From contig NZ_NFJZ01000001.1 in NCBI RefSeq assembly GCF_002160135.1, forward strand, positions 62,001 through 126,000: a DNA stretch of 64,000 bases, given 5' to 3'. Made by a program: the position numbers and the translations under genes. A model generated the notes under the pieces. The model made no database searches and was not told the DNA's origin. It was given only the letters and a program-made list of their open reading frames with translations. The DNA is from Lachnoclostridium sp. An196 (GTDB lineage: Bacteria; Bacillota; Clostridia; Lachnospirales; Lachnospiraceae). Shown here one piece after another: positions 1-64,000 of the stretch (position 1 is the first letter of the stretch; each line of letters starts with the position of its first letter).

Positions 1-119
1 TCGGGACAGCGAAGGCTATGGAGCTGGGAGAAGTGGAAGGAGCCATGAGCAGCCTGTCTATTGCGGTGGCGGGGCTGCTGACCGTAATCGGAGCTTCATT
101 GTTTGCAGGTTTCTATTGA
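1..119 (+). CDS. LrgB-family membrane protein, C-terminal end only
   Basis: Reading from base 3 gives an open frame of 38 codons that ends at a TGA at 117-119. The peptide starts GTAKAMELGEVEGAMSSLSI and ends in a hydrophobic stretch. The GTA-AxELGEVEGAMS pattern is the conserved C-terminal helix of LrgB/CidB proteins, membrane proteins linked to murein hydrolase control and to export of small metabolites. The 5' part lies outside the window, so its length and any lrgA partner cannot be seen. The match rests on one short motif. Confidence 0.7.
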   Translation, partial: GTAKAMELGEVEGAMSSLSIAVAGLLTVIGASLFAGFY

Positions 120-178
120 AAACTGTCTGCAAACTCCATATACTGAAAGAGAAGTATTAACTGCTAAAGGGGAAGTAT

Positions 179-1039
179 ATGAAGTTCACATGGAAAGAAG
201 ACGGAAGGCGTATTATTCTTATTGTTGTGGCGGCGGCGATTTCAGCTGTAAACATTAAATCTTTTGTGCGGACCGGCGGACTGTACCCGGGCGGAGTGAC
301 GGGACTGACTTTGCTGATTCAGCGTGCGTGCGAGATGTTTTTCGGGTGGGAGATTCCGTATACCCTGGTGACCTGTCTGCTGAATTTTGGCCCGCTTTAC
401 ATCGGTTACCGGTACCTGGGGAAAAAATTTACCCTTTATTCGTGTCTGTCGATCCTGGTGACCAGTATTCTGACAGATATTCTGCCTTCGGTTCCGATTA
501 CCTCGGATATTTTGCTGATCTGTATTTTCGGAGGCATCATCAACGGCGCGGTTATCAGTATCTGTCTGCATCAGAATGCCACCACCGGAGGAACGGATCT
601 GATATCCATCTATTTATCCAAGAAGAAAGGTGTGGACACCTGGAACTTGATTCTTGGGCTGAATATGGTGATCCTTCTGGCGGCAGGCCTGTTGTTCGGA
701 TGGGACAAGGCGCTTTATTCCATCATTTTCCAGTTTGCCTCCACGCAGGTTCTCCACATGCTGTATAAGCGCTACCAGCAGAATACGCTTTTTATTGTGA
801 CAGATCACCCCAAAGAAGTATATCTTCAGATTTACAGCCTGACGAATCATGGAGCGACGATCATACAGGGGGAAGGCTCTTATGTACATATGCAGCACAA
901 AATCCTGTATTCCGTGGTTTCCAGTGAAGAACTGAAAGAAGTGCTGAAAGCGGTAAAAAAAGTTGATCCCAACTCTTTTATCAACGTTATCCGCACGGAG
1001 CGGGTGGTAGGTCTTTTTTATCAGAAACCCAATGAATAA
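179..1039 (+). CDS. YitT family membrane protein (DUF161 + DUF2179)
   Basis: A 286-residue protein. The N-terminal two thirds hold about five hydrophobic segments, with the family motif LYPGGVTGL near residue 35 and a TGGTDLIS motif near 135. The last 80 residues form a soluble DUF2179 domain (GATIIQGEGSY). YitT proteins are common in Firmicutes and have no firmly assigned role. DUF2179 resembles ACT/PII-like regulatory folds, so a sensory tail is plausible. The ATG at 179 follows AAAGGGGAAG at good spacing. A sigma-A promoter lies just downstream, so the next gene probably has its own transcript. Confidence 0.9.
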   Translation: MKFTWKEDGRRIILIVVAAAISAVNIKSFVRTGGLYPGGVTGLTLLIQRACEMFFGWEIPYTLVTCLLNFGPLYIGYRYLGKKFTLYSCLSILVTSILTDILPSVPITSDILLICIFGGIINGAVISICLHQNATTGGTDLISIYLSKKKGVDTWNLILGLNMVILLAAGLLFGWDKALYSIIFQFASTQVLHMLYKRYQQNTLFIVTDHPKEVYLQIYSLTNHGATIIQGEGSYVHMQHKILYSVVSSEELKEVLKAVKKVDPNSFINVIRTERVVGLFYQKPNE

Positions 1040-1042
1040 ATC

Positions 1043-1071
1043 TTGGAAAAAGCGGGCGGACATGTTATAAT
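1043..1071 (+). promoter_or_regulatory. Sigma-A promoter for the glycosyltransferase operon
   Basis: TTGGAA at 1043-1048, a 17-base spacer and a perfect TATAAT at 1066-1071. It lies between the YitT stop and the TTG start at 1104, leaving a short leader with an AGGGAGAA ribosome site. Confidence 0.7.
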
Positions 1072-1103
1072 GAACCGACTATAGATTTTGAGGGAGAAAA
1101 AAC

Positions 1104-2069
1104 TTGGATAAGATAGCAGTATTGATCCCATGTTATAATGAGGAAAAGACGGTGGCGAAGGTGGTCCGGGATTTCAGGAACGTACTTCCGGAAGCGGTCG
1201 TCTACGTATATGATAATAATTCATCGGACCGGACAGCACAGCTGGCCAGGGAAGCCGGAGCGGTTGTCCGCCACGAGTACCAGCAGGGAAAGGGAAATGT
1301 GATCCGCCGGATGTTCCGTGAGGTGGATGCGGAAGTGTATCTGATGACGGATGGAGACGATACTTATCCTGCGGAGTTCGCGAGAGAGATGGCGGACAAG
1401 GTTCTTCATCACCAGGCGGATATGGTCGTGGGAGACCGGCTTTCTTCTACGTATTTTACAGAAAATAAACGGCCGTTCCACAATTTTGGCAATACGCTGG
1501 TGCGCAGTACGATCAACCGCCTGTTTCATACAGAGATCAAAGACATTATGACCGGTTACCGTGCATTCAGCTACCAGTTTGTGAAAACGTTCCCGGTTCT
1601 CTCCAAAGGTTTTGAGATTGAGACAGAGATGACGATTCATGCTGCGGATAAAAATATGCAGGTGGAGAATGTGGTGATCGAGTACCGCGACCGTCCGGAG
1701 GGTAGCAAGTCCAAACTGAATACCTATTCTGACGGAGCAAAAGTGCTGATGAGCATCGCGAAATTGTACCGCAATTATAAGCCGATGAATTTTTTCGGGC
1801 TGCTGGCCCTGGCTCTGGCGGTCGTAAGTATCGTATTTTTTATTCCCGTACTGGCAGAGTATTTGGAAACGGGACTTGTACCTAAATTCCCGACGCTGAT
1901 TGCCTGCGGTTTTGGGCTGATCGCGGCGCTCCAGTCCTTGTTCGCGGGACTGATCCTGTCTGCGGGCGCGCAGAGGAACCGCCAGGATTTTGAGATGAAT
2001 CTGATCCGGACCAGGATGCAGTATAAGGAGCTTTTGAAGAATGAAGGACAGGATTCTGACGATCGATAA
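1104..2069 (+). CDS. Glycosyltransferase family 2 (polyprenyl-phosphate sugar transferase type)
   Basis: A 321-residue protein with a GT-A domain at the N-terminus (LIPCYNEEKTV near residue 7, YDNNSSDRT near 38, the metal-binding DGDD near 80) and two C-terminal membrane helices at about 230-255 and 265-290. This is the layout of dolichol/undecaprenyl-phosphate glycosyltransferases, which load a sugar on a lipid carrier at the inner membrane face. The start is TTG at 1104, preceded by AGGGAGAA; no in-frame ATG fits better. It overlaps the next gene by 29 bases, so the two are translationally coupled. The next gene is a GT-C-like membrane protein that could use the lipid-linked sugar. The sugar is not known. 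Confidence 0.88.
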   Translation: MDKIAVLIPCYNEEKTVAKVVRDFRNVLPEAVVYVYDNNSSDRTAQLAREAGAVVRHEYQQGKGNVIRRMFREVDAEVYLMTDGDDTYPAEFAREMADKVLHHQADMVVGDRLSSTYFTENKRPFHNFGNTLVRSTINRLFHTEIKDIMTGYRAFSYQFVKTFPVLSKGFEIETEMTIHAADKNMQVENVVIEYRDRPEGSKSKLNTYSDGAKVLMSIAKLYRNYKPMNFFGLLALALAVVSIVFFIPVLAEYLETGLVPKFPTLIACGFGLIAALQSLFAGLILSAGAQRNRQDFEMNLIRTRMQYKELLKNEGQDSDDR

Positions 2070-3678
2070 AAGAAAATGGATCCGGCTGGGGATCTTTTCA
2101 CTGGGAGGCGGCATACTATTTGCCGCCTTTGACCGTTGCGGCTATATGCTGAAAAATTATGGGAGTATCTGGGCCGTATCTGAAAACCCATGGCACCGGA
2201 CCATATGGATGAGGATTCTCTGCCGTCTTCCTGCATATACGCTGGCAGTGCTTTTGCTTTTGTTGGCAGTACAATGGCTGCGGACAAGGAAAGAAACCGG
2301 CGGACGGATCGCACAGGCATGGCAGGAGATGACCAAACGCAGATACTGGTTTTTCCTGATGTGGACAATCTATTTTATCAGTTTTCTGCCTGCCTTTCTG
2401 GGCGGATTTCCGGGATTATTTGCGGCAGACGCGCCGAATCAGATAGGGTGGACATTTTCAGGATGGCTGACAGCCCATCACCCGTTGCTGCACACAGGAA
2501 TCTTATGCGGAATCTTTTCTGCGGTGCGGGCTTTGGGCGGAAGCGACAATCTGGCGGCGGCTGTTTACACAATTCTGCAGATGCTGGCAATGTCGGGAAT
2601 TTTTGCCTGGATCAGCCGGTTTCTGAACCGGGAACATGCCCCGGTCTGGCTGCAGGCCGGCACAGTTCTGTTCTTGTGCCTTTTTCCATTCCACGGAATG
2701 ATGGCGATCTATACGACGAAGGATACCTTATTCGCGGGTATTTTTGTATTAAGTATTATGCAGGTGTGGCGGATGTGTGTTCGTCCGGAGGAGTATTTCA
2801 GCGGATGGCGTCGCCTGCTTTGCGGCGGAATCTGTTTCAGCCTCCTCCTGTTGTTCAGAAACAACGGATTCCATACGATCATTTTATGTGCTCCGTTTTT
2901 ACTGGTATTTTTAAGAAAGTACTGGAAAAAGCTCCTGCTTCTGCTGGCGGGAATCTTTCTGGTCTATCAGGCATATAATGGTCCGTTCCTGAAGATGATC
3001 GGTGCGGAAGAGGGAAATCCCCGCGAAGCGCTGAGCGTGATTATGCAGACGCTGGGACGGACTTATGCGGCGGGCGGAGATATCCGACCGGAAGAGATGG
3101 ATGTGATCCGACCGGTACTGGATGAAGAAACTCTGGCTTTGTATACGCCGGACTTGTCTGATTCCATTAAAAATTATTTTCATACAGAGGCGTTTCAGGA
3201 AAATGCCGGAGAGTTTTTAGAGACCTGGCTGCAGATTGGTTTAAGGAATAAGAAAATATACGCAGATGCTTTCCTGAATACCACGTACGCGTTCTGGTAT
3301 CCGGGTGCTGAAAACGAATATCTGGAGTTTGTCTGCTTTGATATTGAAGAAGGCAACCCCGATTATCCTCATGTGCATATGGAACCGGTCAGTGAATTAT
3401 TTAACCGCTATTTTACGGCTGTGGGGACAGAAGCGGTATTCCGGCAGATTCCGGTGCTCAGAGAGATTTTATCCATGGGCGGATACTTCTGGCTGATGGT
3501 TTTTGCCGCTCTTTATGTAATTTACAGAAAAGAATACCGCAAGCTTTTATGGATGCTGCCCCTCTGGACCTATATGGCTACGAATCTTCTTGGGCCGGCG
3601 GCGCTTCTCAGATACGCGTATCCGATTATGCTGGCGGCGCCGCTGCTGCTCTTCTGGATGTTGGAAAAGCAGCAGTAA
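2041..3678 (+). CDS. Polytopic membrane protein, GT-C-like (DUF6020 type)
   Basis: A 545-residue protein with about ten to twelve hydrophobic segments. After the third comes FPGLFAADAPNQIGWTFSG followed by HHPLLHT, an acidic residue plus HHP arrangement seen in lipid-sugar-dependent GT-C transferases and in the DUF6020 family. A soluble external domain of about 140 residues (roughly 315-455) precedes the last helices. It overlaps the upstream lipid-sugar glycosyltransferase, so the pair probably works on one cell-envelope glycan. The DUF6020 name is from memory of the pattern, and the substrate is unknown. The ATG at 2041 lies inside the upstream gene, after GGAGCTTTTGAAGA. Confidence 0.75.
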   Translation: MKDRILTIDKRKWIRLGIFSLGGGILFAAFDRCGYMLKNYGSIWAVSENPWHRTIWMRILCRLPAYTLAVLLLLLAVQWLRTRKETGGRIAQAWQEMTKRRYWFFLMWTIYFISFLPAFLGGFPGLFAADAPNQIGWTFSGWLTAHHPLLHTGILCGIFSAVRALGGSDNLAAAVYTILQMLAMSGIFAWISRFLNREHAPVWLQAGTVLFLCLFPFHGMMAIYTTKDTLFAGIFVLSIMQVWRMCVRPEEYFSGWRRLLCGGICFSLLLLFRNNGFHTIILCAPFLLVFLRKYWKKLLLLLAGIFLVYQAYNGPFLKMIGAEEGNPREALSVIMQTLGRTYAAGGDIRPEEMDVIRPVLDEETLALYTPDLSDSIKNYFHTEAFQENAGEFLETWLQIGLRNKKIYADAFLNTTYAFWYPGAENEYLEFVCFDIEEGNPDYPHVHMEPVSELFNRYFTAVGTEAVFRQIPVLREILSMGGYFWLMVFAALYVIYRKEYRKLLWMLPLWTYMATNLLGPAALLRYAYPIMLAAPLLLFWMLEKQQ

Positions 3679-3691
3679 ACGCCGGACAGAG

Positions 3692-3892
3692 TCAGTTATT
3701 ACATCCACAGTCCTCATAAGGGGGCCGCGGAGGACGGGGCGGCGGAGGCGGCGCCGTCCGTGCGTTCTGTTCACAACCGGAGCAGGATCTGCCGGTGGGC
3801 ATATCACAGCAGGTATTCTGACAGGAATTTCCGCAGCCGCGGTTTTGACCGCAGCAGCATAAGAGCAGTAAAATCCAGATACAACTGTTCAT
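3692..3892 (-). CDS. Small cysteine-rich protein with proline-rich tail
   Basis: A 66-residue protein with 14 cysteines. It opens with a hydrophobic stretch (MNSCIWILLLLCCCG), continues with a Cys/Gly-rich part (CGNSCQNTCCD), then a polyproline run and the C-terminus DCGCNN. The start is supported by AAAGGAG eight bases upstream of the ATG at 3892. Similar mini-proteins (often labelled high-cysteine or chorion-class) are frequent in Clostridia and have no known role; spore-coat or metal-binding roles are guesses. It is convergent with the membrane protein gene, 13 bases apart. Frames on the + strand here are shadows of its GC-rich proline codons. Confidence 0.75.
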   Translation of the reverse strand: MNSCIWILLLLCCCGQNRGCGNSCQNTCCDMPTGRSCSGCEQNARTAPPPPPRPPRPPYEDCGCNN

Positions 3893-3937
3893 AGTTTCAA
3901 CTCCTTTCTGTTATAGACTATGCAGAGGACTCTTTTC

Positions 3938-3966
3938 TTGACAAAGAAGAAATCAGTTGTTATATT
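3938..3966 (+). promoter_or_regulatory. Sigma-A promoter of glnA
   Basis: A perfect TTGACA at 3938-3943, a 17-base spacer and TATATT at 3961-3966. Transcription should begin near 3973, upstream of the terminator-like hairpin at 3982-4014. Confidence 0.85.
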
Positions 3967-3981
3967 GAATGCAGAAACAAG

Positions 3982-4014
3982 GGCGTTTTTCGGGAGAGAA
4001 TGACGCCTTTTTTT
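3982..4014 (+). terminator. Intrinsic terminator in the glnA leader (attenuator)
   Basis: GGCGTTTTTC pairs with GAGAATGACGCC across a six-base loop (GGGAGA), with one mismatch and one GU pair, followed directly by seven Ts (4008-4014). It lies between the glnA promoter and the glnA ribosome site, so it must be bypassed for expression. The gene after glnA encodes an ANTAR protein, a family known to antiterminate at such hairpins. The loop does not show the usual A1/G4 pattern of ANTAR hexaloops. Confidence 0.7.
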
Positions 4015-4042
4015 CATATTGAACATGCAAAAGGAGAGCAAG

Positions 4043-5374
4043 ATGAGCAGATATACGAAGAAAGATATCCTGGAACTGGTAGAGGAAGAGGATGTGGAGT
4101 TTATCCGGCTGCAGTTTACAGACCTGTTTGGAGGAATGAAAAATCTGGCGATTACGGCAAATCACCTCAGAAAAGCTTTGGACAATCGGGTGACTTTTGA
4201 CGGATCTTCTATCAAGGGATTTGTGGATGTAGAAGAAAGCGACCTGTATCTTTACCCTGATTACAACACGCTGGCAATGTTCCCATGGAGACCCCAGCAG
4301 GGACGGGTGGCGCGCCTGATCTGTGATGTATACAGGCCTGACGGATCGTGTTATGAGGGAGATCCGCGTTATATCCTGAAAAAGATTGTCTCCGAGGCAG
4401 AAGGCATGGGATACACATTCCAGGTAGGTCCGGAATGCGAATTTTTCCTTTACCACCTGGATGACGATGGTCTGCCTACCAATATCACCCATGAGCAGGC
4501 CGGTTATTTTGATATGAGTCCGTTGGACTTTGGAGAAAATGCCCGGAGAGATATCGTGCTGTCTCTGGAGGAAATGGGATTCGAGGTAGAGGCGTCTCAT
4601 CACGAGAATGCGCCGGCCCAGCACGAAATTGATTTCAGATACGATGATGCGCTGACTACCGCTGACAATATTATGACATTTAAACTGGCGGTTAAAACAA
4701 TTGCCAAGCGACATGGACTGCACGCCACGTTCATGCCCAAGCCCAGGAACGGAGAGGACGGTTCCGGCATGCATATCAACATGTCGCTGGAAAAAAACGG
4801 AAAAAACGCGTTTTATGACCCGAACGACTCGTTGCGGCTGAGCCGGGAGGCATACTGGTTCCTCGGCGGCCTGTTAAAACATGTTAAGGGTATGACTTTG
4901 ATACTGAATCCGATTGTCAATTCTTATAAGCGTCTGGTGCCCGGCTATGAAGCGCCTGCATATATCGCCTGGTCCGCAAAAAACAGAACGCCGCTGGTGC
5001 GTATTCCGGCCACAAAAGGCGAAGAAGTAAGGATTGAACTTCGCTCTCCGGATCCTGCATGCAATCCCTATCTGGCGCTGGCAGTCTGTCTGGCGGCAGG
5101 ACTGGATGGGATCTGCAATAAAATTGACCCTCCGAAACGGCAGGATATGAACATGCATCAGCTGAGTATGGAGGAACTGAAGGATATGGGGATCGAGTGT
5201 CTTCCCCGCAACCTCATGGACGCAGTGCACGAATTTGAAAAAGATCCTCTGATGAGAGAAGTTCTGGGAGAAGAAGTCTGCAGAAAATATGTGGAGGCAA
5301 AGCTCCAGGAGTGGGAGGACTATAACGCTCAGATATCTGAATGGGAACTGGATAATTATCTGCTGAGATATTGA
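4043..5374 (+). CDS. glnA: Glutamine synthetase, type I
   Basis: A 443-residue GlnA that makes glutamine from glutamate, ammonia and ATP; it assembles as a cytoplasmic dodecamer. Visible signatures are FDGSSIKGF (about residue 53), the metal-binding GPECEFFL (about 128), the ATP-site NGEDGSGMH (about 237) and ELRSPDPACNPYLA near 335. The length fits the GSI form of low-GC Gram-positives. A TTG at 4019 is in frame upstream, but AAAGGAG at 4029-4035 sits eight bases before the ATG at 4043, which is therefore the start. Expression looks controlled by the leader terminator and the ANTAR regulator downstream. Confidence 0.96.
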   Translation: MSRYTKKDILELVEEEDVEFIRLQFTDLFGGMKNLAITANHLRKALDNRVTFDGSSIKGFVDVEESDLYLYPDYNTLAMFPWRPQQGRVARLICDVYRPDGSCYEGDPRYILKKIVSEAEGMGYTFQVGPECEFFLYHLDDDGLPTNITHEQAGYFDMSPLDFGENARRDIVLSLEEMGFEVEASHHENAPAQHEIDFRYDDALTTADNIMTFKLAVKTIAKRHGLHATFMPKPRNGEDGSGMHINMSLEKNGKNAFYDPNDSLRLSREAYWFLGGLLKHVKGMTLILNPIVNSYKRLVPGYEAPAYIAWSAKNRTPLVRIPATKGEEVRIELRSPDPACNPYLALAVCLAAGLDGICNKIDPPKRQDMNMHQLSMEELKDMGIECLPRNLMDAVHEFEKDPLMREVLGEEVCRKYVEAKLQEWEDYNAQISEWELDNYLLRY

Positions 5375-5416
5375 CATTCTCCTGACAGCTGCAGTAAGAC
5401 ATAGGGAGAAATGTGT

Positions 5417-5965
5417 ATGATCAGTGTAATAATTGTGTTTCCAAAGCCGGAGGATGGGAAAAGTATCCGCAACCTGCTTGCCCGCCACGGATACGATGTG
5501 GCTGCAGTTTGCACGCAGGGAGCACAGGCGCTGAATTACGCCGATATGGTAAACGGAGGAATTGTGATCAGCGGATACAAGTTTCCGGATATGTACTATT
5601 TCGATCTGAAAAATTCTCTGCCTCCGGACTTTGATATGCTGCTGCTGGCTTCTCCGAGGGTCTGCGAAGAGTGCCGCGATCAGGATATTATACGGGTGTC
5701 CATGCCGCTTAAGGTGCAGGATTTGATGAGCACGCTGGAAATGATGTGCGCAAATCAGGCAAGGAAGAGAAAGAAAAAGAAAGGAAAACCCAGGCAAAGA
5801 TCAGAAGAAGAGCAGAAAATCCTGTGGGAGGCCAAGGCGGTCCTGATGGAGCGGAATCACATGACAGAGGAAGAAGCTCACAGATATATCCAGAAATGCA
5901 GTATGGACAGCGGGAATTCCCTGATGGAGACCGCGCAGATGGTGATCAGCATGATAAAAATATAA
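5417..5965 (+). CDS. ANTAR-domain response regulator (putative glnA antiterminator)
   Basis: About 182 residues. The N-terminal 115 are a degenerate receiver-like domain (ISVIIVFPKPEDGKSIRNLL) without a clear phospho-Asp/Lys set. A very basic linker (RKRKKKKGKPRQR) follows, and the last 55 residues form the three-helix ANTAR RNA-binding domain (AKAVLMERNHMTEEEAHRYIQKCSM). ANTAR proteins bind paired RNA hairpins and prevent termination. Placement 42 bases after glnA, with a terminator in the glnA leader, matches the glnA-glnR arrangement described in solventogenic clostridia. Start: ATG 5417 is eight bases after AGGGAG; ATG 5411 is too close. Confidence 0.85.
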   Translation: MISVIIVFPKPEDGKSIRNLLARHGYDVAAVCTQGAQALNYADMVNGGIVISGYKFPDMYYFDLKNSLPPDFDMLLLASPRVCEECRDQDIIRVSMPLKVQDLMSTLEMMCANQARKRKKKKGKPRQRSEEEQKILWEAKAVLMERNHMTEEEAHRYIQKCSMDSGNSLMETAQMVISMIKI

Positions 5966-6044
5966 GGGATGTCCCTTGTGTGGGAGGCGTTTTTTTGATA
6001 TAGTGTGAGAAAGAACAGATGGCTGAGCTCAAGGAGGATGCAGG

Positions 6045-6896
6045 ATGAGATTTACGAAAATGCAGGGGATCGGAAATGATTATGTCTACGTTGACTGTAC
6101 CCGTCAGGATTTGAAAAATCCATCGGAGGTCTCGCGTCTGGTCAGCGACCGCCATTTCGGAATCGGAGCGGACGGGCTGATCCTGATCCGGCCGTCTGAA
6201 CAGGCGGATTTCTGTATGGATATGTATAATGCGGATGGCTCCCGGGGAGAGATGTGCGGGAACGGGATCCGCTGCGTGGCAAAATATGTATACGACTGCG
6301 GCCTGACGGATAAAGACGAGATTTCCGTGGAAACGCTGGCAGGGATCAAATATCTGAAATTGGCGGTGGAAGATGGAAAGGTATCCCGGGTGCGTGTGAA
6401 TATGGGAGCGCCGATACTGGAGGCTGAAAAGATCCCGGTAAGAGCTGAAAAGTCTCCGGTGGTGAGAGAGCCGGTTGAAGCATGCGGACGGCGCTGGGAG
6501 ATGACCTGTGTCTCCATGGGAAATCCCCATGCGGTGGTTTTTATTGATACGCCGGTGAAAGAATTCCCGTTGGAAAAATATGGCCCGTATTTTGAAAATC
6601 ATGAGCGCTTTCCCAGACGGATTAATACAGAGTTTATCCGGATTCTGGACCGCCGCAGTATGGAGATGCGCGTGTGGGAGAGGGGCAGCGGCGAGACGCT
6701 TGCCTGCGGAACCGGAGCGTGCGCGGCGACGGTGGCGGCTGTGCTGAACGGACTCTGTGAGAGAAAAGTACTGGTTCACCTGGCAGGCGGAGATCTGGAG
6801 ATTGAATGGGATGAAAAGGACGGCTGCGTCTATATGACCGGGCCGGCTGTTACGGTCTTTGAAGGCGAGATGATCCTCCCGGGCGGACTGGAGTAG
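6045..6896 (+). CDS. dapF: Diaminopimelate epimerase
   Basis: A 283-residue enzyme that converts LL- to meso-diaminopimelate for lysine and peptidoglycan synthesis. Both catalytic cysteines are present: Cys71 in MCGNGIRC and Cys221 in ACGTGACA. The N-terminal [15 protein letters not shown] is the family start. AAGGAGGATGC precedes the ATG at good spacing. The following membrane protein gene starts 10 bases later, so they probably share a transcript. Confidence 0.96.
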
Positions 6897-6906
6897 TGGA
6901 GCGGAT

Positions 6907-8958
6907 ATGATAAAAGTCTGGAATGGATGCGTAAAATGTATATATGCCGTACTGTTCACCGTCCTGATCCTGCTGAGTGCATATATTTTTTACGGAGCGC
7001 TTGACACATTGGACGGAGCGGATGCGCTTCAGGAAGTCCTGCATGGAAAAATGGTTCCCGTATTTTTGCTGGGGACCTCTTTTCTGCTGGGCTTTCTTTT
7101 GCTTGGATTATTCCGGCGCCTGATTCCGATACTGGAAAAGCATGAAAAAAAAGCAGTACCGGTTCTTTTCGGAGTGATGGTCCTTCTCCAGGTGCTGACC
7201 GTCATCTGTGTACGGACTTCTCTGAGATACGATCATCTGAAAATTTTCGACACAGCCGTATCCTTGCTGGAGCAGGGAGTAATCTCGGATACCCATTTCA
7301 GCTCGTATTTTATGAAATATCCCAATAACATACCCATATGCCTGTTTACGTACTTCTGGCTGAGACTGGCGGAGCTGTTCCGCATCCCCCGGGAAGTCTG
7401 GATGGAGTATATTAAACTGGTGAATCTGCTGTTTATGAACTTTGGCATGTGGTGCGGCTATCGTATTCTGCGCCGTCATCAGTCCGCATCCGCCGCTCTC
7501 CGGTATCTCATGCTGATACTGGTAAATCCGCTCTGGTATCTGCTGGGGGAGATGTATTATACTTCTACAATATCGCTTGCGTTTTCCATGGGGGCCATAT
7601 GGCTTTTTGACAGCGCGGGGCGTCAGGAGACTCTGTGGAAAAAGTATACGCAGTATGCGCTGGCGGGTATTTTACTGGCGGCCGGATACCAGATCCGCGC
7701 GACGGTCATTATCACAGCGGCGGCGCTGCTGATCTATGCGGTCCTGCGGATCCGGTCGTTCCGGCGTTCCAGAGAAGCGTTCAGCGTGCTGGCAGTATTG
7801 TTCGGAGCGGTCCTGATGCTGGGGGCATATAAGACGGCAGAGAGACATTATGCCGGATTTGATCCTTCGCAGACCGGATATCCTGCGGTGCACTGGGTTA
7901 TGATGAGCGCTCAGGGAGAAGGGCAGTATAACAGCGCGGATGACGCCTATACGGGTTCTTTTTCTACGAAAGAGGAGCGTACAAGAGCGGATCTGGACAG
8001 ACTGAAAGAACGTCTGGAGCAGATGGGTTCGGGAGGTCTTCTGACGCTGTTCCGCAATAAACTGAGGGTGGCATTTTCAGACGGGGATGATGATTATGCA
8101 TCTCTGTTCCAGACTATGAGGGAAGCGTCACCGGTACAGAAATATATAAACGGCAGCAGGAGTGACTACCTGGCGGTTTATCTGCACAGCTACCACAGTC
8201 TGCTGTGCGGACTTATACTGCTGGCCCTGGTCTGGAGGGCTTTTCGGGGGAAACGGGGATTTCTGGACGTGATTGCCCTGAATGTCTGCGGCGCGTATCT
8301 GTTTTATCTGATCTGGGAAGTGGACGAGGCATACAGTATTCCGTTTATGCTGATGCTCCTGATGCTTGAGGCTGCAGGAATGGAGAAGCTGGACGGCGGT
8401 TTTACAAAAGCAAGAGAAAAACTTCCGGCATTGCGGCTTGCCCCGGCGGCCGCGGCATGCGGCCTTCTGATGATCGCAGCGGGGCTGGTGTGGGTTGTAA
8501 GCCGGACCGGTGCGCCGGTGAGGAACTACTCTGTCCTGCAGGATCAGGAAACCAGCAAAGATCTGCTGCTGCAGACAGAATTCTCCCAGACTTTCCGTAC
8601 AGGAAAGGCGTTTGATCACATAGATCTCTGGGTGGCTAACTGGGATGGCGCTGCCAATGATTCTATTTACGAGCTCAGGATACTGGACGAGGCAGGGACG
8701 GAAGTGGCGAGAGCGCAGATGCCCGGCGCGCAGATGCCTTGTATTGATGCCTATACGGTCGCTTTTGAGAAGGTGATCCCTGAGAGGGAGCAGACATACA
8801 CCATACAAGTGAGTCTGTCTAATCCGGACTGCGCCGTAAAGACTGATTTCCTCTATTATGGTACGGGAGCCTGGGATATGTATGGTGACGGCGCGCTGTA
8901 CGCACCGGAAGAAATTCCGAACGTGGACCTGGCGTTTGCGGTTTACGAAGAAAGATAA
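6907..8958 (+). CDS. Large polytopic membrane protein, probable GT-C glycosyltransferase
   Basis: A 683-residue protein with about a dozen hydrophobic segments in the first 510 residues and a soluble C-terminal domain of about 170. The loop after the third helix has RYDHLKIFDTAVSLLEQG and MKYPNNIPICLFTYFW, resembling the first external loop of PMT/ArnT-like GT-C transferases that take sugars from polyprenyl phosphates. The C-terminal part, with balanced polar and hydrophobic strands, looks like a beta-rich external domain. Neighbours (dapF, tagD, the lipid-sugar transferase at 1104) support a cell-wall glycan role. Substrate unknown. Confidence 0.7.
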   Translation: MIKVWNGCVKCIYAVLFTVLILLSAYIFYGALDTLDGADALQEVLHGKMVPVFLLGTSFLLGFLLLGLFRRLIPILEKHEKKAVPVLFGVMVLLQVLTVICVRTSLRYDHLKIFDTAVSLLEQGVISDTHFSSYFMKYPNNIPICLFTYFWLRLAELFRIPREVWMEYIKLVNLLFMNFGMWCGYRILRRHQSASAALRYLMLILVNPLWYLLGEMYYTSTISLAFSMGAIWLFDSAGRQETLWKKYTQYALAGILLAAGYQIRATVIITAAALLIYAVLRIRSFRRSREAFSVLAVLFGAVLMLGAYKTAERHYAGFDPSQTGYPAVHWVMMSAQGEGQYNSADDAYTGSFSTKEERTRADLDRLKERLEQMGSGGLLTLFRNKLRVAFSDGDDDYASLFQTMREASPVQKYINGSRSDYLAVYLHSYHSLLCGLILLALVWRAFRGKRGFLDVIALNVCGAYLFYLIWEVDEAYSIPFMLMLLMLEAAGMEKLDGGFTKAREKLPALRLAPAAAACGLLMIAAGLVWVVSRTGAPVRNYSVLQDQETSKDLLLQTEFSQTFRTGKAFDHIDLWVANWDGAANDSIYELRILDEAGTEVARAQMPGAQMPCIDAYTVAFEKVIPEREQTYTIQVSLSNPDCAVKTDFLYYGTGAWDMYGDGALYAPEEIPNVDLAFAVYEER

Positions 8959-8973
8959 AAGGAGATAGCTTTC

Positions 8974-9369
8974 ATGAAACGAGTGATTACTTACGGAACT
9001 TTTGACTTACTCCATTATGGACATATCAATCTGCTGCGCAGAGCCAGAGCGCAGGGAGATTATCTGATCGTAGCCTTGTCTACTGATGAGTTTAACTGGA
9101 AAGAAAAACAGAAACGTTGTTATTTTTCTTATGAGGAACGGAAAATGTTATTGGAGGCTATCCGTTATGTGGATCTGGTGATTCCGGAGACTTGTTGGGA
9201 GCAGAAACGCACAGATATTCATGAGTACCATGTAGATACGTTCGTGATGGGCGACGACTGGGCAGGAAAATTTGACTTTCTGGAAGAAGAAGGAGCGGAG
9301 GTGATTTATCTTCCCAGAACTCCGGAGATCAGTTCCTCCCAAATTAAGCAAGATCTGAAAAAACCGTAA
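8974..9369 (+). CDS. tagD: Glycerol-3-phosphate cytidylyltransferase
   Basis: A 131-residue cytidylyltransferase that makes CDP-glycerol from CTP and glycerol-3-phosphate for teichoic-acid-like polymers. The nucleotide-binding HYGH is at residues 14-17, after the family opening VITYGTFDLLH. The distal motif reads RTPEISSSQIK where TagD usually has RTEGISTTxIK, a conservative variant. The length is the usual one. AAAGGAGATAG precedes the ATG. It follows the GT-C-like gene by 15 bases, so an operon is likely. Confidence 0.9.
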   Translation: MKRVITYGTFDLLHYGHINLLRRARAQGDYLIVALSTDEFNWKEKQKRCYFSYEERKMLLEAIRYVDLVIPETCWEQKRTDIHEYHVDTFVMGDDWAGKFDFLEEEGAEVIYLPRTPEISSSQIKQDLKKP

Positions 9370-9409
9370 ATTTTAAAGTTGCATTTAAAAACTGAATATG
9401 ATAAGATAC

Positions 9410-9707
9410 AGCACAAAGAAAAAGCAGAGAACAGGACTCTTGCCTGCAGAGGCCGACAGGAATATGGCGTCACCGACTGAGAGCGCCGTTTGGAAGAGCA
9501 GGCGAAGGGAACACCTGGGAGCCGGCTGTCTGAAAGAAGAGTAGGTCAGTCCGCAGGCATGCGTTATGTGCAAAAGAGTGGAACCGTATATGTCTGGTAC
9601 TTCTGGTTCGCCGGAGACAAGCAGGCAGGCGGTTCAATGCGGGTGGTACCGCGGGAGATGAATGATCTGTCCCGTCCCGGAATGTAAAAATTCCGGGACG
9701 GTTTTTT
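9410..9707 (+). ncRNA. T-box riboswitch leader (Asn, possibly also Glu) of aspS-gatCAB
   Basis: The segment has T-box landmarks in order: a stem I helix pairing GCCTGC (9441-9446) with GCAGGC (9498-9503); an AGAG bulge; the specifier region GAAGGGAACACCTGGGAG (9504-9521) with AAC at 9510-9512 followed by A; the stem II/IIA region with AGAGTAGG and GCGTTA; an AGAGTGG linker; and the antiterminator sequence GGGTGGTACCGCGG at 9641-9654, whose TGGT binds the tRNA 3' end. A terminator follows. Uncharged tRNA-Asn should raise expression. The base before AAC makes an overlapping GAA (Glu), as in the two-codon T-box reported in Clostridium acetobutylicum. This leader fills the gap between tagD and aspS. 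Confidence 0.9.
9672..9707 (+). terminator. T-box terminator
   Basis: CCGTCCCGGAA pairs perfectly with TTCCGGGACGG around a TGTAAAAA loop, then TTTTTT. The 5' arm overlaps bases that can pair with the T-box sequence, giving the standard terminator/antiterminator choice. Confidence 0.92.
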
Positions 9708-9751
9708 GTGTATAAAAAATTCCGTCCCGGAGAAAACAGGAGGAATGGAAA

Positions 9752-11083
9752 ATGGAGTTTATGACAGGAGTAAAAAAACCAGACACATTGGAACTGCAGG
9801 AACTGTATGAGGAAAGTATGGTGGGAAAGACTGTCCGGGTAAACGGAGCTGTCCATACGATCCGCGATATGGGAGAGGTGGCGTTCATGATCCTTCGCAA
9901 ACGGGACGGACTTCTGCAGTGTGTCTATGAGGAAGAGACTGCGGGATTCGACCTGAAAGATCTGAAAGAAGCCGCCACTGTAGAGGCGGAAGGTATTCTG
10001 GAAAAAGAGGAGCGCGCTCCGGGCGGAATTGAGATCCGGCTGACCGGAATAAAAATTCTTTCTCTTCCCGACGCGCCTATGCCGCTGCCTGTTGCCAAAT
10101 GGAAACTGAATACTTCCCTGGAGGCAAAACTGAATATGCGCTCTGTGTCGCTGCGCAATATCCGGGAGAGAGCGAAGTTCAAACTTCAGGAAGGCATCGT
10201 AAGAGGCTTCCGGGATTTTCTGTATGAGCAGGGATTTACGGAGATTCATACGCCTAAGATCGGAGCCAGGAGCGCGGAAGGAGGCTCCAACCTCTTTAAA
10301 TTGGATTATTTCCATCGTCCGGCAGTGCTGCAGCAGTCGCCGCAGCTCTATAAACAGATGATGGTAGGAGTCTTTGACCGGGTGTTTGAGACCGGGCCGG
10401 TATTCCGGGCGGAGAAACACAATACAAAACGTCATCTGAACGAATATACTTCTCTGGATTTTGAGATGGGTTATATCGACGGCTTTGAAGATATCATGGC
10501 CATGGAAACCGGTTTTCTGCAGTACACCATGAAACTTCTGGAGACGGAATATGCGAAGGAACTGAAGATTCTCGGCATTACGCTTCCGAAGACGGATCAG
10601 ATCCCGGCAGTACGGTTTGACCGGGCGAAAGAACTGGTCGCGGAGAAATACGACCGCAAGATCCGCAATCCTTTCGATCTGGAGCCGGAGGAAGAGAGCC
10701 TGATCGGAAGGTACTTCCAGGAAGAATACGGAGCGGATTTTGTGTTTGTCACCCATTATCCGTCCAAGAAACGTCCGTTTTATGCCATGGATGATCCGGA
10801 GGACAGCCGCTATACTCTGAGCTTTGACCTGTTGTATCACGGCCTGGAGATCACGACAGGAGGCCAGCGTATCCATGATTACCGGATGCTGACGGAGAAG
10901 ATCGCGGCCAGAGGAATGACAGAAGAAGGCCTGGAACAGTATCTGGATACTTTCCGCTATGGGATGCCGCCTCATGGAGGCCTGGGCATCGGACTGGAAC
11001 GCCTGACCATGAAACTGGCGGGAGAAGATAACGTACGAGAGACTACGCTGTATCCGAGAGATCTGAGCAGGCTGGAGCCTTAA
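9752..11083 (+). CDS. aspS: Aspartyl-tRNA synthetase, archaeal type (probably non-discriminating)
   Basis: A 443-residue class II synthetase: an OB-fold anticodon domain (about 20-110), then the catalytic core with motif 2 (FETGPVFRAEKHNTKRHLNEY, near 212) and motif 3 (GLGIGLERLTM near 412). It lacks the insertion domain of bacterial AspRS (about 590 residues), so it is the short archaeal/eukaryal type. In clostridia such enzymes charge both tRNA-Asp and tRNA-Asn with Asp, and GatCAB then amidates Asp-tRNA-Asn. The gatCAB genes downstream and the AAC T-box support this. Start ATG 9752 follows AGGAGG. Non-discrimination is inferred from context. Confidence 0.92.
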   Translation: MEFMTGVKKPDTLELQELYEESMVGKTVRVNGAVHTIRDMGEVAFMILRKRDGLLQCVYEEETAGFDLKDLKEAATVEAEGILEKEERAPGGIEIRLTGIKILSLPDAPMPLPVAKWKLNTSLEAKLNMRSVSLRNIRERAKFKLQEGIVRGFRDFLYEQGFTEIHTPKIGARSAEGGSNLFKLDYFHRPAVLQQSPQLYKQMMVGVFDRVFETGPVFRAEKHNTKRHLNEYTSLDFEMGYIDGFEDIMAMETGFLQYTMKLLETEYAKELKILGITLPKTDQIPAVRFDRAKELVAEKYDRKIRNPFDLEPEEESLIGRYFQEEYGADFVFVTHYPSKKRPFYAMDDPEDSRYTLSFDLLYHGLEITTGGQRIHDYRMLTEKIAARGMTEEGLEQYLDTFRYGMPPHGGLGIGLERLTMKLAGEDNVRETTLYPRDLSRLEP

Positions 11084-11148
11084 TGTCAGAAACAAGCACG
11101 CGGCGGGAACCTCCCCGGGGCAAAGAGCAGAAAAGGAGAATATGAAAA

Positions 11149-11442
11149 ATGGCAAATATGATTTCCGATGAAACGATGGAATATGTGGGAATCCTGGCGA
11201 AACTGGAACTCTCGGCCGAGGAACGGGAGCAGGCGAAGAAAGATATGGAGCAGATGCTGGATTATATCGATATGCTGAATACTCTGGATACAGAAGGCGT
11301 GGAACCCATGTCCCATATATTCCCGATCCATAACGTATTTCGGGAAGACGTGGTAGAAAATGACGACGAGCATGAGAAGATACTGGCCAATGCGCCGGCT
11401 GCGAAAGACGGGGCATTCAAAGTGCCGAAGACGGTAGAATAG
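11149..11442 (+). CDS. gatC: Asp-tRNA(Asn)/Glu-tRNA(Gln) amidotransferase subunit C
   Basis: A 97-residue GatC, the small subunit that wraps around GatA and stabilises the GatCAB complex. The typical ETMEYVGILAKLELSAEERE opening and the LDTEGVEPMSHIFP segment (about residues 45-58) are present. AAAAGGAG lies 14 bases upstream of the ATG. It sits between aspS and gatA, all read in one direction. Confidence 0.95.
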   Translation: MANMISDETMEYVGILAKLELSAEEREQAKKDMEQMLDYIDMLNTLDTEGVEPMSHIFPIHNVFREDVVENDDEHEKILANAPAAKDGAFKVPKTVE

Positions 11443-11455
11443 GAGGGGTATGTCG

Positions 11456-12925
11456 ATGAGTCTGATGAGTTTGACGGCCCTGGAACTTGGAAAGAAGATA
11501 CAGGCAAAAGAAGTAAGCGCCGTGGAAGCGGCGAAGGAAGCCCTGGGGCAGATAAAAAAGCTGGACGGATCACTGAACTGTTTCGTGACCGTAGAGGAAG
11601 ACAGCGTACTGAAAAAAGCAGAGGAAGTACAGAAAAAGATAGATGCAGGAGAGCTTGCCGGCCCGCTGGCAGGCGTCCCGGCGGCAATCAAGGATAATAT
11701 GTGCACAGAAGGGGTACGGACGACCTGCAGTTCCAGAATGCTGGAAAATTTTGTGCCCACATACACAGCGGAAGCGGTAAAAAATCTGGAGCAGGCAGGC
11801 GTTGTGGTGATCGGGAAGACCAATATGGACGAATTTGCCATGGGAAGCACGACCGAGACTTCTTATTTTGGTCCTACCAGGAACCCCTGGGCGCCTGAAC
11901 ATGTACCCGGGGGATCTTCCGGAGGAAGCTGTGCGGCAGTGGCAGCCGAGGAATGCTCCTTTGCGCTGGGATCCGATACGGGAGGCTCTATCCGTCAGCC
12001 CAGCTCTTTCTGCGGCGTAACCGGACTGAAACCTACGTACGGGACAGTATCCAGATATGGATTGATCGCTTACGGATCTTCGCTGGATCAGATCGGGCCT
12101 GTCGGGAAGGATGCCGCGGACTGTGCCGCCGTGCTGGAAGCGATCGCGTCTCATGATCCGAAAGACAGCACCTCGATGAAAAGGGATTCCTATGATTTCC
12201 TGTCTGCGTTGGACGAAGGCGTCAGAGGACTTCGGATCGGTATCCCGAGAGATTATTTCGGAGACGGTCTGGATGAAGAAGTAAAAAGCCATATTCTGGA
12301 GGCGGCGAAGGTGCTGGAAAGCAAGGGAGCCGTGCTGGAAGAATTTGACCTGAGCCTGGTGGAATATGCGATTCCTGCTTACTATGTCATCGCGTCGGCG
12401 GAAGCAAGCTCCAATCTGGCCAGATTTGACGGAGTAAAATACGGATACCGTACGCCTGAGTACGAGGGACTTCATAATATGTATAAGAAATCCAGAAGCG
12501 AGGGCTTCGGGGCAGAAGTGAAGCGGAGAATCATGCTCGGTTCTTTTGTGCTGAGTTCAGGCTATTATGACGCGTATTATCTGAAGGCGCTGAAAACAAA
12601 AGCGCTGATCAGGCAGGCCTTTGACCGGGCGTTTGAGAAATACGATGTGATCCTGGGACCGGCCGCGCCTGGGACGGCTCCGAAGCTGGGAGAGTCTTTA
12701 AGCGATCCGCTGAAGATGTATCTGGGAGACATTTACACGGTTTCCGTTAATCTGGCAGGTCTTCCGGGCATTACGGTTCCCTGCGGCACAGACGGCAAAG
12801 GGCTTCCCATCGGCATGCAGCTGATCGGAGACTGTTTCCAGGAAAGAAAGATTCTTCGGGCGGCACACGCCTATGAACAGACCAGAGCATATGCACACTG
12901 CCCTTTGGCGGCAGAACAGGTATAG
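11456..12925 (+). CDS. gatA: Asp-tRNA(Asn)/Glu-tRNA(Gln) amidotransferase subunit A
   Basis: About 489 residues, the amidase-family subunit that releases ammonia from glutamine. The catalytic Ser-cisSer-Lys set is visible: Lys in AAIKDNM (about residue 79), the cis-Ser and nucleophile Ser in GGSSGGSCA and DTGGSIRQPSSFCG (about 150-180). Three ATGs are close together; ATG 11456 lies seven bases after AGGAGGGG, better than ATG 11450. The gap to gatC is 13 bases. With gatB it amidates mischarged Asp-tRNA-Asn and Glu-tRNA-Gln in the cytoplasm. Confidence 0.96.
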   Translation: MSLMSLTALELGKKIQAKEVSAVEAAKEALGQIKKLDGSLNCFVTVEEDSVLKKAEEVQKKIDAGELAGPLAGVPAAIKDNMCTEGVRTTCSSRMLENFVPTYTAEAVKNLEQAGVVVIGKTNMDEFAMGSTTETSYFGPTRNPWAPEHVPGGSSGGSCAAVAAEECSFALGSDTGGSIRQPSSFCGVTGLKPTYGTVSRYGLIAYGSSLDQIGPVGKDAADCAAVLEAIASHDPKDSTSMKRDSYDFLSALDEGVRGLRIGIPRDYFGDGLDEEVKSHILEAAKVLESKGAVLEEFDLSLVEYAIPAYYVIASAEASSNLARFDGVKYGYRTPEYEGLHNMYKKSRSEGFGAEVKRRIMLGSFVLSSGYYDAYYLKALKTKALIRQAFDRAFEKYDVILGPAAPGTAPKLGESLSDPLKMYLGDIYTVSVNLAGLPGITVPCGTDGKGLPIGMQLIGDCFQERKILRAAHAYEQTRAYAHCPLAAEQV

Positions 12926-12940
12926 GGAGGAGAGAGGAAG

Positions 12941-14371
12941 ATGAGCAAACAGTATGAGACCGTGATCGGCCTGGAAGTCCATGTGGAGCTGGCCACCAAA
13001 ACGAAGATCTTCTGCTCCTGCAGTACGGAGTTCGGCGGAGCGCCGAATACGCACACATGCCCGGTCTGTACGGGAATGCCGGGTTCTCTGCCGGTGCTGA
13101 ACAAGCAGGTGGTGGAATATGCGGCGGCAGTAGGTCTTGCCACCAACTGCTCGATTACCAGAAAATGTAAATTTGACCGGAAGAACTATTTTTATCCGGA
13201 TAATCCCCAGAATTATCAGATTTCCCAGCTCTATGAGCCGATCTGCCGGAATGGATATGTGGAGATCGATACTCCGTCCGGAACGAAAAAGATCGGTATC
13301 CATGAAATCCATATGGAAGAAGACGCCGGCAAACTGGTTCATGACGAGTGGGAAGACTGCTCACTGGTGGATTTCAACCGAAGCGGAGTTCCGCTGATCG
13401 AGATTGTATCCGAACCGGATATGAGAAATGCAGACGAAGTGATCGCATATCTGGATAAACTGAGACTGATCATCCAATACCTGGGCGCATCTGACTGCAA
13501 GCTGCAGGAAGGCTCCATGAGGGCGGATGTGAACCTGTCAGTGCGGGAGGTTGGGTCAGAGAAACTGGGAACCCGTACAGAGATGAAGAACCTGAACTCT
13601 TTCAAAGCGATCGCCAGAGCCATAGAGGGCGAAAAGGAACGTCAGATAGAACTGTTGGAGATGGGGCGGCCGGTGATTCAGGAAACCAGAAGATGGGATG
13701 ACAACAAAGAAGCATCTCATGCCATGCGTTCCAAGGAGGATGCGCAGGATTACCGTTATTTCCCGGAACCGGACCTGCCTCCGGTGATCATCAGCGATGA
13801 ATGGCTGGAAGAGATCAGAGCCAGACAGCCGGAGCTCAGGACAGAGAAACTGATCCGTTATAAAAAAGAATTTGATATCCCGGATTATGACGCGCAGATT
13901 ATTACTTCTTCCAAGAAAATGGCAGACTTGTTCGAAGCGACGACGGCTCTCTGCGGGAAGCCCAAAAAGGTATCCAACTGGCTGATGGTAGAGACCATGC
14001 ATTTGATGAAAGAACATGATATGGAAGCAGATGATCTGAAATTCTCTCCGGAGAATCTGGCGAAACTGATCGAGCTGGCAGATGCCGGAACCATCAACAG
14101 CTCGGTGGCAAAAGAGGTGTTCGAGAAAGTATTTCTGGATGACATTGATCCGGATCAATATGTGGAAGAGCATGGTTTGAAGACTGTGAGCGACGAAGGA
14201 GAACTGCGCTCTGTTATTGAACAGGTCATCGCCTCTAATCCTCAGTCAGTGGAGGATTATCGTAATGGAAAAGAAAAAGCCATCGGCTTCCTGGTCGGAC
14301 AGACGATGAAAGCCATGAAAGGAAAAGCGAATCCGGGGCTGGTGAATCAGATATTAAAAGAACTGCTGTAA
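12941..14371 (+). CDS. gatB: Asp-tRNA(Asn)/Glu-tRNA(Gln) amidotransferase subunit B
   Basis: A 476-residue GatB, the kinase-like subunit that phosphorylates the Asp/Glu on tRNA and passes ammonia to it. The family opening YETVIGLEVHVELATKTKIFC, the Zn-site cysteines (Cys-x-Cys near 25, CPVC near 44), the HIEEDAGK-like HMEEDAGKLVHD (about 126) and the helical GatB/YqeY tail at about 330-476 are all visible. AGGGAGGAGAG precedes the ATG. It is the last gene of the T-box operon; no strong terminator directly follows. Confidence 0.96.
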   Translation: MSKQYETVIGLEVHVELATKTKIFCSCSTEFGGAPNTHTCPVCTGMPGSLPVLNKQVVEYAAAVGLATNCSITRKCKFDRKNYFYPDNPQNYQISQLYEPICRNGYVEIDTPSGTKKIGIHEIHMEEDAGKLVHDEWEDCSLVDFNRSGVPLIEIVSEPDMRNADEVIAYLDKLRLIIQYLGASDCKLQEGSMRADVNLSVREVGSEKLGTRTEMKNLNSFKAIARAIEGEKERQIELLEMGRPVIQETRRWDDNKEASHAMRSKEDAQDYRYFPEPDLPPVIISDEWLEEIRARQPELRTEKLIRYKKEFDIPDYDAQIITSSKKMADLFEATTALCGKPKKVSNWLMVETMHLMKEHDMEADDLKFSPENLAKLIELADAGTINSSVAKEVFEKVFLDDIDPDQYVEEHGLKTVSDEGELRSVIEQVIASNPQSVEDYRNGKEKAIGFLVGQTMKAMKGKANPGLVNQILKELL

Positions 14372-14465
14372 AAGTTCTGAAGGAATTGTAAAGTTTTTCT
14401 ATTTGAATTTATGGTTATTTAACGATTTTCCCATATTTTGTACACATTTTTCCGATATAGTAAAA

Positions 14466-14720
14466 CCATAGAAATTCCACCGGGGTTTTTCATTTACGAA
14501 CCGGAGAACGGGAGAGAGATGGATGGCTTCGGGAATCTTAAAATGGGGGCGGTTGTTCGCCGGCGCGCAAGCGGGAGCCGTACCTCGACTAACAACAATA
14601 GCGGAAGGCAGGCGGCGCTGCCGCATGCCGGACGCTTTTACATATACAATTCCTGAAAACTCAGCCGCCTGCTGTGGAGACAGAGCCGAACCGACCAGAC
14701 TCCATAGCAGGCGGCATTTT
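14466..14720 (+). ncRNA. Possible structured RNA between gatB and the DUF3783 gene
   Basis: A 412-base stretch (14372-14783) without a convincing gene. It holds local hairpins (GGCG/CGCC at about 14549-14563; GGCA-GGCGGC with GCCGCA-TGCC at about 14607-14630) and ends in a 16-pair terminator at 14664-14720. A separate promoter for the next gene follows that terminator, so any RNA made here is either its own transcript or the 3' end of the gat operon. TTGTAC and a TATAGT-like box near 14438-14461 have poor spacing. I could not match it to a riboswitch, 6S, SRP, tmRNA or RNase P pattern. Confidence 0.3.
14664..14720 (+). terminator. Strong intrinsic terminator
   Basis: GCCGCCTGCTGTGGAG (14664-14679) pairs with CTCCATAGCAGGCGGC (14700-14715), 16 pairs with one GU, loop of 20 bases, then ATTTTGTTG. 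It ends whatever is transcribed from the gat operon side. Confidence 0.8.
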
Positions 14721-14721
14721 G

Positions 14722-14750
14722 TTGTATACCCAAAAATATTGTGTTAAAAT
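14722..14750 (+). promoter_or_regulatory. Sigma-A promoter of the DUF3783-amidase pair
   Basis: TTGTAT at 14722-14727, a 17-base spacer and TAAAAT at 14745-14750, about 34 bases upstream of the ATG at 14784. It starts right after the terminator. Confidence 0.6.
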
Positions 14751-14783
14751 GCAAATAGCACGAAGACAGGAGGAGAATCGCAG

Positions 14784-15203
14784 ATGAGAGCAGAGCCGAA
14801 GACATCATCTCAGGTGCTTTATTTTATACAGGAGATAAAAAAGGAAAAACAGGTTTTGGATCTTTGCAGGGATATGGGGATCATGATCAGAAAACTGAAA
14901 GAGGAAGACGCAGGAAGGTCCGTCGGCGTGCTGGCGGGAGTATTTCCGCCGGAACTGGCGCCTAAAACGGCGAAACAGGTACCGAAGGGATATCGTATGC
15001 CGGAACTGCTGGTATTCTGCGGACTGGAAGACGGACTCCTGGATCGGTTCCTTGCGGAATACCGGCGGCGGGGAATCGATCCCATCGGGCTGAAGGCCGT
15101 CGCGACGCCTCACAATCTGTTCTGGACCGTCTGTGAATTGACAGAGGAACTGGAGCAGGAGAGGGCAGCTATGCAGGCGATGAGCCAGAACAGGGAGGGC
15201 TGA
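14784..15203 (+). CDS. DUF3783 family protein
   Basis: A 139-residue soluble protein of unknown role. The C-terminal half has the DUF3783 pattern: [19 protein letters not shown] (about residues 72-90), [20 protein letters not shown] (about 94-113), then a charged helix with [10 protein letters not shown] good AGGAGGAG ribosome site lies upstream. It precedes a wall amidase by five bases, so they are probably co-transcribed, but no functional link is known. The domain name comes from memory of its consensus. Confidence 0.75.
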
Positions 15204-15208
15204 AAAGG

Positions 15209-16339
15209 ATGAAGAAAAGGATGATGACTGTCCTGGTCTGCCTGACGCTGCTGTTTTGCGGCTGCGGGAGAAATGCAGAAGAAACAGCGGGGACTGTACA
15301 GGAGACCGCGGACATAGCCCCGGAAGAGACTGGGCAGGAGACCGCGGACGCAGCCCCAGAAGAGACTGCACAGGAGACCGCGGACACAGCCCCGGAAAAG
15401 ACTGGGCAGGAGACCGCGGACGCAGCCTCAGAAGAGATTGTGCAGGAGACTTCAGAGTCCGCAGCAGAAGAACCGGTACAGCAGGAAACACCGGATCCTG
15501 CCAGCCTGGAAACAGAAACCGTTTATGCCACGGACCGGGTGAACATCCGTACCGCGCCGAGCACAGATGCGGAAATTTTCGGCAAACTGGGTGTGCGTCA
15601 GACGGCGGAAAGAATCAGCGATGACGGGGAATGGAGCCAGATCCTGATCGATGGAAATGTGTATTATGTGGCAAGTGAATACCTTCGGATAAAGGCGGAA
15701 AATGCCGACAGCAACGGTTATCTGGTCGTCATCGATGCGGGGCATCAGAGTCAGGGAAACTCCGAGCAGGAACCGGTAGGACCGGGAGCCTCAGAGACGA
15801 AGGCAAAAGTGACCGGAGGAACCACCGGGACGACGACCGGGCTGAAAGAATATGAATTGAATCTTCAGGTGGCGCAGAAATTGGAAGAGATTCTTCTCGA
15901 GCGGGGATACGAGGTAATCATGGTGCGTACATCCCATGATGTGGATATCAGCAACAGCGAAAGAGCGGCCGTGGCGAATGAAGCGGGGGCGGATGCGTTC
16001 ATCCGGATTCACGCAAACGGTTCGGAGGACAGCAGCGTACATGGAGCCATGACGATCTGCCAGACTCCTTCCAATCCGTATAACGGAGCGTTATATGAAG
16101 AGAGCAGAGCTCTTGCGGATGCGGTGCTGGACTGTTTTGTGGCCAGTACCGGAGCCAGTAAGCAGTATGTATGGGAAACGGATTCCATGAGCGGGATTAA
16201 CTGGGCGTCAGTTCCTGCGACTATCATTGAGATGGGATATATGACAAACCCGACGGAGGATCAGAATATGGCTTCGGAAGATTACCAGTATCTGATGGCT
16301 GAGGGTATCGCGAATGGAATTGATGAGTTTATACAATAA
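15209..16339 (+). CDS. N-acetylmuramoyl-L-alanine amidase lipoprotein with SH3 domain
   Basis: A 376-residue exported enzyme that cleaves the amide between MurNAc and the stem peptide. Order: a signal peptide with a Cys motif (LLFCGCGR, about 15-22); an acidic Thr/Glu linker with five 12-residue repeats (about 29-88); a bacterial SH3 domain ([21 protein letters not shown], about 107-155); and the Amidase_3 catalytic domain with Zn ligands in IDAGHQSQ (about 174), the Glu of KEYELNLQ, His in [11 protein letters not shown], and catalytic Glu in [10 protein letters not shown]. Lipidation is likely but the lipobox is not perfect. A terminator follows. Confidence 0.9.
15293..15472 (+). repeat. 36-bp in-frame tandem repeats in the amidase linker
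   Basis: Five 36-base units encoding variants of T(G/A)QETAD(A/T)APEE, followed by decayed copies. They keep the frame and differ at a few positions, so the linker length is likely to vary between strains. Confidence 0.85.
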
Positions 16340-16374
16340 AAAGAGCGGATATAGTTGCAGAAGAGCGATCAAGG

Positions 16375-16408
16375 AATCGGGCGGCAGAAATGCCGTCCGA
16401 TTTTATTA
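16375..16408 (+). terminator. Intrinsic terminator after the amidase gene
   Basis: AATCGGGCGGCA pairs with TGCCGTCCGATT around a GAAA loop (12 pairs, one GT), then TTATTATT. It separates the amidase from the efflux operon. Confidence 0.85.
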
Positions 16409-16504
16409 TTAAGAAAGTGTTCAGGATCTGTTAAGAACTGTCAATTATGCTGATATTAACAAAAGCGCTTTTGATCATTTGAAAACAGAGTGAGGAAAAT
16501 CAGA

Positions 16505-17962
16505 ATGAAGAAGAGATGGATATTAGCGGGAACCATGTCTCTGGTTTGCGTATCTTTTCTCCTGGCAGGGATATACAGAAAACAGACAGAGGATAAAAAA
16601 AGAAAGGAAGATTCCGGAACAGTCAGAACGGTGCAGGTGACACGGCAGAATCTGATCGATTCCATAGGCGTCACGGGAACCGTTGAAAGCGCTGATTCCA
16701 GAGATGTATCAGCGACAGCAAAAAATGTAAAAGTACTGGAAGTCCGGTATCAGGAGGGTGATTTCGTGGAAAAAGGAGATGTGGTCGTGGTTTTAGACTC
16801 CTCGGATCTGAAACGCAGGCTTCAGCAGGAGGAAAATAATCAGAAACTTAGTGAGTATAAAGAAAACAAACTGATTGAAACCGCAGAAGAAGGTTATCGG
16901 GATGTGGTGTCAGACGGCACGGAAGAATATAATCAGGCAGTAAAACAGGAAACCGCGGCAAAAGAGGCTCTTCAGGAAAGCGGCGGAAAACTGAGCAAAG
17001 CGGCGGAAACACTGAAACGTCGGGAAGCGAGAGTCGCAGAAGCGGAAAAAGCATTAAAGCAGGCTGGTGAAGAAGAAAAAACGGATATGGAAACAGCACT
17101 TCAGGAAGCAAAAGCTTCTTATACAGAAGCGCATCAAGAGTACATGGCGTTGGAGGAAGAAGAAAAAAGAGCGCAGGAGACTTATCAAACGGCATCTGAA
17201 GCTTTAAAGCGCGCGGAAGAAAAAAATGCCCGAAGTATAAAGACAGCGGCAGACCAGCTGGAACAGGCGAAAAAAGAACACGCATATTCCAATGACAGCA
17301 GCCAGGAACAAATAGAAGATTATAAAAATCAGATTGACAGCTGTATGGTTGCCGCACCTGTCTCTGGAGTGATTACTGCAATGAAAGTAGCGGAAGGAGA
17401 TACTTATATGGGGGAATCAAATCTTCTTTTTACTGTGGCGGATAAGGACCACTTTGTGATATCGGCAGCAGTCAGCGAATATGAGGTGGCAAATATTTCC
17501 CGAGAAATGAAGGCAGCCGTTTTGGTGGAGGCCGCAGGAAGCGAAGAAATTCCGGCGGAAGTTTCCTATGTGTCTCCTACCGCGGAAAAAGCAGAGGAAG
17601 GAAACGCTTCTTACAAAGTCCGGATTGCCCTGGAAGGGGAGCAGGATCGTTTGAGGGCCGGAATGACCGCGAAAGCAAGTATTATTCGGGAGGCGGTCTA
17701 TGATGTGTTGACGGTTCCTTATGATTGCGTGACGACGGACGAGGACGGAAATACAGTGATTTATGCGGACGATAATGGAGAAAAAACAAAGATTCCGGTG
17801 ACAGAAGGGAAGAAAAGCGGTTATTATGTGGAGATTTCAGGAGACGGCGTGGACGAAAATACGATGGTGTATTATATGACGGAATTGAAAGACGATATGC
17901 CGTCGGAAGAAGAACAGGAAGATTTTAATTTTGGGGACAGTTTTTATGAGGAGGAATTATGA
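16505..17962 (+). CDS. Efflux adaptor (HlyD/MacA-like membrane fusion protein)
   Basis: A 485-residue protein with an N-terminal membrane anchor (about 6-22), a biotinyl-lipoyl half (GTVESADSRDVSATAKNVKVLEVRYQEGDFVEKGD), a long coiled coil (about 100-280, rich in Glu/Lys/Ala), the second lipoyl half (APVSGVITAMKVAEGDTY), and beta-barrel and membrane-proximal domains. Such proteins link a MacB-type ABC exporter to the outside; in Gram-positives they serve in antimicrobial peptide or bacteriocin export and resistance. ATG 16505 follows AGTGAGGA; the GTG at 16490 is part of that ribosome site. It overlaps the ATPase gene by four bases. Confidence 0.9.
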   Translation: MKKRWILAGTMSLVCVSFLLAGIYRKQTEDKKRKEDSGTVRTVQVTRQNLIDSIGVTGTVESADSRDVSATAKNVKVLEVRYQEGDFVEKGDVVVVLDSSDLKRRLQQEENNQKLSEYKENKLIETAEEGYRDVVSDGTEEYNQAVKQETAAKEALQESGGKLSKAAETLKRREARVAEAEKALKQAGEEEKTDMETALQEAKASYTEAHQEYMALEEEEKRAQETYQTASEALKRAEEKNARSIKTAADQLEQAKKEHAYSNDSSQEQIEDYKNQIDSCMVAAPVSGVITAMKVAEGDTYMGESNLLFTVADKDHFVISAAVSEYEVANISREMKAAVLVEAAGSEEIPAEVSYVSPTAEKAEEGNASYKVRIALEGEQDRLRAGMTAKASIIREAVYDVLTVPYDCVTTDEDGNTVIYADDNGEKTKIPVTEGKKSGYYVEISGDGVDENTMVYYMTELKDDMPSEEEQEDFNFGDSFYEEEL

Positions 17963-18666
17963 TGCGGAGAAAGACCATGATCAGATTTACGGATGTCAGA
18001 AAACGTTATTATATAGGGAAGCCAAATGAACTGGAAATCCTTCATGGCATTGATTTAGAGATCCAGGAGGGAGAGTTTGTCTCAATTGTCGGGGCGTCAG
18101 GTTCCGGAAAATCTACAATGATGAATATTATAGGGATGCTGGACCGTCCGACAGAAGGAAAATATCTTCTGGATGGTATGGAGACAGAAAAACTGAAAGA
18201 TAAAGAGTTATCGGCAATCAGAAATAAAAAAATCGGATTTATTTTCCAGACCTACAATTTGATCAGCCGTACAAGCGCGCTGAAAAATGTAGAACTTCCC
18301 ATGCTCTATTTTGGCCTGGATGGAAAGACCAGAAACCGCCGGGCGAAGGAACTTCTGAATATGGTGGGAATGGGAGAGCGGATAGGACATCGTCCGGATG
18401 AACTCTCGGGAGGCCAGAAACAGAGAGTAGCGATCGCCAGAGCAATGGCGAATGACCCGGCGGTGATCCTGGCAGATGAACCCACCGGCGCCTTGGATTC
18501 AGTGACCGGGAGAATGATTATGGATATTTTCCGGCGCCTTCACAAAGAGCAGGGAAAGACGATTGTACTGATCACTCACTCTCAGGAACTGGCGGAAGAG
18601 ACGGAGCGGATAGTGACATTGAAGGACGGCGTTATTGTGGGAGAGAGAAGAGGAAAAGCATGTTGA
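17959..18666 (+). CDS. MacB/LolD-type ABC transporter ATP-binding protein
   Basis: A 235-residue ATPase with Walker [10 protein letters not shown] (about 48), signature [16 protein letters not shown] (about 147), Walker [14 protein letters not shown] (about 168) and a His switch in ITHS. The GALDS sequence after Walker B is typical of the lipoprotein/antimicrobial peptide (MacB, LolD, BceA) group. ATG 17959 overlaps the adaptor stop (ATGA) and follows GAGGAGGAA, so translation is coupled. It powers the permease that follows. Confidence 0.94.
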
Positions 18667-19952
18667 TATGGGAAAACACGAAGCTTGCGTTGAACGGGTT
18701 GATAGCCAATAAGATGAGATCCTTTTTAACCATGATTGGAATTGTGATCGGGATTGCGTCGGTGATCGCGATAATGACACTGGGTAATTCGATTGGAATG
18801 TCAGTGCGTCAATCGATGGATTCCCTGGGGGCAAATCAGATTGTGGCAGGTATACAGAAAAAGAATACAGGTCAGAAAATAAGCTCGGAAGGGTTGACCT
18901 ATCTGGACGGACCGCGGGTGGAAAAGCCGTCGGAAACAGATTTGATTACCCAGGAAATGCTGGATGAAATAAAAGAACGATTTGCGCGTGAGATCATGGG
19001 AATATCTTTGACGGAGCAGGTGGGAGAAGGAAAGATACAGACGGCGGAGAAACGAGCGTATGTGGAAATAACAGGATATAATTATGACGGTCTGGAGAAT
19101 GAAAGGCTGACGCTTCTGGCCGGAAGGACACTGACTGAAAGAGATCAGGAAGAGGGCAGAAATGTTGTCCTGGCATCGGAAAAGATGGTACGTAAAATTT
19201 TTGGGGACCATCTTGCAGATGCCGTGGGGAATACGGTAGAAGTGCTGATGGATAAACAATACGTGAAATATACAATTGTAGGAGTCTACCAATATGAAGA
19301 ATCGGCTATGGATTTTACAGTTTCGTCCGAGGATGATATGAGATCCGTTCTTTATTTGCCGCTGAAGGCTGCAAGGGAACAGAAGCATAATACATCGGGA
19401 TATACTCGGTTTACGGCGCTGGCTGCTCCGGGAGTAAACGTGGAGGAAGTATCAAAAGAACTTCAGAGGCATATGAATGAGCAATATTACCGGAATAATG
19501 AAAGCTTTCAGATCTCTGCCATGAATATGGAAGCCATGGTAAAAAGCGTGACTCGGATGGTTTCGGGAATCTCTCTTGTGATAGCCGCGATAGGAGGAAT
19601 CTCTCTGTTGGTAGGAGGGATCGGCGTCATGAACATTATGCTGGTATCGATTACAGAGAGGACCAGAGAGATCGGAACGAGAAAAGCGCTGGGAGCAGAC
19701 AATAACTCAATCCGGATTCAGTTTATCATGGAGTCGGTTGTCCTGTGTATGATCGGAGGCGTGCTTGGCGTCCTGCTGGGAATTGGAGTCGCTTTTGCGG
19801 CCACAAGGGCTATGGGATATCAGATCAGTCCGTCGCTATATGGAATCGCGGCATCTGTAGGTTTTTCTGCATTAATAGGTATCTTCTTCGGATACTATCC
19901 GGCGAACCGCGCCGCCAAAATGGACCCGATAGAAGCGCTTCGGTACGAATAA
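18660..19952 (+). CDS. MacB-like ABC transporter permease (FtsX domain)
   Basis: A 430-residue permease: one N-terminal helix (KMRSFLTMIGIVIGIASVIAIM, about 17-40), an external MacB-type domain of about 230 residues, then three C-terminal helices ending in YPANRAAKMDPIEALRYE, the conserved coupling end of this family. It overlaps the ATPase by seven bases. With the adaptor and ATPase it forms a tripartite-like exporter using mechanotransmission. The operon is followed by an OmpR-type two-component pair, which suggests induction by the exported compound. Confidence 0.94.
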   Translation: MLIWENTKLALNGLIANKMRSFLTMIGIVIGIASVIAIMTLGNSIGMSVRQSMDSLGANQIVAGIQKKNTGQKISSEGLTYLDGPRVEKPSETDLITQEMLDEIKERFAREIMGISLTEQVGEGKIQTAEKRAYVEITGYNYDGLENERLTLLAGRTLTERDQEEGRNVVLASEKMVRKIFGDHLADAVGNTVEVLMDKQYVKYTIVGVYQYEESAMDFTVSSEDDMRSVLYLPLKAAREQKHNTSGYTRFTALAAPGVNVEEVSKELQRHMNEQYYRNNESFQISAMNMEAMVKSVTRMVSGISLVIAAIGGISLLVGGIGVMNIMLVSITERTREIGTRKALGADNNSIRIQFIMESVVLCMIGGVLGVLLGIGVAFAATRAMGYQISPSLYGIAASVGFSALIGIFFGYYPANRAAKMDPIEALRYE

Positions 19953-20017
19953 AAAAAGATTGCTTTTTACTGGTTGTCATTTTACACTGTAAAAAACAGC
20001 GGAGGATAGAAAATGAG

Positions 20018-20731
20018 ATGGAACGTCCAAAGATATTGCTGATAGAAGATGATGAGGATATCCGGGAGGGAATCCGTATTCTGCTGGAAAGTGAAGATTA
20101 CAGAGTTGCAGAAGCAGGGAATGGGAGAGATGGACTGAAGCTTCTGGATCAGGATACGGACCTTGTCATACTGGATGTAATGCTTCCTGGAAAATCAGGC
20201 CTGAGAATCTGTGAAGAGATACGGAAGACGTCATTTGTGCCTATCTTGTTTCTGACGGCAAAAGCGCAGGAGTCCGACCGCCTAATCGGTTTGATGGTAG
20301 GAGGAGATGATTATCTTTCAAAACCGTTTTCCTATGCAGAACTTCTTGGAAGAGTGAAAGCGTTGCTGCGCCGTTACCGGATATATCATGGAAAGGAAGG
20401 ACTGGAACGGGCAGATGCACGGAAGCTGGAACTGGCGGGAATACAAATCGAAGAAGAATTTCATGAAGTAATCGTCCGGGGACGGCAGGTAGAACTGTCT
20501 GAGATCGAGTACCAGATACTTCTGCTGATGATGAAATATCCCGGCAAGATTTTTTCCGCTCAGAATCTGTATGAAAGCGTCTGGCAAGAACCGTATTTTT
20601 ACAGTTGCAATAGTACGGTGATGGTGCATATTCGCAGGCTCCGGGTTAAAATTGAGAAAGATCCTCAAAATCCGGAACTGATAAAAACCGTATGGGGAAA
20701 GGGATACCGCTTTGAGGGACATGGAAAATAA
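20018..20731 (+). CDS. OmpR-family response regulator
   Basis: A 237-residue regulator. The receiver has the acidic pair in LIEDDEDIREG (about 7-15), the phospho-Asp in VILDVMLPGKSG (about 53) and the Lys of SKPFSYAEL (about 103). The C-terminal winged helix ends in RIKIEKDP-like RLRVKIEKDPQNPELIKTVWGKGYRF. The frame extends upstream without a start signal; ATG 20018 follows GGAGG by 12 bases. It lies between the exporter and the kinase gene and most likely controls the exporter. Promoter of the pair not clear. Confidence 0.94.
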   Translation: MERPKILLIEDDEDIREGIRILLESEDYRVAEAGNGRDGLKLLDQDTDLVILDVMLPGKSGLRICEEIRKTSFVPILFLTAKAQESDRLIGLMVGGDDYLSKPFSYAELLGRVKALLRRYRIYHGKEGLERADARKLELAGIQIEEEFHEVIVRGRQVELSEIEYQILLLMMKYPGKIFSAQNLYESVWQEPYFYSCNSTVMVHIRRLRVKIEKDPQNPELIKTVWGKGYRFEGHGK

Positions 20732-22010
20732 AATACATTCGCTTGGATTTCGTCTTGTAAAGCTGCTGCTGTTGGCCGCGATACTGGCATTCACAAGTTT
20801 TCAGCTGCTGTATGCCGCGGGCATTCGTGCGGTAAGGGCGTGTGTGGAAAATGATAACTATGTCAAACTTATGGATGAGAAATTTGCCGTCAGGCTGCAG
20901 GACTATATAAAAACAGAAAATCTGTCGGTTTCGGATACAGAAAAACTGAACTGGTGGTCCGATAGGCACTGGGAAGCAGAAATTCAGATTTTCAAAGAAG
21001 GGATTCTTCTGTATGATTCTTATTATCCGGAAGGCCTGCCGGCGGCAGCAGAAGGGTGGGAAATGCCGGAGGGCGGCAGAACATTGGTGTTCGCGGATGG
21101 AGAAGCGGAACTGATGGTTTACGGAAGCTATGGATACCGGCTTTACGTGGGCGTACTGGTGGCTGCGCTGCTGGCTTCTTTTGGCATATTTCTTCTGACG
21201 GTTATGGCGGGGATTCGCAGGACGATCCGGTATATCGGGTTGCTGAACACGGAAATACGCGTCTTGGAGACAGGAGAACTGGATCATCCGATAACAGTAC
21301 AGGGAAAAGATGAACTGGCAACTTTGGCGAAAGAACTGGACGATATGCGCAAAGCATTCCGGGAACAGAACCGGCGTGAGGCGGAACTGACGGAAGCTTA
21401 TCGAGGCATGATTACAGGAATGTCGCATGATTTGAGGACGCCGCTTACTTCATTGCTGATTTATACGGAAATGTTGGATAAACGGAGGTTTCAAAGTGAA
21501 GAACAAATGTGGTCATATATAAAAAAGATTAGTAAAAAGGCGCATCAGATGAAACAGATGTCTGATCGAATTTTAGAATATGCGTTGTCCGGAGAGCGGG
21601 AAGAACAATTCCGGATGGATTATATTCCGGAACAGGAGGCTTTTTATGATCTGTTTTCTGAAATGGAATCTTATCTGAGTCAAAAAGGATTCCGAACAGC
21701 CGTGAAGATGGAATGGTCAGAGCATCCGATCTGGGTCTGTGAAGAGTATCTGATCCGTATATTGGACAATCTGGTTTCAAATCTGGAGAAGTACGCGGAG
21801 CCGGAGTCTTTGGTGGTGATCCGTACGGTTGAGGATGCTGATTCTGCAGGATTTCAGATCATGAATCAACGCAGAGAAATGACGGAAGAGGCAGACAGCA
21901 GCGGCATAGGGCTTCGAAATATCCGGCGTATGATGGAAAAGATGGGAGGGCGTTGTATGGTGGACGGGGAAGGAGAGAAATTTCAGATGGAATTATTATT
22001 CAGAAAATGA
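20721..22010 (+). CDS. Sensor histidine kinase (partner of the OmpR-type regulator)
   Basis: A 429-residue kinase: helix 1 (about 10-32), an external segment of about 110 residues, helix 2 (about 145-165), HAMP, the H-box MSHDLRTPLTSLL (His about 240), and a compact ATPase domain with DNLVSNLEKYAEPE as N-box and SSGIGLRNIRRMMEKMGG as G-box. The D-x-G-x-G box between them is hard to see, as in several small Gram-positive kinases. TTG 20712 and ATG 20721 are both possible; both overlap the regulator stop. It should sense the compound pumped by the exporter. Confidence 0.9.
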   Translation: MENKIHSLGFRLVKLLLLAAILAFTSFQLLYAAGIRAVRACVENDNYVKLMDEKFAVRLQDYIKTENLSVSDTEKLNWWSDRHWEAEIQIFKEGILLYDSYYPEGLPAAAEGWEMPEGGRTLVFADGEAELMVYGSYGYRLYVGVLVAALLASFGIFLLTVMAGIRRTIRYIGLLNTEIRVLETGELDHPITVQGKDELATLAKELDDMRKAFREQNRREAELTEAYRGMITGMSHDLRTPLTSLLIYTEMLDKRRFQSEEQMWSYIKKISKKAHQMKQMSDRILEYALSGEREEQFRMDYIPEQEAFYDLFSEMESYLSQKGFRTAVKMEWSEHPIWVCEEYLIRILDNLVSNLEKYAEPESLVVIRTVEDADSAGFQIMNQRREMTEEADSSGIGLRNIRRMMEKMGGRCMVDGEGEKFQMELLFRK

Positions 22011-22020
22011 GAAAAGAAAA

Positions 22021-22041
22021 ACAGGAGACTTTCCAGTCTCC
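22021..22041 (-). terminator. Terminator of the cold-shock gene
   Basis: On the minus strand GGAGACT pairs with AGTCTCC around GGAA and is followed by TGTTTTTC. It lies about 110 bases after the cold-shock stop and faces the kinase gene end. Confidence 0.65.
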
Positions 22042-22152
22042 CGCTTCCCTTCCATTTTCGCATTCTTGCATAATTCTCAAGATAAAAAACATATGAAGCT
22101 TTCATGCTTAATTTATTTTTACGTAAGAATTTGTTGAAATGTCCGAATCAGA

Positions 22153-22353
22153 TTAAAGTTTGGTCACGTTGGTGGCCTGCGGTCCTTTGGCTCCGTTTAC
22201 TACTTCGTATTCAACGGCCTGGCCTTCCTCAAGAGATTTGAAGCCCTCCATATTCAGCCCGGTATAGTGAACGAATACATCGTTGCCGTTCTCATCGGAG
22301 ATAAAACCGTAGCCTTTCTGGTTGTTGAACCACTTAACTGTACCTCTGTTCAT
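22153..22353 (-). CDS. Cold-shock protein (CspA family)
   Basis: A 66-residue single cold-shock domain. Both nucleic-acid-binding motifs are intact: KGYGFI (RNP1, about 13-18) and VFVHYTGL (RNP2-like, about 27-34). It binds single-stranded nucleic acid and acts as an RNA chaperone. AAGGAGGTACCACA precedes the ATG on the minus strand. The only minus-strand gene in this stretch, with its own promoter and terminator. Confidence 0.96.
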
Positions 22354-22398
22354 TGTGGTACCTCCTTAAAATAAATACGTGCTTTTTGGCACATCCTA

Positions 22399-22427
22399 AG
22401 ACTACCATAGTTTACCGGGAGTGTCAA
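22399..22427 (-). promoter_or_regulatory. Promoter of the cold-shock gene
   Basis: Minus strand TTGACA (22422-22427), 17 bases, TAGTCT (22399-22404). The leader then holds a small GTGC/GCAC hairpin before the ribosome site, a feature often found in cold-shock leaders. Confidence 0.6.
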
Positions 22428-22527
22428 ATGAAATCGGACGATCAACCGGACAGCCGCGGTGGAAACGACAGGTATGAAAACGCCCGGAAGAACATAGATT
22501 GGGTAATAATACCAGGGGGCATATGAA

Positions 22528-23649
22528 TTGAAAAAAATCCTCTTTGTCAATCTGATGATCCTGTTGATATTCGCCGGAGCATCATACTGGACGGAAGTGG
22601 GGCGGGGGATGCAAAAGACTGCCGCGCAGGCTGTTCCAGAGACGCAGGAAGAACGATCGGAGAATACGGACGAGGAAGAGGATACCGAAGAGAAGGAAGA
22701 AGATTACATACGCTGGGTGGATTTCCAGGTGTCGGAGTTCGCCATGTCCGAGGCCTACGAATACGACAGGGACACTTACGGTACGGACGCGCATGTGGGA
22801 TGGGTGGACCTTCTGGCATGGACCGCGGCGCACACAGGGGGAAATTTTGATGACGACCGAAAAGTCCTGAGTCTGCTGACGGAACTGGAAGATAAGATCA
22901 GTCGGGGAGAGTCGCTGGAACAGATGACGTCGGGACTGGAGTATTTTCCATATTATAAAGAAGCGTATGAAGCCGTCCTGGGCGGCATGGTCGGGGAGTT
23001 TGAGATCGAAGAACCGGCAGAAGGAAAAGACGGGAAAAAGAACTGGGTGAAAAAATACGGATTGAAGGCCTTTCATCCCATCGCGAAAGGATTTCCGTAC
23101 AGCGACTATGACGATTTCGGAGTGTCCAGAACCTACGGATACAAAAGAAATCACCTGGGACATGACATGATGGGGCAGACAGGAACTCCGATTATTAATG
23201 TGGAGTCCGGTTATGTGGAGGCATTGGGCTGGAACCAGTACGGAGGATGGAGGATCGGAATCCGCAGTTTTGATAAAAAACGGTACTATTATTATGCCCA
23301 TCTGCGACAGGGATTTCCCTATCAGCCGGAACTGAAAGAGGGCTCTGTGGTGCTGGCAGGAGATGTGATCGGATATATGGGACATACAGGGTACAGCACC
23401 GAAGAAGATACCAATAATATCGATACGACGCATCTGCATTTTGGAATGCAGCTGATTTTTGATGAATCTCAAAAGGAGGGGAACAACGAGATCTGGATCG
23501 ACTGCTATCAGATCGTGCGGTTCCTGTACCGGAACCGTTCAGAGACAGAGCGCAACGCGGAAACAAAAGAATGGAGGCGGATCTATCTTTTTAAAGACCC
23601 GGACGCGGCAGCTTATGAGCGGACGGTGGATTTTTCCATGTATCCCTGA
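22528..23649 (+). CDS. M23 family metallopeptidase
   Basis: A 373-residue exported protein. A short hydrophobic N-terminus (about 3-17) acts as signal/anchor, then an acidic segment (EERSENTDEEEDTEEKEED), a helical domain, and a C-terminal M23 domain with the Zn ligands in NHLGHDMMG (His, Asp) and THLHFGMQL (His-x-His). M23 enzymes cut peptide cross-links of peptidoglycan. Start is TTG 22528, nine bases after AGGGGGC; the nearby ATG is out of frame. It stands alone. The Glu-rich linker may keep it off the acidic wall polymers (inference). Confidence 0.88.
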   Translation: MKKILFVNLMILLIFAGASYWTEVGRGMQKTAAQAVPETQEERSENTDEEEDTEEKEEDYIRWVDFQVSEFAMSEAYEYDRDTYGTDAHVGWVDLLAWTAAHTGGNFDDDRKVLSLLTELEDKISRGESLEQMTSGLEYFPYYKEAYEAVLGGMVGEFEIEEPAEGKDGKKNWVKKYGLKAFHPIAKGFPYSDYDDFGVSRTYGYKRNHLGHDMMGQTGTPIINVESGYVEALGWNQYGGWRIGIRSFDKKRYYYYAHLRQGFPYQPELKEGSVVLAGDVIGYMGHTGYSTEEDTNNIDTTHLHFGMQLIFDESQKEGNNEIWIDCYQIVRFLYRNRSETERNAETKEWRRIYLFKDPDAAAYERTVDFSMYP

Positions 23650-23659
23650 ATGTGAAAGT

Positions 23660-23688
23660 TTTACTTTTCCTGCCGGAAGTGTTATATT
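23660..23688 (+). promoter_or_regulatory. Sigma-A promoter of the amidohydrolase gene
   Basis: TTTACT (23660-23665), 17 bases, TATATT (23683-23688). The expected start of transcription is near 23695, after the in-frame ATG at 23691, which supports ATG 23709 as the true start. Confidence 0.65.
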
Positions 23689-23708
23689 GAATGGCAGAGG
23701 TGATAGAT

Positions 23709-24566
23709 ATGCTGGGAGAATGTCATGCCCATGTGATCATGGACGGCGTCAATTATAAAAATGCGGTGGCGCTCCATAAAGACGGAGTATGTGAGGAGGC
23801 GGTCCGAAAACATCTCAAAGCGTATCAGGACGCAGGGATAACATTTGTACGCGACGGAGGCGACGCGCGCGGCGCGTCTGCATTGGCAAAAGAACTTGCG
23901 GGAGAGTACGGGATCGACTATCGGACGCCTCTTTTCGCGATTCATAAAAGAGGACATTACGGCGGGATTGTGGGTTTCCCTTTTGACAGCCGCCGGGAGT
24001 ACCGGGAACTGGTCGGAAAAGCAAAAGAAGAGGGCGCTGATTTTATCAAAATTATGGTCAGCGGACTTCTGGATTTTGCCCATGCAGGCACATTGACGGA
24101 AGAAGGACTGACTGAGGAAGAGATACAATATATGATCGGAACGGCTCATGACGCGGGAATGGCGGTTATGGCCCACTGCAATGGGAATGAGACCTGCCGG
24201 TACGCGATCCGCGCAGAGGTGGACAGCCTGGAGCACGGTGCTTTTATGGAGGATGAGACGCTTTTGCTGCTGTCAGAAAGCCGTACGGTATGGATTCCTA
24301 CTTTTTCGCCTATAGGAAATCTGCTGGGATGCGGCCGGTTTCCGGATGAAGAGATAAGGAAAAATCTGGACGGACAGATGAAACGGGTCAGAAAAGCTGC
24401 AGAACTGGGCGCGTGTATCGGCCTGGGCAGTGACGCAGGAGCATACCTGGTGCCCCATGGAACTGGAACCCTGGATGAGCATGCTTATCTGCACCAGGCC
24501 GGTGTGCCGGACGGACTGCTGTGTGAAGCGGAAGAGCAGATTCGTCTGAGATTTAAAAGATCGTAA
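23709..24566 (+). CDS. Amidohydrolase family protein
   Basis: A 285-residue metal-dependent hydrolase. The strand-1 HxH motif is ECHAHVIMDG at residues 4-13; further metal ligands are likely in MAHCNGNETC (about 155), DSLEHGAFM (about 177) and GLGSDAGAY (about 240). The layout fits imidazolonepropionase/prolidase-type members, but the substrate is unknown. ATG 23709 follows AGAGGTG by seven bases. Its 3' end overlaps the convergent HAD gene by 14 bases. Confidence 0.85.
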   Translation: MLGECHAHVIMDGVNYKNAVALHKDGVCEEAVRKHLKAYQDAGITFVRDGGDARGASALAKELAGEYGIDYRTPLFAIHKRGHYGGIVGFPFDSRREYRELVGKAKEEGADFIKIMVSGLLDFAHAGTLTEEGLTEEEIQYMIGTAHDAGMAVMAHCNGNETCRYAIRAEVDSLEHGAFMEDETLLLLSESRTVWIPTFSPIGNLLGCGRFPDEEIRKNLDGQMKRVRKAAELGACIGLGSDAGAYLVPHGTGTLDEHAYLHQAGVPDGLLCEAEEQIRLRFKRS

Positions 24567-25179
24567 GCAGATCTGAGAACCGGTCGATGGTATAGTCCGG
24601 ATCTTCAACCTGTCCGAATCCATAGGATGCGTAGCAGAACGGAACCCCGGCCGCGGCGCACGCCTGCTGATCCCCGGAAGTGTCGCCTACATATACAGGG
24701 TGTTCCAGATGATTGCGGTCGGCTACAAGACGGATATTCGGACCTTTTTCCAGGCCGGTATGGCCGGGGCATTCAAAATCCCGGATACAGGGGCCCAGGC
24801 CGGTCTTTTCCAGAAACAGCTCAATATAGCCGGACTGACAGTTGCTGACGATAAAAAGAGACGTGGTTTTTGACAGGCTGCGTATGGTCTCGGCCACGTC
24901 CGGATAGAGAATATTCTGACGGGACTCCCGGAGAAATTCATGTTCTCTTTCGCAGCAGGCCTCGATCAGCGGATAGCGCTGCTCCGGCTCCAGGAAAGGA
25001 AAACAAAGATCGGCAATATGGGGCAGCGTCTTTCCGAAGAGCTGCTGAAGCTGCTGCGGGGTGAAATGGACCGGGACATCGGGACGGGGATCCACCACAT
25101 CGTTCCAGGCGTCTGCCACAATCCCGGTGGAATTCCACAGAGTACCGTCTATATCCAAGATAATACCGTCTGGTTTCAT
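24553..25179 (-). CDS. HAD family phosphatase
   Basis: A 208-residue haloacid-dehalogenase-type hydrolase. Motif I is LDIDGTLWNS (about 8-17), motif II is VSN (about 110), and motif IV is YVGDTSGDQQA (about 165). A helical cap lies between motifs I and II. It resembles phosphoglycolate phosphatase-like enzymes; the physiological substrate cannot be told. The frame is open further upstream, but ATG 25179 is preceded by AGGAGG and starts directly at the conserved strand, so it is the start. Confidence 0.9.
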   Translation of the reverse strand: MKPDGIILDIDGTLWNSTGIVADAWNDVVDPRPDVPVHFTPQQLQQLFGKTLPHIADLCFPFLEPEQRYPLIEACCEREHEFLRESRQNILYPDVAETIRSLSKTTSLFIVSNCQSGYIELFLEKTGLGPCIRDFECPGHTGLEKGPNIRLVADRNHLEHPVYVGDTSGDQQACAAAGVPFCYASYGFGQVEDPDYTIDRFSDLLTIF

Positions 25180-25279
25180 ATTTGTATGATCCTCCTGAAT
25201 GTAAAAATAGAATGCGGACGGAACCGCTTTATCTAACATAGCACGGCCGTGAATCTGACGCAAGAGAAAAGGATAAAAT

Positions 25280-25975
25280 ATGAGATATGATAGAATAGAA
25301 GAGGCAGTATTTCTGTCCCGGCCCAACCGGTTTGTGGCTCGGGTGAGGACAGAACAGGGCGAAGAAGTCTGCCATGTAAAGAATACCGGGCGATGCCGGG
25401 AGCTGCTGATACCGGAGACGCGTATCTGGGTGCAGAGAAATGAAAGCCCGTCCCGGAAGACGGCGCTGGATCTGATCGCGGTGGAAAAAGAAGGCCGGGT
25501 CGTGAATATAGATTCCCAGATCCCCAATAAAGTGGCGGAAGAATGGATCCGTTCCGGGCATTTGTTTGAAAATCCGCAGGTGATCCGTCCGGAAACCCGT
25601 TACGGGAATTCCCGTTTTGACCTTTATCTGGAGAATGAAAACAGCAGCATGTTTCTGGAGGTGAAAGGAGTGACTCTGGAGGAGGAAGGCGTGGCCCGCT
25701 TCCCTGACGCGCCGACTGAAAGAGGTGTGAAACATGTGGAAGAACTGATCCGCTGTCGGGAAGAAGGATACCGGGCAGGGATTTTATTTGTCGTCCAGAT
25801 GAAGGGAATCCGATATCTGGAACCGAATGACCGGACCCATCCGGAGTTCGGGGAGGCGCTTCGGGCGGCCGGGAATGCCGGTGTAGAGATACGTGCAGTG
25901 GACTGTCTGGTGACGCCGGAGTCCATACAGGCGGACCGGCCGGTGGAAGTAAGGCTTGGAGAGAAAAACGAATGA
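25280..25975 (+). CDS. sfsA: SfsA family DNA/RNA nuclease-like protein
   Basis: A 231-residue SfsA (sugar fermentation stimulation protein) homologue. Family features are FLSRPNRFVARV (about 12-23), HVKNTGRCRELL (about 34), NIDSQIPNKV (about 77), and the nuclease-like FLEVKGVTLEEEGVARFPDAPTERG region (about 126-150). The fold is an OB domain plus a restriction-endonuclease-like core; its cellular role is unsettled. It overlaps mutY by four bases, so the two are coupled. Confidence 0.94.
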   Translation: MRYDRIEEAVFLSRPNRFVARVRTEQGEEVCHVKNTGRCRELLIPETRIWVQRNESPSRKTALDLIAVEKEGRVVNIDSQIPNKVAEEWIRSGHLFENPQVIRPETRYGNSRFDLYLENENSSMFLEVKGVTLEEEGVARFPDAPTERGVKHVEELIRCREEGYRAGILFVVQMKGIRYLEPNDRTHPEFGEALRAAGNAGVEIRAVDCLVTPESIQADRPVEVRLGEKNE

Positions 25976-27060
25976 TGGAATACATTGTAAAACCGCTGCT
26001 TTCATGGTATGATGAACATGCCCGTATTCTTCCCTGGAGGGAGGAGATCAGTCCTTACCGGGTCTGGGTATCAGAGATTATGCTGCAGCAGACCCGCGTG
26101 GAAGCGGTAAAACCATATTTTGAACGGTTTGTAAAGGCTTTGCCGGATGTGCATGCTCTTGCAGAGTGTCCGGAGGATGAGCTGCTGAAGCTGTGGGAAG
26201 GACTGGGATATTACAACCGTGTCCGCAATATGCAGAAAGCGGCGCGTGTGGTCGCAGATAAATACGATGGAGAATTCCCGGCAGATTATAAGAAACTGCT
26301 GGAACTTCCTGGAATCGGGCACTATACGGCGGGCGCGGTCAGCTCCATTGCTTTCGGCATCTGCACGCCTGCGGTGGACGGAAATGTGCTTCGGGTGTTG
26401 TCCCGGCTTCAGGCCAGTTATGACGACATTTTAAGCCAGAGCGTGAAGCATGCTTTTGAAGAAGAATTGCGGAAGATCATTCCTGAAGACCGGGCCGGAG
26501 ACTTTAATCAGGCGCTTATAGAGATTGGCGCCATTGTCTGCGTCCCCAACGGGAAGGCAAAGTGCGGCGAATGCCCGCTGAGCTTTTGCTGCAAGGCAAA
26601 AGAAAAAGGAATCGTGGACGAGCTTCCCAGGAAGAAGGCAAAGAAAGAGCGTCGTGTGGAGAACAGGACGGTGCTGGTCTTAAGGGAAGGGAACCGGGTA
26701 GCGATCCGGAAACGTCCCGGAAAAGGTCTGCTGGCAGGTCTTTATGAACTTCCGAATCTGGAAGGCGCTCTTAATGACGAAGAAGTACTCTTAAAACTTA
26801 GGGAGTGGGGATTTTCTCCTATCCGGATCCTTCCCCTGGCTCCGGAGAAACATATCTTCAGTCATGTGGAATGGAGGATGACCGGATACGCGGTCAGTCT
26901 GGAAGAGTCGGAGAATATGGATAAAAACGGCCTGTTCTTTATAGATGCCGGAGAGACAGAAGAAAAATATCCGATCCCGGCAGCGTTTGCCGCATATGTG
27001 CGGTATATGGACATTGTGCTGGGACAGGAAAAATATGAGGAAGGAAGAAAAGATGTTTGA
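25972..27060 (+). CDS. mutY: A/G-specific adenine glycosylase
   Basis: A 362-residue MutY, which removes adenine paired with 8-oxoguanine. Visible are the opening WYDEHARILPWREEISPYRVWVSEIMLQQTRVE, the helix-hairpin-helix LPGIGHYTAGAVSS (about 107-120), the catalytic Asp in AVDGNVLRVLSR (about 138), the 4Fe-4S cysteines around KCGECPLSFCC (about 195-207), and a C-terminal NUDIX-like MutT domain. It overlaps sfsA at the start and glf at the end (8 bases), so translation is coupled along the three genes. Confidence 0.96.
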   Translation: MMEYIVKPLLSWYDEHARILPWREEISPYRVWVSEIMLQQTRVEAVKPYFERFVKALPDVHALAECPEDELLKLWEGLGYYNRVRNMQKAARVVADKYDGEFPADYKKLLELPGIGHYTAGAVSSIAFGICTPAVDGNVLRVLSRLQASYDDILSQSVKHAFEEELRKIIPEDRAGDFNQALIEIGAIVCVPNGKAKCGECPLSFCCKAKEKGIVDELPRKKAKKERRVENRTVLVLREGNRVAIRKRPGKGLLAGLYELPNLEGALNDEEVLLKLREWGFSPIRILPLAPEKHIFSHVEWRMTGYAVSLEESENMDKNGLFFIDAGETEEKYPIPAAFAAYVRYMDIVLGQEKYEEGRKDV

Positions 27061-28201
27061 CAGTGTGATCATAGGAGCCGGCGTTGCCGGCAGTGTAGCT
27101 GCCAGAGAGCTGGCAGAAAGCGGACGCAGCGTGCTGGTGCTGGAACAGAGAGACCATATCGGAGGAAACTGCTACGACGAGCCGGACGAGCATGGAATAC
27201 TGATCCATAAATATGGTCCCCACATATTCCATACGAAAGAAAAGAAGGCATATGATTATCTGTCCAGATTTACCGACTGGTATGCATTTGGCCATGAAGT
27301 GGTGGCGAATGTATATGGAAAGCTGATTCCGGTGCCCTTTAATCTGAATACGCTTCATATGGTATATGAAAAAGAAAAAGCGGACACCCTGGAGAAAAAG
27401 CTGATAGAGACTTTCGGCATGGGAAGCCGTGTGCCGATCTTAAAGCTTCGGGAGCAGGAAGATCCCGAGATCCGTCAGATCGCGGATTATGTCTATGAAA
27501 ACATCTTCCTGCATTATACGATGAAACAGTGGGGGCAGACTCCGGAAGAGATCGATCCGGCCGTGACCGGACGGGTGCCGGTGGTGATCTCTTATGATAA
27601 CCGGTATTTTCAGGAACCATGGCAGGGAATGCCTCTGCATGGGTATACTCCCATGTTTGAAAAGATGCTGGACCATCCGAAGATCAGGGTGGAGACCGGC
27701 GTGGACGCCCGCAGCCGCATCCGGTTCGAAGAGGACCAGGTGATTCTGGATGGAGAGCCGTTCTGCGGAGAAGTGATCTATACCGGTCCGGTGGATGAAT
27801 TGTTTAATTGCTGCTTTGGACGCCTTCCTTATCGGTCTTTGAGATTTGATTTCGAGTATCTGGATCAGAAGGATTATCAGGGACATAGTGTGGTAAACTA
27901 TACAGTAAGCGAAGATTTCACCCGCATTACAGAGTTCAAGTATCTGACCGGACAGAAAGCTCCGGGAACGACGATTGTGAGAGAGTATCCGTTTGCGTAT
28001 ACCGGGGCGGAGGGCGAGATCCCTTATTACTCCATTGCCAATGAAGCGAACCAGGCATTGTATGAAAAATACCGCGCGCTGACGGAAAAGATTCCTAACG
28101 TATGGCTGTTGGGACGTCTGGCAGAATATAAGTATTACAACATCGATGCCATGGTGATGAAAGCGCTGGAACTAACAGAGAAAATAAAACAAGAGGTGTA
28201 A
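27053..28201 (+). CDS. glf: UDP-galactopyranose mutase
   Basis: A 382-residue flavoenzyme that turns UDP-galactopyranose into UDP-galactofuranose for cell-surface glycans. The FAD-binding IIGAGVAGSVAARELA is at residues 6-20; the family's HKYGPHIFHT (about 52-61) and the C-terminal LLGRLAEYKYYNIDAMV (about 345-365) are clear. The frame is open upstream into mutY, but ATG 27053 follows AGGAAGA and begins at the FAD motif. A glycosyltransferase gene follows one base after the stop, a likely partner in building a Galf-containing polymer. Confidence 0.96.
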   Translation: MFDSVIIGAGVAGSVAARELAESGRSVLVLEQRDHIGGNCYDEPDEHGILIHKYGPHIFHTKEKKAYDYLSRFTDWYAFGHEVVANVYGKLIPVPFNLNTLHMVYEKEKADTLEKKLIETFGMGSRVPILKLREQEDPEIRQIADYVYENIFLHYTMKQWGQTPEEIDPAVTGRVPVVISYDNRYFQEPWQGMPLHGYTPMFEKMLDHPKIRVETGVDARSRIRFEEDQVILDGEPFCGEVIYTGPVDELFNCCFGRLPYRSLRFDFEYLDQKDYQGHSVVNYTVSEDFTRITEFKYLTGQKAPGTTIVREYPFAYTGAEGEIPYYSIANEANQALYEKYRALTEKIPNVWLLGRLAEYKYYNIDAMVMKALELTEKIKQEV

Positions 28202-28202
28202 G

Positions 28203-29222
28203 ATGAAGTTATTATCGATAGCGGTCCCCTGCTACAATTCGGAAGCATATATGAGAAACTGTATTGAATCCCTGCTCCCGGGCGGAGAAGAAGTGGAGAT
28301 TATCATCGTGGACGACGGCTCCACGAAAGACCGCACGCCCCAGATCGCGGACGAATACGCCGCCAAATATCCCACTATCGTCAAAGTGGTGCATCAGGAG
28401 AACGGCGGCCACGGGGAGGCGGTCAATACAGGACTTAAAAATTCTACCGGCGTGTATTTCAAGGTGGTGGACAGCGACGACTGGCTGGACGCAGAGAGCT
28501 ACCAGAAAGTGCTGAAAAAGCTGGGAGAACTGGTGCGGGCCGGAGATGCCGTCGATATGGTGATCTGTAATTATGTCTATGATAAACAAGGCGTTAAACA
28601 CAAGCGTACGATACGTTATACGACAGCTTTTCCGGTGGAACAGGTGTTTACCTGGGGAGATGTAAAACATTTCCATCTGGGACAGTACATTCTGATGCAT
28701 TCCGTAATCTATCGTACAGAGATGCTTCAGAGCTGCGGGCTGGAACTTCCGAAACATACTTTTTATGTAGACAATATTTTTGTGTATTATCCGCTGCCTT
28801 ACGTCAAGACTTTATATTATATGGACACGGATCTGTACCATTATTTTATCGGCCGCGCGGACCAGTCTGTCAATGAGCAGGTTATGATCGGCAGGGTGGA
28901 CCAGCAGATCAAGGTCAATAAAATTATGATTGACCAGTATGATCTGCGGGCGATCCAGAATACTAAGCTGCGTAAATATATGGTGAGTTATCTGGATATC
29001 ATGATGACTGTTTCGTCCATCATGCTGATCCGTTCCGGTACAGAGGAAAGTCTGCAAAAGAAAAAAGACCTGTGGCAGTACCTTAAGAATAAGGATGCAG
29101 GTCTTTATTACAAATTATATTTCGGCATCTTCGGCCGCGCCATGAATCTTCCCGGAAAAGGTGGGAGAAAGGTTTCGGTCTTTGCCTATAAGCTTGCCAA
29201 TAAAGTCATGGGCTTTAACTAA
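28203..29222 (+). CDS. Glycosyltransferase family 2
   Basis: A 339-residue GT-A glycosyltransferase: LLSIAVPCYNSEAYMRNCIESLL at the N-terminus, VDDGS (about 37) and the metal-binding VVDSDDWLD (about 88-96). The C-terminal third is helical and basic. Directly after glf, so UDP-galactofuranose is a possible donor (inference). RBS AAGAGGTG. The last 108 bases overlap the convergent PAP2 gene. Confidence 0.9.
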   Translation: MKLLSIAVPCYNSEAYMRNCIESLLPGGEEVEIIIVDDGSTKDRTPQIADEYAAKYPTIVKVVHQENGGHGEAVNTGLKNSTGVYFKVVDSDDWLDAESYQKVLKKLGELVRAGDAVDMVICNYVYDKQGVKHKRTIRYTTAFPVEQVFTWGDVKHFHLGQYILMHSVIYRTEMLQSCGLELPKHTFYVDNIFVYYPLPYVKTLYYMDTDLYHYFIGRADQSVNEQVMIGRVDQQIKVNKIMIDQYDLRAIQNTKLRKYMVSYLDIMMTVSSIMLIRSGTEESLQKKKDLWQYLKNKDAGLYYKLYFGIFGRAMNLPGKGGRKVSVFAYKLANKVMGFN

Positions 29223-29849
29223 CATGCCGGAACGATAGACAAGATCGTTCATAAACATTCCAAGCAGGATACCGGTAAAGACGTCGATGCAGGAATGCTG
29301 TTTTAAAAATACCGTGGACAGGATGATGGTTACGGCTAAAAACCGTGACCCTCGGACTGTCCATTTGTTTTTTGCCAGCCCCGGCGTATGCACGACTGCC
29401 AGATGAGCGGCAATGGAATTGAATACGTGGATGCTGGGCAGAATATTGGTCGATGTATCTGCCTGATAAAGGAAGCATACCATCCGGATAAAAATGTTGT
29501 CCCGGTCGAATTCCGTGGGCCTGAGCAGATGGCCGTTCGGATACAGGGCGGAGGCGATCAGGAAAACAGTCATGCCTGTATAAAGAAATACGATATATTT
29601 ATAATAGTTTTTCCGGTCTTTGAAAAAAAGCCAGACGAATACGACCGCAACATACAAAAACCACAGGAAATACGGGATGATGAAGTATTCACAAAACGGA
29701 ATCATCTGATCCAGCGGAAAATGGATAACATGGTATGGGCGGGCTTCCTTCCCTTCCAGATACATAAAACATCCCAGATAGAGAGGAAGATAGAGAGTTG
29801 TCCATATATGCGGATGGCGAGATAAAAATATTCTGAGTTTCTGACGCAT
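29115..29849 (-). CDS. PAP2-family phosphatase (inositol-phosphoryl/lipid phosphatase type)
   Basis: A 244-residue membrane protein with five to six hydrophobic segments. The PAP2 catalytic motifs are SIHVFNS (C2, about 140-146) and KQHSCIDVFTGILLG (C3, about 180-194). It may dephosphorylate undecaprenyl pyrophosphate, phosphatidic acid or a related lipid phosphate outside the membrane. AGGAGGGTAACT precedes the ATG. About 36 C-terminal residues are encoded antisense to the glycosyltransferase end; the tail is hydrophilic and could be a late extension. Confidence 0.88.
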   Translation of the reverse strand: MRQKLRIFLSRHPHIWTTLYLPLYLGCFMYLEGKEARPYHVIHFPLDQMIPFCEYFIIPYFLWFLYVAVVFVWLFFKDRKNYYKYIVFLYTGMTVFLIASALYPNGHLLRPTEFDRDNIFIRMVCFLYQADTSTNILPSIHVFNSIAAHLAVVHTPGLAKNKWTVRGSRFLAVTIILSTVFLKQHSCIDVFTGILLGMFMNDLVYRSGMLVKAHDFIGKLIGKDRNLSPTFSGKIHGAAEDAEI

Positions 29850-29989
29850 AGTTACCCTCCTTCTGTTTTCTTATTTCTGCGCCATAATAGCACAGGATTT
29901 TCAGGAATACAATAGGGAGAAATCCGAAGAATTCTTAAAAAATTCTGAATATGGATACAATATTGACTTTCAATATATGTAAAATACAG

Positions 29990-30018
29990 TTGACTTGCCA
30001 AAATGGCTGTGATATACT
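29990..30018 (+). promoter_or_regulatory. Sigma-A promoter of the queT leader
   Basis: TTGACT (29990-29995), 17 bases, TATACT (30013-30018). The transcript should start near 30025, giving a leader of about 120 bases with the riboswitch at its 3' end. Confidence 0.85.
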
Positions 30019-30091
30019 CTACCACGCTGCAAAACCCACAAAACCAAGGTCTTTCCGGGCTTGCGCCGCCGATTCCCGGCGTTAAATGAAT

Positions 30092-30134
30092 CGAGTGTTC
30101 GAGACCTTCCACTCGTAAAACAAAACTAAAGGAG
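30092..30134 (+). ncRNA. PreQ1-I riboswitch controlling queT translation
   Basis: CGAGTG (30092-30097) pairs with CACTCG (30110-30115) around a 12-base loop, followed by the A-rich tail TAAAACAAAACTAAAGGAG. The loop CCTT (30105-30108) can pair with AAGG (30129-30132), part of the Shine-Dalgarno sequence. This is the H-type pseudoknot of preQ1-I aptamers (compare the Thermoanaerobacter tengcongensis type). PreQ1 binding should hide the ribosome site of queT, a transporter of queuosine precursors. A second hairpin (CCGGG with CCCGG, about 30055-30079) lies upstream. Confidence 0.85.
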
Positions 30135-30144
30135 ACAATTGCAT

Positions 30145-30645
30145 ATGAAAACAAGAAACAAGACACTATTCCTCGCTCAGGCAGCGGTGATCGCAGCCGC
30201 TTACACGGTGCTCTGCATCGCTTTCGCACCGATCAGCTATGGAGAGATTCAGGTTCGTATTGCGGAGGCGCTGGTGATCCTGCCGTTTTTCACGCCGGCA
30301 GCAGTGCCGGGACTATTCGCGGGATGCCTGCTTTCTAACATCCTTGGAGGATCTGTCCTGCTGGATGTGATCGGAGGAAGTATCGCCACGTTGATCGGAG
30401 CAGTCGGATCATATTATCTGAGGAGAAATAAAGTTCTCATATTGATCCCGCCGATTCTGGCCAATGTGTTGATCGTGCCTTTTGTCCTGCGTTACGGATA
30501 TGGCACCAATCTTCCCATCCCATTTATGATGCTGACAGTGGGGATCGGAGAGATCATAGCGGTAGGCGTGCTGGGAAGCGTGCTTCTCAGAGCGCTGGAA
30601 AAATCCGGCACCATGATTTTTAAGAAGAATCAGGGCGCATATTGA
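30145..30645 (+). CDS. queT: QueT transporter family protein (queuosine precursor uptake)
   Basis: A 166-residue membrane protein with about five hydrophobic segments. The conserved QueT stretch ISYGEIQVRIAEALVILPFFTPAAVPGL is at about 27-55. QueT proteins are S components of ECF transporters and import preQ1 or a related precursor for tRNA queuosine. ATG 30145 lies ten bases after AAAGGAG; the TTG at 30139 is too near. The preQ1 riboswitch in the leader supports the substrate. Confidence 0.94.
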   Translation: MKTRNKTLFLAQAAVIAAAYTVLCIAFAPISYGEIQVRIAEALVILPFFTPAAVPGLFAGCLLSNILGGSVLLDVIGGSIATLIGAVGSYYLRRNKVLILIPPILANVLIVPFVLRYGYGTNLPIPFMMLTVGIGEIIAVGVLGSVLLRALEKSGTMIFKKNQGAY

Positions 30646-30684
30646 TGAACGTATGCGGAGAATGGATCCGCTGAAAACAGCGGC

Positions 30685-30729
30685 CGCCCGTGTGGAATCA
30701 CAGGAATGGATTTCACACGGGCGTTTTTT
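30685..30729 (+). terminator. Intrinsic terminator after queT
   Basis: CGCCCGTGTGGAATC pairs with GATTTCACACGGGCG (with one bulge) around a short loop, then TTTTTT. It lies between queT and the convergent spoVAE. Confidence 0.9.
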
Positions 30730-30746
30730 GACATTTGCCGGATCTG

Positions 30747-31103
30747 TCAGCGCTTCATCTTCGACTCAAAAAGGAAACTGGACAGATAAGAAAAAACAAG
30801 AGCGGCGCAGATGCCGGCTGCGCCGGCAGTAAAGCCGCCTTTGAAGATCCCCAGAAAACCTTCCGCGTCTATGGCTTTTTTGACGCCTTCCCATAAAATG
30901 TTTCCAAAGCCGAGCAGGGGCACGCTGGCGCCCGCTTTCGCATATTCCTGAAAAGGAGCGTAGATTCCCGCGGCACTCAGCACGACACCGCTGCATACGA
31001 GAAGAACCATGATCCTGCCAGGCATGAGTTTGGTTTTCTCCATAAGAATCTGTACCAGGGCGCAGATCAGTCCGCCGATCCAGAATGTGTTGATATAATC
31101 CAT
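30747..31103 (-). CDS. spoVAE: Stage V sporulation protein AE (SpoVAE/SpoVAEb)
   Basis: A 118-residue membrane protein with about four helices. The family pattern is clear: FWIGGLICALVQILMEKTKLMPGRIMVLLV near the start, then SVPLLGFGNILWEGVKKAIDAEGFLGIFKGGFTAGAAGI (about 60-98). It is part of the SpoVA channel that moves dipicolinic acid into spores and out at germination. It is usually beside spoVAC and spoVAD; here it is alone. ATG 31103 follows AAGGGGGT; the frame upstream of it has no ribosome site. Confidence 0.9.
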   Translation of the reverse strand: MDYINTFWIGGLICALVQILMEKTKLMPGRIMVLLVCSGVVLSAAGIYAPFQEYAKAGASVPLLGFGNILWEGVKKAIDAEGFLGIFKGGFTAGAAGICAALVFSYLSSFLFESKMKR

Positions 31104-31170
31104 AAAATACCCCCTTACATTAACAGAATCCCCTGCCGGAAAAAAAATATGCAAAAAATAAAAAAAGTGC

Positions 31171-31199
31171 TTGCAATTTCCAAAGAGCTATGGTATTTT
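31171..31199 (+). promoter_or_regulatory. Promoter of the tRNA-Glu gene
   Basis: TTGCAA (31171-31176), 17 bases, TATTTT (31194-31199), about 30 bases before the tRNA. Confidence 0.6.
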
Positions 31200-31231
31200 A
31201 TAAAAGTGCTCGGCGCGAGCACACAAAATAC

Positions 31232-31303
31232 GGTCGATTGGTCAAGCGGTTAAGACGCCGCCCTCTCACGGCGGAAACAGGGGTTCGATTCCCCTATCGA
31301 CTG
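31232..31303 (+). tRNA. tRNA-Glu (anticodon CTC)
   Basis: The cloverleaf closes: acceptor GGTCGAT with ATCGACT (one GT), D arm with GGTCAAGCGGTTAAGAC, anticodon stem CCGCC/GGCGG around CTCTCAC (anticodon CTC, reads GAG), T arm AGGGG-TTCGATT-CCCCT. Discriminator G; CCA is not encoded. It stands alone between its promoter and terminator. Confidence 0.93.
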
Positions 31304-31311
31304 CTGAACAG

Positions 31312-31347
31312 AGCCAGAAAGCTTTCCAAAAGTTTTCTGGCTTTTTC
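31312..31347 (+). terminator. Terminator after tRNA-Glu
   Basis: AGCCAGAAA pairs with TTTTCTGGCT, followed by TTTTT, eight bases after the tRNA end. Confidence 0.9.
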
Positions 31348-31361
31348 GTATGTCCGCACTC

Positions 31362-31390
31362 TTGTTTTCTGAGTATTGTTTTGCTATAAT
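31362..31390 (+). promoter_or_regulatory. Promoter of the zinc-ribbon protein gene
   Basis: TTGTTT (31362-31367), 17 bases, perfect TATAAT (31385-31390), about 48 bases before the ATG at 31438. Confidence 0.7.
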
Positions 31391-31437
31391 GAGACAGAAT
31401 ATGTAAACCTGTAAATCCGATACAAAAGAGGCCGTTT

Positions 31438-31851
31438 ATGATTGAGATTATTATCATTGTTCTGGTATTATACGTAGTGTTTTATGTAAAAAATGCGGAC
31501 AGAAAAAAGAGCAGGGAACAGGACCCGGCAAAAAGAATGGCGGCCAGAGAACGTGCGGCGGGCAGGAGAAAGCCGAAAGCATCGGCGATTCCTAATAGGC
31601 CCAGAGTAAAACGTAAGAAACAGGAACCGGAAGTTCCGGAGCTGCAGCCGGATACAAGGAGAAAGTCCTGTACCTATGAGGCTGCGTACTCAAAAGGAAA
31701 ACCTTCCCGCATAGGAATGAGGGGAGATTATGAGACGAGTATTCCGTCAGGCATGAAAAGAGTGATATGCTCCTACTGCGGCGCGGAAAACTTTGTACCG
31801 GCAGAGAGCCATGAACATTATCACTGCTTTTTTTGCTGGGAAAAATTATAA
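31438..31851 (+). CDS. Hypothetical protein: one membrane helix, basic linker, zinc ribbon
   Basis: A 137-residue protein not assigned to a known family. It has an N-terminal helix (about 3-17), a very basic linker (RKKSREQ, RERAAGRRKPKA) to about residue 75, and a C-terminal ribbon with CSYCGAENFVP (about 112) and HYHCFFCWEKL (about 128), two Cys-x-x-Cys pairs that fit a zinc site. The topology would place the ribbon in the cytoplasm or outside depending on the helix. Own promoter; the DegV gene follows 9 bases later. Confidence 0.72.
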   Translation: MIEIIIIVLVLYVVFYVKNADRKKSREQDPAKRMAARERAAGRRKPKASAIPNRPRVKRKKQEPEVPELQPDTRRKSCTYEAAYSKGKPSRIGMRGDYETSIPSGMKRVICSYCGAENFVPAESHEHYHCFFCWEKL

Positions 31852-31860
31852 GATGAGGGA

Positions 31861-32724
31861 ATGACATTGAGTAAGATAGCGATTGTGACGGACAGCAACA
31901 GCGGAATCAGTCAGGAAAGAGCAAAAGAGATGGGGATCTTTGTGCTTCCCATGCCTTTTTTAATCAACGGGAAAGAACATCTGGACGGGATAGATCTCTT
32001 TCCGCCAGAGTTTTATGAATATTTAAAACAGGACGCGGATGTGTCCACTTCACAGCCGTCTCCGGAATCGGTTACGGCATTGTGGGACAAAGTGCTGGGA
32101 GAGTACGATGAGATTGTTCATATTCCTATGTCCAGCGGCTTGAGCGGAAGCTGCCAGACGGCGAAGATGCTCGCAGAGGATTATGACGGTAAAGTAGAAG
32201 TGGTGAATAACCAGAGAGTATCCGTGACGATGGTGCATGCCGTCATGGATGCGCAGAAATTGATCGCCGATGGAAAGAGCGCGGCGCAGGTCCGGCAGAT
32301 CCTGGAAGAGGAAGCGCTCCAGTCCAGTATCTACATTACGGTGACTACTCTGAAATATTTGAGAAAAGGCGGAAGGATCACGCCGGCAGTGGCCGCACTG
32401 GGTACAGTGCTGCGCCTTAAGCCTGTACTGCAGATTCAGGGAGAGCGTCTGGACAGTTTTGCAAAAGTAAGGACGATGCATGCGGCAAAGCAGGTAATGC
32501 TGGACGCGATGCACAAAGACATGGATACCCGTTTTACAGGGTGCCGTATGCGTCTCGCGATCGCGCATACAAATAATCAGGAGGCAGCCATGGAATTTAA
32601 AAAGGAAGTGGAGGCTGAGTTCCCGGGAGTCGGAGAGATTCTTGTTGACGAACTGTCTCTGAGCGTGGCATGTCATATTGGTGATGGTTCTTTAGCCATC
32701 GCCTGTTCAAAAGTTGTAGAATAG
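31861..32724 (+). CDS. DegV family fatty-acid-binding protein
   Basis: A 287-residue DegV (FakB-like) protein. Such proteins hold a fatty acid while a FakA-type kinase phosphorylates it. The family marks are AIVTDSNSGIS (about 6-16), the MSSGLSGSCQTA motif (about 90-101), KYLRKGGRITPA (about 160-171) and the C-terminal SLSVACHIGDGSLAI. ATG 31861 is taken; TTG 31867, six bases after GAGGGA, is equally possible and gives the usual MSKIAIVTD start. No fakA is in the window. Confidence 0.93.
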   Translation: MTLSKIAIVTDSNSGISQERAKEMGIFVLPMPFLINGKEHLDGIDLFPPEFYEYLKQDADVSTSQPSPESVTALWDKVLGEYDEIVHIPMSSGLSGSCQTAKMLAEDYDGKVEVVNNQRVSVTMVHAVMDAQKLIADGKSAAQVRQILEEEALQSSIYITVTTLKYLRKGGRITPAVAALGTVLRLKPVLQIQGERLDSFAKVRTMHAAKQVMLDAMHKDMDTRFTGCRMRLAIAHTNNQEAAMEFKKEVEAEFPGVGEILVDELSLSVACHIGDGSLAIACSKVVE

Positions 32725-32737
32725 GGGATGGATTCCA

Positions 32738-35233
32738 TTGGATAAATACGAATACCGTCTGAAGGCGGAACAGATTGAGAAACTGGTTAAAAAGAAAGAT
32801 TATAAAACAGCGGCGAAGATCGCTGACACTATTGACTGGCGCAGAGTAAAGAATCTGAGCATGCTCTACATTGTGGCTGAGATTTATGAAGAGCTGGAAC
32901 GATACGAGGACTGCATGGAGATCCTGAATATCGCGTATGACCGTGCCCCGGTAGGACGTATGCTGCTCTATAAGATGACAGAGACCGCTACGAAGATGCA
33001 CAACTTTGAAGACGCGATTTCCTTATATCGGGAATTTGTCAAGCTGGCGCCTCACGATCAGAGCCGGTATATCCTGAAATATCAGATATACCGGGAGAGA
33101 GGCTCCAAGATTGAGGACCAGATCAAGATTCTCCGCGAATACAAGGCGCATGAGTATCAGGAAAAATGGGCCTACGAACTGGCAGAGTGCTATGCCAAGG
33201 CAGGCATGACAGAAGAATGCGTCAGGGAATGCGATGAACTGATACTCTGGTTCAGTGAAGGCGAATACGTTGCAAAAGCCATGGAACTGAAGATGCAGTT
33301 TGAACCTCTGACGGCTGCCCAGCAGGCTCAGTATGACCGCATGCTGGGCAATTCGGGAGCGGCGGATATCCACGAGGATGATTTTGAGGAGCAGGGGGTG
33401 CCTACTTATAATACAGATAAATTCAGCACCGTTAATCTGCAGGCAGAGCTGGCGGCAAATCTGGATGAGCTGCTGCAGTCGGATTCGACGATAGAGATCC
33501 CGCCGCTGACTCTTCCGGAGCCGGAGACGCCTTCGAAGAAAGAAGAGGTACCGCAGACAGAGAGAGAGGAAGCGGAGCCGGAGATCAGGCTGGAGGAACT
33601 GATTTTGGAAGAGCCTGTTGGGCCAGAAACGGAAGAAGCCGAGGGGGAGCTGAAGGCAGAGGAGGAAGCGGAACCGGAGATCGAACTGGAGGAACTGACC
33701 CTGGAAGCGCTGCCTGTGGAGCCGGAACGGGAAGAACCCGAGGGAGAGCTGCAGACAGAGGTAGAGGAAGCAGAGCCGGAGATCGAACTGGAAGAGTTGA
33801 CCCTGGAGACACCGCCTGCAGAGCCGGAGATCGAACTGGAAGAGTTGACCCTGGAGACACCGCCTGCGGAGCCGGAGATCAAGCTGGAGGAACTGACCCT
33901 GGAGACATCGCCTGCGGAGCCGGAAACACAAGAGCCGGAAGACCTCATAGTGCCGGATCTGGAAGCGCCGGAAGTGGAACCGATAGAGAAACCGGAACCG
34001 GAGCAGCCGGCCGGACAGATGACCATTGAGGACGTTCTTGCGGAGTGGGAAAATAAAAAAGCGGAGACAGAGGCGAAGATCGAGGCGGAAGCCGGTCTGG
34101 TCAAAGCCCGCAGAGAAAAGGTGAGACAGGAAACTGCCGAACTGATGAAATTGATAGCGGGAGATACCAGCCGTCTGCCCCGGGATGTGAAAGAAATTCT
34201 GGACGAAATCGATGAAGAGAGCCGGCAGAAGAAAGAAGGATCGGGAAAACCGGAAGAGCCTCTGCCGCAGATAGAACCGTCGCTGGAAGAAGAGGGAATT
34301 ACCCTGGAAGAACTGAAGCTGCCGGAGGAAACGAAAACGCGCCGTCCGGATGGAGACAGTTATGCCAGACATAAAAAAAACAGAGTGTCCGGCGATACCG
34401 CGGCCATGAATATGATTCAGGAACTGGAAAAGTCTCTGGCTACAGAAGTGTCGGAAATGGCAGTGAACGCAGGACACCTGACAAAAGAGCAGGCCCGGCT
34501 GTTCGCCTATTTCACTTCAGTGAAAGGCATGAGCGGCCAGCTGGCAGAACTCTTTAAAGGCAATGTACGACCGAACCGGAAAAATTCATCTAACGGCAAT
34601 CTGGTGATTACCGGAAAGAGAGGAAACGGCAAGACGACGCTGGCTATCGATATCGTGAAAGCCCTGCAGAAGCAGAACCGGATCGAAGGAAAGAAACTCG
34701 CCAAGATCAGCGGACGGAATCTGAATACCAAAGACGTACAGGAAGTTCTCGGAAAAGTAAAGGGAGGGGCGCTGATTATTGAAAATGCGGGGGCTCTTTC
34801 GGATTCGGCGCTGGTGGCTCTGAGCCTTGCCATGGAAGGAGACACCGGCGGGCTCTTGATTATCCTGGAAGATTCGGCAGAGGCAATTCAGAAGATCTTC
34901 TATAAGAATAAGAATTTTTCGTCGAAGTTCGATCATACCATTGACATCCCGGTCTTTACCAATGACGAACTGATCGCGTTTGCGAAGTCTTATGCGCTGG
35001 AGCTTAACTGCACGTTTGACGAATTTGGCGTGCTGGCACTTTATGACCGGATCGGCAGCCGTCAGACTCTGGATCATATGGTGTCTGTGGCGGAAGTCAA
35101 GGATATTGTGGACGGGGCGATCTCCCATGCGGAGAAACGGAATGTACGGCATTTGTTTGAGAAGATAGCCAAGAAAAATGTGGATGAGTTCGGCAATCGT
35201 ATTTTACGGGAAGAAGATTTTGAAGTATCATGA
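32738..35233 (+). CDS. Large protein: TPR-like helices, acidic repeats, P-loop ATPase
   Basis: An 831-residue protein of unknown role. Residues 1-215 are TPR-like helices (AEIYEELERYEDCMEILNIAYDRAP). Residues about 260-410 are Glu/Pro-rich with repeated EPEIELEELTLET. A charged helical part follows, then an ATPase-like domain with Walker A GKRGNGKTT (626-634). Where Walker B is expected it reads GALIIENAGAL (about 678), resembling the GGxLFIDEAxxL of CbbX/SpoVK AAA proteins but with Glu-Asn instead of Asp-Glu. The start is TTG 32738 after GGGGATGG; the ATG at 32728 is out of frame. It overlaps the ABC-F gene by four bases. Confidence 0.8.
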   Translation: MDKYEYRLKAEQIEKLVKKKDYKTAAKIADTIDWRRVKNLSMLYIVAEIYEELERYEDCMEILNIAYDRAPVGRMLLYKMTETATKMHNFEDAISLYREFVKLAPHDQSRYILKYQIYRERGSKIEDQIKILREYKAHEYQEKWAYELAECYAKAGMTEECVRECDELILWFSEGEYVAKAMELKMQFEPLTAAQQAQYDRMLGNSGAADIHEDDFEEQGVPTYNTDKFSTVNLQAELAANLDELLQSDSTIEIPPLTLPEPETPSKKEEVPQTEREEAEPEIRLEELILEEPVGPETEEAEGELKAEEEAEPEIELEELTLEALPVEPEREEPEGELQTEVEEAEPEIELEELTLETPPAEPEIELEELTLETPPAEPEIKLEELTLETSPAEPETQEPEDLIVPDLEAPEVEPIEKPEPEQPAGQMTIEDVLAEWENKKAETEAKIEAEAGLVKARREKVRQETAELMKLIAGDTSRLPRDVKEILDEIDEESRQKKEGSGKPEEPLPQIEPSLEEEGITLEELKLPEETKTRRPDGDSYARHKKNRVSGDTAAMNMIQELEKSLATEVSEMAVNAGHLTKEQARLFAYFTSVKGMSGQLAELFKGNVRPNRKNSSNGNLVITGKRGNGKTTLAIDIVKALQKQNRIEGKKLAKISGRNLNTKDVQEVLGKVKGGALIIENAGALSDSALVALSLAMEGDTGGLLIILEDSAEAIQKIFYKNKNFSSKFDHTIDIPVFTNDELIAFAKSYALELNCTFDEFGVLALYDRIGSRQTLDHMVSVAEVKDIVDGAISHAEKRNVRHLFEKIAKKNVDEFGNRILREEDFEVS
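33773..33916 (+). repeat. 48-bp tandem repeats in the acidic linker
   Basis: Three units of 48 bases (33773, 33821, 33869), nearly identical, each encoding EPEI(E/K)LEELTLET(P/S)PA. Older, diverged copies lie upstream near 33575 and 33670. In-frame units make length variation between strains likely. Confidence 0.85.
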
Positions 35234-37026
35234 ATATATTGACAGCAAAAGGAATCAGTAAAACTTTTACGGACAGGAAATTGCTGGAAGAGGCAGATTT
35301 CAGTCTGGAGGACACAGACAAGGTGGGCATTGTCGGTATCAACGGTACCGGCAAGTCCACCCTTTTGCGTGTCCTGGCCGGAACAGAAGAACCGGACGAG
35401 GGAGAGGTGATAAAAGGGAATCGGATCTGTATCCGTTTCCTGCCTCAGAATCCGGAATATCCTTCCGGGATGACTGTGTATGAATATATGCAGAAATACG
35501 GAGAGGAGAAAAACGGGTGGAGCGCAGAGGGCGATATCAAATCTGTTCTGGAACGTCTGGGATTCGGAAACGGAGAGGAACTTCTGGATCATCTGTCCGG
35601 CGGACAGCGCAAGACGGCGGCACTGGCGGCGGCGCTGCTGGCTCCCAGCGATATTCTGCTTCTGGACGAGCCCACGAACCATCTGAATATTGATATGGTG
35701 CTCTGGCTGGAACGTATGCTGGCACAGAGAAAAGGAGCTCTGGTCATGGTGACGCACGACCGGTATTTCCTTGACCGGGTGTGCAGTCGGATTGTGGAGA
35801 TTGATAAAGGGAAATTATATAATTATCAGACCAATTTTGCGGGATTTCTGGAGGCCAAGGCGGCGAGGGAGGATCTGGAGCTGGCTACCTACCGCAAGAA
35901 TAAAAATATCCTCCGCATGGAGCTGGAATGGATGCGCAGGGGAGCCAGGGCCCGTTCTACCAAACAGAAGGCACATATCCAGCGGTATGAGGAACTGAAA
36001 GAAAATACAAAGGCGCCGGAGAAGGACGGGAAAGTGCAGATCGGCACCGTGGCTTCCCGGCTGGGGAAAAAGACACTGGAGCTGAAGCATATTTTCAAGA
36101 GCTTCGGAGAGAAAACTCTGATAGACGATTTCAGCTACGCATTCCGGAAACAGGATCGGATCGGTTTTGTGGGGCCGAACGGATGCGGCAAGACGACCTT
36201 GATGAAGATGATCATGGGTCTGGAAAAGCCGGATCAGGGAGAAGTGATTCTGGGACCGACGGTCAGGATCGGATATTTTTCACAGGAAAATGAGACTCTG
36301 GATTCCCGGCAGAAAGTAATTGATTATATTCGCGATACGGCGGAGTACGTGCGTACGGAAGAGGGAATGGTTTCTGCGTCGGGAATGCTGGAACGGTTTC
36401 TTTTTGACGGAGCGCTGCAGCATTCTCTGATCGGGAAATTGTCCGGAGGAGAGAAAAGGCGCCTGTATCTGCTGAAGGTATTGATGGAAGCGCCGAATAT
36501 CCTGATTCTGGACGAACCCACCAATGACCTGGATATTCAGACGCTGGCAATTCTGGAAGAATATCTGGAGCATTTTCCGGGGATTCTGATCGTGGTATCC
36601 CATGACCGGTATTTCCTGGACAAAACAGCAGACCGTCTGTTCGCCTTTGAGGGCCGGGGAAAACTTCGGCAGTACGAAGGCGGTTATTCGGATTATCTGG
36701 AAAGCCGCCGAGCGGAGGCTGGTTCTGAAGTTTCAGCAGGGAAAAAGGTGAAAGCCGTCGGGGAAAAGACGGAAAAAGTAAGAACCAGAAAGCTGAAATT
36801 CACCTGGCAGGAACAGAAGGATTATGAAACGATCGAAGAAGTGATCGCCGGCATTGAGGAAAAGATTGCGGAGCTGGAAAAACAGATGGAAGCGTCTGCC
36901 ACAGATTTTGTGAGACTCAATCAGCTTACGGAGGAGAAAGAAGAACAGGAGCGTCTTTTGGAAGAAAAAATGGAACGGTATGTATATCTCTGCGATCTGG
37001 CGGACCGGATCGCAGAGCAGTCTTAA
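35230..37026 (+). CDS. ABC-F family ATPase
   Basis: A 598-residue cytoplasmic protein with two ABC domains and no membrane part. Walker A: GINGTGKSTLL (about 36) and GPNGCGKTTLM (about 315). Signatures: LSGGQRKTAALAAALL (about 125) and LSGGEKRRLYLLKVL (about 405). The inter-domain linker (about 205-290) is basic and helical, and a coiled coil closes the protein (about 530-598). ABC-F proteins act on the ribosome: translation factors or antibiotic-protection proteins. The layout is closest to Uup/TaeA-like members (inference). ATG overlaps the upstream stop (ATGA). Confidence 0.93.
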   Translation: MNILTAKGISKTFTDRKLLEEADFSLEDTDKVGIVGINGTGKSTLLRVLAGTEEPDEGEVIKGNRICIRFLPQNPEYPSGMTVYEYMQKYGEEKNGWSAEGDIKSVLERLGFGNGEELLDHLSGGQRKTAALAAALLAPSDILLLDEPTNHLNIDMVLWLERMLAQRKGALVMVTHDRYFLDRVCSRIVEIDKGKLYNYQTNFAGFLEAKAAREDLELATYRKNKNILRMELEWMRRGARARSTKQKAHIQRYEELKENTKAPEKDGKVQIGTVASRLGKKTLELKHIFKSFGEKTLIDDFSYAFRKQDRIGFVGPNGCGKTTLMKMIMGLEKPDQGEVILGPTVRIGYFSQENETLDSRQKVIDYIRDTAEYVRTEEGMVSASGMLERFLFDGALQHSLIGKLSGGEKRRLYLLKVLMEAPNILILDEPTNDLDIQTLAILEEYLEHFPGILIVVSHDRYFLDKTADRLFAFEGRGKLRQYEGGYSDYLESRRAEAGSEVSAGKKVKAVGEKTEKVRTRKLKFTWQEQKDYETIEEVIAGIEEKIAELEKQMEASATDFVRLNQLTEEKEEQERLLEEKMERYVYLCDLADRIAEQS

Positions 37027-37030
37027 TTTG

Positions 37031-38116
37031 TCAGGCGAAGAGTCCCCGGATCACCTGGGATACCGTGGAGATCCGGTCCAGATACTGAACATTGTCTCCG
37101 CAGAATATCAGGCCGTTTTCCACATCGCCCTGTACGGAACGGATCAGAGCCTGGGTGATGCAGTATGGTGCTTCTTTGGGATTGCATTTTTCCAGACAGC
37201 GGTAGCATTTGGTAATGTTTTCCCGGCCCAGTTTCATCTTTTCCAGAAAAGCGTTGCGGATGGCTCTGGCGGGCATGCCTACGGGACTTTTGATGATCTC
37301 GATATCCTCCGCGCGCGCATTTACGTACGCCTGTTTAAACGCTTCAGAGGCATCGCATTCTTCTGTGGTCACGAAAGGCGTCGCCACCTGAACGCCGTCT
37401 GCGCCCAGAGAAAAGGCGTGACGGACCTGCGGAGCGTTCATGATGCCGCCGGCCAGGATGACAGGAATCGAGGTCTGAAATTTTTCCTCATATCCTCGTA
37501 CGCAGGCGATGATTTTCTGAATCTCCAGGTCATAAGAGAAGTCGAATCCCTTTTCGCCTATATGACTTAATTCTTCATTGGAGAAGCCCAGATGTCCGCC
37601 GGCGTGGGGCCCCTCGATGATCAGAAAATCCGCGGTGCGCTTATAATGGCGGTCCCACATTTTGAGGATAATGCGGGCGGCTTTTTCGGAAGAAACGATG
37701 GGAGCGATCTTTGTATCGGTCCCTTTTACATATTCCGGCATATCCACCGGAAGGCCGGCGCCGGAGATGATCACATCGGCGCCCGCCTTTGCCGCCGCCT
37801 TTACATAGTCAGGATAATCCCTGGTGGCTGTCATGATATTATAGCCGATCAGTCCGTCGCAGGAGCCGTCTGCTTTTGCGGCAATTTTTTTTGCCTGTTT
37901 CAGTTCGCTGACCATGGCTCTGAGATTCGCTTCTTTTGAATTATCGGGAAAATCCGGTTCTCGGAATCCGATCTGCGCGGTGGAGATGACGCCTATGCCG
38001 CCTTCGCGCGCGACTGCTCCGGCCAGGCCGGACAGACTGACACCCACTCCCATGCCGCCCTGAATCAGGGGGAGAGCAGCGGTTTTTTCTCCTATCTGCA
38101 AAGGTTTGATATTCAT
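37031..38116 (-). CDS. Nitronate monooxygenase / FabK-like FMN oxidoreductase
   Basis: A 361-residue TIM-barrel flavoprotein. PLIQGGMGVGVSLSGLAGAVAREGGIG (about 16-42) is the FMN-binding start of the NMO/FabK family; ADVIISGAGLPVDMPE (about 118), IEGPHAGGHLG (about 176-186) and PVILAGGI follow. A Cys-rich C-terminal part (CYRCLEKCNPKEAPYC, about 305-320) is an extension seen in clostridial members. It may be a nitronate oxidase or an enoyl-ACP reductase relative; the operator upstream looks like a lipid-gene operator. Start: ATG 38116; the longer start at 38149 would lie close to the palindrome. Confidence 0.88.
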   Translation of the reverse strand: MNIKPLQIGEKTAALPLIQGGMGVGVSLSGLAGAVAREGGIGVISTAQIGFREPDFPDNSKEANLRAMVSELKQAKKIAAKADGSCDGLIGYNIMTATRDYPDYVKAAAKAGADVIISGAGLPVDMPEYVKGTDTKIAPIVSSEKAARIILKMWDRHYKRTADFLIIEGPHAGGHLGFSNEELSHIGEKGFDFSYDLEIQKIIACVRGYEEKFQTSIPVILAGGIMNAPQVRHAFSLGADGVQVATPFVTTEECDASEAFKQAYVNARAEDIEIIKSPVGMPARAIRNAFLEKMKLGRENITKCYRCLEKCNPKEAPYCITQALIRSVQGDVENGLIFCGDNVQYLDRISTVSQVIRGLFA

Positions 38117-38146
38117 ATAGTAAAATCCAGTCCCTTTCCGGGCAAA

Positions 38147-38187
38147 CACCCTATAATTATTTTGAAAATCAAAATAATTATAGGGTG
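38147..38187. promoter_or_regulatory. 41-base perfect palindrome, probable MarR/FabT-type operator
   Basis: Arms CACCCTATAATTATTTTGA and TCAAAATAATTATAGGGTG are exact inverse complements of 19 bases around AAA. The core TTTTGA-TTTT-CAAAA (minus strand) resembles the TTTGA-N3-TCAAA operators of FabT-like MarR repressors of fatty-acid genes. It covers the -10 and the expected transcription start of the FabK-like gene, so a bound protein would block it. Confidence 0.75.
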
Positions 38188-38205
38188 CCGTATGGGAAAT
38201 GTCAA
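38177..38205 (-). promoter_or_regulatory. Consensus sigma-A promoter of the FabK-like gene
   Basis: Minus strand: TTGACA (38200-38205), 17 bases, TATAAT (38177-38182). Both boxes are perfect, and the -10 lies inside the palindrome. Such a strong promoter is expected to need a repressor. Confidence 0.88.
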
Positions 38206-38254
38206 TATATCTAGTATAAAAAACTACATAAAATGGTGAGAAAAATGACGTAAT

Positions 38255-39271
38255 CTAATCCGACACGGCTTCTTCGGCAAACTGTGTCGTGACCAGGTCC
38301 TCGTAAGGCGTCCATTCCGGAAGTTCTCCGGCTTCCTGAAGGATGTTCTGCAGAAGGTCAAAGCTGTCTTTTTCGAAGATCAGATTGTCTTTCCAGGTAT
38401 CCTGATCGTAGTACCTGGTGACAATGGTGGTGATGGTTTCCAGGTCCGTTTCTTCAAACTGCGGCTGGATCACTTTGGCGATCTCCTCAGGAGTATGCGT
38501 CTGCACATATTCCATCCCCTTCTGGAGTGCGTTGGTAAATGCCTGCAGGATTTCCGGATGTTCGTCTATATAGCTCTGTTTTGCGCTGTAAGCGGTGTAG
38601 GGAACGTATCCGGAGGCTTCGCCCAGAGAGGCCACTACATATCCGGCCCCTTCCTGTTCCAGCGCGGTCGCGGAGGGCTCGAATTCTACGGTAAATTCAC
38701 CCTGTCCGCCGGAGAAAGCCGCTGCCGTGGAGCCGAAATCAATACCCTGGTCGATAGTCAGGTCCGCGGCCGGGTCGATGCCGTTCTTTTTCAGGATAAA
38801 TTCGAAGACCATCTGAGGCATTCCGCCTTTTCTTCCCCCAAGTACATAGGCCCCTTTCAGGTCTTCCCACCGGAAGTCATCCATAGGTTCCCGGGACACG
38901 AGAAAATTGCCGGCCCGCTGAGTAAGCTGCGCGAAATTGACGATATAGTCGTCGGGGCTCTGTCCGTAAATGTAAATGGAGGATTCGCTGCCCATGAAAC
39001 CGATATCGGCTTCTCCGGAGATGACAGCGGTCGCTACTTTATCCGCGCCGAAACCGGTGACCAGATCCAGGTCGATTCCTTCTTCTTCAAAATATCCGTT
39101 TTCAATGGCTACATACTGGGGGGCGTAGAAGATGGAGTGAGCTACTTCGTTAAGCGTGACTTTCGTGAGCCCTGAGGAAACCGAAACGTTTCCATTGCTG
39201 TCTGAACAGCCTGTCAGGAGGCACAGACCTAGAACCGCTGTGCCTATACATGCGGTGATTCGCTTTTTCAT
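38255..39271 (-). CDS. ABC transporter substrate-binding lipoprotein (NMT1/SsuA-like)
   Basis: A 338-residue exported protein with a lipobox (LCLLTGCSDS, Cys about 22). The mature part has the NMT1/THI5-like fold marks: LNEVAHSIFYAPQYVAIENGYFEEEGIDLDLVTGFGADKVATAVISGEADIGFMGSE. Relatives bind sulfonates, nitrate, pyrimidine precursors of thiamine or riboflavin. No permease or ATPase gene is beside it, so partners must be elsewhere or it acts alone. AGGGAGAATCAT precedes the ATG. Read convergently with the FabK-like gene's promoter region, same strand. Confidence 0.88.
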   Translation of the reverse strand: MKKRITACIGTAVLGLCLLTGCSDSNGNVSVSSGLTKVTLNEVAHSIFYAPQYVAIENGYFEEEGIDLDLVTGFGADKVATAVISGEADIGFMGSESSIYIYGQSPDDYIVNFAQLTQRAGNFLVSREPMDDFRWEDLKGAYVLGGRKGGMPQMVFEFILKKNGIDPAADLTIDQGIDFGSTAAAFSGGQGEFTVEFEPSATALEQEGAGYVVASLGEASGYVPYTAYSAKQSYIDEHPEILQAFTNALQKGMEYVQTHTPEEIAKVIQPQFEETDLETITTIVTRYYDQDTWKDNLIFEKDSFDLLQNILQEAGELPEWTPYEDLVTTQFAEEAVSD

Positions 39272-39517
39272 ATGATTCTCCCTGCGTTTGCTGTGTTCCT
39301 TATACTATATGCGAAAAGCAGGGAAGAGTGAGAATGAGATGACAAACTGTAAATATTACCGAAATATAAACGCATGTAAACAAACTTAATTAATTTTTAA
39401 TAAAATTTAAGAAAAATGAGAACTATGGATGGACAGAAAGAAAAGGATGCTATAAAATGGTTCCTGAGATTTGGAAGACCTGAAATCTAAATATACCATA
39501 TGTAAATGGAGGAACTT

Positions 39518-41257
39518 ATGAAAAAAAGGTATGTATTGATTGGACTTCTGGTGATCCTGCTGGCAATTGCGGCAGGAGTGGCGGCGTTTACACATTATTT
39601 TTTGTCAGCGGAAACAAGTATCAGGGATTCCTGGGAAGTGGAGACCGGGGATTTGCTGATGTCTGATGAAGAGTACGGGGTGTCTGCCTACGAAGCGGAT
39701 GTGGAATCTGATATAAATGTGATCAGCTTGCTGCCGGATGAGATTGAAGACGAGGGATTTACATACTATGAGGAAACAGTGCAGCAAAGAATTGCGGCAG
39801 CCCTGGTACAGGCGGGGGAGAATGGCAGCTTTACGCTGGAAAGCCCTCTGGCCGTGCTGAATCCTTTCGGAACCGGGAGCAATGGTCTGTATCTGTATTT
39901 TACCACGGACTGGGCCAGCCAGATCCGATATACGATTCATGTGGATGACGAAAGTATACCGGATTATACGGCAGTGGCAAATAACGGGGACAGGGAATTT
40001 TCCCGGATGCATGAATTCCTGATGATCGGTCTGGTGCCGGGAGAGACGAACCATGTGACGCTGGAAGTGCTCGGAAAATACGGAAGGGTGCAGAATACGG
40101 CAGAGTTTACGATTACAATGCCGGAGCCTCAGTCGGGATATGCTACAAAACTGGAGTATACGGACGGGGAAGCGGCAGGCGGACAGACGGAAGGCCTTTT
40201 CTATACGATCCGTACGGGCGGTTATACAGGATATGCCTTTTTCTATGATAATTCCGGTATCATGCGGTATGAGATGGTGCTGGAGGGATATGGACTGGAC
40301 CGGATGCTCTGGTACGAAGGGGAGATGCTGACCTGTGCGTCTGCTTATAAGATCGCCCGCTTTAATCGTCTGGGACAGGTGACGCAGACTTATGCGCTGG
40401 ATGGTTATGAAATGCATCATGATATGGTGTTTTCGGGGGATAACAGCCTGGTAGTGCTGGCCAGCGAATATGAAAGTACAGATGTGGAAGATCTGCTGCT
40501 GGAAGTGGATCTGGTGACAGGAGAAGTGACGGAGCTGATTGATTTCAAAGATGTTCTTCCGGAATATTACGAGAATTATGCCCATGTAATCGGGCTGGAC
40601 GATGAGTTTAAATGGCTGGCGGGGAAAAAAGACTGGATTCATCTGAATACCGTGCAGTATATGGAAGAAGACGACAGTGTGATCGTCAGTTCCAGAGAGA
40701 CGTCCACAATTATCAAAGTCCGTGATATCCATGGGAGCAAGGAACTGGACTATCTGATCGGAGATGAGAATTTCTGGAAAGATACGCCATACGAATCGTA
40801 CAGTTACACAAAGGTGGGCGATTTCACTCCCCAGTATGGACAGCATACCGTTGAGTACGCCGGGAATGAAGGGCTCGAGGAAGGACAGTATTATCTCAGG
40901 CTGTTCGACAACAATTACTGGAGCTTGAGTACCAGAGACAGTTATGAGCCGGATCTTCCGGACAGTGTGGGAACTGCTCTGCTGGATGATTCTAAATACT
41001 CACACGTATATTTTTATCTGGTAGATGAGAATGCCCGTACTTATGAGCTGGTGGACAGCTTCGACGTGCCGTACTCCAGTATCGTATCAAATGTAACGCC
41101 TGTGGGAGATAATTATGTGGTCAACAGCGGCTGCAGCATGGTGTTTGGCGAATATACCCAGGATGGAACATTAATTCGTGAATATTCATATGAATGTACA
41201 CTGCAGACCTATCGGGTGATGAAAGGAGATTTTATAGGCTTCTGGTTTGCGGAGTAA
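39518..41257 (+). CDS. Arylsulfotransferase (ASST)-like exported protein
   Basis: A 579-residue protein anchored by an N-terminal helix (about 4-24), then an Ig-like N-terminal domain (about 110-200) and a beta-propeller. Family marks: GYAFFYDNSGIMRYEM (about 240), YEMHHDMVFSGDNSLVVLASE (about 295, with the His pair), HLNTVQYMEEDDSVIVSSRETSTIIKV (about 375) and LRLFDNNYWSLSTRD (about 460). ASSTs move sulfate from one aryl sulfate to a phenol without PAPS; in gut bacteria they may act on phenols or drugs. The DsbA/DsbL partner is not seen. ATG 39518 follows GGAGG; the earlier ATG 39506 overlaps that site. Confidence 0.85.
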   Translation: MKKRYVLIGLLVILLAIAAGVAAFTHYFLSAETSIRDSWEVETGDLLMSDEEYGVSAYEADVESDINVISLLPDEIEDEGFTYYEETVQQRIAAALVQAGENGSFTLESPLAVLNPFGTGSNGLYLYFTTDWASQIRYTIHVDDESIPDYTAVANNGDREFSRMHEFLMIGLVPGETNHVTLEVLGKYGRVQNTAEFTITMPEPQSGYATKLEYTDGEAAGGQTEGLFYTIRTGGYTGYAFFYDNSGIMRYEMVLEGYGLDRMLWYEGEMLTCASAYKIARFNRLGQVTQTYALDGYEMHHDMVFSGDNSLVVLASEYESTDVEDLLLEVDLVTGEVTELIDFKDVLPEYYENYAHVIGLDDEFKWLAGKKDWIHLNTVQYMEEDDSVIVSSRETSTIIKVRDIHGSKELDYLIGDENFWKDTPYESYSYTKVGDFTPQYGQHTVEYAGNEGLEEGQYYLRLFDNNYWSLSTRDSYEPDLPDSVGTALLDDSKYSHVYFYLVDENARTYELVDSFDVPYSSIVSNVTPVGDNYVVNSGCSMVFGEYTQDGTLIREYSYECTLQTYRVMKGDFIGFWFAE

Positions 41258-41266
41258 AGATACAGC

Positions 41267-41293
41267 GGGGCCGCTGCAGTTTTGCAGCGGCCC
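41267..41293. terminator. Hairpin between convergent genes
   Basis: GGGCCGCTGCA and TGCAGCGGCCC pair perfectly around GTTTT. The T tract on either side is weak, so termination may be partial. It lies between the arylsulfotransferase-like gene and the small membrane gene. Confidence 0.65.
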
Positions 41294-41298
41294 TATTG

Positions 41299-41529
41299 TT
41301 ATGCCGGGGTATCATCGTCTTTTTGATTGTCCTGTTTGCCAAAAGTGCGGTACAGCCACATGTATATATACAGCAGAACAGGGAGAATAACAGTGGCTGC
41401 GAAGGCCGCGGTCAGCATTTTTCTCGAGCCGTCCTGTCCGGTAAATGCCAGAATAAAAGTGATCAGATAGAGAACGGCGATGATCAGGACAGCGGAAAGT
41501 GCCAGGATGCGTTTGAGTTTTTGATGCAT
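41299..41529 (-). CDS. Small two-helix membrane protein
   Basis: A 76-residue protein with two hydrophobic segments (about 8-29 and 38-62), a short charged loop (TGQDGSRKM) and a hydrophilic tail (GKQDNQKDDDTPA). No known family recognised. The start is supported by AAAGGAAAAAATTT on the minus strand. It is convergent with the arylsulfotransferase-like gene. Confidence 0.7.
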   Translation of the reverse strand: MHQKLKRILALSAVLIIAVLYLITFILAFTGQDGSRKMLTAAFAATVILPVLLYIYMWLYRTFGKQDNQKDDDTPA

Positions 41530-41700
41530 AAATTTTTTCCTTTCTTTTTATTCCCGCAGGCGGCGGGCTGAATTGTTTAAATGGTCTGAGTCTGTTCTGA
41601 AAACCATTATACTACAGATAACTTCTTTTGTTAATTCTGACTATTCATACCTGTACAAAAAGTAGAAATTGAATAGAAGAGAATGGAATTCACTGCCGGA

Positions 41701-41729
41701 TTTACAAGGACAGAAAATAGAATTATACT
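41701..41729 (+). promoter_or_regulatory. Promoter of the methyltransferase-MFS pair
   Basis: TTTACA (41701-41706), 17 bases, TATACT (41724-41729). The start of transcription would be near 41736, leaving about 70 bases of leader before ATG 41805. Confidence 0.65.
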
Positions 41730-41804
41730 GAAATACAAAGAGGCATGGAAACCGCTACAAAAGGTAGGAAGAGGACAGCCATGCCCGAAAAGGAGGAGAG
41801 AGGT

Positions 41805-42815
41805 ATGTTATCTGTAAAAGAGAATTTTTTTGAGACCGTAAAACCGGATGGACATCCGGACAGACTGATGAAGCAGTATGAGGGACTGGCGTTTCTGAAC
41901 ATGAACCCGGTTCTGAAATACATCAGAGGAGACCGGCATCCGGGTATGCCGCCTACAAAGGACCGTTTTGGCACGGAGATTCTCTGGCCGGAAGGACAGG
42001 TTGCGGCTATGCCTCATGTAACTGAAGCCAACAAGGTAATTCCGGACATCACAGAATGGAAGGATTATCTGAAAATTCCGGATATTGTAAAAGAATGCTC
42101 CGATCCGGCTCTGTGGGAGCCATATATCAAACAGGCGGAAGAGTACAGAGCGGAGGGCAAGATTCTGATGGGATATCTTCCGACAGGCCTGTTTGAGCGT
42201 CTGCATTTCCTGATGGGATTTGAAGATATGCTGATGAATTTTCTGCTGGAGCCGGAGGCTATGCACGAATTGATCGATGCGATCGGTGAATATCGTTATC
42301 AGTTTATGAAAATGTCCGTAGATTATCTGAAGCCGGATGTGGTTATTTCTCATGATGACTGGGGCTCCAAGAGGTCGATGTTTATCAGCCCGGATACCTG
42401 GAGAGAGTTTATCAAACCGCATTATCAGAAAATGTACAGTTATATGAATGAGAAAGGCGTTCTTGTCATGCACCATGCGGACTCTTTCCTGGAGCCGATT
42501 ATTGACGATATGGTGGAAATCGGCATCAACATCTGGCAGGGGGCGCTTCCGGAGAATGATATTGTAAAGATCCAGAAGCAGGTGAACGGCAAGATGACGC
42601 TGATGGGCGGCATCGATGCGTCTGTTGTTGACAGAGCGGATTCTACAGAAGAAGAGATCCGTACGGAGGCAAGAAGAGTCTGCGAGACCTATGCGCCGGG
42701 CGGACATTTTATCCCGTGCATCACTTACGGCGGACCGGGATGCCTGTACAAACACGTGGATCCCATCATCAATGATGAGATCGACAAGTACAACAAGAAA
42801 GTATACGGGGTTTAA
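41805..42815 (+). CDS. Uroporphyrinogen decarboxylase-family protein (MtaA/CmuA-like methyltransferase)
   Basis: A 336-residue TIM-barrel protein of the URO-D superfamily. It has GYLPTGLFERLHFLMGFEDMLMNFLLEPEAMHELID (about 125-160), ISHDDWGSKRSMFISPDTWREFIKPHY (about 185-210), MHHADSFLEPII (about 225) and GGHFIPCITYGGPGC (about 305). The His/Cys positions resemble Zn-dependent corrinoid methyltransferases rather than heme-pathway HemE, which is supported by the absence of other heme genes. ATG 41805 follows AGGAGGAGAGAGGT. It is followed by a carrier gene, suggesting uptake and demethylation of a methylated compound (inference). Confidence 0.85.
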   Translation: MLSVKENFFETVKPDGHPDRLMKQYEGLAFLNMNPVLKYIRGDRHPGMPPTKDRFGTEILWPEGQVAAMPHVTEANKVIPDITEWKDYLKIPDIVKECSDPALWEPYIKQAEEYRAEGKILMGYLPTGLFERLHFLMGFEDMLMNFLLEPEAMHELIDAIGEYRYQFMKMSVDYLKPDVVISHDDWGSKRSMFISPDTWREFIKPHYQKMYSYMNEKGVLVMHHADSFLEPIIDDMVEIGINIWQGALPENDIVKIQKQVNGKMTLMGGIDASVVDRADSTEEEIRTEARRVCETYAPGGHFIPCITYGGPGCLYKHVDPIINDEIDKYNKKVYGV

Positions 42816-42865
42816 AATGATCGGGGGCTCCTGCGGGGGCCCCGTACCAAAAGAAGGAGAGGGTT

Positions 42866-44254
42866 ATGAGCAATAATAGTAAAAAACCGTTGAGCAAAGC
42901 ATTGAAGCTGTTCTACGGAGTCGGGGACTGCGGATTTACTCTGATGAGCAATGTGGAGAGTTACTTCTTCAATTTCTTCCTTACGAATCTGGCGTCGTTC
43001 GATCTGGGAATCGTTACGGCGATCACGACCATATCCAGTACGGTGGATGCCTGCCTGTCCTGGATCTACGGGGCGATCCTGAACAGTATCAAGCCGAAGA
43101 AATGGGGACGTTACCGCTCCTGGCTGGTTCTGCTGCCGTGGATTGTGCCGTTCCTGTACGCGTTCCAGTTTATCAAGATCGGAAATGGGATTGTTTCCGC
43201 GGTGATTGTCACCGTTGCGGCGATCGCAAGCCATGTGGTGTGGAATTTTCCATATGTCGCCAATGTGTCCATGATTTCCGTGGCAGGAGCCACGCCGGAT
43301 GACCGTGCGCAGCTGTCTTCCACCAGAGCGGCATGGGCGAACTTTTCCAAGATCATTTTCTCATATGTAGGTGTTCCGCTGGCATCGGTATTTGCCGGTA
43401 TCGTCGGAGAGACAAACCAGTACGGGGCGGTGGCTTTCGTGCTGGCCTGGGTAATGGTGGTTCTGTATTTTGCTCATTTCAAGATGTTTGACGGATATGA
43501 AGAAGTCAGCACCGAGGATGTCCAGGAGACGAAAAAAGATACGACGAAGACCAGCGGTATGGACCTGGTGCGGGCGCTTCTGCAGAATCCGCCGCTGATC
43601 GCGCTGATGATCGCGGATCTGTCCAAATGGGCGTTTAACTTTATCGTATCCGGTATCGCCATGTATTATTTCACCTATGTTGCAAAAGACGCGGGACTTC
43701 TTACCACTTATATCCTGATCTCAAACATTTTCTGCGTGGTGGGATCTTATCTGGCGAAATCTGTGGCAAAGAAATTCTCTACCAGGACCGGCACGATCGG
43801 TACCTTTATCCTGATGGCGGCAGTCATGATTGCGGCAAATTTCCTCTATACGAACGTATGGCTGGTGGTGTTCCTGATGTCCCTGGCGCAGCTGGGATAC
43901 GGCATCGCGTACGCATGTACGCCGGCCCTGTACTCAGATACGATCATCTACTCTGAATGGAAGACCGGGAAGAACGCTACCGGCTGGATCAGCGGACTCC
44001 AGAATGTGCCTTTGAAGGTGGGTGTCATGCTTCGCGGCATCAGTATTTCTGCCTGCCTGGCCATCGCACATTTTACGCCCGGTATGGACGCGTCCCAGGC
44101 GACGGTGGAACTGCAGAAAGGCATCTGCTTAGGCTTCATGATCATCCCGGCCTGTGCGCTGCTCCTGTCGGCGGTAATTCTGCTTTTCGGATTCAAGATT
44201 ACCAGAGAAAAGGTAGAACAGTATCGTGCGGAGATTGACGCGCGCCGCGCGTAA
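42866..44254 (+). CDS. MFS transporter, GPH/MelB-like (MFS_2)
   Basis: A 462-residue carrier with twelve predicted helices. The GPH-family start KALKLFYGVGDCGFTLMSNVESYFFNFFLTN and the helix-2 end loop KPKKWGRYRSWLVLLPW (about 70-90) are typical of glycoside/pentoside/hexuronide symporters. AAGGAGAGGG precedes the ATG. It is 50 bases after the UroD-like gene and probably in the same transcript, so it may import that enzyme's substrate, perhaps a methylated glycoside or betaine. Confidence 0.9.
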   Translation: MSNNSKKPLSKALKLFYGVGDCGFTLMSNVESYFFNFFLTNLASFDLGIVTAITTISSTVDACLSWIYGAILNSIKPKKWGRYRSWLVLLPWIVPFLYAFQFIKIGNGIVSAVIVTVAAIASHVVWNFPYVANVSMISVAGATPDDRAQLSSTRAAWANFSKIIFSYVGVPLASVFAGIVGETNQYGAVAFVLAWVMVVLYFAHFKMFDGYEEVSTEDVQETKKDTTKTSGMDLVRALLQNPPLIALMIADLSKWAFNFIVSGIAMYYFTYVAKDAGLLTTYILISNIFCVVGSYLAKSVAKKFSTRTGTIGTFILMAAVMIAANFLYTNVWLVVFLMSLAQLGYGIAYACTPALYSDTIIYSEWKTGKNATGWISGLQNVPLKVGVMLRGISISACLAIAHFTPGMDASQATVELQKGICLGFMIIPACALLLSAVILLFGFKITREKVEQYRAEIDARRA

Positions 44255-44260
44255 AACGAG

Positions 44261-44289
44261 TTGTCAAACATTTGTTCCTGTGATATAAT
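44261..44289 (+). promoter_or_regulatory. Sigma-A promoter of pcrA
   Basis: TTGTCA (44261-44266), 17 bases, perfect TATAAT (44284-44289). The expected start is near 44296. Confidence 0.8.
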
Positions 44290-44301
44290 TCCATGAGTAG
44301 C

Positions 44302-44336
44302 AGCCTCGGAGAAGCGAAGCTTTTCCGGGGCTTTTA
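44302..44336 (+). terminator. Terminator-like hairpin in the pcrA leader
   Basis: AGCCTCGGAGAAGC pairs with GCTTTTCCGGGGCT around GAA (14 pairs, two GT), then TTTAAAAT. It lies after the pcrA promoter and before its ribosome site, so it either ends the MFS transcript weakly or attenuates pcrA. Confidence 0.6.
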
Positions 44337-44360
44337 AAATCATGGAGAAGGAGAATCTGG

Positions 44361-46586
44361 ATGAACAGTCTGGAACTTTTGAATAAAGAGCAGCAGGAAG
44401 CGGTACTCTGCACAGAGGGACCGCTTTTGATCCTGGCAGGGGCCGGATCGGGCAAGACAAGGGTGCTGACCCACCGCATTGCCCATTTGATCGAGGACTG
44501 CGGGGTCAACCCCTGGAATATCCTGGCGATCACGTTTACCAACAAGGCGGCCGGCGAGATGAGGGAGAGAGTGGACAAAATAGTAGGTTTCGGTTCGGAG
44601 AGCGTCTGGGTGAGCACGTTTCACTCTGCCTGTGTACGCATCCTCCGCAGATATATTGACCGTCTGGGATTTTCCAATAATTTCACGATCTATGATACGG
44701 AAGACCAGAAGTCGGTGGTAAAAGATGTGTGCCGCCGCCTGGAACTGGATCCGAAGATGTACAAGGAGCGGATGCTCCTGAACGTGATTTCCCGCGCGAA
44801 GGACGAATATCTGTCGCCGAAGGAAGTAGAAATGGATGCCAGGGGAGATTTCCGCCGGGAGAAGATCGCGCAGGTGTATCTGGAGTATCAGAAAGAACTG
44901 CAGAAAAATAACGCGCTGGATTTTGACGACCTGATTGTAAAGACGGTAGATCTGTTTACCGTGTGCCCGGATGTGCTGGAATACTATCAGAACCGTTTCC
45001 GTTATATTATGGTGGACGAGTATCAGGATACCAATACGGTACAGTTTAAACTGATCAGTATTCTGGCCGGAAAATACCGGAATCTGTGCGTGGTGGGCGA
45101 TGACGACCAGTCCATCTATAAGTTCCGCGGGGCGAATATAGAAAATATCCTGAGTTTTGAAAAGACGTTCCCGGACGCCGCGGTGATCCGCCTGGAGCAG
45201 AATTACCGTTCCACGGGCACCATTCTGGACGCGGCCAACGGCGTGATTTCGCATAACAAGGGAAGAAAAGAGAAAACGCTCTGGACCGAAAATGAGAAAG
45301 GAACGCCTGTCGAGTTTCATCAGTTTAACACCGCCTATGATGAAGCCGAGTTCATAGCAGGCGATATACGCAGAAAAATGCAGGAGCCGGGGACGGAATA
45401 CCGGGATTTTGCCATCCTGTACCGTACCAACGCCCAGTCGCGCCTTTTTGAGGAAAAATTTCTTATGGCCAATATTCCCTACCGCCTGGTGGGCGGGATC
45501 AATTTCTACTCCCGCAAGGAGATCAAGGACTTGCTGGCTTACTTAAAGACCATCGATAATGGCAGGGACGATCTTGCCGTGCGCAGGATCATCAATGTGC
45601 CGAAGCGGGGGATCGGAGCGGCGACTTTAAATAAAGTGGACGCGTTTGCCCAGAGCCGCGGGATCAGCTTTTTTGAGGCTCTGGAAGAAGCGCCGGAGAT
45701 ACCCGGGATAGGACGCGCGCTTTTGAAGATCCAGCCTTTTGTTCATCTGATCCATGAAATGCGTCTGAAGCTGGGGGATCTTTCACTGAAAGAGCTGATG
45801 GAAGAGATCCTGGATAAAACCGGATATGCCAGAGAACTGGAGATGGAAGATACAGAAGAGGCGGACGCGCGGCTGGAAAACATCGATGAGCTGATTACCA
45901 AGATCGTTACATATGAAGAAGGCACCGAACATCCCGAACTCAGCGGATTTCTGGAAGAGGTGGCGCTGGTGGCGGATATTGACAGTCTGGAAGCGGATGA
46001 CAACCGGGTGCTCCTGATGACGCTGCACAGCGCGAAAGGGCTGGAATTTCCCAGAGTTTATCTGGCGGGTATGGAAGACGGTATCTTCCCCAGCTACATG
46101 TCTATCGCGGCAGATACGGAAGAAGAGATCGAGGAAGAACGGAGACTCTGTTATGTGGGGATTACCCGCGCCATGAAAGACCTGATTTTGACTTCCGCCA
46201 GATTCCGGATGGTGCGCGGAGAGAATCACTGTAATGCGGTATCCCGGTTTGTCAGAGAGATTCCGGAAAATCTGCTGGAGAGAGGCAGCCTTCCGGAAAA
46301 GCACAAAGAGCAGGCTCCGGTCGACAAACGGGACCAGGTCTACGAGAAAGCGAGGGAAGCATTCCGGACGAAGACCTTCGATCCCAGACAGTTCAAAGTA
46401 GTCAAGGCGGACAGCCTGGACTATGGAGTGGGAGACCGGGTGAGCCATATAAAATTCGGTCAGGGGACTGTTCTGGAGATTGTCGAAGGAGGACGCGACT
46501 ACGAGGTCAAAGTGGATTTTGACAAGGCAGGGATCAAAAGGATGTTCGCTTCCTTTGCAAAATTGAAAAAAATTGAAACGCTATAG
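44361..46586 (+). CDS. pcrA: ATP-dependent DNA helicase PcrA/UvrD
   Basis: A 741-residue superfamily 1A helicase used in nucleotide-excision repair and removal of RNA polymerase or RecA. Motifs: Walker A LAGAGSGKTRVLTHRI (about 27), TFTNKAA (about 60), MVDEYQDTN (about 220), VVGDDDQSIYKFRGA (about 245), LEQNYRST (about 280), LMTLHSAKGLEF (about 552) and the C-terminal KVVKADSLDYGVGDRVSHIKFGQGTVLEI tail typical of Gram-positive PcrA. AGAAGGAGAATC precedes the ATG. Confidence 0.96.
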   Translation: MNSLELLNKEQQEAVLCTEGPLLILAGAGSGKTRVLTHRIAHLIEDCGVNPWNILAITFTNKAAGEMRERVDKIVGFGSESVWVSTFHSACVRILRRYIDRLGFSNNFTIYDTEDQKSVVKDVCRRLELDPKMYKERMLLNVISRAKDEYLSPKEVEMDARGDFRREKIAQVYLEYQKELQKNNALDFDDLIVKTVDLFTVCPDVLEYYQNRFRYIMVDEYQDTNTVQFKLISILAGKYRNLCVVGDDDQSIYKFRGANIENILSFEKTFPDAAVIRLEQNYRSTGTILDAANGVISHNKGRKEKTLWTENEKGTPVEFHQFNTAYDEAEFIAGDIRRKMQEPGTEYRDFAILYRTNAQSRLFEEKFLMANIPYRLVGGINFYSRKEIKDLLAYLKTIDNGRDDLAVRRIINVPKRGIGAATLNKVDAFAQSRGISFFEALEEAPEIPGIGRALLKIQPFVHLIHEMRLKLGDLSLKELMEEILDKTGYARELEMEDTEEADARLENIDELITKIVTYEEGTEHPELSGFLEEVALVADIDSLEADDNRVLLMTLHSAKGLEFPRVYLAGMEDGIFPSYMSIAADTEEEIEEERRLCYVGITRAMKDLILTSARFRMVRGENHCNAVSRFVREIPENLLERGSLPEKHKEQAPVDKRDQVYEKAREAFRTKTFDPRQFKVVKADSLDYGVGDRVSHIKFGQGTVLEIVEGGRDYEVKVDFDKAGIKRMFASFAKLKKIETL

Positions 46587-46647
46587 TAATTTATCATGAA
46601 ATATGGTATACTAAAATAAGATTTTATACAGAAAAGAGGTATCCGCT

Positions 46648-46935
46648 ATGAACCGTGTAGAAGACTTTTTAAACGCAGCGAAGACGAATGAGATGCTGGG
46701 AGAATTGCTTCATATCAAGAAGGAAGAGGAGAAAAAGCAGAACGTACTGATGTGGGTTCTCATCGCGATCGGCGCCGTACTTGCAGTGGCGGGTATCGCA
46801 TATGCCGTATACCGCTTCTTTACTCCGGATTATCTGGAGGACTTTGATGAAGAGTTCGACGATGATTTTGACGATGACTTCTTTGACGATGAGGAAGAAG
46901 CAGAAGACGAAGAAGAGGACAAGACTGCAGAGTAA
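46648..46935 (+). CDS. Small membrane protein with very acidic C-terminus
   Basis: A 95-residue protein: a helical N-terminus (VEDFLNAAKTNEMLGELL), one hydrophobic helix (about 35-58), and a tail of nearly only Asp, Glu and Phe (about 60-95). No family named. Orthologues with this layout recur in Lachnospiraceae in my recollection, but their role is unknown. A good ribosome site (AAAAGAGG) is present. It may share a transcript with pcrA or have its own weak promoter (TATACT near 46607). Confidence 0.75.
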   Translation: MNRVEDFLNAAKTNEMLGELLHIKKEEEKKQNVLMWVLIAIGAVLAVAGIAYAVYRFFTPDYLEDFDEEFDDDFDDDFFDDEEEAEDEEEDKTAE

Positions 46936-46981
46936 TTTCCGCAGGAAAGGAATCAGAGCAGAGTAAGGGACTGTGAAAGAC

Positions 46982-47021
46982 AGCGGAACCAGGGCTGCGT
47001 GCCGGGCTCCGCTGTTTTTTT
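46982..47021 (+). terminator. Terminator between the acidic membrane protein and rlmD
   Basis: AGCGGA and TCCGCT close a stem that also pairs CC-GG internally, followed by GTTTTTTT. It ends just upstream of the rlmD ribosome site. Confidence 0.75.
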
Positions 47022-47042
47022 ACAGCAAGCTGAGGAGAGTAT

Positions 47043-48437
47043 ATGAAAAAAGGGCAGATTATTGAAGGAGTGGTGAAGAAAACCACATTTCCCAACAAAG
47101 GAAGGATAGAAGCGGAAGGAAAGACCGTGACCGTAAAAAACGGCATCCCGGGACAGAGACTCCGCTGCCAGATCACAAAGATCCGTGGAGGAAAGGCGGA
47201 AGCGCGCGTTCTGGAAGTTCTGGAGCGTTCTTCTGTGGAATGTGAACCTTTCTGCAAACATTTCACAGAGTGCGGAGGATGTGTCTGGCAGACGCTTTCT
47301 TATGAAGAACAGCTAAGACTGAAAGCAGGGCAGGTTAAAGAACTGCTGGACGACGCGGTGCAGGCATATGAATATGAGTATGTGTTTGAAGCGATCAAAG
47401 GCAGTCCCCGAAAATATGAATACCGCAATAAGATGGAATTTTCTTTCGGGGACGCGTACAAAGACGGATCGCTGGCTTTGGGGATGCATAAAAAAGGCAG
47501 TTTCTATGATATTGTGACAGTGGACGGCTGTCAGATCGTGGACGAAGATTTCCGAAAGATCCTGTCGGGGACGCTGGCATATTTTCAGGAGCAGGGCCTG
47601 CCGTATTATCACAAGATGCGGCATGAAGGGTATCTGCGCCACCTGCTGGTGCGGAAGGCGGCGCGGACCGGCGAGATTCTGGCAGATCTGGTGACCAGCA
47701 CACAGATACAGGCAGACCTGGAAGGGTGGAAAGAACGGATGCTTTCTTTGCCTCTGAAAGGGAAATTGGCCGGACTCCTGCACACGAAAAATGACAGCCT
47801 TGCCGACGTGATCCAGAACGACGGTACGGAGATACTCTGGGGACAGGATTTCTTTTACGAAGAGCTGTTGGGACTCCGTTTCCGGATCACTCCGTTTTCT
47901 TTCTTTCAGACCAACTCTCTGGGGGCGGAAGTGCTCTATGAGACAGCCAGATCCTATATCGGCGATACAAAGAACCAGACCATCTTTGACCTGTACAGCG
48001 GAACGGGCACCATTGCCCAGATCCTGGCGCCGGTGGCAAAAAAAGTGATCGGAGTGGAGATTGTGGAAGAGGCGGTGGAGGCGGCGAAGGAGAACGCCCG
48101 CCTGAACGGACTGTCAAACTGTGAATTTATCGCCGGGGATGTGCTGAAGATGCTGGATTCCATCGAAGAACGTCCTGACTTTATCGTACTGGATCCTCCC
48201 CGGGACGGCGTTCACCCGAAAGCTTTGAAAAAGATCGTTGATTACGGTGTGGACCGTATGGTCTACATCTCCTGCAAGCCCACCAGCCTGGCACGGGATC
48301 TGGAACTGCTGCAGGAAAACGGGTACCGGATGGAGAGAGCGTGCTGCGTGGACATGTTTCCATGGACAGGGAACTGCGAGGTGGTGGCGCTTTTGACGCG
48401 CTGCGGCATTGGAGAGGAAAACGCAGATGCTTCATAG
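47043..48437 (+). CDS. rlmD: 23S rRNA (uracil-5-)-methyltransferase RlmD/RumA
   Basis: A 464-residue RNA methyltransferase: N-terminal TRAM domain (KGQIIEGVVKKTTFPNKGRIEAEGKT, about 3-60), 4Fe-4S cysteines in CEPFCKHFTECGGC (about 67-80), the SAM site FDLYSGTGTIAQIL (about 310), LDPPRDGVHP (about 380) and the catalytic Cys in VYISCKPTSLARDL (about 405). It methylates U in 23S rRNA; which position cannot be told from sequence. GAGGAGAGTAT precedes the ATG. Confidence 0.92.
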   Translation: MKKGQIIEGVVKKTTFPNKGRIEAEGKTVTVKNGIPGQRLRCQITKIRGGKAEARVLEVLERSSVECEPFCKHFTECGGCVWQTLSYEEQLRLKAGQVKELLDDAVQAYEYEYVFEAIKGSPRKYEYRNKMEFSFGDAYKDGSLALGMHKKGSFYDIVTVDGCQIVDEDFRKILSGTLAYFQEQGLPYYHKMRHEGYLRHLLVRKAARTGEILADLVTSTQIQADLEGWKERMLSLPLKGKLAGLLHTKNDSLADVIQNDGTEILWGQDFFYEELLGLRFRITPFSFFQTNSLGAEVLYETARSYIGDTKNQTIFDLYSGTGTIAQILAPVAKKVIGVEIVEEAVEAAKENARLNGLSNCEFIAGDVLKMLDSIEERPDFIVLDPPRDGVHPKALKKIVDYGVDRMVYISCKPTSLARDLELLQENGYRMERACCVDMFPWTGNCEVVALLTRCGIGEENADAS

Positions 48438-48494
48438 GTTTGGGATAGATTAAGTGAACAAAAATTTGTCACTTGCAAACTGTGGTGATCAATA

Positions 48495-48541
48495 TTGACT
48501 TTTATGCTTGGATTTTATAAAATAATAAGCATAAAAGTCAA
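48495..48541. promoter_or_regulatory. AbiE promoter framed by a perfect inverted repeat
   Basis: TTGACTTTTATGCTT (48495-48509) and AAGCATAAAAGTCAA (48527-48541) are exact inverse complements 17 bases apart. The left arm contains the -35 (TTGACT), and TAAAAT at 48518-48523 is the -10 with a 17-base spacer. This suits negative autoregulation, as AbiEi antitoxins bind inverted repeats in their own promoters. Confidence 0.8.
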
Positions 48542-48548
48542 AAAAGAG

Positions 48549-49151
48549 GTGATTCATACGGGAGTTTCACAGGAGATTTTGCGATTGGCACAGAAAAATA
48601 ATGGTGTTGTAACAACAGAGATGATTACCAATGCCGGTATTTCACGAGGATGTTTGAAATATTTAGCTGATAAAGGCAGTTTGGAGCGTGTGTCACGCGG
48701 TGTTTATATTCTGCCGGAATGCTGGGAAGATGAATTTGTTAATCTTCAGAGCCGTTATAAGAAAGGAATTTTTTCACTTAATACGGCACTGTTTTTATGT
48801 GATTTAACAGATAGGACACCAGGGAATTATCATATGACGTTTCCACAAACCTATAATCTCTCTGGCCCTAAATCAGAAGGAATTTTGTGCAGCAGTGCCA
48901 AGGAATCATTATACAGCCTTGGAATAGAGGCCTTAAAGACACCAGGAGGCAATACGGTAAGAGCGTATGGCGCGGAAAAAACATTATGTGATATTTTGAG
49001 ACCAAGGAATCATACCGATATACAAGTGATTTCAGAAGCATTTAAGCGATATACGGCAGGTAAAAAGAAAAATATTCCGCTGCTTTCTGAATATGCGCGC
49101 TTGCTGAGAGTGGAAGAAAGGCTTAGAGCTTATCTGGAGGTGCTGCTGTGA
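48549..49151 (+). CDS. AbiEi-type antitoxin (type IV toxin-antitoxin)
   Basis: About 200 residues. The N-terminal winged helix (LRLAQKNNGVVTTEMITNAGISRGCLKYLADKGSLERVSRGVYIL) and the C-terminal AbiEi domain (SLNTALFLCDLTDRTPGNYHMTFPQ, AEKTLCDILR) are clear. It should bind its promoter and offset the AbiEii nucleotidyltransferase. The frame is open back to 48495, but that start lies in the -35 box. GTG 48549 is used here. An AGAGGTG site at 48545 is better placed for the ACG at 48558, which stands where relatives would have ATG. GC is lower than in flanking genes. It overlaps the toxin gene by four bases. Confidence 0.82.
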   Translation: MIHTGVSQEILRLAQKNNGVVTTEMITNAGISRGCLKYLADKGSLERVSRGVYILPECWEDEFVNLQSRYKKGIFSLNTALFLCDLTDRTPGNYHMTFPQTYNLSGPKSEGILCSSAKESLYSLGIEALKTPGGNTVRAYGAEKTLCDILRPRNHTDIQVISEAFKRYTAGKKKNIPLLSEYARLLRVEERLRAYLEVLL

Positions 49152-49606
49152 AGAATGCAATGCAGTTAAAATCAGTGATAAAAAAGATTGCGAAAGAGAA
49201 GAACATATCTGCACAGCTTGTGCTGCAAAATTATATGCTGGAGAGATTTTTGGAACGGGTATCCGTCTCCGCGTATCAGAATAATTTCATCATTAAAGGA
49301 GGCTTCCTGATTGCATCAATGGTAGGTTTGGCTTCCAGAGCAACTATGGATATGGATGCAACGATTAAGCGCTATCCCGTGAGTGAAGAAACGATTCAAA
49401 AGATGGTAAAGGAGATTATTGAAATTGATCTTGAGGATGATGTCGTATTTACCTTCAAAAGTATTGGAAAAATACGAGAAGGTGATGAATATGCGGGCTA
49501 TCGAGTTGCGTTGTCTGCAAATTATCCTCCTATGGCAGTGCCTTTAAAGCTGGATATTACAACTGGCGATAAGATTACACCTCGCGAAATTGAGTATAAA
49601 TTATAG
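49148..49606 (+). pseudogene. AbiEii toxin, C-terminal half lost
   Basis: A 152-residue fragment. The nucleotidyltransferase motif is present: FIIKGGFLIASMVGLASRATMDMDATI (about 47-73), as is the following LKLDITTGDKITPREIEYKL, after which a stop appears. Full AbiEii proteins are near 280-300 residues and continue with the second catalytic and helical half, which is absent. The base sequence after about 49603 is unrelated and codes on the other strand. The product is therefore probably inactive, although the antitoxin remains intact. Confidence 0.82.
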
Positions 49607-49761
49607 TTCCCATAGCGGTGTTTCCCCGCGATCACATGGAAATACGTGCCGCGGCCTGTGATCTCTGCTTCATAACAGGTGCCGGAATAGTGGATGAGCC
49701 GGATCTCACCCTGCCAGCGTTCTTTACGTTTTCCCCTTACCAGTGTGCATTGATATTCCAT
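49606..49761 (-). pseudogene. Fragment of a mobile-element gene (DUF6618-like)
   Basis: On the minus strand an ATG at 49761 begins MEYQCTLVRGKRKERWQGEI and continues to GKHRYGNY near 49606, where it runs into the toxin remnant. The sequence resembles the start of a small protein (DUF6618) carried by integrative conjugative elements of Firmicutes. The name is from memory. Only about 51 residues are left; the frame continues as antisense of the toxin without meaning. Confidence 0.6.
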
Positions 49762-49862
49762 AGGCTAGTCGTCGATGCCCAGATGATAGCCCCGGCATTC
49801 AGATGGCGGCAGACTGTCTGATTCAGATCTTTATCATCTTCCGCAATTAAAATACGGATCAT
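49737..49862 (-). pseudogene. Response-regulator start fused to a foreign C-terminus
   Basis: On the minus strand GGAGGCG precedes an ATG at 49862 giving MIRILIAEDDKDLNQTVCRH-LNA, the first strand and acidic pair of an OmpR-type receiver. After about 23 residues the match ends (about 49794). In another frame the next bases read GYHLGIDD and stop at 49765, the likely tail of the gene that stood before the DUF6618-like gene in the mobile element. So a receiver start and an element gene end are joined. Confidence 0.6.
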
Positions 49863-49995
49863 TGTAATGCGCCTCCTGCTACTTTTTTTAGAGAATAGCA
49901 AGAATTTGTTAAGGAATGGTTAATGATATCAATGAATAATAAGACGGTTGTATTCTTTCAGCAGAAAAAGTAAAATAAATGGAAAAGGAGGACAT

Positions 49996-51492
49996 ATGAA
50001 AAATATATACAGGATCTGTGGAAAGATCAGTCTGGTTTGCTATGTGTTTTTATTGTATCAGACCTGGCATCTGTGCCGGTACGGCGGCATCAGAAGACAT
50101 TTTCTGCTGATGTTTCCGGCGGCGCTGGTGTTCCTGGCATGTATCGTGTTATGGCTGATTGCCCGGAGGCGTGTCAGAAAAGAATCCCCGGATGCTGGCT
50201 GCAGAAAGGGTATTCTGTGGGCGGAAGTTATTTTTGCTGTTGCGGCTGCGGCGCTGTTTGGAGGAGGCATCATCTACTCGGCGATTCCTTATAACGGAGC
50301 GCTGTCCTGGAAAGTAGACGAATGGATGCGGAGAAAGACAGTGACGCTGGAACACAATAATGTTTTCCAGGATGGCGTGGAAGGAATTCTTGCGGATCTG
50401 GATTCGGCTCTGGATCTTCCGGAGGAATTGTACATTTCCAATGAATATCAGATGTCTTTTGACGAAACAGGGACGGTCACATCCATCTACGCTTTCTTAT
50501 ATGGAAGAGACGACAATGGTGAGACCAGGACCTATCTGGTGGATTACAGCGGAAGCGGGAACATGACTGTCTGGACGGACGGCCGGGCAGACGCGTCTTA
50601 TGAAGACGGCATGCGTCTGGATCCGATGCTGAGAATCCTGCAGAAGGCGCCCTGGGAGGAACAGGTAAAAGCGTGGACGTCAGAACGCGGCGGTGAGAAC
50701 TATGAAATATTATATTTGGGGCGGCGGTCCTTCTCCTCATCAGAAGGGCTTGAGTATCTTCCGGGAGACGCGGATGGAGACGGGCAGGAAAGCGGAACAG
50801 GGGAAACCCCTCCCATGTGGGACGGCGGCGAAGTGACAGGATATGAGGTGTCTCTGCATATTCCCGAGGCAGGTGAGGTGACGCCGGTCCGCTATATGAT
50901 GGAACCTGAATACACCGGCCAGGAGGAACTGAACGCGCAGCAGGCGCAGGAACAGGCAGAGAACGCCATCGCATCGGACAGCTGGATCACAGACAATACG
51001 GACGGATCCATGTATTTCTTCCTGAACGATACCGTCGGGTGGCGTCTGGTCGTGACGGACGCGGCCCTGGGCAGCAGGACATATGCCCTGGAAGGGTCCA
51101 AAGACGGCGGGGCATCCTGGACGACTGTCAACGCGGATCCTTTCGGCGGACAGCTCGGGGTGACGGAAGGGCTGATATTCTATGATGAAGAGTTCGGCGT
51201 CGCCGGTCTGACCGGCGCGTCCCAGTCGTATTCCAGACTGTATGTGACTACGGACGGAGGAGTTACCTATACACAAATGCAGATGCCAGGACTCTCTGAA
51301 GAAGAACTTCCCAAGATCGCGGAAGAATATGGTTATGGCACGGAAGACTATGATTATCTTTATATGCCTGAAAAGGCAGGAGATGTGCTGACAGTCCTGG
51401 CAGTGCCGGACGCGGGAGGAAAGGACGGCGTCCTGTTCCGGTCGTCGGATTTTGGAAAAACGTGGAATTATGCAGGGACAACAACAGGATAA
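49996..51492 (+). CDS. Membrane-anchored protein with Asp-box (BNR) motifs
   Basis: A 498-residue protein: three N-terminal helices (about 8-27, 36-56, 70-95), a mixed domain of about 200 residues, then a segment with three Asp-box-like motifs: SKDGGASWTTV (about 370), TTDGGVTYTQM (about 420) and SSDFGKTWNYAG (about 483). Asp boxes mark beta-propellers of sialidases and other surface proteins, but here the propeller would be partial and no sialidase active-site set is seen. ATG 49996 follows AAAAGGAGG; a longer TTG start is unlikely. Role unknown. Confidence 0.72.
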   Translation: MKNIYRICGKISLVCYVFLLYQTWHLCRYGGIRRHFLLMFPAALVFLACIVLWLIARRRVRKESPDAGCRKGILWAEVIFAVAAAALFGGGIIYSAIPYNGALSWKVDEWMRRKTVTLEHNNVFQDGVEGILADLDSALDLPEELYISNEYQMSFDETGTVTSIYAFLYGRDDNGETRTYLVDYSGSGNMTVWTDGRADASYEDGMRLDPMLRILQKAPWEEQVKAWTSERGGENYEILYLGRRSFSSSEGLEYLPGDADGDGQESGTGETPPMWDGGEVTGYEVSLHIPEAGEVTPVRYMMEPEYTGQEELNAQQAQEQAENAIASDSWITDNTDGSMYFFLNDTVGWRLVVTDAALGSRTYALEGSKDGGASWTTVNADPFGGQLGVTEGLIFYDEEFGVAGLTGASQSYSRLYVTTDGGVTYTQMQMPGLSEEELPKIAEEYGYGTEDYDYLYMPEKAGDVLTVLAVPDAGGKDGVLFRSSDFGKTWNYAGTTTG

Positions 51493-51624
51493 TCTTGGTT
51501 AATATATATAAAATTATCTTTAAAATTTCAATGAAAAAAGAAAAATATTCTATATATTATTTAGGGGGCATCCCTTATACTGTCTATATCCACAAAAAAG
51601 GAGACAAAAGGAGGATAAGGAATT

Positions 51625-52956
51625 ATGAAAAGGAAACTTGCAGTAATGGCTATGGCAGGCGTACTTGCAGTATCAGCAGTTGCCTGCGGATCCAGCACTA
51701 CTTCTACAGACAGTGCAGATACCGCTACGGAGAGTACGGATGCTGCAGAAGAGAGCACTGACGCGGCGGCAGCCGACAGCGCATCCAGCGGAGAGGTGGC
51801 AAATGCGGACAAGCCGCTGGTATGGTTTAACCGCCAGCCGTCCAACAGCTCTACCGGCGAACTGGATATGGCTGCTCTGAATTTCAACGAGAACACCTAT
51901 TATGTAGGATTTGACGCAAATCAGGGTGCAGAACTTCAGGGAACCATGGTACTGGATTATATTGAGGCAAACATTGACAGCATCGACCGCAACGGCGACG
52001 GCATCATCGGCTATGTTCTGGCGATCGGCGATATCGGACACAACGATTCCATCGCACGTACCAGAGGCGTTCGTTCCGCACTTGGCACCGGCGTAGACGC
52101 AGATGGAAGCATCAACAGCGAGCCGGTTGGAACCAACACAGACGGATCTTCTTCTGTCGTACAGGATGGAACGATTGAAGTGAACGGACAGACTTATACG
52201 GTTCGTGAGCTTGCTTCTCAGGAGATGAAGAACTCCGCGGGAGCTACCTGGGACGCGGCTACCGCAGGTAACGCAATCAATACCTGGTCTGCATCCTTCG
52301 GCGATCAGATCGATGTAGTCGTATCTAACAATGATGGTATGGGAATGTCCATGTTCAACGCATGGTCCAAAGACAACAGCGTGCCGACCTTTGGTTATGA
52401 CGCAAACAGCGACGCAGTGGCAGCAATCGCAGAAGGCTACGGCGGAACTATCAGCCAGCATGCAGACGTACAGGCTTACCTGACCCTTCGTGTACTTCGT
52501 AATGCGCTGGACGGCGTTGATATCGATACCGGTATCGGCACTCCGGACGAAGCAGGCAACGTGCTGAGCAGCGATGTGTTTACCTACAACGCAGACGAGC
52601 GCTCCTACTACGCACTGAACGTAGCAGTTACCGCTGACAACTATCAGGATTTCCTGGATTCCACAGTGGTTTACGCTCCGGTATCCAACCAGCTGGATGC
52701 AGAGGCTCATCCGACCAAGAACGTATGGCTGAACATCTACAATGCAGCAGATAACTTCCTGAGCGCTACCTATCAGCCGCTTCTGCAGAACTACGACGAT
52801 CTTCTGAACCTGAATGTAGAATACATCGGCGGTGACGGACAGACCGAGTCCAACATTACCAACCGTCTTGGAAATCCGAGCCAGTATGATGCATTCGCGA
52901 TCAACATGGTTAAGACAGACAATGCAACTTCTTATACGACACTTCTTAGCCAGTAA
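51625..52956 (+). CDS. mglB: Galactose/methylgalactoside ABC transporter substrate-binding lipoprotein
   Basis: A 443-residue lipoprotein (lipobox AVSAVACGSS, Cys about 16) with a Ser/Thr/Ala/Glu linker (about 20-55), then a periplasmic-binding domain. The Ca-binding loop DRNGDGIIGYVLAIGDIGHNDSIARTRGV (about 116-145) is that of MglB. It is longer than Escherichia coli MglB by about 100 residues, partly linker. Codons are strongly biased, as in highly expressed genes. TATACT at 51576-51581 has no good -35, which fits an activated promoter. AGGAGGATAAGGAATT precedes the ATG. Confidence 0.92.
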   Translation: MKRKLAVMAMAGVLAVSAVACGSSTTSTDSADTATESTDAAEESTDAAAADSASSGEVANADKPLVWFNRQPSNSSTGELDMAALNFNENTYYVGFDANQGAELQGTMVLDYIEANIDSIDRNGDGIIGYVLAIGDIGHNDSIARTRGVRSALGTGVDADGSINSEPVGTNTDGSSSVVQDGTIEVNGQTYTVRELASQEMKNSAGATWDAATAGNAINTWSASFGDQIDVVVSNNDGMGMSMFNAWSKDNSVPTFGYDANSDAVAAIAEGYGGTISQHADVQAYLTLRVLRNALDGVDIDTGIGTPDEAGNVLSSDVFTYNADERSYYALNVAVTADNYQDFLDSTVVYAPVSNQLDAEAHPTKNVWLNIYNAADNFLSATYQPLLQNYDDLLNLNVEYIGGDGQTESNITNRLGNPSQYDAFAINMVKTDNATSYTTLLSQ

Positions 52957-52993
52957 AATCAGTTTATAACAGAAAGACACATATATAATGACG

Positions 52994-53027
52994 GATTATT
53001 GGGGAGAAGAAATTCTCCCTAATAATC
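52994..53027 (+). repeat. Intercistronic stem-loop between mglB and mglA
   Basis: GATTATTGGGGAGAA (52994-53008) pairs with TTCTCCCTAATAATC (53013-53027) around GAAA: 15 pairs, one GT. No T tract follows. It may protect the mglB message from 3' decay, giving more binding protein than ATPase. Confidence 0.75.
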
Positions 53028-53065
53028 TATTCGGAGTTTTAATCTTTAATACAGGAGTAGATAGA

Positions 53066-54574
53066 ATGGCAGATAAGAGGGATGACGTTGTCTTGTCGAT
53101 ACGCGGTATGTGTAAGTCCTTCGGCCGGAACCGGGTGCTGGACCACATCAACCTGGATGTGAAAAAAGGCACGGTTATGGGGCTGATGGGTGAGAACGGC
53201 GCCGGCAAATCAACGATGATGAAATGTCTTTTTGGAACCTACCAGAAAGACGAGGGTACGATCTTCCTTGACGGGAAGGAAGTGAACTTTTCCGGACCAA
53301 AAGATGCCCTGGAGAACGGTATTGCCATGGTGCATCAGGAACTGAACCAGTGTCTGGAACGGAATGTAATTGACAACCTGTTTCTCGGACGTTATCCGAA
53401 GAATTCACTGGGGATCGTGGACGAGGGCAGAATGAAAAAAGAAGCTTCCGAGCTTTTCAGAAGGCTTGGAATGACGGTGGATCTGACACAGCCCATGCGG
53501 AAAATGTCTGTATCGCAGCGTCAGATGTGTGAGATCGCAAAGGCAATCTCTTATAATTCAAAGGTGATCGTTCTCGATGAGCCGACTTCATCTCTGACCG
53601 TCCAGGAGGTAAACAAGCTCTTCGAAATGATGAGAATGCTGAAAGACCAGGGAATTGCGCTGATCTACATTTCTCATAAGATGGATGAGATTTTCGAGAT
53701 CTGCGATGAGATTTCCGTGCTCCGTGACGGTAATCTGGTCATGACAAAGAGTGCGAAAGACACAAATATGAACGAACTGATCGCCGCCATGGTAGGCCGT
53801 TCTCTTGAAAACCGTTTCCCGCCGGTAGACAACAAGCCCGGCGATGTGGTTCTGTCCGTTCAGCATTTGTCCACAAAGTTCGAGCCTCATTTGCAGGATA
53901 TTTCCTTCGATGTAAGGGAAGGCGAGATTTTCGGCCTTTACGGTCTGGTAGGAGCCGGACGTACCGAGCTTCTGGAGACGATCTTCGGCGTGCGTACCAG
54001 AGCGGCCGGCCGTGTGTATTTTAATAACCGGCTGATGAATTTCAACAGCGCCAAAGAAGCCATGGAACATGGATTTGCCATGATTACGGAGGAACGGAAG
54101 GCAAACGGTCTTTTCCTGAAAGGCAATCTTACTTTTAATACGACGATTGCCAATCTGAATCATTATAAAACCGGTCCGGCCCTCTCTGATACAAAGATGA
54201 CAAAGGCAACGACAAAAGAGATCAAAGTTATGCACACCAAATGTATGGGGCCGGAGGACATGATTACCAGTCTTTCCGGAGGAAATCAGCAGAAAGTGAT
54301 CTTTGGAAAATGGCTGGAGCGTGAGCCGCAGATCTTTATGATGGATGAACCGACGCGAGGAATCGACGTGGGGGCCAAGTACGAGATCTATGAACTGATT
54401 ATTGAAATGGCAAAGCAGGGGAAGACCATTATCGTTGTGTCTTCCGAGATGCCGGAGATACTGGGAATCACGAACCGTATCGGCGTCATGTCCAACGGGC
54501 ATCTTTCCGGAATCGTAAATACAAAAGAAACCAATCAGGAAGAGCTTTTAAGACTCAGTGCAAAATACCTATAA
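53066..54574 (+). CDS. mglA: Galactose/methylgalactoside ABC transporter ATP-binding protein
   Basis: A 502-residue double ABC ATPase of the sugar (CUT2) class. The first domain has Walker A GENGAGKSTMM (about 38) and Walker B VIVLDEPTSSL (about 165); the second has degenerate nucleotide site GLVGAGRTELLETIFG (about 295), signature LSGGNQQKVIFGKWL (about 400) and FMMDEPTRGIDVGAKYEIY (about 425). ATG 53066 follows AGGAG; the longer frame upstream crosses the hairpin and has no start signal. Confidence 0.95.
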   Translation: MADKRDDVVLSIRGMCKSFGRNRVLDHINLDVKKGTVMGLMGENGAGKSTMMKCLFGTYQKDEGTIFLDGKEVNFSGPKDALENGIAMVHQELNQCLERNVIDNLFLGRYPKNSLGIVDEGRMKKEASELFRRLGMTVDLTQPMRKMSVSQRQMCEIAKAISYNSKVIVLDEPTSSLTVQEVNKLFEMMRMLKDQGIALIYISHKMDEIFEICDEISVLRDGNLVMTKSAKDTNMNELIAAMVGRSLENRFPPVDNKPGDVVLSVQHLSTKFEPHLQDISFDVREGEIFGLYGLVGAGRTELLETIFGVRTRAAGRVYFNNRLMNFNSAKEAMEHGFAMITEERKANGLFLKGNLTFNTTIANLNHYKTGPALSDTKMTKATTKEIKVMHTKCMGPEDMITSLSGGNQQKVIFGKWLEREPQIFMMDEPTRGIDVGAKYEIYELIIEMAKQGKTIIVVSSEMPEILGITNRIGVMSNGHLSGIVNTKETNQEELLRLSAKYL

Positions 54575-54592
54575 TGAGGGAGAACGATAGAT

Positions 54593-56248
54593 ATGGCAAT
54601 AGGAAATGAAAAGATTCTTACGGCCGAGCGGGAGATGGAACTGCGTAAGCCGATAGACGATTATGTAGGTGGAATCCAGGAAAAAATCAATGCCCTGAGG
54701 GTGGACGGTACGGATAAAGTCGTTTCCCTTCAGAACAAAATTGATTCTCTGAAACGTGACAAAAGCCGGAGCAAGGAAGAGAACAGCGCGGCGATTGCAA
54801 AACTTCAGGGAGAACTTGCAAAAGCAAAAGAGGTTGAAAGCAAAAATAAAGAAGAAATCTCCAAGCTGATTGCAGATGCAGAGAATTATATCAAAGAACA
54901 CTTTGACAAAGAATACTATGAACCGGTAAATGAAAGCGCCAAATACGAGAAAGAACTGGCCAGACAAAAATACCAGAAGAGTATGGCGGATCTCCAGAAA
55001 GAGCATCAGGCTGCGCTTTCCAAACTTTCGGATCATCAGGAGATCAAAGACGAAAATTATGTATATAAAAATCGTCAGTTTGATGCCAAGATGGAACTTC
55101 AGAAAGATTTTCAGGAGATCAAAGACAGAAGGCATGCGGCATTTGCCCATAAATATCACCTGATTGACCTGCTCCGGATGTCAAAATTCACTTTTGGCCA
55201 GACTATGTCCCAGAAATGGGAGAACTATAAATATACCTTTAACCGCAGAAGTTTCCTTCTGCAGAACGGTCTGTACATAGCGATTATCCTTATCTTCATC
55301 GCTCTGTGTATCATTACTCCGGTGGTGAAGGGTACTCCGCTTCTGACCTACAACAATGTGCTGAATATCCTTCAGCAGGCATCGCCGAGAATGTTCCTGG
55401 CTCTCGGTGTGGCGGGCCTGATCCTGCTTGCAGGTACGGACCTTTCCATCGGCCGTATGGTAGGTATGGGTATGACGACAGCTACGATCATCATGCATCA
55501 GGGCGTCAATACCGGCGGCGTCTTCGGGCATATCTTTGATTTCACCGGATGGCCCATCCCGCTGAGAATGGCCTTTGCTCTGTTTATGTGTATTGTACTG
55601 TGTACATTCTTTACATCCATTGCCGGGTTCTTTACGGCCAAGTTCAAGATGCATCCGTTCATCTCCACGATGGCAAACATGCTGATGATCTTCGGTCTGA
55701 TCACCTATGCGACGAAAGGTGTGTCCTTCGGTGCGATCGAGACATCGATTCCGTCGATGATTATTCCGAGAGTAAACGGATTCCCGACGATCATTCTCTG
55801 GGCGGTAGCTGCAGTCGCGATCGTATGGTTCATCTGGAACAAGACCACATTCGGAAAGAACCTGTACGCAGTGGGCGGCAATGCGGAAGCGGCGGCGGTT
55901 TCCGGTATCTCTGTATTCGCAGTGACGGTAGGCGCTTTCGTTCTGGCAGGTATCCTGTACGGTTTCGGTTCCTGGCTGGAGTGCGCGAGAATGGTTGGTT
56001 CCGGTTCTGCCGCATATGGACAGGGCTGGGAGACGGACGCGATTGCAGCCTGCGTGGTAGGCGGCGTATCCTTTACCGGTGGTATCGGTAAGATCTCCGG
56101 CGTGGTAGTCGGCGTGCTGATCTTCACCGCACTGACCTACTCCCTGACCATCCTTGGTATCGATACGAACCTGCAGTTCGTATTCTCCGGTATCATCATC
56201 CTGGTAGCCGTAACGCTTGACTGTCTGAAATACGTTCAGAAGAAATAA
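54593..56248 (+). CDS. mglC: Galactose/methylgalactoside ABC permease with coiled-coil extension
   Basis: A 551-residue permease. Residues about 225-551 are the normal CUT2 permease with eight to ten helices, including LALGVAGLILLAGTDLSIGRMVGMGMTTA, AVGGNAEAAAVSGISV and ACVVGGVSFTGGIGKISG. The first ~220 residues are hydrophilic and rich in Lys, Glu, Gln, with heptad-like coiled coil (ALRVDGTDKVVSLQNKIDSLK; KLQGELAKAKEVESKNKEEI). Escherichia coli MglC is about 336 residues and has no such part. The start at ATG 54593 is close after mglA, so the extension is not a start error: it has no in-frame break and its codon use matches the rest. Terminator follows. Confidence 0.92.
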   Translation: MAIGNEKILTAEREMELRKPIDDYVGGIQEKINALRVDGTDKVVSLQNKIDSLKRDKSRSKEENSAAIAKLQGELAKAKEVESKNKEEISKLIADAENYIKEHFDKEYYEPVNESAKYEKELARQKYQKSMADLQKEHQAALSKLSDHQEIKDENYVYKNRQFDAKMELQKDFQEIKDRRHAAFAHKYHLIDLLRMSKFTFGQTMSQKWENYKYTFNRRSFLLQNGLYIAIILIFIALCIITPVVKGTPLLTYNNVLNILQQASPRMFLALGVAGLILLAGTDLSIGRMVGMGMTTATIIMHQGVNTGGVFGHIFDFTGWPIPLRMAFALFMCIVLCTFFTSIAGFFTAKFKMHPFISTMANMLMIFGLITYATKGVSFGAIETSIPSMIIPRVNGFPTIILWAVAAVAIVWFIWNKTTFGKNLYAVGGNAEAAAVSGISVFAVTVGAFVLAGILYGFGSWLECARMVGSGSAAYGQGWETDAIAACVVGGVSFTGGIGKISGVVVGVLIFTALTYSLTILGIDTNLQFVFSGIIILVAVTLDCLKYVQKK

Positions 56249-56261
56249 GACTGTATCAGAA

Positions 56262-56308
56262 AATCCACTTCTGTTCTGCCGGAAAGCAGACAGAGTGGAT
56301 TTTTTTTG
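56262..56308 (+). terminator. Terminator after mglC
   Basis: AATCCACTTCTGT pairs with ACAGAGTGGATT (one mismatch) around a loop of about 15 bases, then TTTTTTT. Confidence 0.9.
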
Positions 56309-56315
56309 TTATAAT
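56307..56315 (+). promoter_or_regulatory. Extended -10 promoter of the YesN/YesM group
   Basis: TGTTATAAT (56307-56315) is an extended -10 right at the terminator's T tract; no clear -35 is seen. It is about 47 bases before the ATG at 56362. Confidence 0.5.
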
Positions 56316-56361
56316 AGCAGAAAAGCCAAAAATCGTACAGCATGAAGTATGGAGACAAGAG

Positions 56362-57972
56362 ATGGAAAAATATACAGTTCTTTTGGTGGATGATGAAGAA
56401 GAGGTGCTTCAGGTCATCAAAAAGAAAATAAACTGGGAAGGACTTGGATTTTCCGTAATAGGTTATGCGGATAACGGAGTAAAGGCTCTGGAGATGATGG
56501 AAGAGTATCAGCCGGATGTGGTCATGACAGATATTAAGATGCCGTATATGGACGGCATGGAACTGGCGAAACGTATAAAGTCCGGATATCCGGCTACAAA
56601 GATATTGATTTTTACCGGGTTTGACGAATTTGAATACGCGAAAGAAGCTGTTCACCTGGAGGTTGAGGAATATATACTGAAACCGGTCAATTCTGTGGAA
56701 CTGACCAATGTATTTACACAGTTGAAGATAAAACTAGACCAGGAGATCAGCGAAAAAAGAAACGCGGAGATTTTGAAGAACTATTATATGGAATCTCTGC
56801 CGTTTTTAAAGACCAATTTTTATTCTACTTTGATAGAGGGCAGGATTCACGAAAACGAAGTTGAAAAATATCTGGCAGATTATCAGATTACTTTTACAGG
56901 CCCGTTTTACTGCTGCCTGGTTATTCATACATCTTCCACGCAGGTGTCGAAGAATATGAATCCGGTGCTGCTCGCTATTTCAGTGCAGAAGCAGGCGAAA
57001 GAATATCTGGCTGAGAGATGGAAGGTGAAATGTTTTTCCTATCTTGGAAATACAGTCATGATCGCGCAGCTTTCCAATGAAAACGAGATATCCGAACTGA
57101 CAGACGAATGCGACCGGTTCTGCAGATATGCCCGCCGTATGATTGACGCGGTGGTTACAGTGGGAGTCGGCTGTGTCTGTTCTGATGTCCTGGATTTGTC
57201 CCAGTCCTATAACAGCGCCAGGGAGGCAGTCTCTTACCGGGCGCTTTACGGGGCGGTCAGAGCCATTAACATCAAAGAAATAGCGCCTCAGGAGATGGGG
57301 GAGTTTGAGATGCCTAATGATGCGGAACTGTCCCGGCTGCTTAAGATGATCCGCTTCAATTCTGAAGAAGAGGTGAAGCAGGAAGCCGACAGATATATAA
57401 GCCGTCTGTTCCAGGCCGCCAAATCTCTGCAGCAGCATCATATCGCTGTAATGGAGCTGGTGAGCGTGATGTACCGTTTTGCTTCTAACCATGATATTAC
57501 TGTAAGCGCGTTTTCCGGGGATATGCGGGAATTATACGGAAAGCTGCTGGAGATGGAGCCGGACTCTCTGAGAAAATGGTTTACGGAACTCTGTCTTTCT
57601 TTCCGGGAATATTTGATCAGCACACGGAACAAGTCGACGAAAACATTCGTACAGAAGGCGCAGGAATATGTCCGCAGCCATTATATGGAGGCAGAATTGT
57701 CGCTGGACAGCATGTGTGAGGAACTGGGAGTGTCCAATTCGTATTTTTCTACGATATTCAAGAAGGAAACCGGGAACTCATTTATCAGTTACCTGACAGA
57801 TTACCGAATGGATCAGGCGGCCAGACGGCTGCTGGAAACCAATGAAAAAAGCTATATGATAGCGAAAGAAGTCGGTTATACAGACCCTAATTATTTCAGT
57901 TATGTGTTCAAAAGGCGTTTTGGAGTATCCCCTTCAAAATATAGAACGGAGCATGCGGCAAGTGAAAGTTAA
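56362..57972 (+). CDS. AraC-type response regulator (YesN family)
   Basis: A 536-residue regulator. The receiver has VDDEEEVLQVIKKKI (about 8-22), phospho-Asp in VMTDIKMPYMDGMELA (about 56) and Lys in LKPVNSVEL (about 106). A middle region of about 290 residues follows, and the last 100 form an AraC helix-turn-helix pair (QKAQEYVRSHYMEAELSLDSMCEELGVSNSYFSTIFKKETG). It pairs with the YesM kinase gene that overlaps its end and most likely activates mglBAC just upstream. Confidence 0.94.
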   Translation: MEKYTVLLVDDEEEVLQVIKKKINWEGLGFSVIGYADNGVKALEMMEEYQPDVVMTDIKMPYMDGMELAKRIKSGYPATKILIFTGFDEFEYAKEAVHLEVEEYILKPVNSVELTNVFTQLKIKLDQEISEKRNAEILKNYYMESLPFLKTNFYSTLIEGRIHENEVEKYLADYQITFTGPFYCCLVIHTSSTQVSKNMNPVLLAISVQKQAKEYLAERWKVKCFSYLGNTVMIAQLSNENEISELTDECDRFCRYARRMIDAVVTVGVGCVCSDVLDLSQSYNSAREAVSYRALYGAVRAINIKEIAPQEMGEFEMPNDAELSRLLKMIRFNSEEEVKQEADRYISRLFQAAKSLQQHHIAVMELVSVMYRFASNHDITVSAFSGDMRELYGKLLEMEPDSLRKWFTELCLSFREYLISTRNKSTKTFVQKAQEYVRSHYMEAELSLDSMCEELGVSNSYFSTIFKKETGNSFISYLTDYRMDQAARRLLETNEKSYMIAKEVGYTDPNYFSYVFKRRFGVSPSKYRTEHAASES

Positions 57973-59788
57973 ATATCTGAAATATTTCAAAACCCCGGGC
58001 CCAAGAGGAATATTATCCACGATTACGATCAGTTTTTCGGTGATCTCGATTTCCATCATGCTGATTCTGGGAATTGCGCTGTATATCCGTTTCTCAACGT
58101 CCACACGGCAGGAGACGGTCCAGAGCACGCAGAGGATGCTGGAGCAGACCGGGGAGACACTGGAAGACTATCTGGTAGATATGCGGCAGATATCGGATAC
58201 GGCATATTACCATCTGATCAAGGAGAATGATTTTTCCAGTTATGGAGAGGATATCCAGAGCAGGATCAATCTCCTTTATGAGGCTAATCAGGATAACCTG
58301 CAAAGTATTGCCCTTTATGATCAGTCCGGGAATCTGGTGGCGGCAGAACCGGTCGCGACACAGAAAAAGAATCTGAATGTTACCGGACAGGGCTGGTATA
58401 TACAGGCGATGGACGAGGTGGAGAATATGCATTTTTCCACGCCTCATATACAGAATTTGTTTGATGATAATACTTTTCGTTATTATTGGGTGATCTCCCT
58501 GAGCCGCGCGGTGGAGATCACAAATGGAGGAAAAACAGAACTGGGTGTTCTCCTGGTTGATATGGACTATTCTGTCATTTCACGGATGCTGGATCAGATC
58601 AATAATTTTGACAACGGCCAGTATTATTATCTCTGCGACAGCAATGGCGAGATTATCTATCATCCGCGCAGGATACAGATCAGCGACGGAATCAGCAGCG
58701 AGAACAGCGCCGCGGCGGCGGGATACAGAGATGGCATTTATGACGAGACCTTTGAGGGAGAAGCCAGGAAAGTCGTGGTGAACACGATCAGTTATACCGG
58801 CTGGAAGCTGGTGGGAGTGATTCCGTATTCGGCGTTTACCTACGGAATGATTAATATGAGATATTTCATCATTATGCTGATGCTGCTGATGGCCATGATG
58901 CTGGCGGTCGTCAACCGCATTGTTTCCGTGGGAATCTCCAGGCCTATCCTGAAATTGAATGATTCGGTAAAAGAGTATGAAGCCGGAGAGAAACCGGAGA
59001 TCTACATCGGAGGGCCGCAGGAGATCCGGCATCTGGGTCTGTCCATCCAGAAATCTTATGAGCAGATAGAAAATCTCATGAAGAAAATTGTTCTGGAACA
59101 GAACGAAAGGAGAAAAAGCGAACTGGATGCGCTGCAGAGTCAGATTAACCCGCATTTTCTGTACAACACACTGGAATCTATCACCTGGATGATAGAGGGA
59201 GAACGCAACGACGACGCGGTATTTATGATCTCTCAGCTGGCCCGTCTGTTCCGGATCAGTCTTTCCAAGGGACGCACGATTATCAGTATCAAAGACGAAC
59301 TTCAGCATGCGCAGAGCTATATGAATATACAGAAAATTCGGTATAAGAATACCTTTTCCGTGGAATTTGACGTGGCTCCTGAACTGTACGCTTACTGTAC
59401 CGTGAAATTGATTTTGCAGCCGATTCTGGAGAATTCCATAAGTTACGGCGTCGGAGAGATGGATGACTGCGGAGAGATAAGAGTGGAAGGAAAAATGGAG
59501 GGCGGCGAGATCCTGCTTTCCGTGACAGACAACGGCATCGGCATGTCGAAAGAAGAAGCCGGCCTTGTGCTTACCGACAGCAACCGCATCCGCAAACGGG
59601 GATCAGGCGTAGGACTTGTGAATGTCAACCGGCGGATCCAGATCTATTTTGGAAAAGAATATGGCCTGACCGTGGAGAGCGAGCCGGATGAGGGAACCAA
59701 AGTTACCATTCGTATTCCGGCGGTGCCGTATACAGAGGAAGACACGCTGGCGCTGGAAAGGGGACATTCGTTTGGCGGGGAAGATTAG
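57953..59788 (+). CDS. Sensor histidine kinase (YesM/LytS type)
   Basis: A 611-residue kinase: helix (about 18-45), an external Cache-like domain of about 250 residues, a second helix (about 300-325), HAMP, His_kinase domain with the H-box NPHFLYNTLESITWM (His about 401), and an ATPase with ILQPILENSISYGVGE (N-box), VTDNGIGMS and GSGVGLVNVNRRI. ATG 57953 is taken; GTG 57962 has a better distance from GGAG. It overlaps the regulator gene by 20 bases. It likely senses sugar directly or through the binding proteins that follow. Confidence 0.93.
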   Translation: MRQVKVKYLKYFKTPGPRGILSTITISFSVISISIMLILGIALYIRFSTSTRQETVQSTQRMLEQTGETLEDYLVDMRQISDTAYYHLIKENDFSSYGEDIQSRINLLYEANQDNLQSIALYDQSGNLVAAEPVATQKKNLNVTGQGWYIQAMDEVENMHFSTPHIQNLFDDNTFRYYWVISLSRAVEITNGGKTELGVLLVDMDYSVISRMLDQINNFDNGQYYYLCDSNGEIIYHPRRIQISDGISSENSAAAAGYRDGIYDETFEGEARKVVVNTISYTGWKLVGVIPYSAFTYGMINMRYFIIMLMLLMAMMLAVVNRIVSVGISRPILKLNDSVKEYEAGEKPEIYIGGPQEIRHLGLSIQKSYEQIENLMKKIVLEQNERRKSELDALQSQINPHFLYNTLESITWMIEGERNDDAVFMISQLARLFRISLSKGRTIISIKDELQHAQSYMNIQKIRYKNTFSVEFDVAPELYAYCTVKLILQPILENSISYGVGEMDDCGEIRVEGKMEGGEILLSVTDNGIGMSKEEAGLVLTDSNRIRKRGSGVGLVNVNRRIQIYFGKEYGLTVESEPDEGTKVTIRIPAVPYTEEDTLALERGHSFGGED

Positions 59789-59789
59789 G

Positions 59790-60764
59790 ATGAAAAACAA
59801 TAATAAATTTTTTATTGCCTCGGAAGTAGTCATGGGGTTCATGGTTCTTGTCCTGGCGGCACTTATGCTGGGCGAACGGAACCGGGACGCGAGGGCAAAA
59901 GTGTCTGTGATCGTCTGTGACTCGGATAATTCAGGATGGGCGGCATTCAAGTATGGGGTCAGGATGGCCGCGGAGGACCGGGGAATTGAAGTTGTGATTG
60001 CCGCTACAGAAAGCGTGCTCTCGCTGGAGGAAGAGGAAGCGCTGATCAAAAATGAGATAGACAGCGGGGCGGACGCGGTCATTGTACAGCCGGTTCCGGA
60101 CAGCGGGGCGGAAGAGATGCTGAAAAGAGTGAGAAAACGTGTTCCGGTTATGCTGGTGGAGAGCCCGCTGTCCGGAACCGGCGAGGGCTCTGCTCTTCCT
60201 GTGACGGGGCCGGACAACTATGCTATGGGAGCGGCTCTGGCGGAAAAGATACTGGAGGATTACAGCGGAAATCTGGAAGGAAAGACGGTAGGAATCCTCT
60301 CTCAGACCATGGATGCGGAGATGACGGCTCTTCGCGTCGACGGATTCTGTGATACTTTAAAAAATACAGGGATAAATCTTGAGTGGTTTGTGTCCGGGAA
60401 CTTTGACGACGGAGGAGCAGATTATCTGGAATCCCAGGCAAGAGTGGATTTTGTGGCAGCGCTTGATGACGGCAGCCTGACAGCGGCCGGGGAGCGCGCT
60501 TCCGAACATGGGCTGCATGGGGCGGTCGTGTATGGAATCGCACATTCGACTCAGGCTGCGTATTATCTGGATACCGGTGTGGTAGAATGTCTGGTGGTGC
60601 CGGATGAATTTAACGTAGGCTATCAGAGCATGAGTGAAATTGCGGATAGTCTGGAGCATTTTTTCCACAAGGAGGAGAGCAGAGAGGTTCTCTATACGGT
60701 GATTCGCAGAGAAACACTGTTTTCGGAAGAAAATCAGGAAATTCTTTTTACAATGAGTCAGTAG
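59790..60764 (+). CDS. Membrane-anchored sugar-binding protein (PBP type 1)
   Basis: A 324-residue protein with one N-terminal helix (about 7-27) and no lipobox Cys, then a periplasmic-binding fold (KVSVIVCDSDNSGWAAFKYGVRMAAEDRG, about 33-62; SGADAVIVQPVPDSGAEEMLKRV; GPDNYAMGAALAEKIL). It begins one base after the kinase stop, so it is translated with it. Such anchored binding proteins beside YesM/LytS kinases act as co-sensors (compare XylFII with LytS in Clostridium beijerinckii). The longer frame upstream overlaps the kinase and has no start signal. Confidence 0.85.
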   Translation: MKNNNKFFIASEVVMGFMVLVLAALMLGERNRDARAKVSVIVCDSDNSGWAAFKYGVRMAAEDRGIEVVIAATESVLSLEEEEALIKNEIDSGADAVIVQPVPDSGAEEMLKRVRKRVPVMLVESPLSGTGEGSALPVTGPDNYAMGAALAEKILEDYSGNLEGKTVGILSQTMDAEMTALRVDGFCDTLKNTGINLEWFVSGNFDDGGADYLESQARVDFVAALDDGSLTAAGERASEHGLHGAVVYGIAHSTQAAYYLDTGVVECLVVPDEFNVGYQSMSEIADSLEHFFHKEESREVLYTVIRRETLFSEENQEILFTMSQ

Positions 60765-60777
60765 GGGGATGGCGAGT

Positions 60778-61818
60778 ATGAATAAATTGGGCGCGGTCTG
60801 GACCGTTTTGCTGGGAAGCGCATTTTTGCTTTGCGCCTGCGGGGAAGAGCAGCCGGACGTTCCGGACAAAAGTTATATTGGGGTGGCGTATTATAATCAG
60901 AGCGATACATTTCTTAATGAACTTCTGGACAGCTTTAAGGAGCAGCTTAAAGAGATGCAGAATGAGGATATGGACACGGTGGTTATGGTACGGGACGCGG
61001 CGGGAGTACAGCGCACTCAGGACGATCAGGTGAAAGAGCTTATCAATGCAGGCTGTGATGTGCTCTGCGTGAATCTGGTGGACCGGGCGGATCCTTCGGA
61101 GATTATTGATATGGCCAGGGAACATGAAGTGCCCATCATATTTTTTAACAGAGAACCTGTGGCGGAAGATCTGATGCAGTGGGACCAGATTTATTATGTC
61201 GGCGCGGACGCGGAAGAATCCGGGGTCATGCAGGGAGAACTGGCGGCCGATATGATAAAGAATAACAGCCAGACAGACCGGAACAGAGACGGAAAAATCC
61301 AGTATGTAGTGCTGGAAGGGGAGCCCGGCCACCAGGATGCCATCATCCGTACGGAGACTGCGGTGAAGACCTTGACTGACAGCGGTATTGAACTGGAAAA
61401 ACTGAGTTACCAGATCGCCAACTGGAACCGCGCCCAGGCAGAGAACCGGATGGAACAGCTGATCGGGCAGTATCCCAATCAGATAGAACTTGTTCTTTCC
61501 AACAATGATGATATGGCGCTGGGGGCAATGGACGCTTATAAAAAGCTGAATTATACAGAAACCGCGCTTCCGGTTTTCTTCGGGATAGACGGCACGGATG
61601 CGGGGCTGGAGGCGGTCATGGATTCGGAACTGGCCGGAACTGTGTATAATGACAAAGAAGGGCAGGCAAAGGCCATGGCGGAACTTTGCTGGGCGCTGAT
61701 TACCGGAGACGGCATGGAAGAGCTGGAATTTCAGAAAGAACGCTGTATTTATCTGCCGTACGCCAAAGTAACGGAAGAAAATGCAGACGAATTTATTGCC
61801 CGCAGCAATACCCCATGA
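60778..61818 (+). CDS. Second MglB-like sugar-binding lipoprotein
   Basis: A 346-residue lipoprotein (LLCACGEEQ, Cys about 21). The binding domain has YIGVAYYNQSDTFLNELLDSF, NLVDRADPSEIID, the Ca loop DRNRDGKIQYVVLEGEPGHQDAIIRTE (about 167-193), and LVLSNNDDMALGAMDAYK. It is closer to MglB than is the anchored protein before it, and differs from the transporter's MglB. ATG 60778 lies nine bases after AGGGGG, better than ATG 60769. Likely ligand: galactose or glucose; role likely in sensing rather than uptake. Confidence 0.88.
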   Translation: MNKLGAVWTVLLGSAFLLCACGEEQPDVPDKSYIGVAYYNQSDTFLNELLDSFKEQLKEMQNEDMDTVVMVRDAAGVQRTQDDQVKELINAGCDVLCVNLVDRADPSEIIDMAREHEVPIIFFNREPVAEDLMQWDQIYYVGADAEESGVMQGELAADMIKNNSQTDRNRDGKIQYVVLEGEPGHQDAIIRTETAVKTLTDSGIELEKLSYQIANWNRAQAENRMEQLIGQYPNQIELVLSNNDDMALGAMDAYKKLNYTETALPVFFGIDGTDAGLEAVMDSELAGTVYNDKEGQAKAMAELCWALITGDGMEELEFQKERCIYLPYAKVTEENADEFIARSNTP

Positions 61819-61837
61819 CGGGCCACGGAGGGAAAGT

Positions 61838-64000
61838 ATGAAACAATATACGGGAATTATTTACCGGAAAAAGGTGCCGTTTTTTCTGAAACTGCTGCTT
61901 TTCCTGTCGTTCGTGCTGCTGCTGGGGTGGGGGATCTTCCTTGTAAGAGAAAAACTGCTGAAGAATGCCAATGAGATGGGAATGAACCTGGCGGAGAGTT
62001 ATGCGGCAGAGGAAGAGAACCGCATCAGCGTATATTCCATGCTGCTTTCGGTAGGAGCTTCTTCTCTGCGGGAGAGCATGACAAAAGGAGCGTCCGAAGA
62101 AGAGATTCAACGCTGGATGGAAGGATATTCCGAGCAGGTAGAAGAAACCCTGGGCGCTTTTATTATCGATCCCTATGCGGTGGTGGACGGAAAGATCGTT
62201 GCGGCTGTTTCCTGGGAGGGAGACGAAGAGTATGATTACCGGGATACCCAGTGGTACCGGAAAGCAGAGGAAGAAAAAGAGCATGTAGTCTATACGGATG
62301 TCTACGAGGACGCTATCACAGGCAAAAAGATCGTCACTCTGGCGAAAGCGCTGAATGAAAAAGGAGATGTGCTGGCGTTTGACATTCTGATGGAAAATTT
62401 TCATACTCATAAAAACAAGGCGTCGCTTCCGGAGTCAAGTATCTACCTGCTGTTCGATTCACAGAATCATCTTATGTACATTTCCGGAGAAGAAGATATA
62501 GTAGAGGAGGCCGGAGGGACATATCTTGGGGAGCTGGTCACCAGTATCCGTCAGGGGGAAATGGTGTCTCATGATGCGACGATCACCGGACCGGATGGAA
62601 GAAAATGGAGCGTATACTATTATGAGATGAGCAATGGATGGCTTTCTGTGATTTCCATGCCTCTTGCGGTGATTCTTCAGGATGGATGGGACGGTATTGT
62701 TCTGGCGCTGGGGGTGATCTGCGCGGTTCTCGCGGTGATCGCCGGTTCTATCATGCTCAGCGGTTATTTCAGCGACAGGAAGGCGGATCAGATCGCTCAG
62801 ACGCTTCAGATTCTTGGAGATTCGTATTACGCGATTTATCGGATTGACCTGAATAATGAGACTTATATAACGGTAAAAGGATCAGCCGATGTAAAAGAAG
62901 CCCTGGGGGACTCCGGCTCTTACCGGCATCTTCTGGATGTGGTAAAAGAGGTGGTAGATGAAACGACACATGAAAAATTTGAGGAAAACCTTTCCATCGA
63001 TAATATCCGCAGGCTGATCCGGGATGGAGTCTATGATTTTGGCGGGGATTATCAGAGAAATTTCGGAGGTGAATATAAATGGGTAAATATTCAGGTACTT
63101 TACAATGAAGGAGCGCACGTAAATGAAGTGATTCTGGCTTTTCGCGAAATTGACCGCGACAAACGCCGGGAACTTCAGCAGCATGCGCTGCTTCAGAACG
63201 CACTGGCCGCGTCCAGACAGACGGTACAGCAGAAAACCATGTTTTTCAGCAACGCTTCCCACGATATGCGCACGCCGCTGAATGCGATCATCGGTCTGGC
63301 GAAGCTGGCCAGAAGAGAAGATAATGACCGGGAAACGGTGGAAGAATATCTGGAGAAGATCGAAAGATCCGGAAAGCAGATGCTTACTCTGGTCAATGAT
63401 GTTCTGGATATGTCACGTCTGGAGCATGGAAAGGGCGGCGTCCTGGACTATGCGCCTATGGACATCTGCTCATGTATCCGGGAGACGGCAGCCATTTTCC
63501 GTGATCAGGCAAGAGAAGAAAACAAGACGCTGGCAGAAGAGTACCAGGTGGAACGCAGGATGGTGCTTTGCGACGCGGCGCGTCTGGGACAGATCGTCAA
63601 CAACCTTATATCCAACGCTTTGAAATACAGCAGTGAAGGGGCGAAGATATGTCTGTCGGTCAAAGAGATCAATCACAAGACCGGACACAGCAAATACCAG
63701 ATCGTAGTCAGCGATACGGGGATCGGCATGTCGGAGGAGTTTCAGGAACGTATCTTCGAGCCGTTTGCCCGCGAAGCCTCTTTCTTTTCCCGAAAAGTGT
63801 CCGGAACCGGGCTTGGAATGCCTATCGTGAAGACGATTGTCCAGCAGATGAGCGGAGAGATCACGGTACAGAGCGCCCTGGGAGAGGGGAGCACATTTAC
63901 GGTGACGATTCCGCTGCAGAATCTGGACGAGGAAGAAAGACCGGCGGAAGAAAAACAGGAAGAAGGAGGAACATTCAGCCTGGAGGGAAAAACGATTCTG
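61838..64000 (+). CDS. Hybrid sensor histidine kinase, runs off the window
   Basis: An open frame of 721 codons without a stop before the end of the window; ATG 61838 follows GGAGGGAAAGT. Order: helix (about 16-34), an external domain (about 35-285), helix (about 287-307), a PAS-like part, H-box FFSNASHDMRTPLNAIIGLAKLARR (His about 474), N-box LGQIVNNLISNALKYSSEG, D-box VSDTGIGMSEEF and G-box GTGLGMPIVKTIV. The C-terminal SLEGKTIL is how a fused receiver domain usually starts, so it is likely a hybrid kinase. It is the second kinase in this sugar-sensing cluster. Confidence 0.9.
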   Translation, partial: MKQYTGIIYRKKVPFFLKLLLFLSFVLLLGWGIFLVREKLLKNANEMGMNLAESYAAEEENRISVYSMLLSVGASSLRESMTKGASEEEIQRWMEGYSEQVEETLGAFIIDPYAVVDGKIVAAVSWEGDEEYDYRDTQWYRKAEEEKEHVVYTDVYEDAITGKKIVTLAKALNEKGDVLAFDILMENFHTHKNKASLPESSIYLLFDSQNHLMYISGEEDIVEEAGGTYLGELVTSIRQGEMVSHDATITGPDGRKWSVYYYEMSNGWLSVISMPLAVILQDGWDGIVLALGVICAVLAVIAGSIMLSGYFSDRKADQIAQTLQILGDSYYAIYRIDLNNETYITVKGSADVKEALGDSGSYRHLLDVVKEVVDETTHEKFEENLSIDNIRRLIRDGVYDFGGDYQRNFGGEYKWVNIQVLYNEGAHVNEVILAFREIDRDKRRELQQHALLQNALAASRQTVQQKTMFFSNASHDMRTPLNAIIGLAKLARREDNDRETVEEYLEKIERSGKQMLTLVNDVLDMSRLEHGKGGVLDYAPMDICSCIRETAAIFRDQAREENKTLAEEYQVERRMVLCDAARLGQIVNNLISNALKYSSEGAKICLSVKEINHKTGHSKYQIVVSDTGIGMSEEFQERIFEPFAREASFFSRKVSGTGLGMPIVKTIVQQMSGEITVQSALGEGSTFTVTIPLQNLDEEERPAEEKQEEGGTFSLEGKTIL

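Follow-up and report, generated by a model that had tools for sequence, protein, structure and literature searches.

A T-box leader upstream of an aspS-gatCAB operon in Lachnoclostridium is probably read at AAC (Asn) alone, the overlapping GAA (Glu) triplet being predicted to be closed by pairing

Which tRNA, or tRNAs, would be sensed by a T-box leader whose specifier region spells GAAC, a string that contains an Asn codon (AAC) and, one base upstream, a Glu codon (GAA)? Flexible T-boxes that read two codons are held to be widespread, and the two-codon T-box of Clostridium acetobutylicum was reportedly described by Saad et al. in 2012 (J Biol Chem) and by Saad et al. in 2013. The question is raised by the window analysed here, a stretch of 64,000 nucleotides from Lachnoclostridium sp. 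An196, in which GAAC is present at 9509–9512 inside a T-box. The first-pass annotation had suggested that this could be a second natural case, in a different lineage, of a T-box reading two tRNAs. In such a dual-codon T-box a single loop would accept tRNA-Asn at AAC and tRNA-Glu at GAA, making the operon responsive to both pools. The precedent it invoked is in the literature: PMC4052509 describes a T-box on the transamidation operon of C. acetobutylicum in which Asn and Glu codons overlap and both tRNAs are bound, and the present leader resembles it in both the type of operon and the overlap.

The leader is a genuine T-box lying upstream of aspS-gatCAB. When the stretch was searched alone, the Rfam covariance model RF00230 matched 9418–9682 of the forward strand, on which all features described here lie (75.5 bits, E 9.4e-17, model positions 1–219), which bears out the RNA class assigned by the first-pass annotation. 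The score is below the curated gathering score of 93 and a default scan of the window thus listed only a tRNA. Stem I, Stem II with Stem IIA/B, Stem III and the UGGN T-box bulge were all matched by the model. From the Rfam alignment and folding, Stem I (9424–9523) comprises a lower helix, the specifier loop, an upper helix and an apical region; Stem II has an S-turn-like GAA ... AGUA segment at 9532–9543; and the T-box bulge UGGUACC is at 9644–9650, where UGGU would pair with the NCCA end of a tRNA. A terminator scan identified an intrinsic terminator at 9672–9701, a hairpin of 12 pairs and then six T, whose 5' arm overlaps the 3' arm of the antiterminator in the RF00230 alignment; the two are predicted to compete. 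The sequence of the terminator 5' arm recurs (TTCCGTCCCGGAG) 3' of the terminator at 9719–9731, where it would be able to base-pair with the 3' arm of the hairpin; a leader from the same genus (L081) has a shorter repeat of this kind, and inspection of 12 other leaders by eye gave no obvious one. A probable promoter, TTGCAT and TAAGAT with 17 nt between them (9379–9407), was picked out by eye; a consensus scan gave none for this region, and some relatives have TTGCAA at a comparable place.

Downstream of the terminator lie aspS (9752–11083), gatC (11149–11442; TIGR00135), gatA (11450–12925; TIGR00132) and gatB (12941–14371), to which a genome search for GatB_N added no second match. The AspRS is of the archaeal type and matches NF003483 (565.4 bits) and the model for non-discriminating enzymes, TIGR00458 (aspS_nondisc, 414.3 bits; cut-off 368.4), both above cut-off, which suggests that it is non-discriminating. 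The genome, searched as an assembly that is 97% complete on 30 contigs, also encodes one bacterial-type AspRS, AsnRS, GlnRS, GluRS and AsnA; a fourth class-II match is LysRS by eye, and no AsnB was found in it, one weak Asn_synthase match being in a protein read as LarE-like. With AsnRS, GlnRS and a putative non-discriminating AspRS/GatCAB, the cell would have two routes to Asn-tRNA and a direct one to Gln-tRNA. The first-pass annotation had the operon making both Asn-tRNA and Gln-tRNA: the pairing of a non-discriminating AspRS with GatCAB stands, but the premise that the operon must serve Gln is weak given GlnRS and the set of tRNAs and enzymes, AsnRS and AsnA included, and the presence of GlnRS counts against a leader that senses Glu as well.

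PMC4206432 states that no bacterium was then known with both routes to Gln-tRNA, that GatCAB alongside GlnRS may serve tRNA-dependent Asn synthesis, and that a U1-A72 pair in tRNA-Asn is linked to GatCAB; it also cautions that with an Asn synthetase and a specific AspRS, GatCAB may not form Asn-tRNA. The source genome does have an Asn synthetase (AsnA), but its operon AspRS falls in the non-discriminating family by model, and its tRNA-Asn(GUU) has U1-A72 and G73 as read by eye. Taken together, the putative non-discriminating AspRS, GatCAB and a tRNA-Asn with U1-A72 would fit an operon for tRNA-dependent Asn synthesis. The arrangement is like the redundancy of Deinococcus and Thermus, in which, according to the same source, an archaeal-type second AspRS and GatCAB exist beside AsnRS and GlnRS; it is unlike it in that the source genome has AsnA and the operon a T-box. 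The two tRNA-Gln species of the source genome (L049) differ by eye at the end of the acceptor stem, with A1-U72 in tRNA-Gln(CUG) and, like tRNA-Asn, U1-A72 in tRNA-Gln(UUG). There are eleven T-box matches in this genome (E up to 1), and by eye a G precedes the codon in at least three, namely L001 (Cys), L010 (the aspS-gatCAB leader) and L011 (Ile). A standard-register AAC was absent by eye from the other ten and the contigs of asnS and asnA gave no T-box match, which leaves the aspS-gatCAB leader as the single Asn T-box among these matches.

Within Stem I, the Rfam alignment places AAC (9510–9512), A9513 and CC in the standard specifier position, a register also given by leader comparison, and GAA occupies 9509–9511 in the −1 frame; on the string, the register and the overlap the first-pass annotation was therefore correct. 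An overlapping second frame is to be expected, as any specifier yields a triplet one base upstream, and TBDB has two or three possible frames in 2,884 and 3,551 of 22,693 sequences counted. The AGUA/GAA S-turn motif is absent from the Stem I specifier loop, the 5' side of which reads GACUC (9435–9439) instead. This motif is common but not obligatory in T-boxes and its absence thus does not exclude membership of the class. Stem II of the same leader retains its GAA/AGUA segment.

In the fold of Stem I, 9432–9435 pairs with 9514–9517, A9436 lies opposite AACA, C9437-U9438-C9439 pairs with G9509-G9508-G9507 and the upper helix follows, CUCUU being paired with AAGGG and a tight A/AACA loop left open. 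The minimum-energy fold of the whole leader did not reproduce the Stem I of the Rfam alignment, and Stem I alone folds no better than shuffles (z −0.78). G9509 has a predicted unpaired probability of 0.03, and the predicted cost of opening is 0.01 kcal/mol for AAC against 2.26 kcal/mol for GAA. By secondary-structure prediction, then, the two codons are not both accessible, GAA being closed, which argues against use of the second codon and comes close to placing a single codon with no slack. The extra cost for GAA over AAC has a median of 0.99 kcal/mol in 134 leaders of this GACU class with G, as against about 0 in 69 stems with the canonical loop (a set in which some leaders recur and a small number of matches are due to chance).

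The comparison was extended to leaders of the same operon in other genomes. Of 397 genomes from the bacterial family to which the source belongs, 126 gave an AspRS2 match, and the DNA upstream was scanned at 115 loci (30 loci, 80 more matches and five further loci), with a T-box core in 94 and none in 21. Four cores from outside the family (L053, L054, L078 and L079) were set aside, leaving 90 with the source leader (L051) included, of which 84 were read by script, four by eye (L109, L121, L150 and L178) and two (L103 and L183) lacked a readable Stem I. All 88 readable leaders have AAC, the script reading having required it, and 86 of them have G at −1 (82/84 by script and 4/4 by eye), the exceptions being L142 (C) and L167 (U); in L175 the script took the wrong AAC and the right one also has G at −1. 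Position −3 changes often in these leaders, unlike −1, and to judge from this comparison the near-invariance of the −1 G is beyond chance, a point in favour of the dual-codon proposal. It also means that the leader is not an isolated second case, since G-AAC is common to the family.

A pattern with a free codon (GACT..CTGAGAG..GG-NNN-AC..GGAGC) matched in 103 of the 397 genomes; apart from G356:C3, which is not a T-box, all matches show AAC, either within the matched string or within the locus, and in this search the GACU specifier-loop class was seen with no codon other than Asn. For genomes on that list that lack an AspRS2 match, 23 cases were fetched, and in 21 of them (L265–L267, L270–L276, L278–L283 and L285–L289) this leader precedes a bacterial-type AspRS with gatC, gatA and gatB; of the remaining two, L284 ends within AspRS and L277 has gatCAB directly, without AspRS. 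The leader thus goes with the operon and not with the type of AspRS. It is also present in the named Lachnospiraceae records L367, L374 and L395 (L374 by title). Clostridium-type AspRS2 operons L327, L328, L329, L330, L339 and L080 have two T-box cores in tandem with, by eye, a GAC Asp-type specifier.

Across the leader family, GACUC or a close variant faces GGG, or a variant of it, on the 5' side of the codon, and this helix was examined in 138 leaders obtained by merging identical sequences (162 to 139) and dropping L178 as mis-extracted; GACU is present in 127 and close variants in 11, the script for this set having demanded such motifs. Pair 9439:9507 covaries: it is formed in 129 of 138 leaders (shuffle mean 106.7, maximum 114, reached in 0/2000 shuffles), as C-G, U-A, G-C, A-U or G-U. 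The middle pair (U9438-G9508) is formed in 138/138 and scarcely varies, while 9437:9509 covaries weakly (133/138 against a shuffle mean of 131.1, reached in 75/2000), with one U-G, one G-U and five mismatches; these shuffles ignore the relatedness of the leaders. Part of the set came from a pattern demanding GG before the codon, which biases its count of G; the 86/88 given above is unbiased. By this comparison the helix appears well supported at its outer end (9439:9507) and no more than plausible at the pair with G9509. CAAC, in which a Gln codon (CAA) overlaps the Asn codon, occurs with GACC on the 5' side in L142, L397 and L402, upstream of AspRS2. The C or U at −1 in these three and in L167, all GACU-class leaders, speaks against dual reading.

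As a control, a canonical Asn-loop pattern, with the AGUA/GAA motif included and the −1 base free, was searched for in two sets of 391 and 398 genomes. Most matches are chance, and true T-boxes were selected on inspection of the apical loop and T-box core (left out here were, for instance, L220–L222, L225, L226, L290, L294, L295, L297, L300, L303, L305–L307 and L309), with downstream genes identified by tblastn or ORF reading; L268 was read by eye and counted, L247 and L053, being the same leader, enter as one, and L322–L325 repeat L224 and L238–L240. In the 23 leaders of AsnRS/AsnA the −1 base is G in 11, T in eight and A in four, a count that excludes L317 (G; gene read by eye as AsnA). G stands there in 4/6 leaders of AsnB and in 5/9 of hisS-like genes, aspS having been seen behind hisS only in L326. 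The hisS-like leaders with AAC (L227, L291, L292, L293, L296, L298, L299, L302 and L308; genes by eye) have G, A or C at −1. Before AspRS2 or AspRS, with gatCAB visible or not, the count is 20/23, the exceptions being L263 (A) and L301 and L343 (T); this group adds leaders found through AspRS2 itself, and so has two gathering routes, and leaves out AspRS2 leaders with an Asp codon by eye (L054, L080, L327–L330, L339 and others) and unreadable ones. The idea that a −1 G is exclusive to transamidation leaders is ruled out by its presence before AsnRS/AsnA, AsnB and hisS.

G at −1 is nonetheless enriched before AspRS/GatCAB, at 20/23 versus 11/23 for AsnRS/AsnA (Fisher p 0.011) and versus 20/38 for all other Asn leaders counted (Fisher p 0.011), in tests that ignore relatedness. 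This enrichment is modest, and it is the best evidence that we have for dual reading, which it would keep alive even where prediction for the aspS-gatCAB leader leaves a single codon with almost no slack. It falls to 25/32 (p 0.025) if the nine hisS leaders, five with G, join the AspRS side. The −1 G is also frequent where Glu has no obvious role, as before AsnRS/AsnA, and three canonical AspRS loops lack it. In canonical loops the G is mostly not predicted to be paired, and an account of G(−1) by pairing alone is ruled out, since canonical AspRS/GatCAB leaders retain it mostly unpaired. According to PMC7583486, a specifier in Stem II-bearing T-boxes makes a C-rule contact to G34, which GAA would not make; yet GAA is the usual Glu specifier.

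The T-box bulge bears on the same choice. UGGU at 9644–9647 is predicted to form a Watson-Crick pair with A73 of tRNA-Glu(UUC) and a wobble with G73 of tRNA-Asn, a fit that favours Glu. By script reading, however, UGGU is found in 16/23 AsnRS/AsnA leaders versus 8/22 canonical AspRS leaders, 12 of the latter 22 having UGGC, and UGGU as a pointer to Glu is thus ruled out; TBDB notes similar G-U discriminator pairs for Trp. With the precedent, the conserved G and its enrichment on one side, and the predicted pairing of G9509, the exceptions at −1 and the presence of GlnRS on the other, a dual-codon T-box is unlikely here, and the Glu reading of GAAC is weakly supported.

The explanation that we consider highly probable is a T-box riboswitch that acts by transcription attenuation and responds to tRNA-Asn(GUU) alone, read in the AAC register, with the preceding G mainly structural. 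When Asn-tRNA is short, the anticodon of uncharged tRNA-Asn would pair with AAC at 9510–9512 and its 3' GCCA end with UGGU at 9644–9647; the antiterminator would replace the hairpin at 9672–9701 and aspS-gatCAB would be transcribed, whereupon the AspRS would make Asp-tRNA-Asn and GatCAB amidate it to Asn-tRNA-Asn. The G9507-G9509/C9437-C9439 helix may stand in for the usual S-turn above the codon, leaving the tight A/AACA loop, and the overlapping GAA is, on this model, probably a by-product of RNA folding and not a second sensor. In support of tRNA-Asn, the AAC register is the same as in AsnRS, AsnA and AsnB T-boxes; against a reading by tRNA-Asn only count the weak covariation of 9437:9509, the better fit of UGGU to A73, and the enrichment of G in canonical loops mostly without pairing.

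Two further alternatives fare less well. In a breathing switch, tRNA-Asn would read AAC in the closed loop and tRNA-Glu would invade by opening C9437-G9509 at a higher threshold; we consider this quite improbable, and if true the CAAC leaders L142, L397 and L402 would swap Glu for Gln. That AAC alone is read and the G is conserved through common ancestry, with no structural or coding role, would agree with its presence in about half of AsnRS/AsnA T-boxes, its mostly unpaired state in canonical loops and the weak covariation of 9437:9509, but is very unlikely given G in 86/88 leaders across a family whose next variable position in the loop, −3, frequently differs between leaders, and its enrichment before AspRS in other families.

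The tRNA-Asn riboswitch favoured here can be set against known systems. With the canonical asnS, asnA and asnB T-boxes it shares AAC in the same register and a UGGU or UGGC T-box, and differs in that theirs have the AGUA/GAA motif (part of the search pattern) and T or A at −1 in 12/23 before AsnRS/AsnA. The AspRS2 leaders of Clostridium L340 and L347 have a canonical AGUA/GAAG-AAC loop, a type in which −1 is mostly open, whereas −1 is predicted to be paired in the source leader; the best 80 loci of the genome-collection scan include other Clostridium species and not C. acetobutylicum. The leader is a new instance of the transamidation-operon T-box already published, probably read in one register, and its specifier loop without an S-turn is a more unusual feature than the GAAC overlap. 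A limited literature search, which took in PMC7583486, PMC7778990 and PMC2494555, did not turn up an account of the GACU loop class.

For dual sensing by a T-box, the overlap of a second codon is weak evidence, since base-pairing can tie up the −1 position. The same operon occurs with a −1 G that is mostly open (AGUA/GAA loops) or predicted to be paired (GACU class), a natural control set to which the few leaders with C, U or A at −1 add, and the two-codon hypothesis is thereby directly testable. The GACU class itself is a specifier-loop variant in a large bacterial family and is worth a structure.
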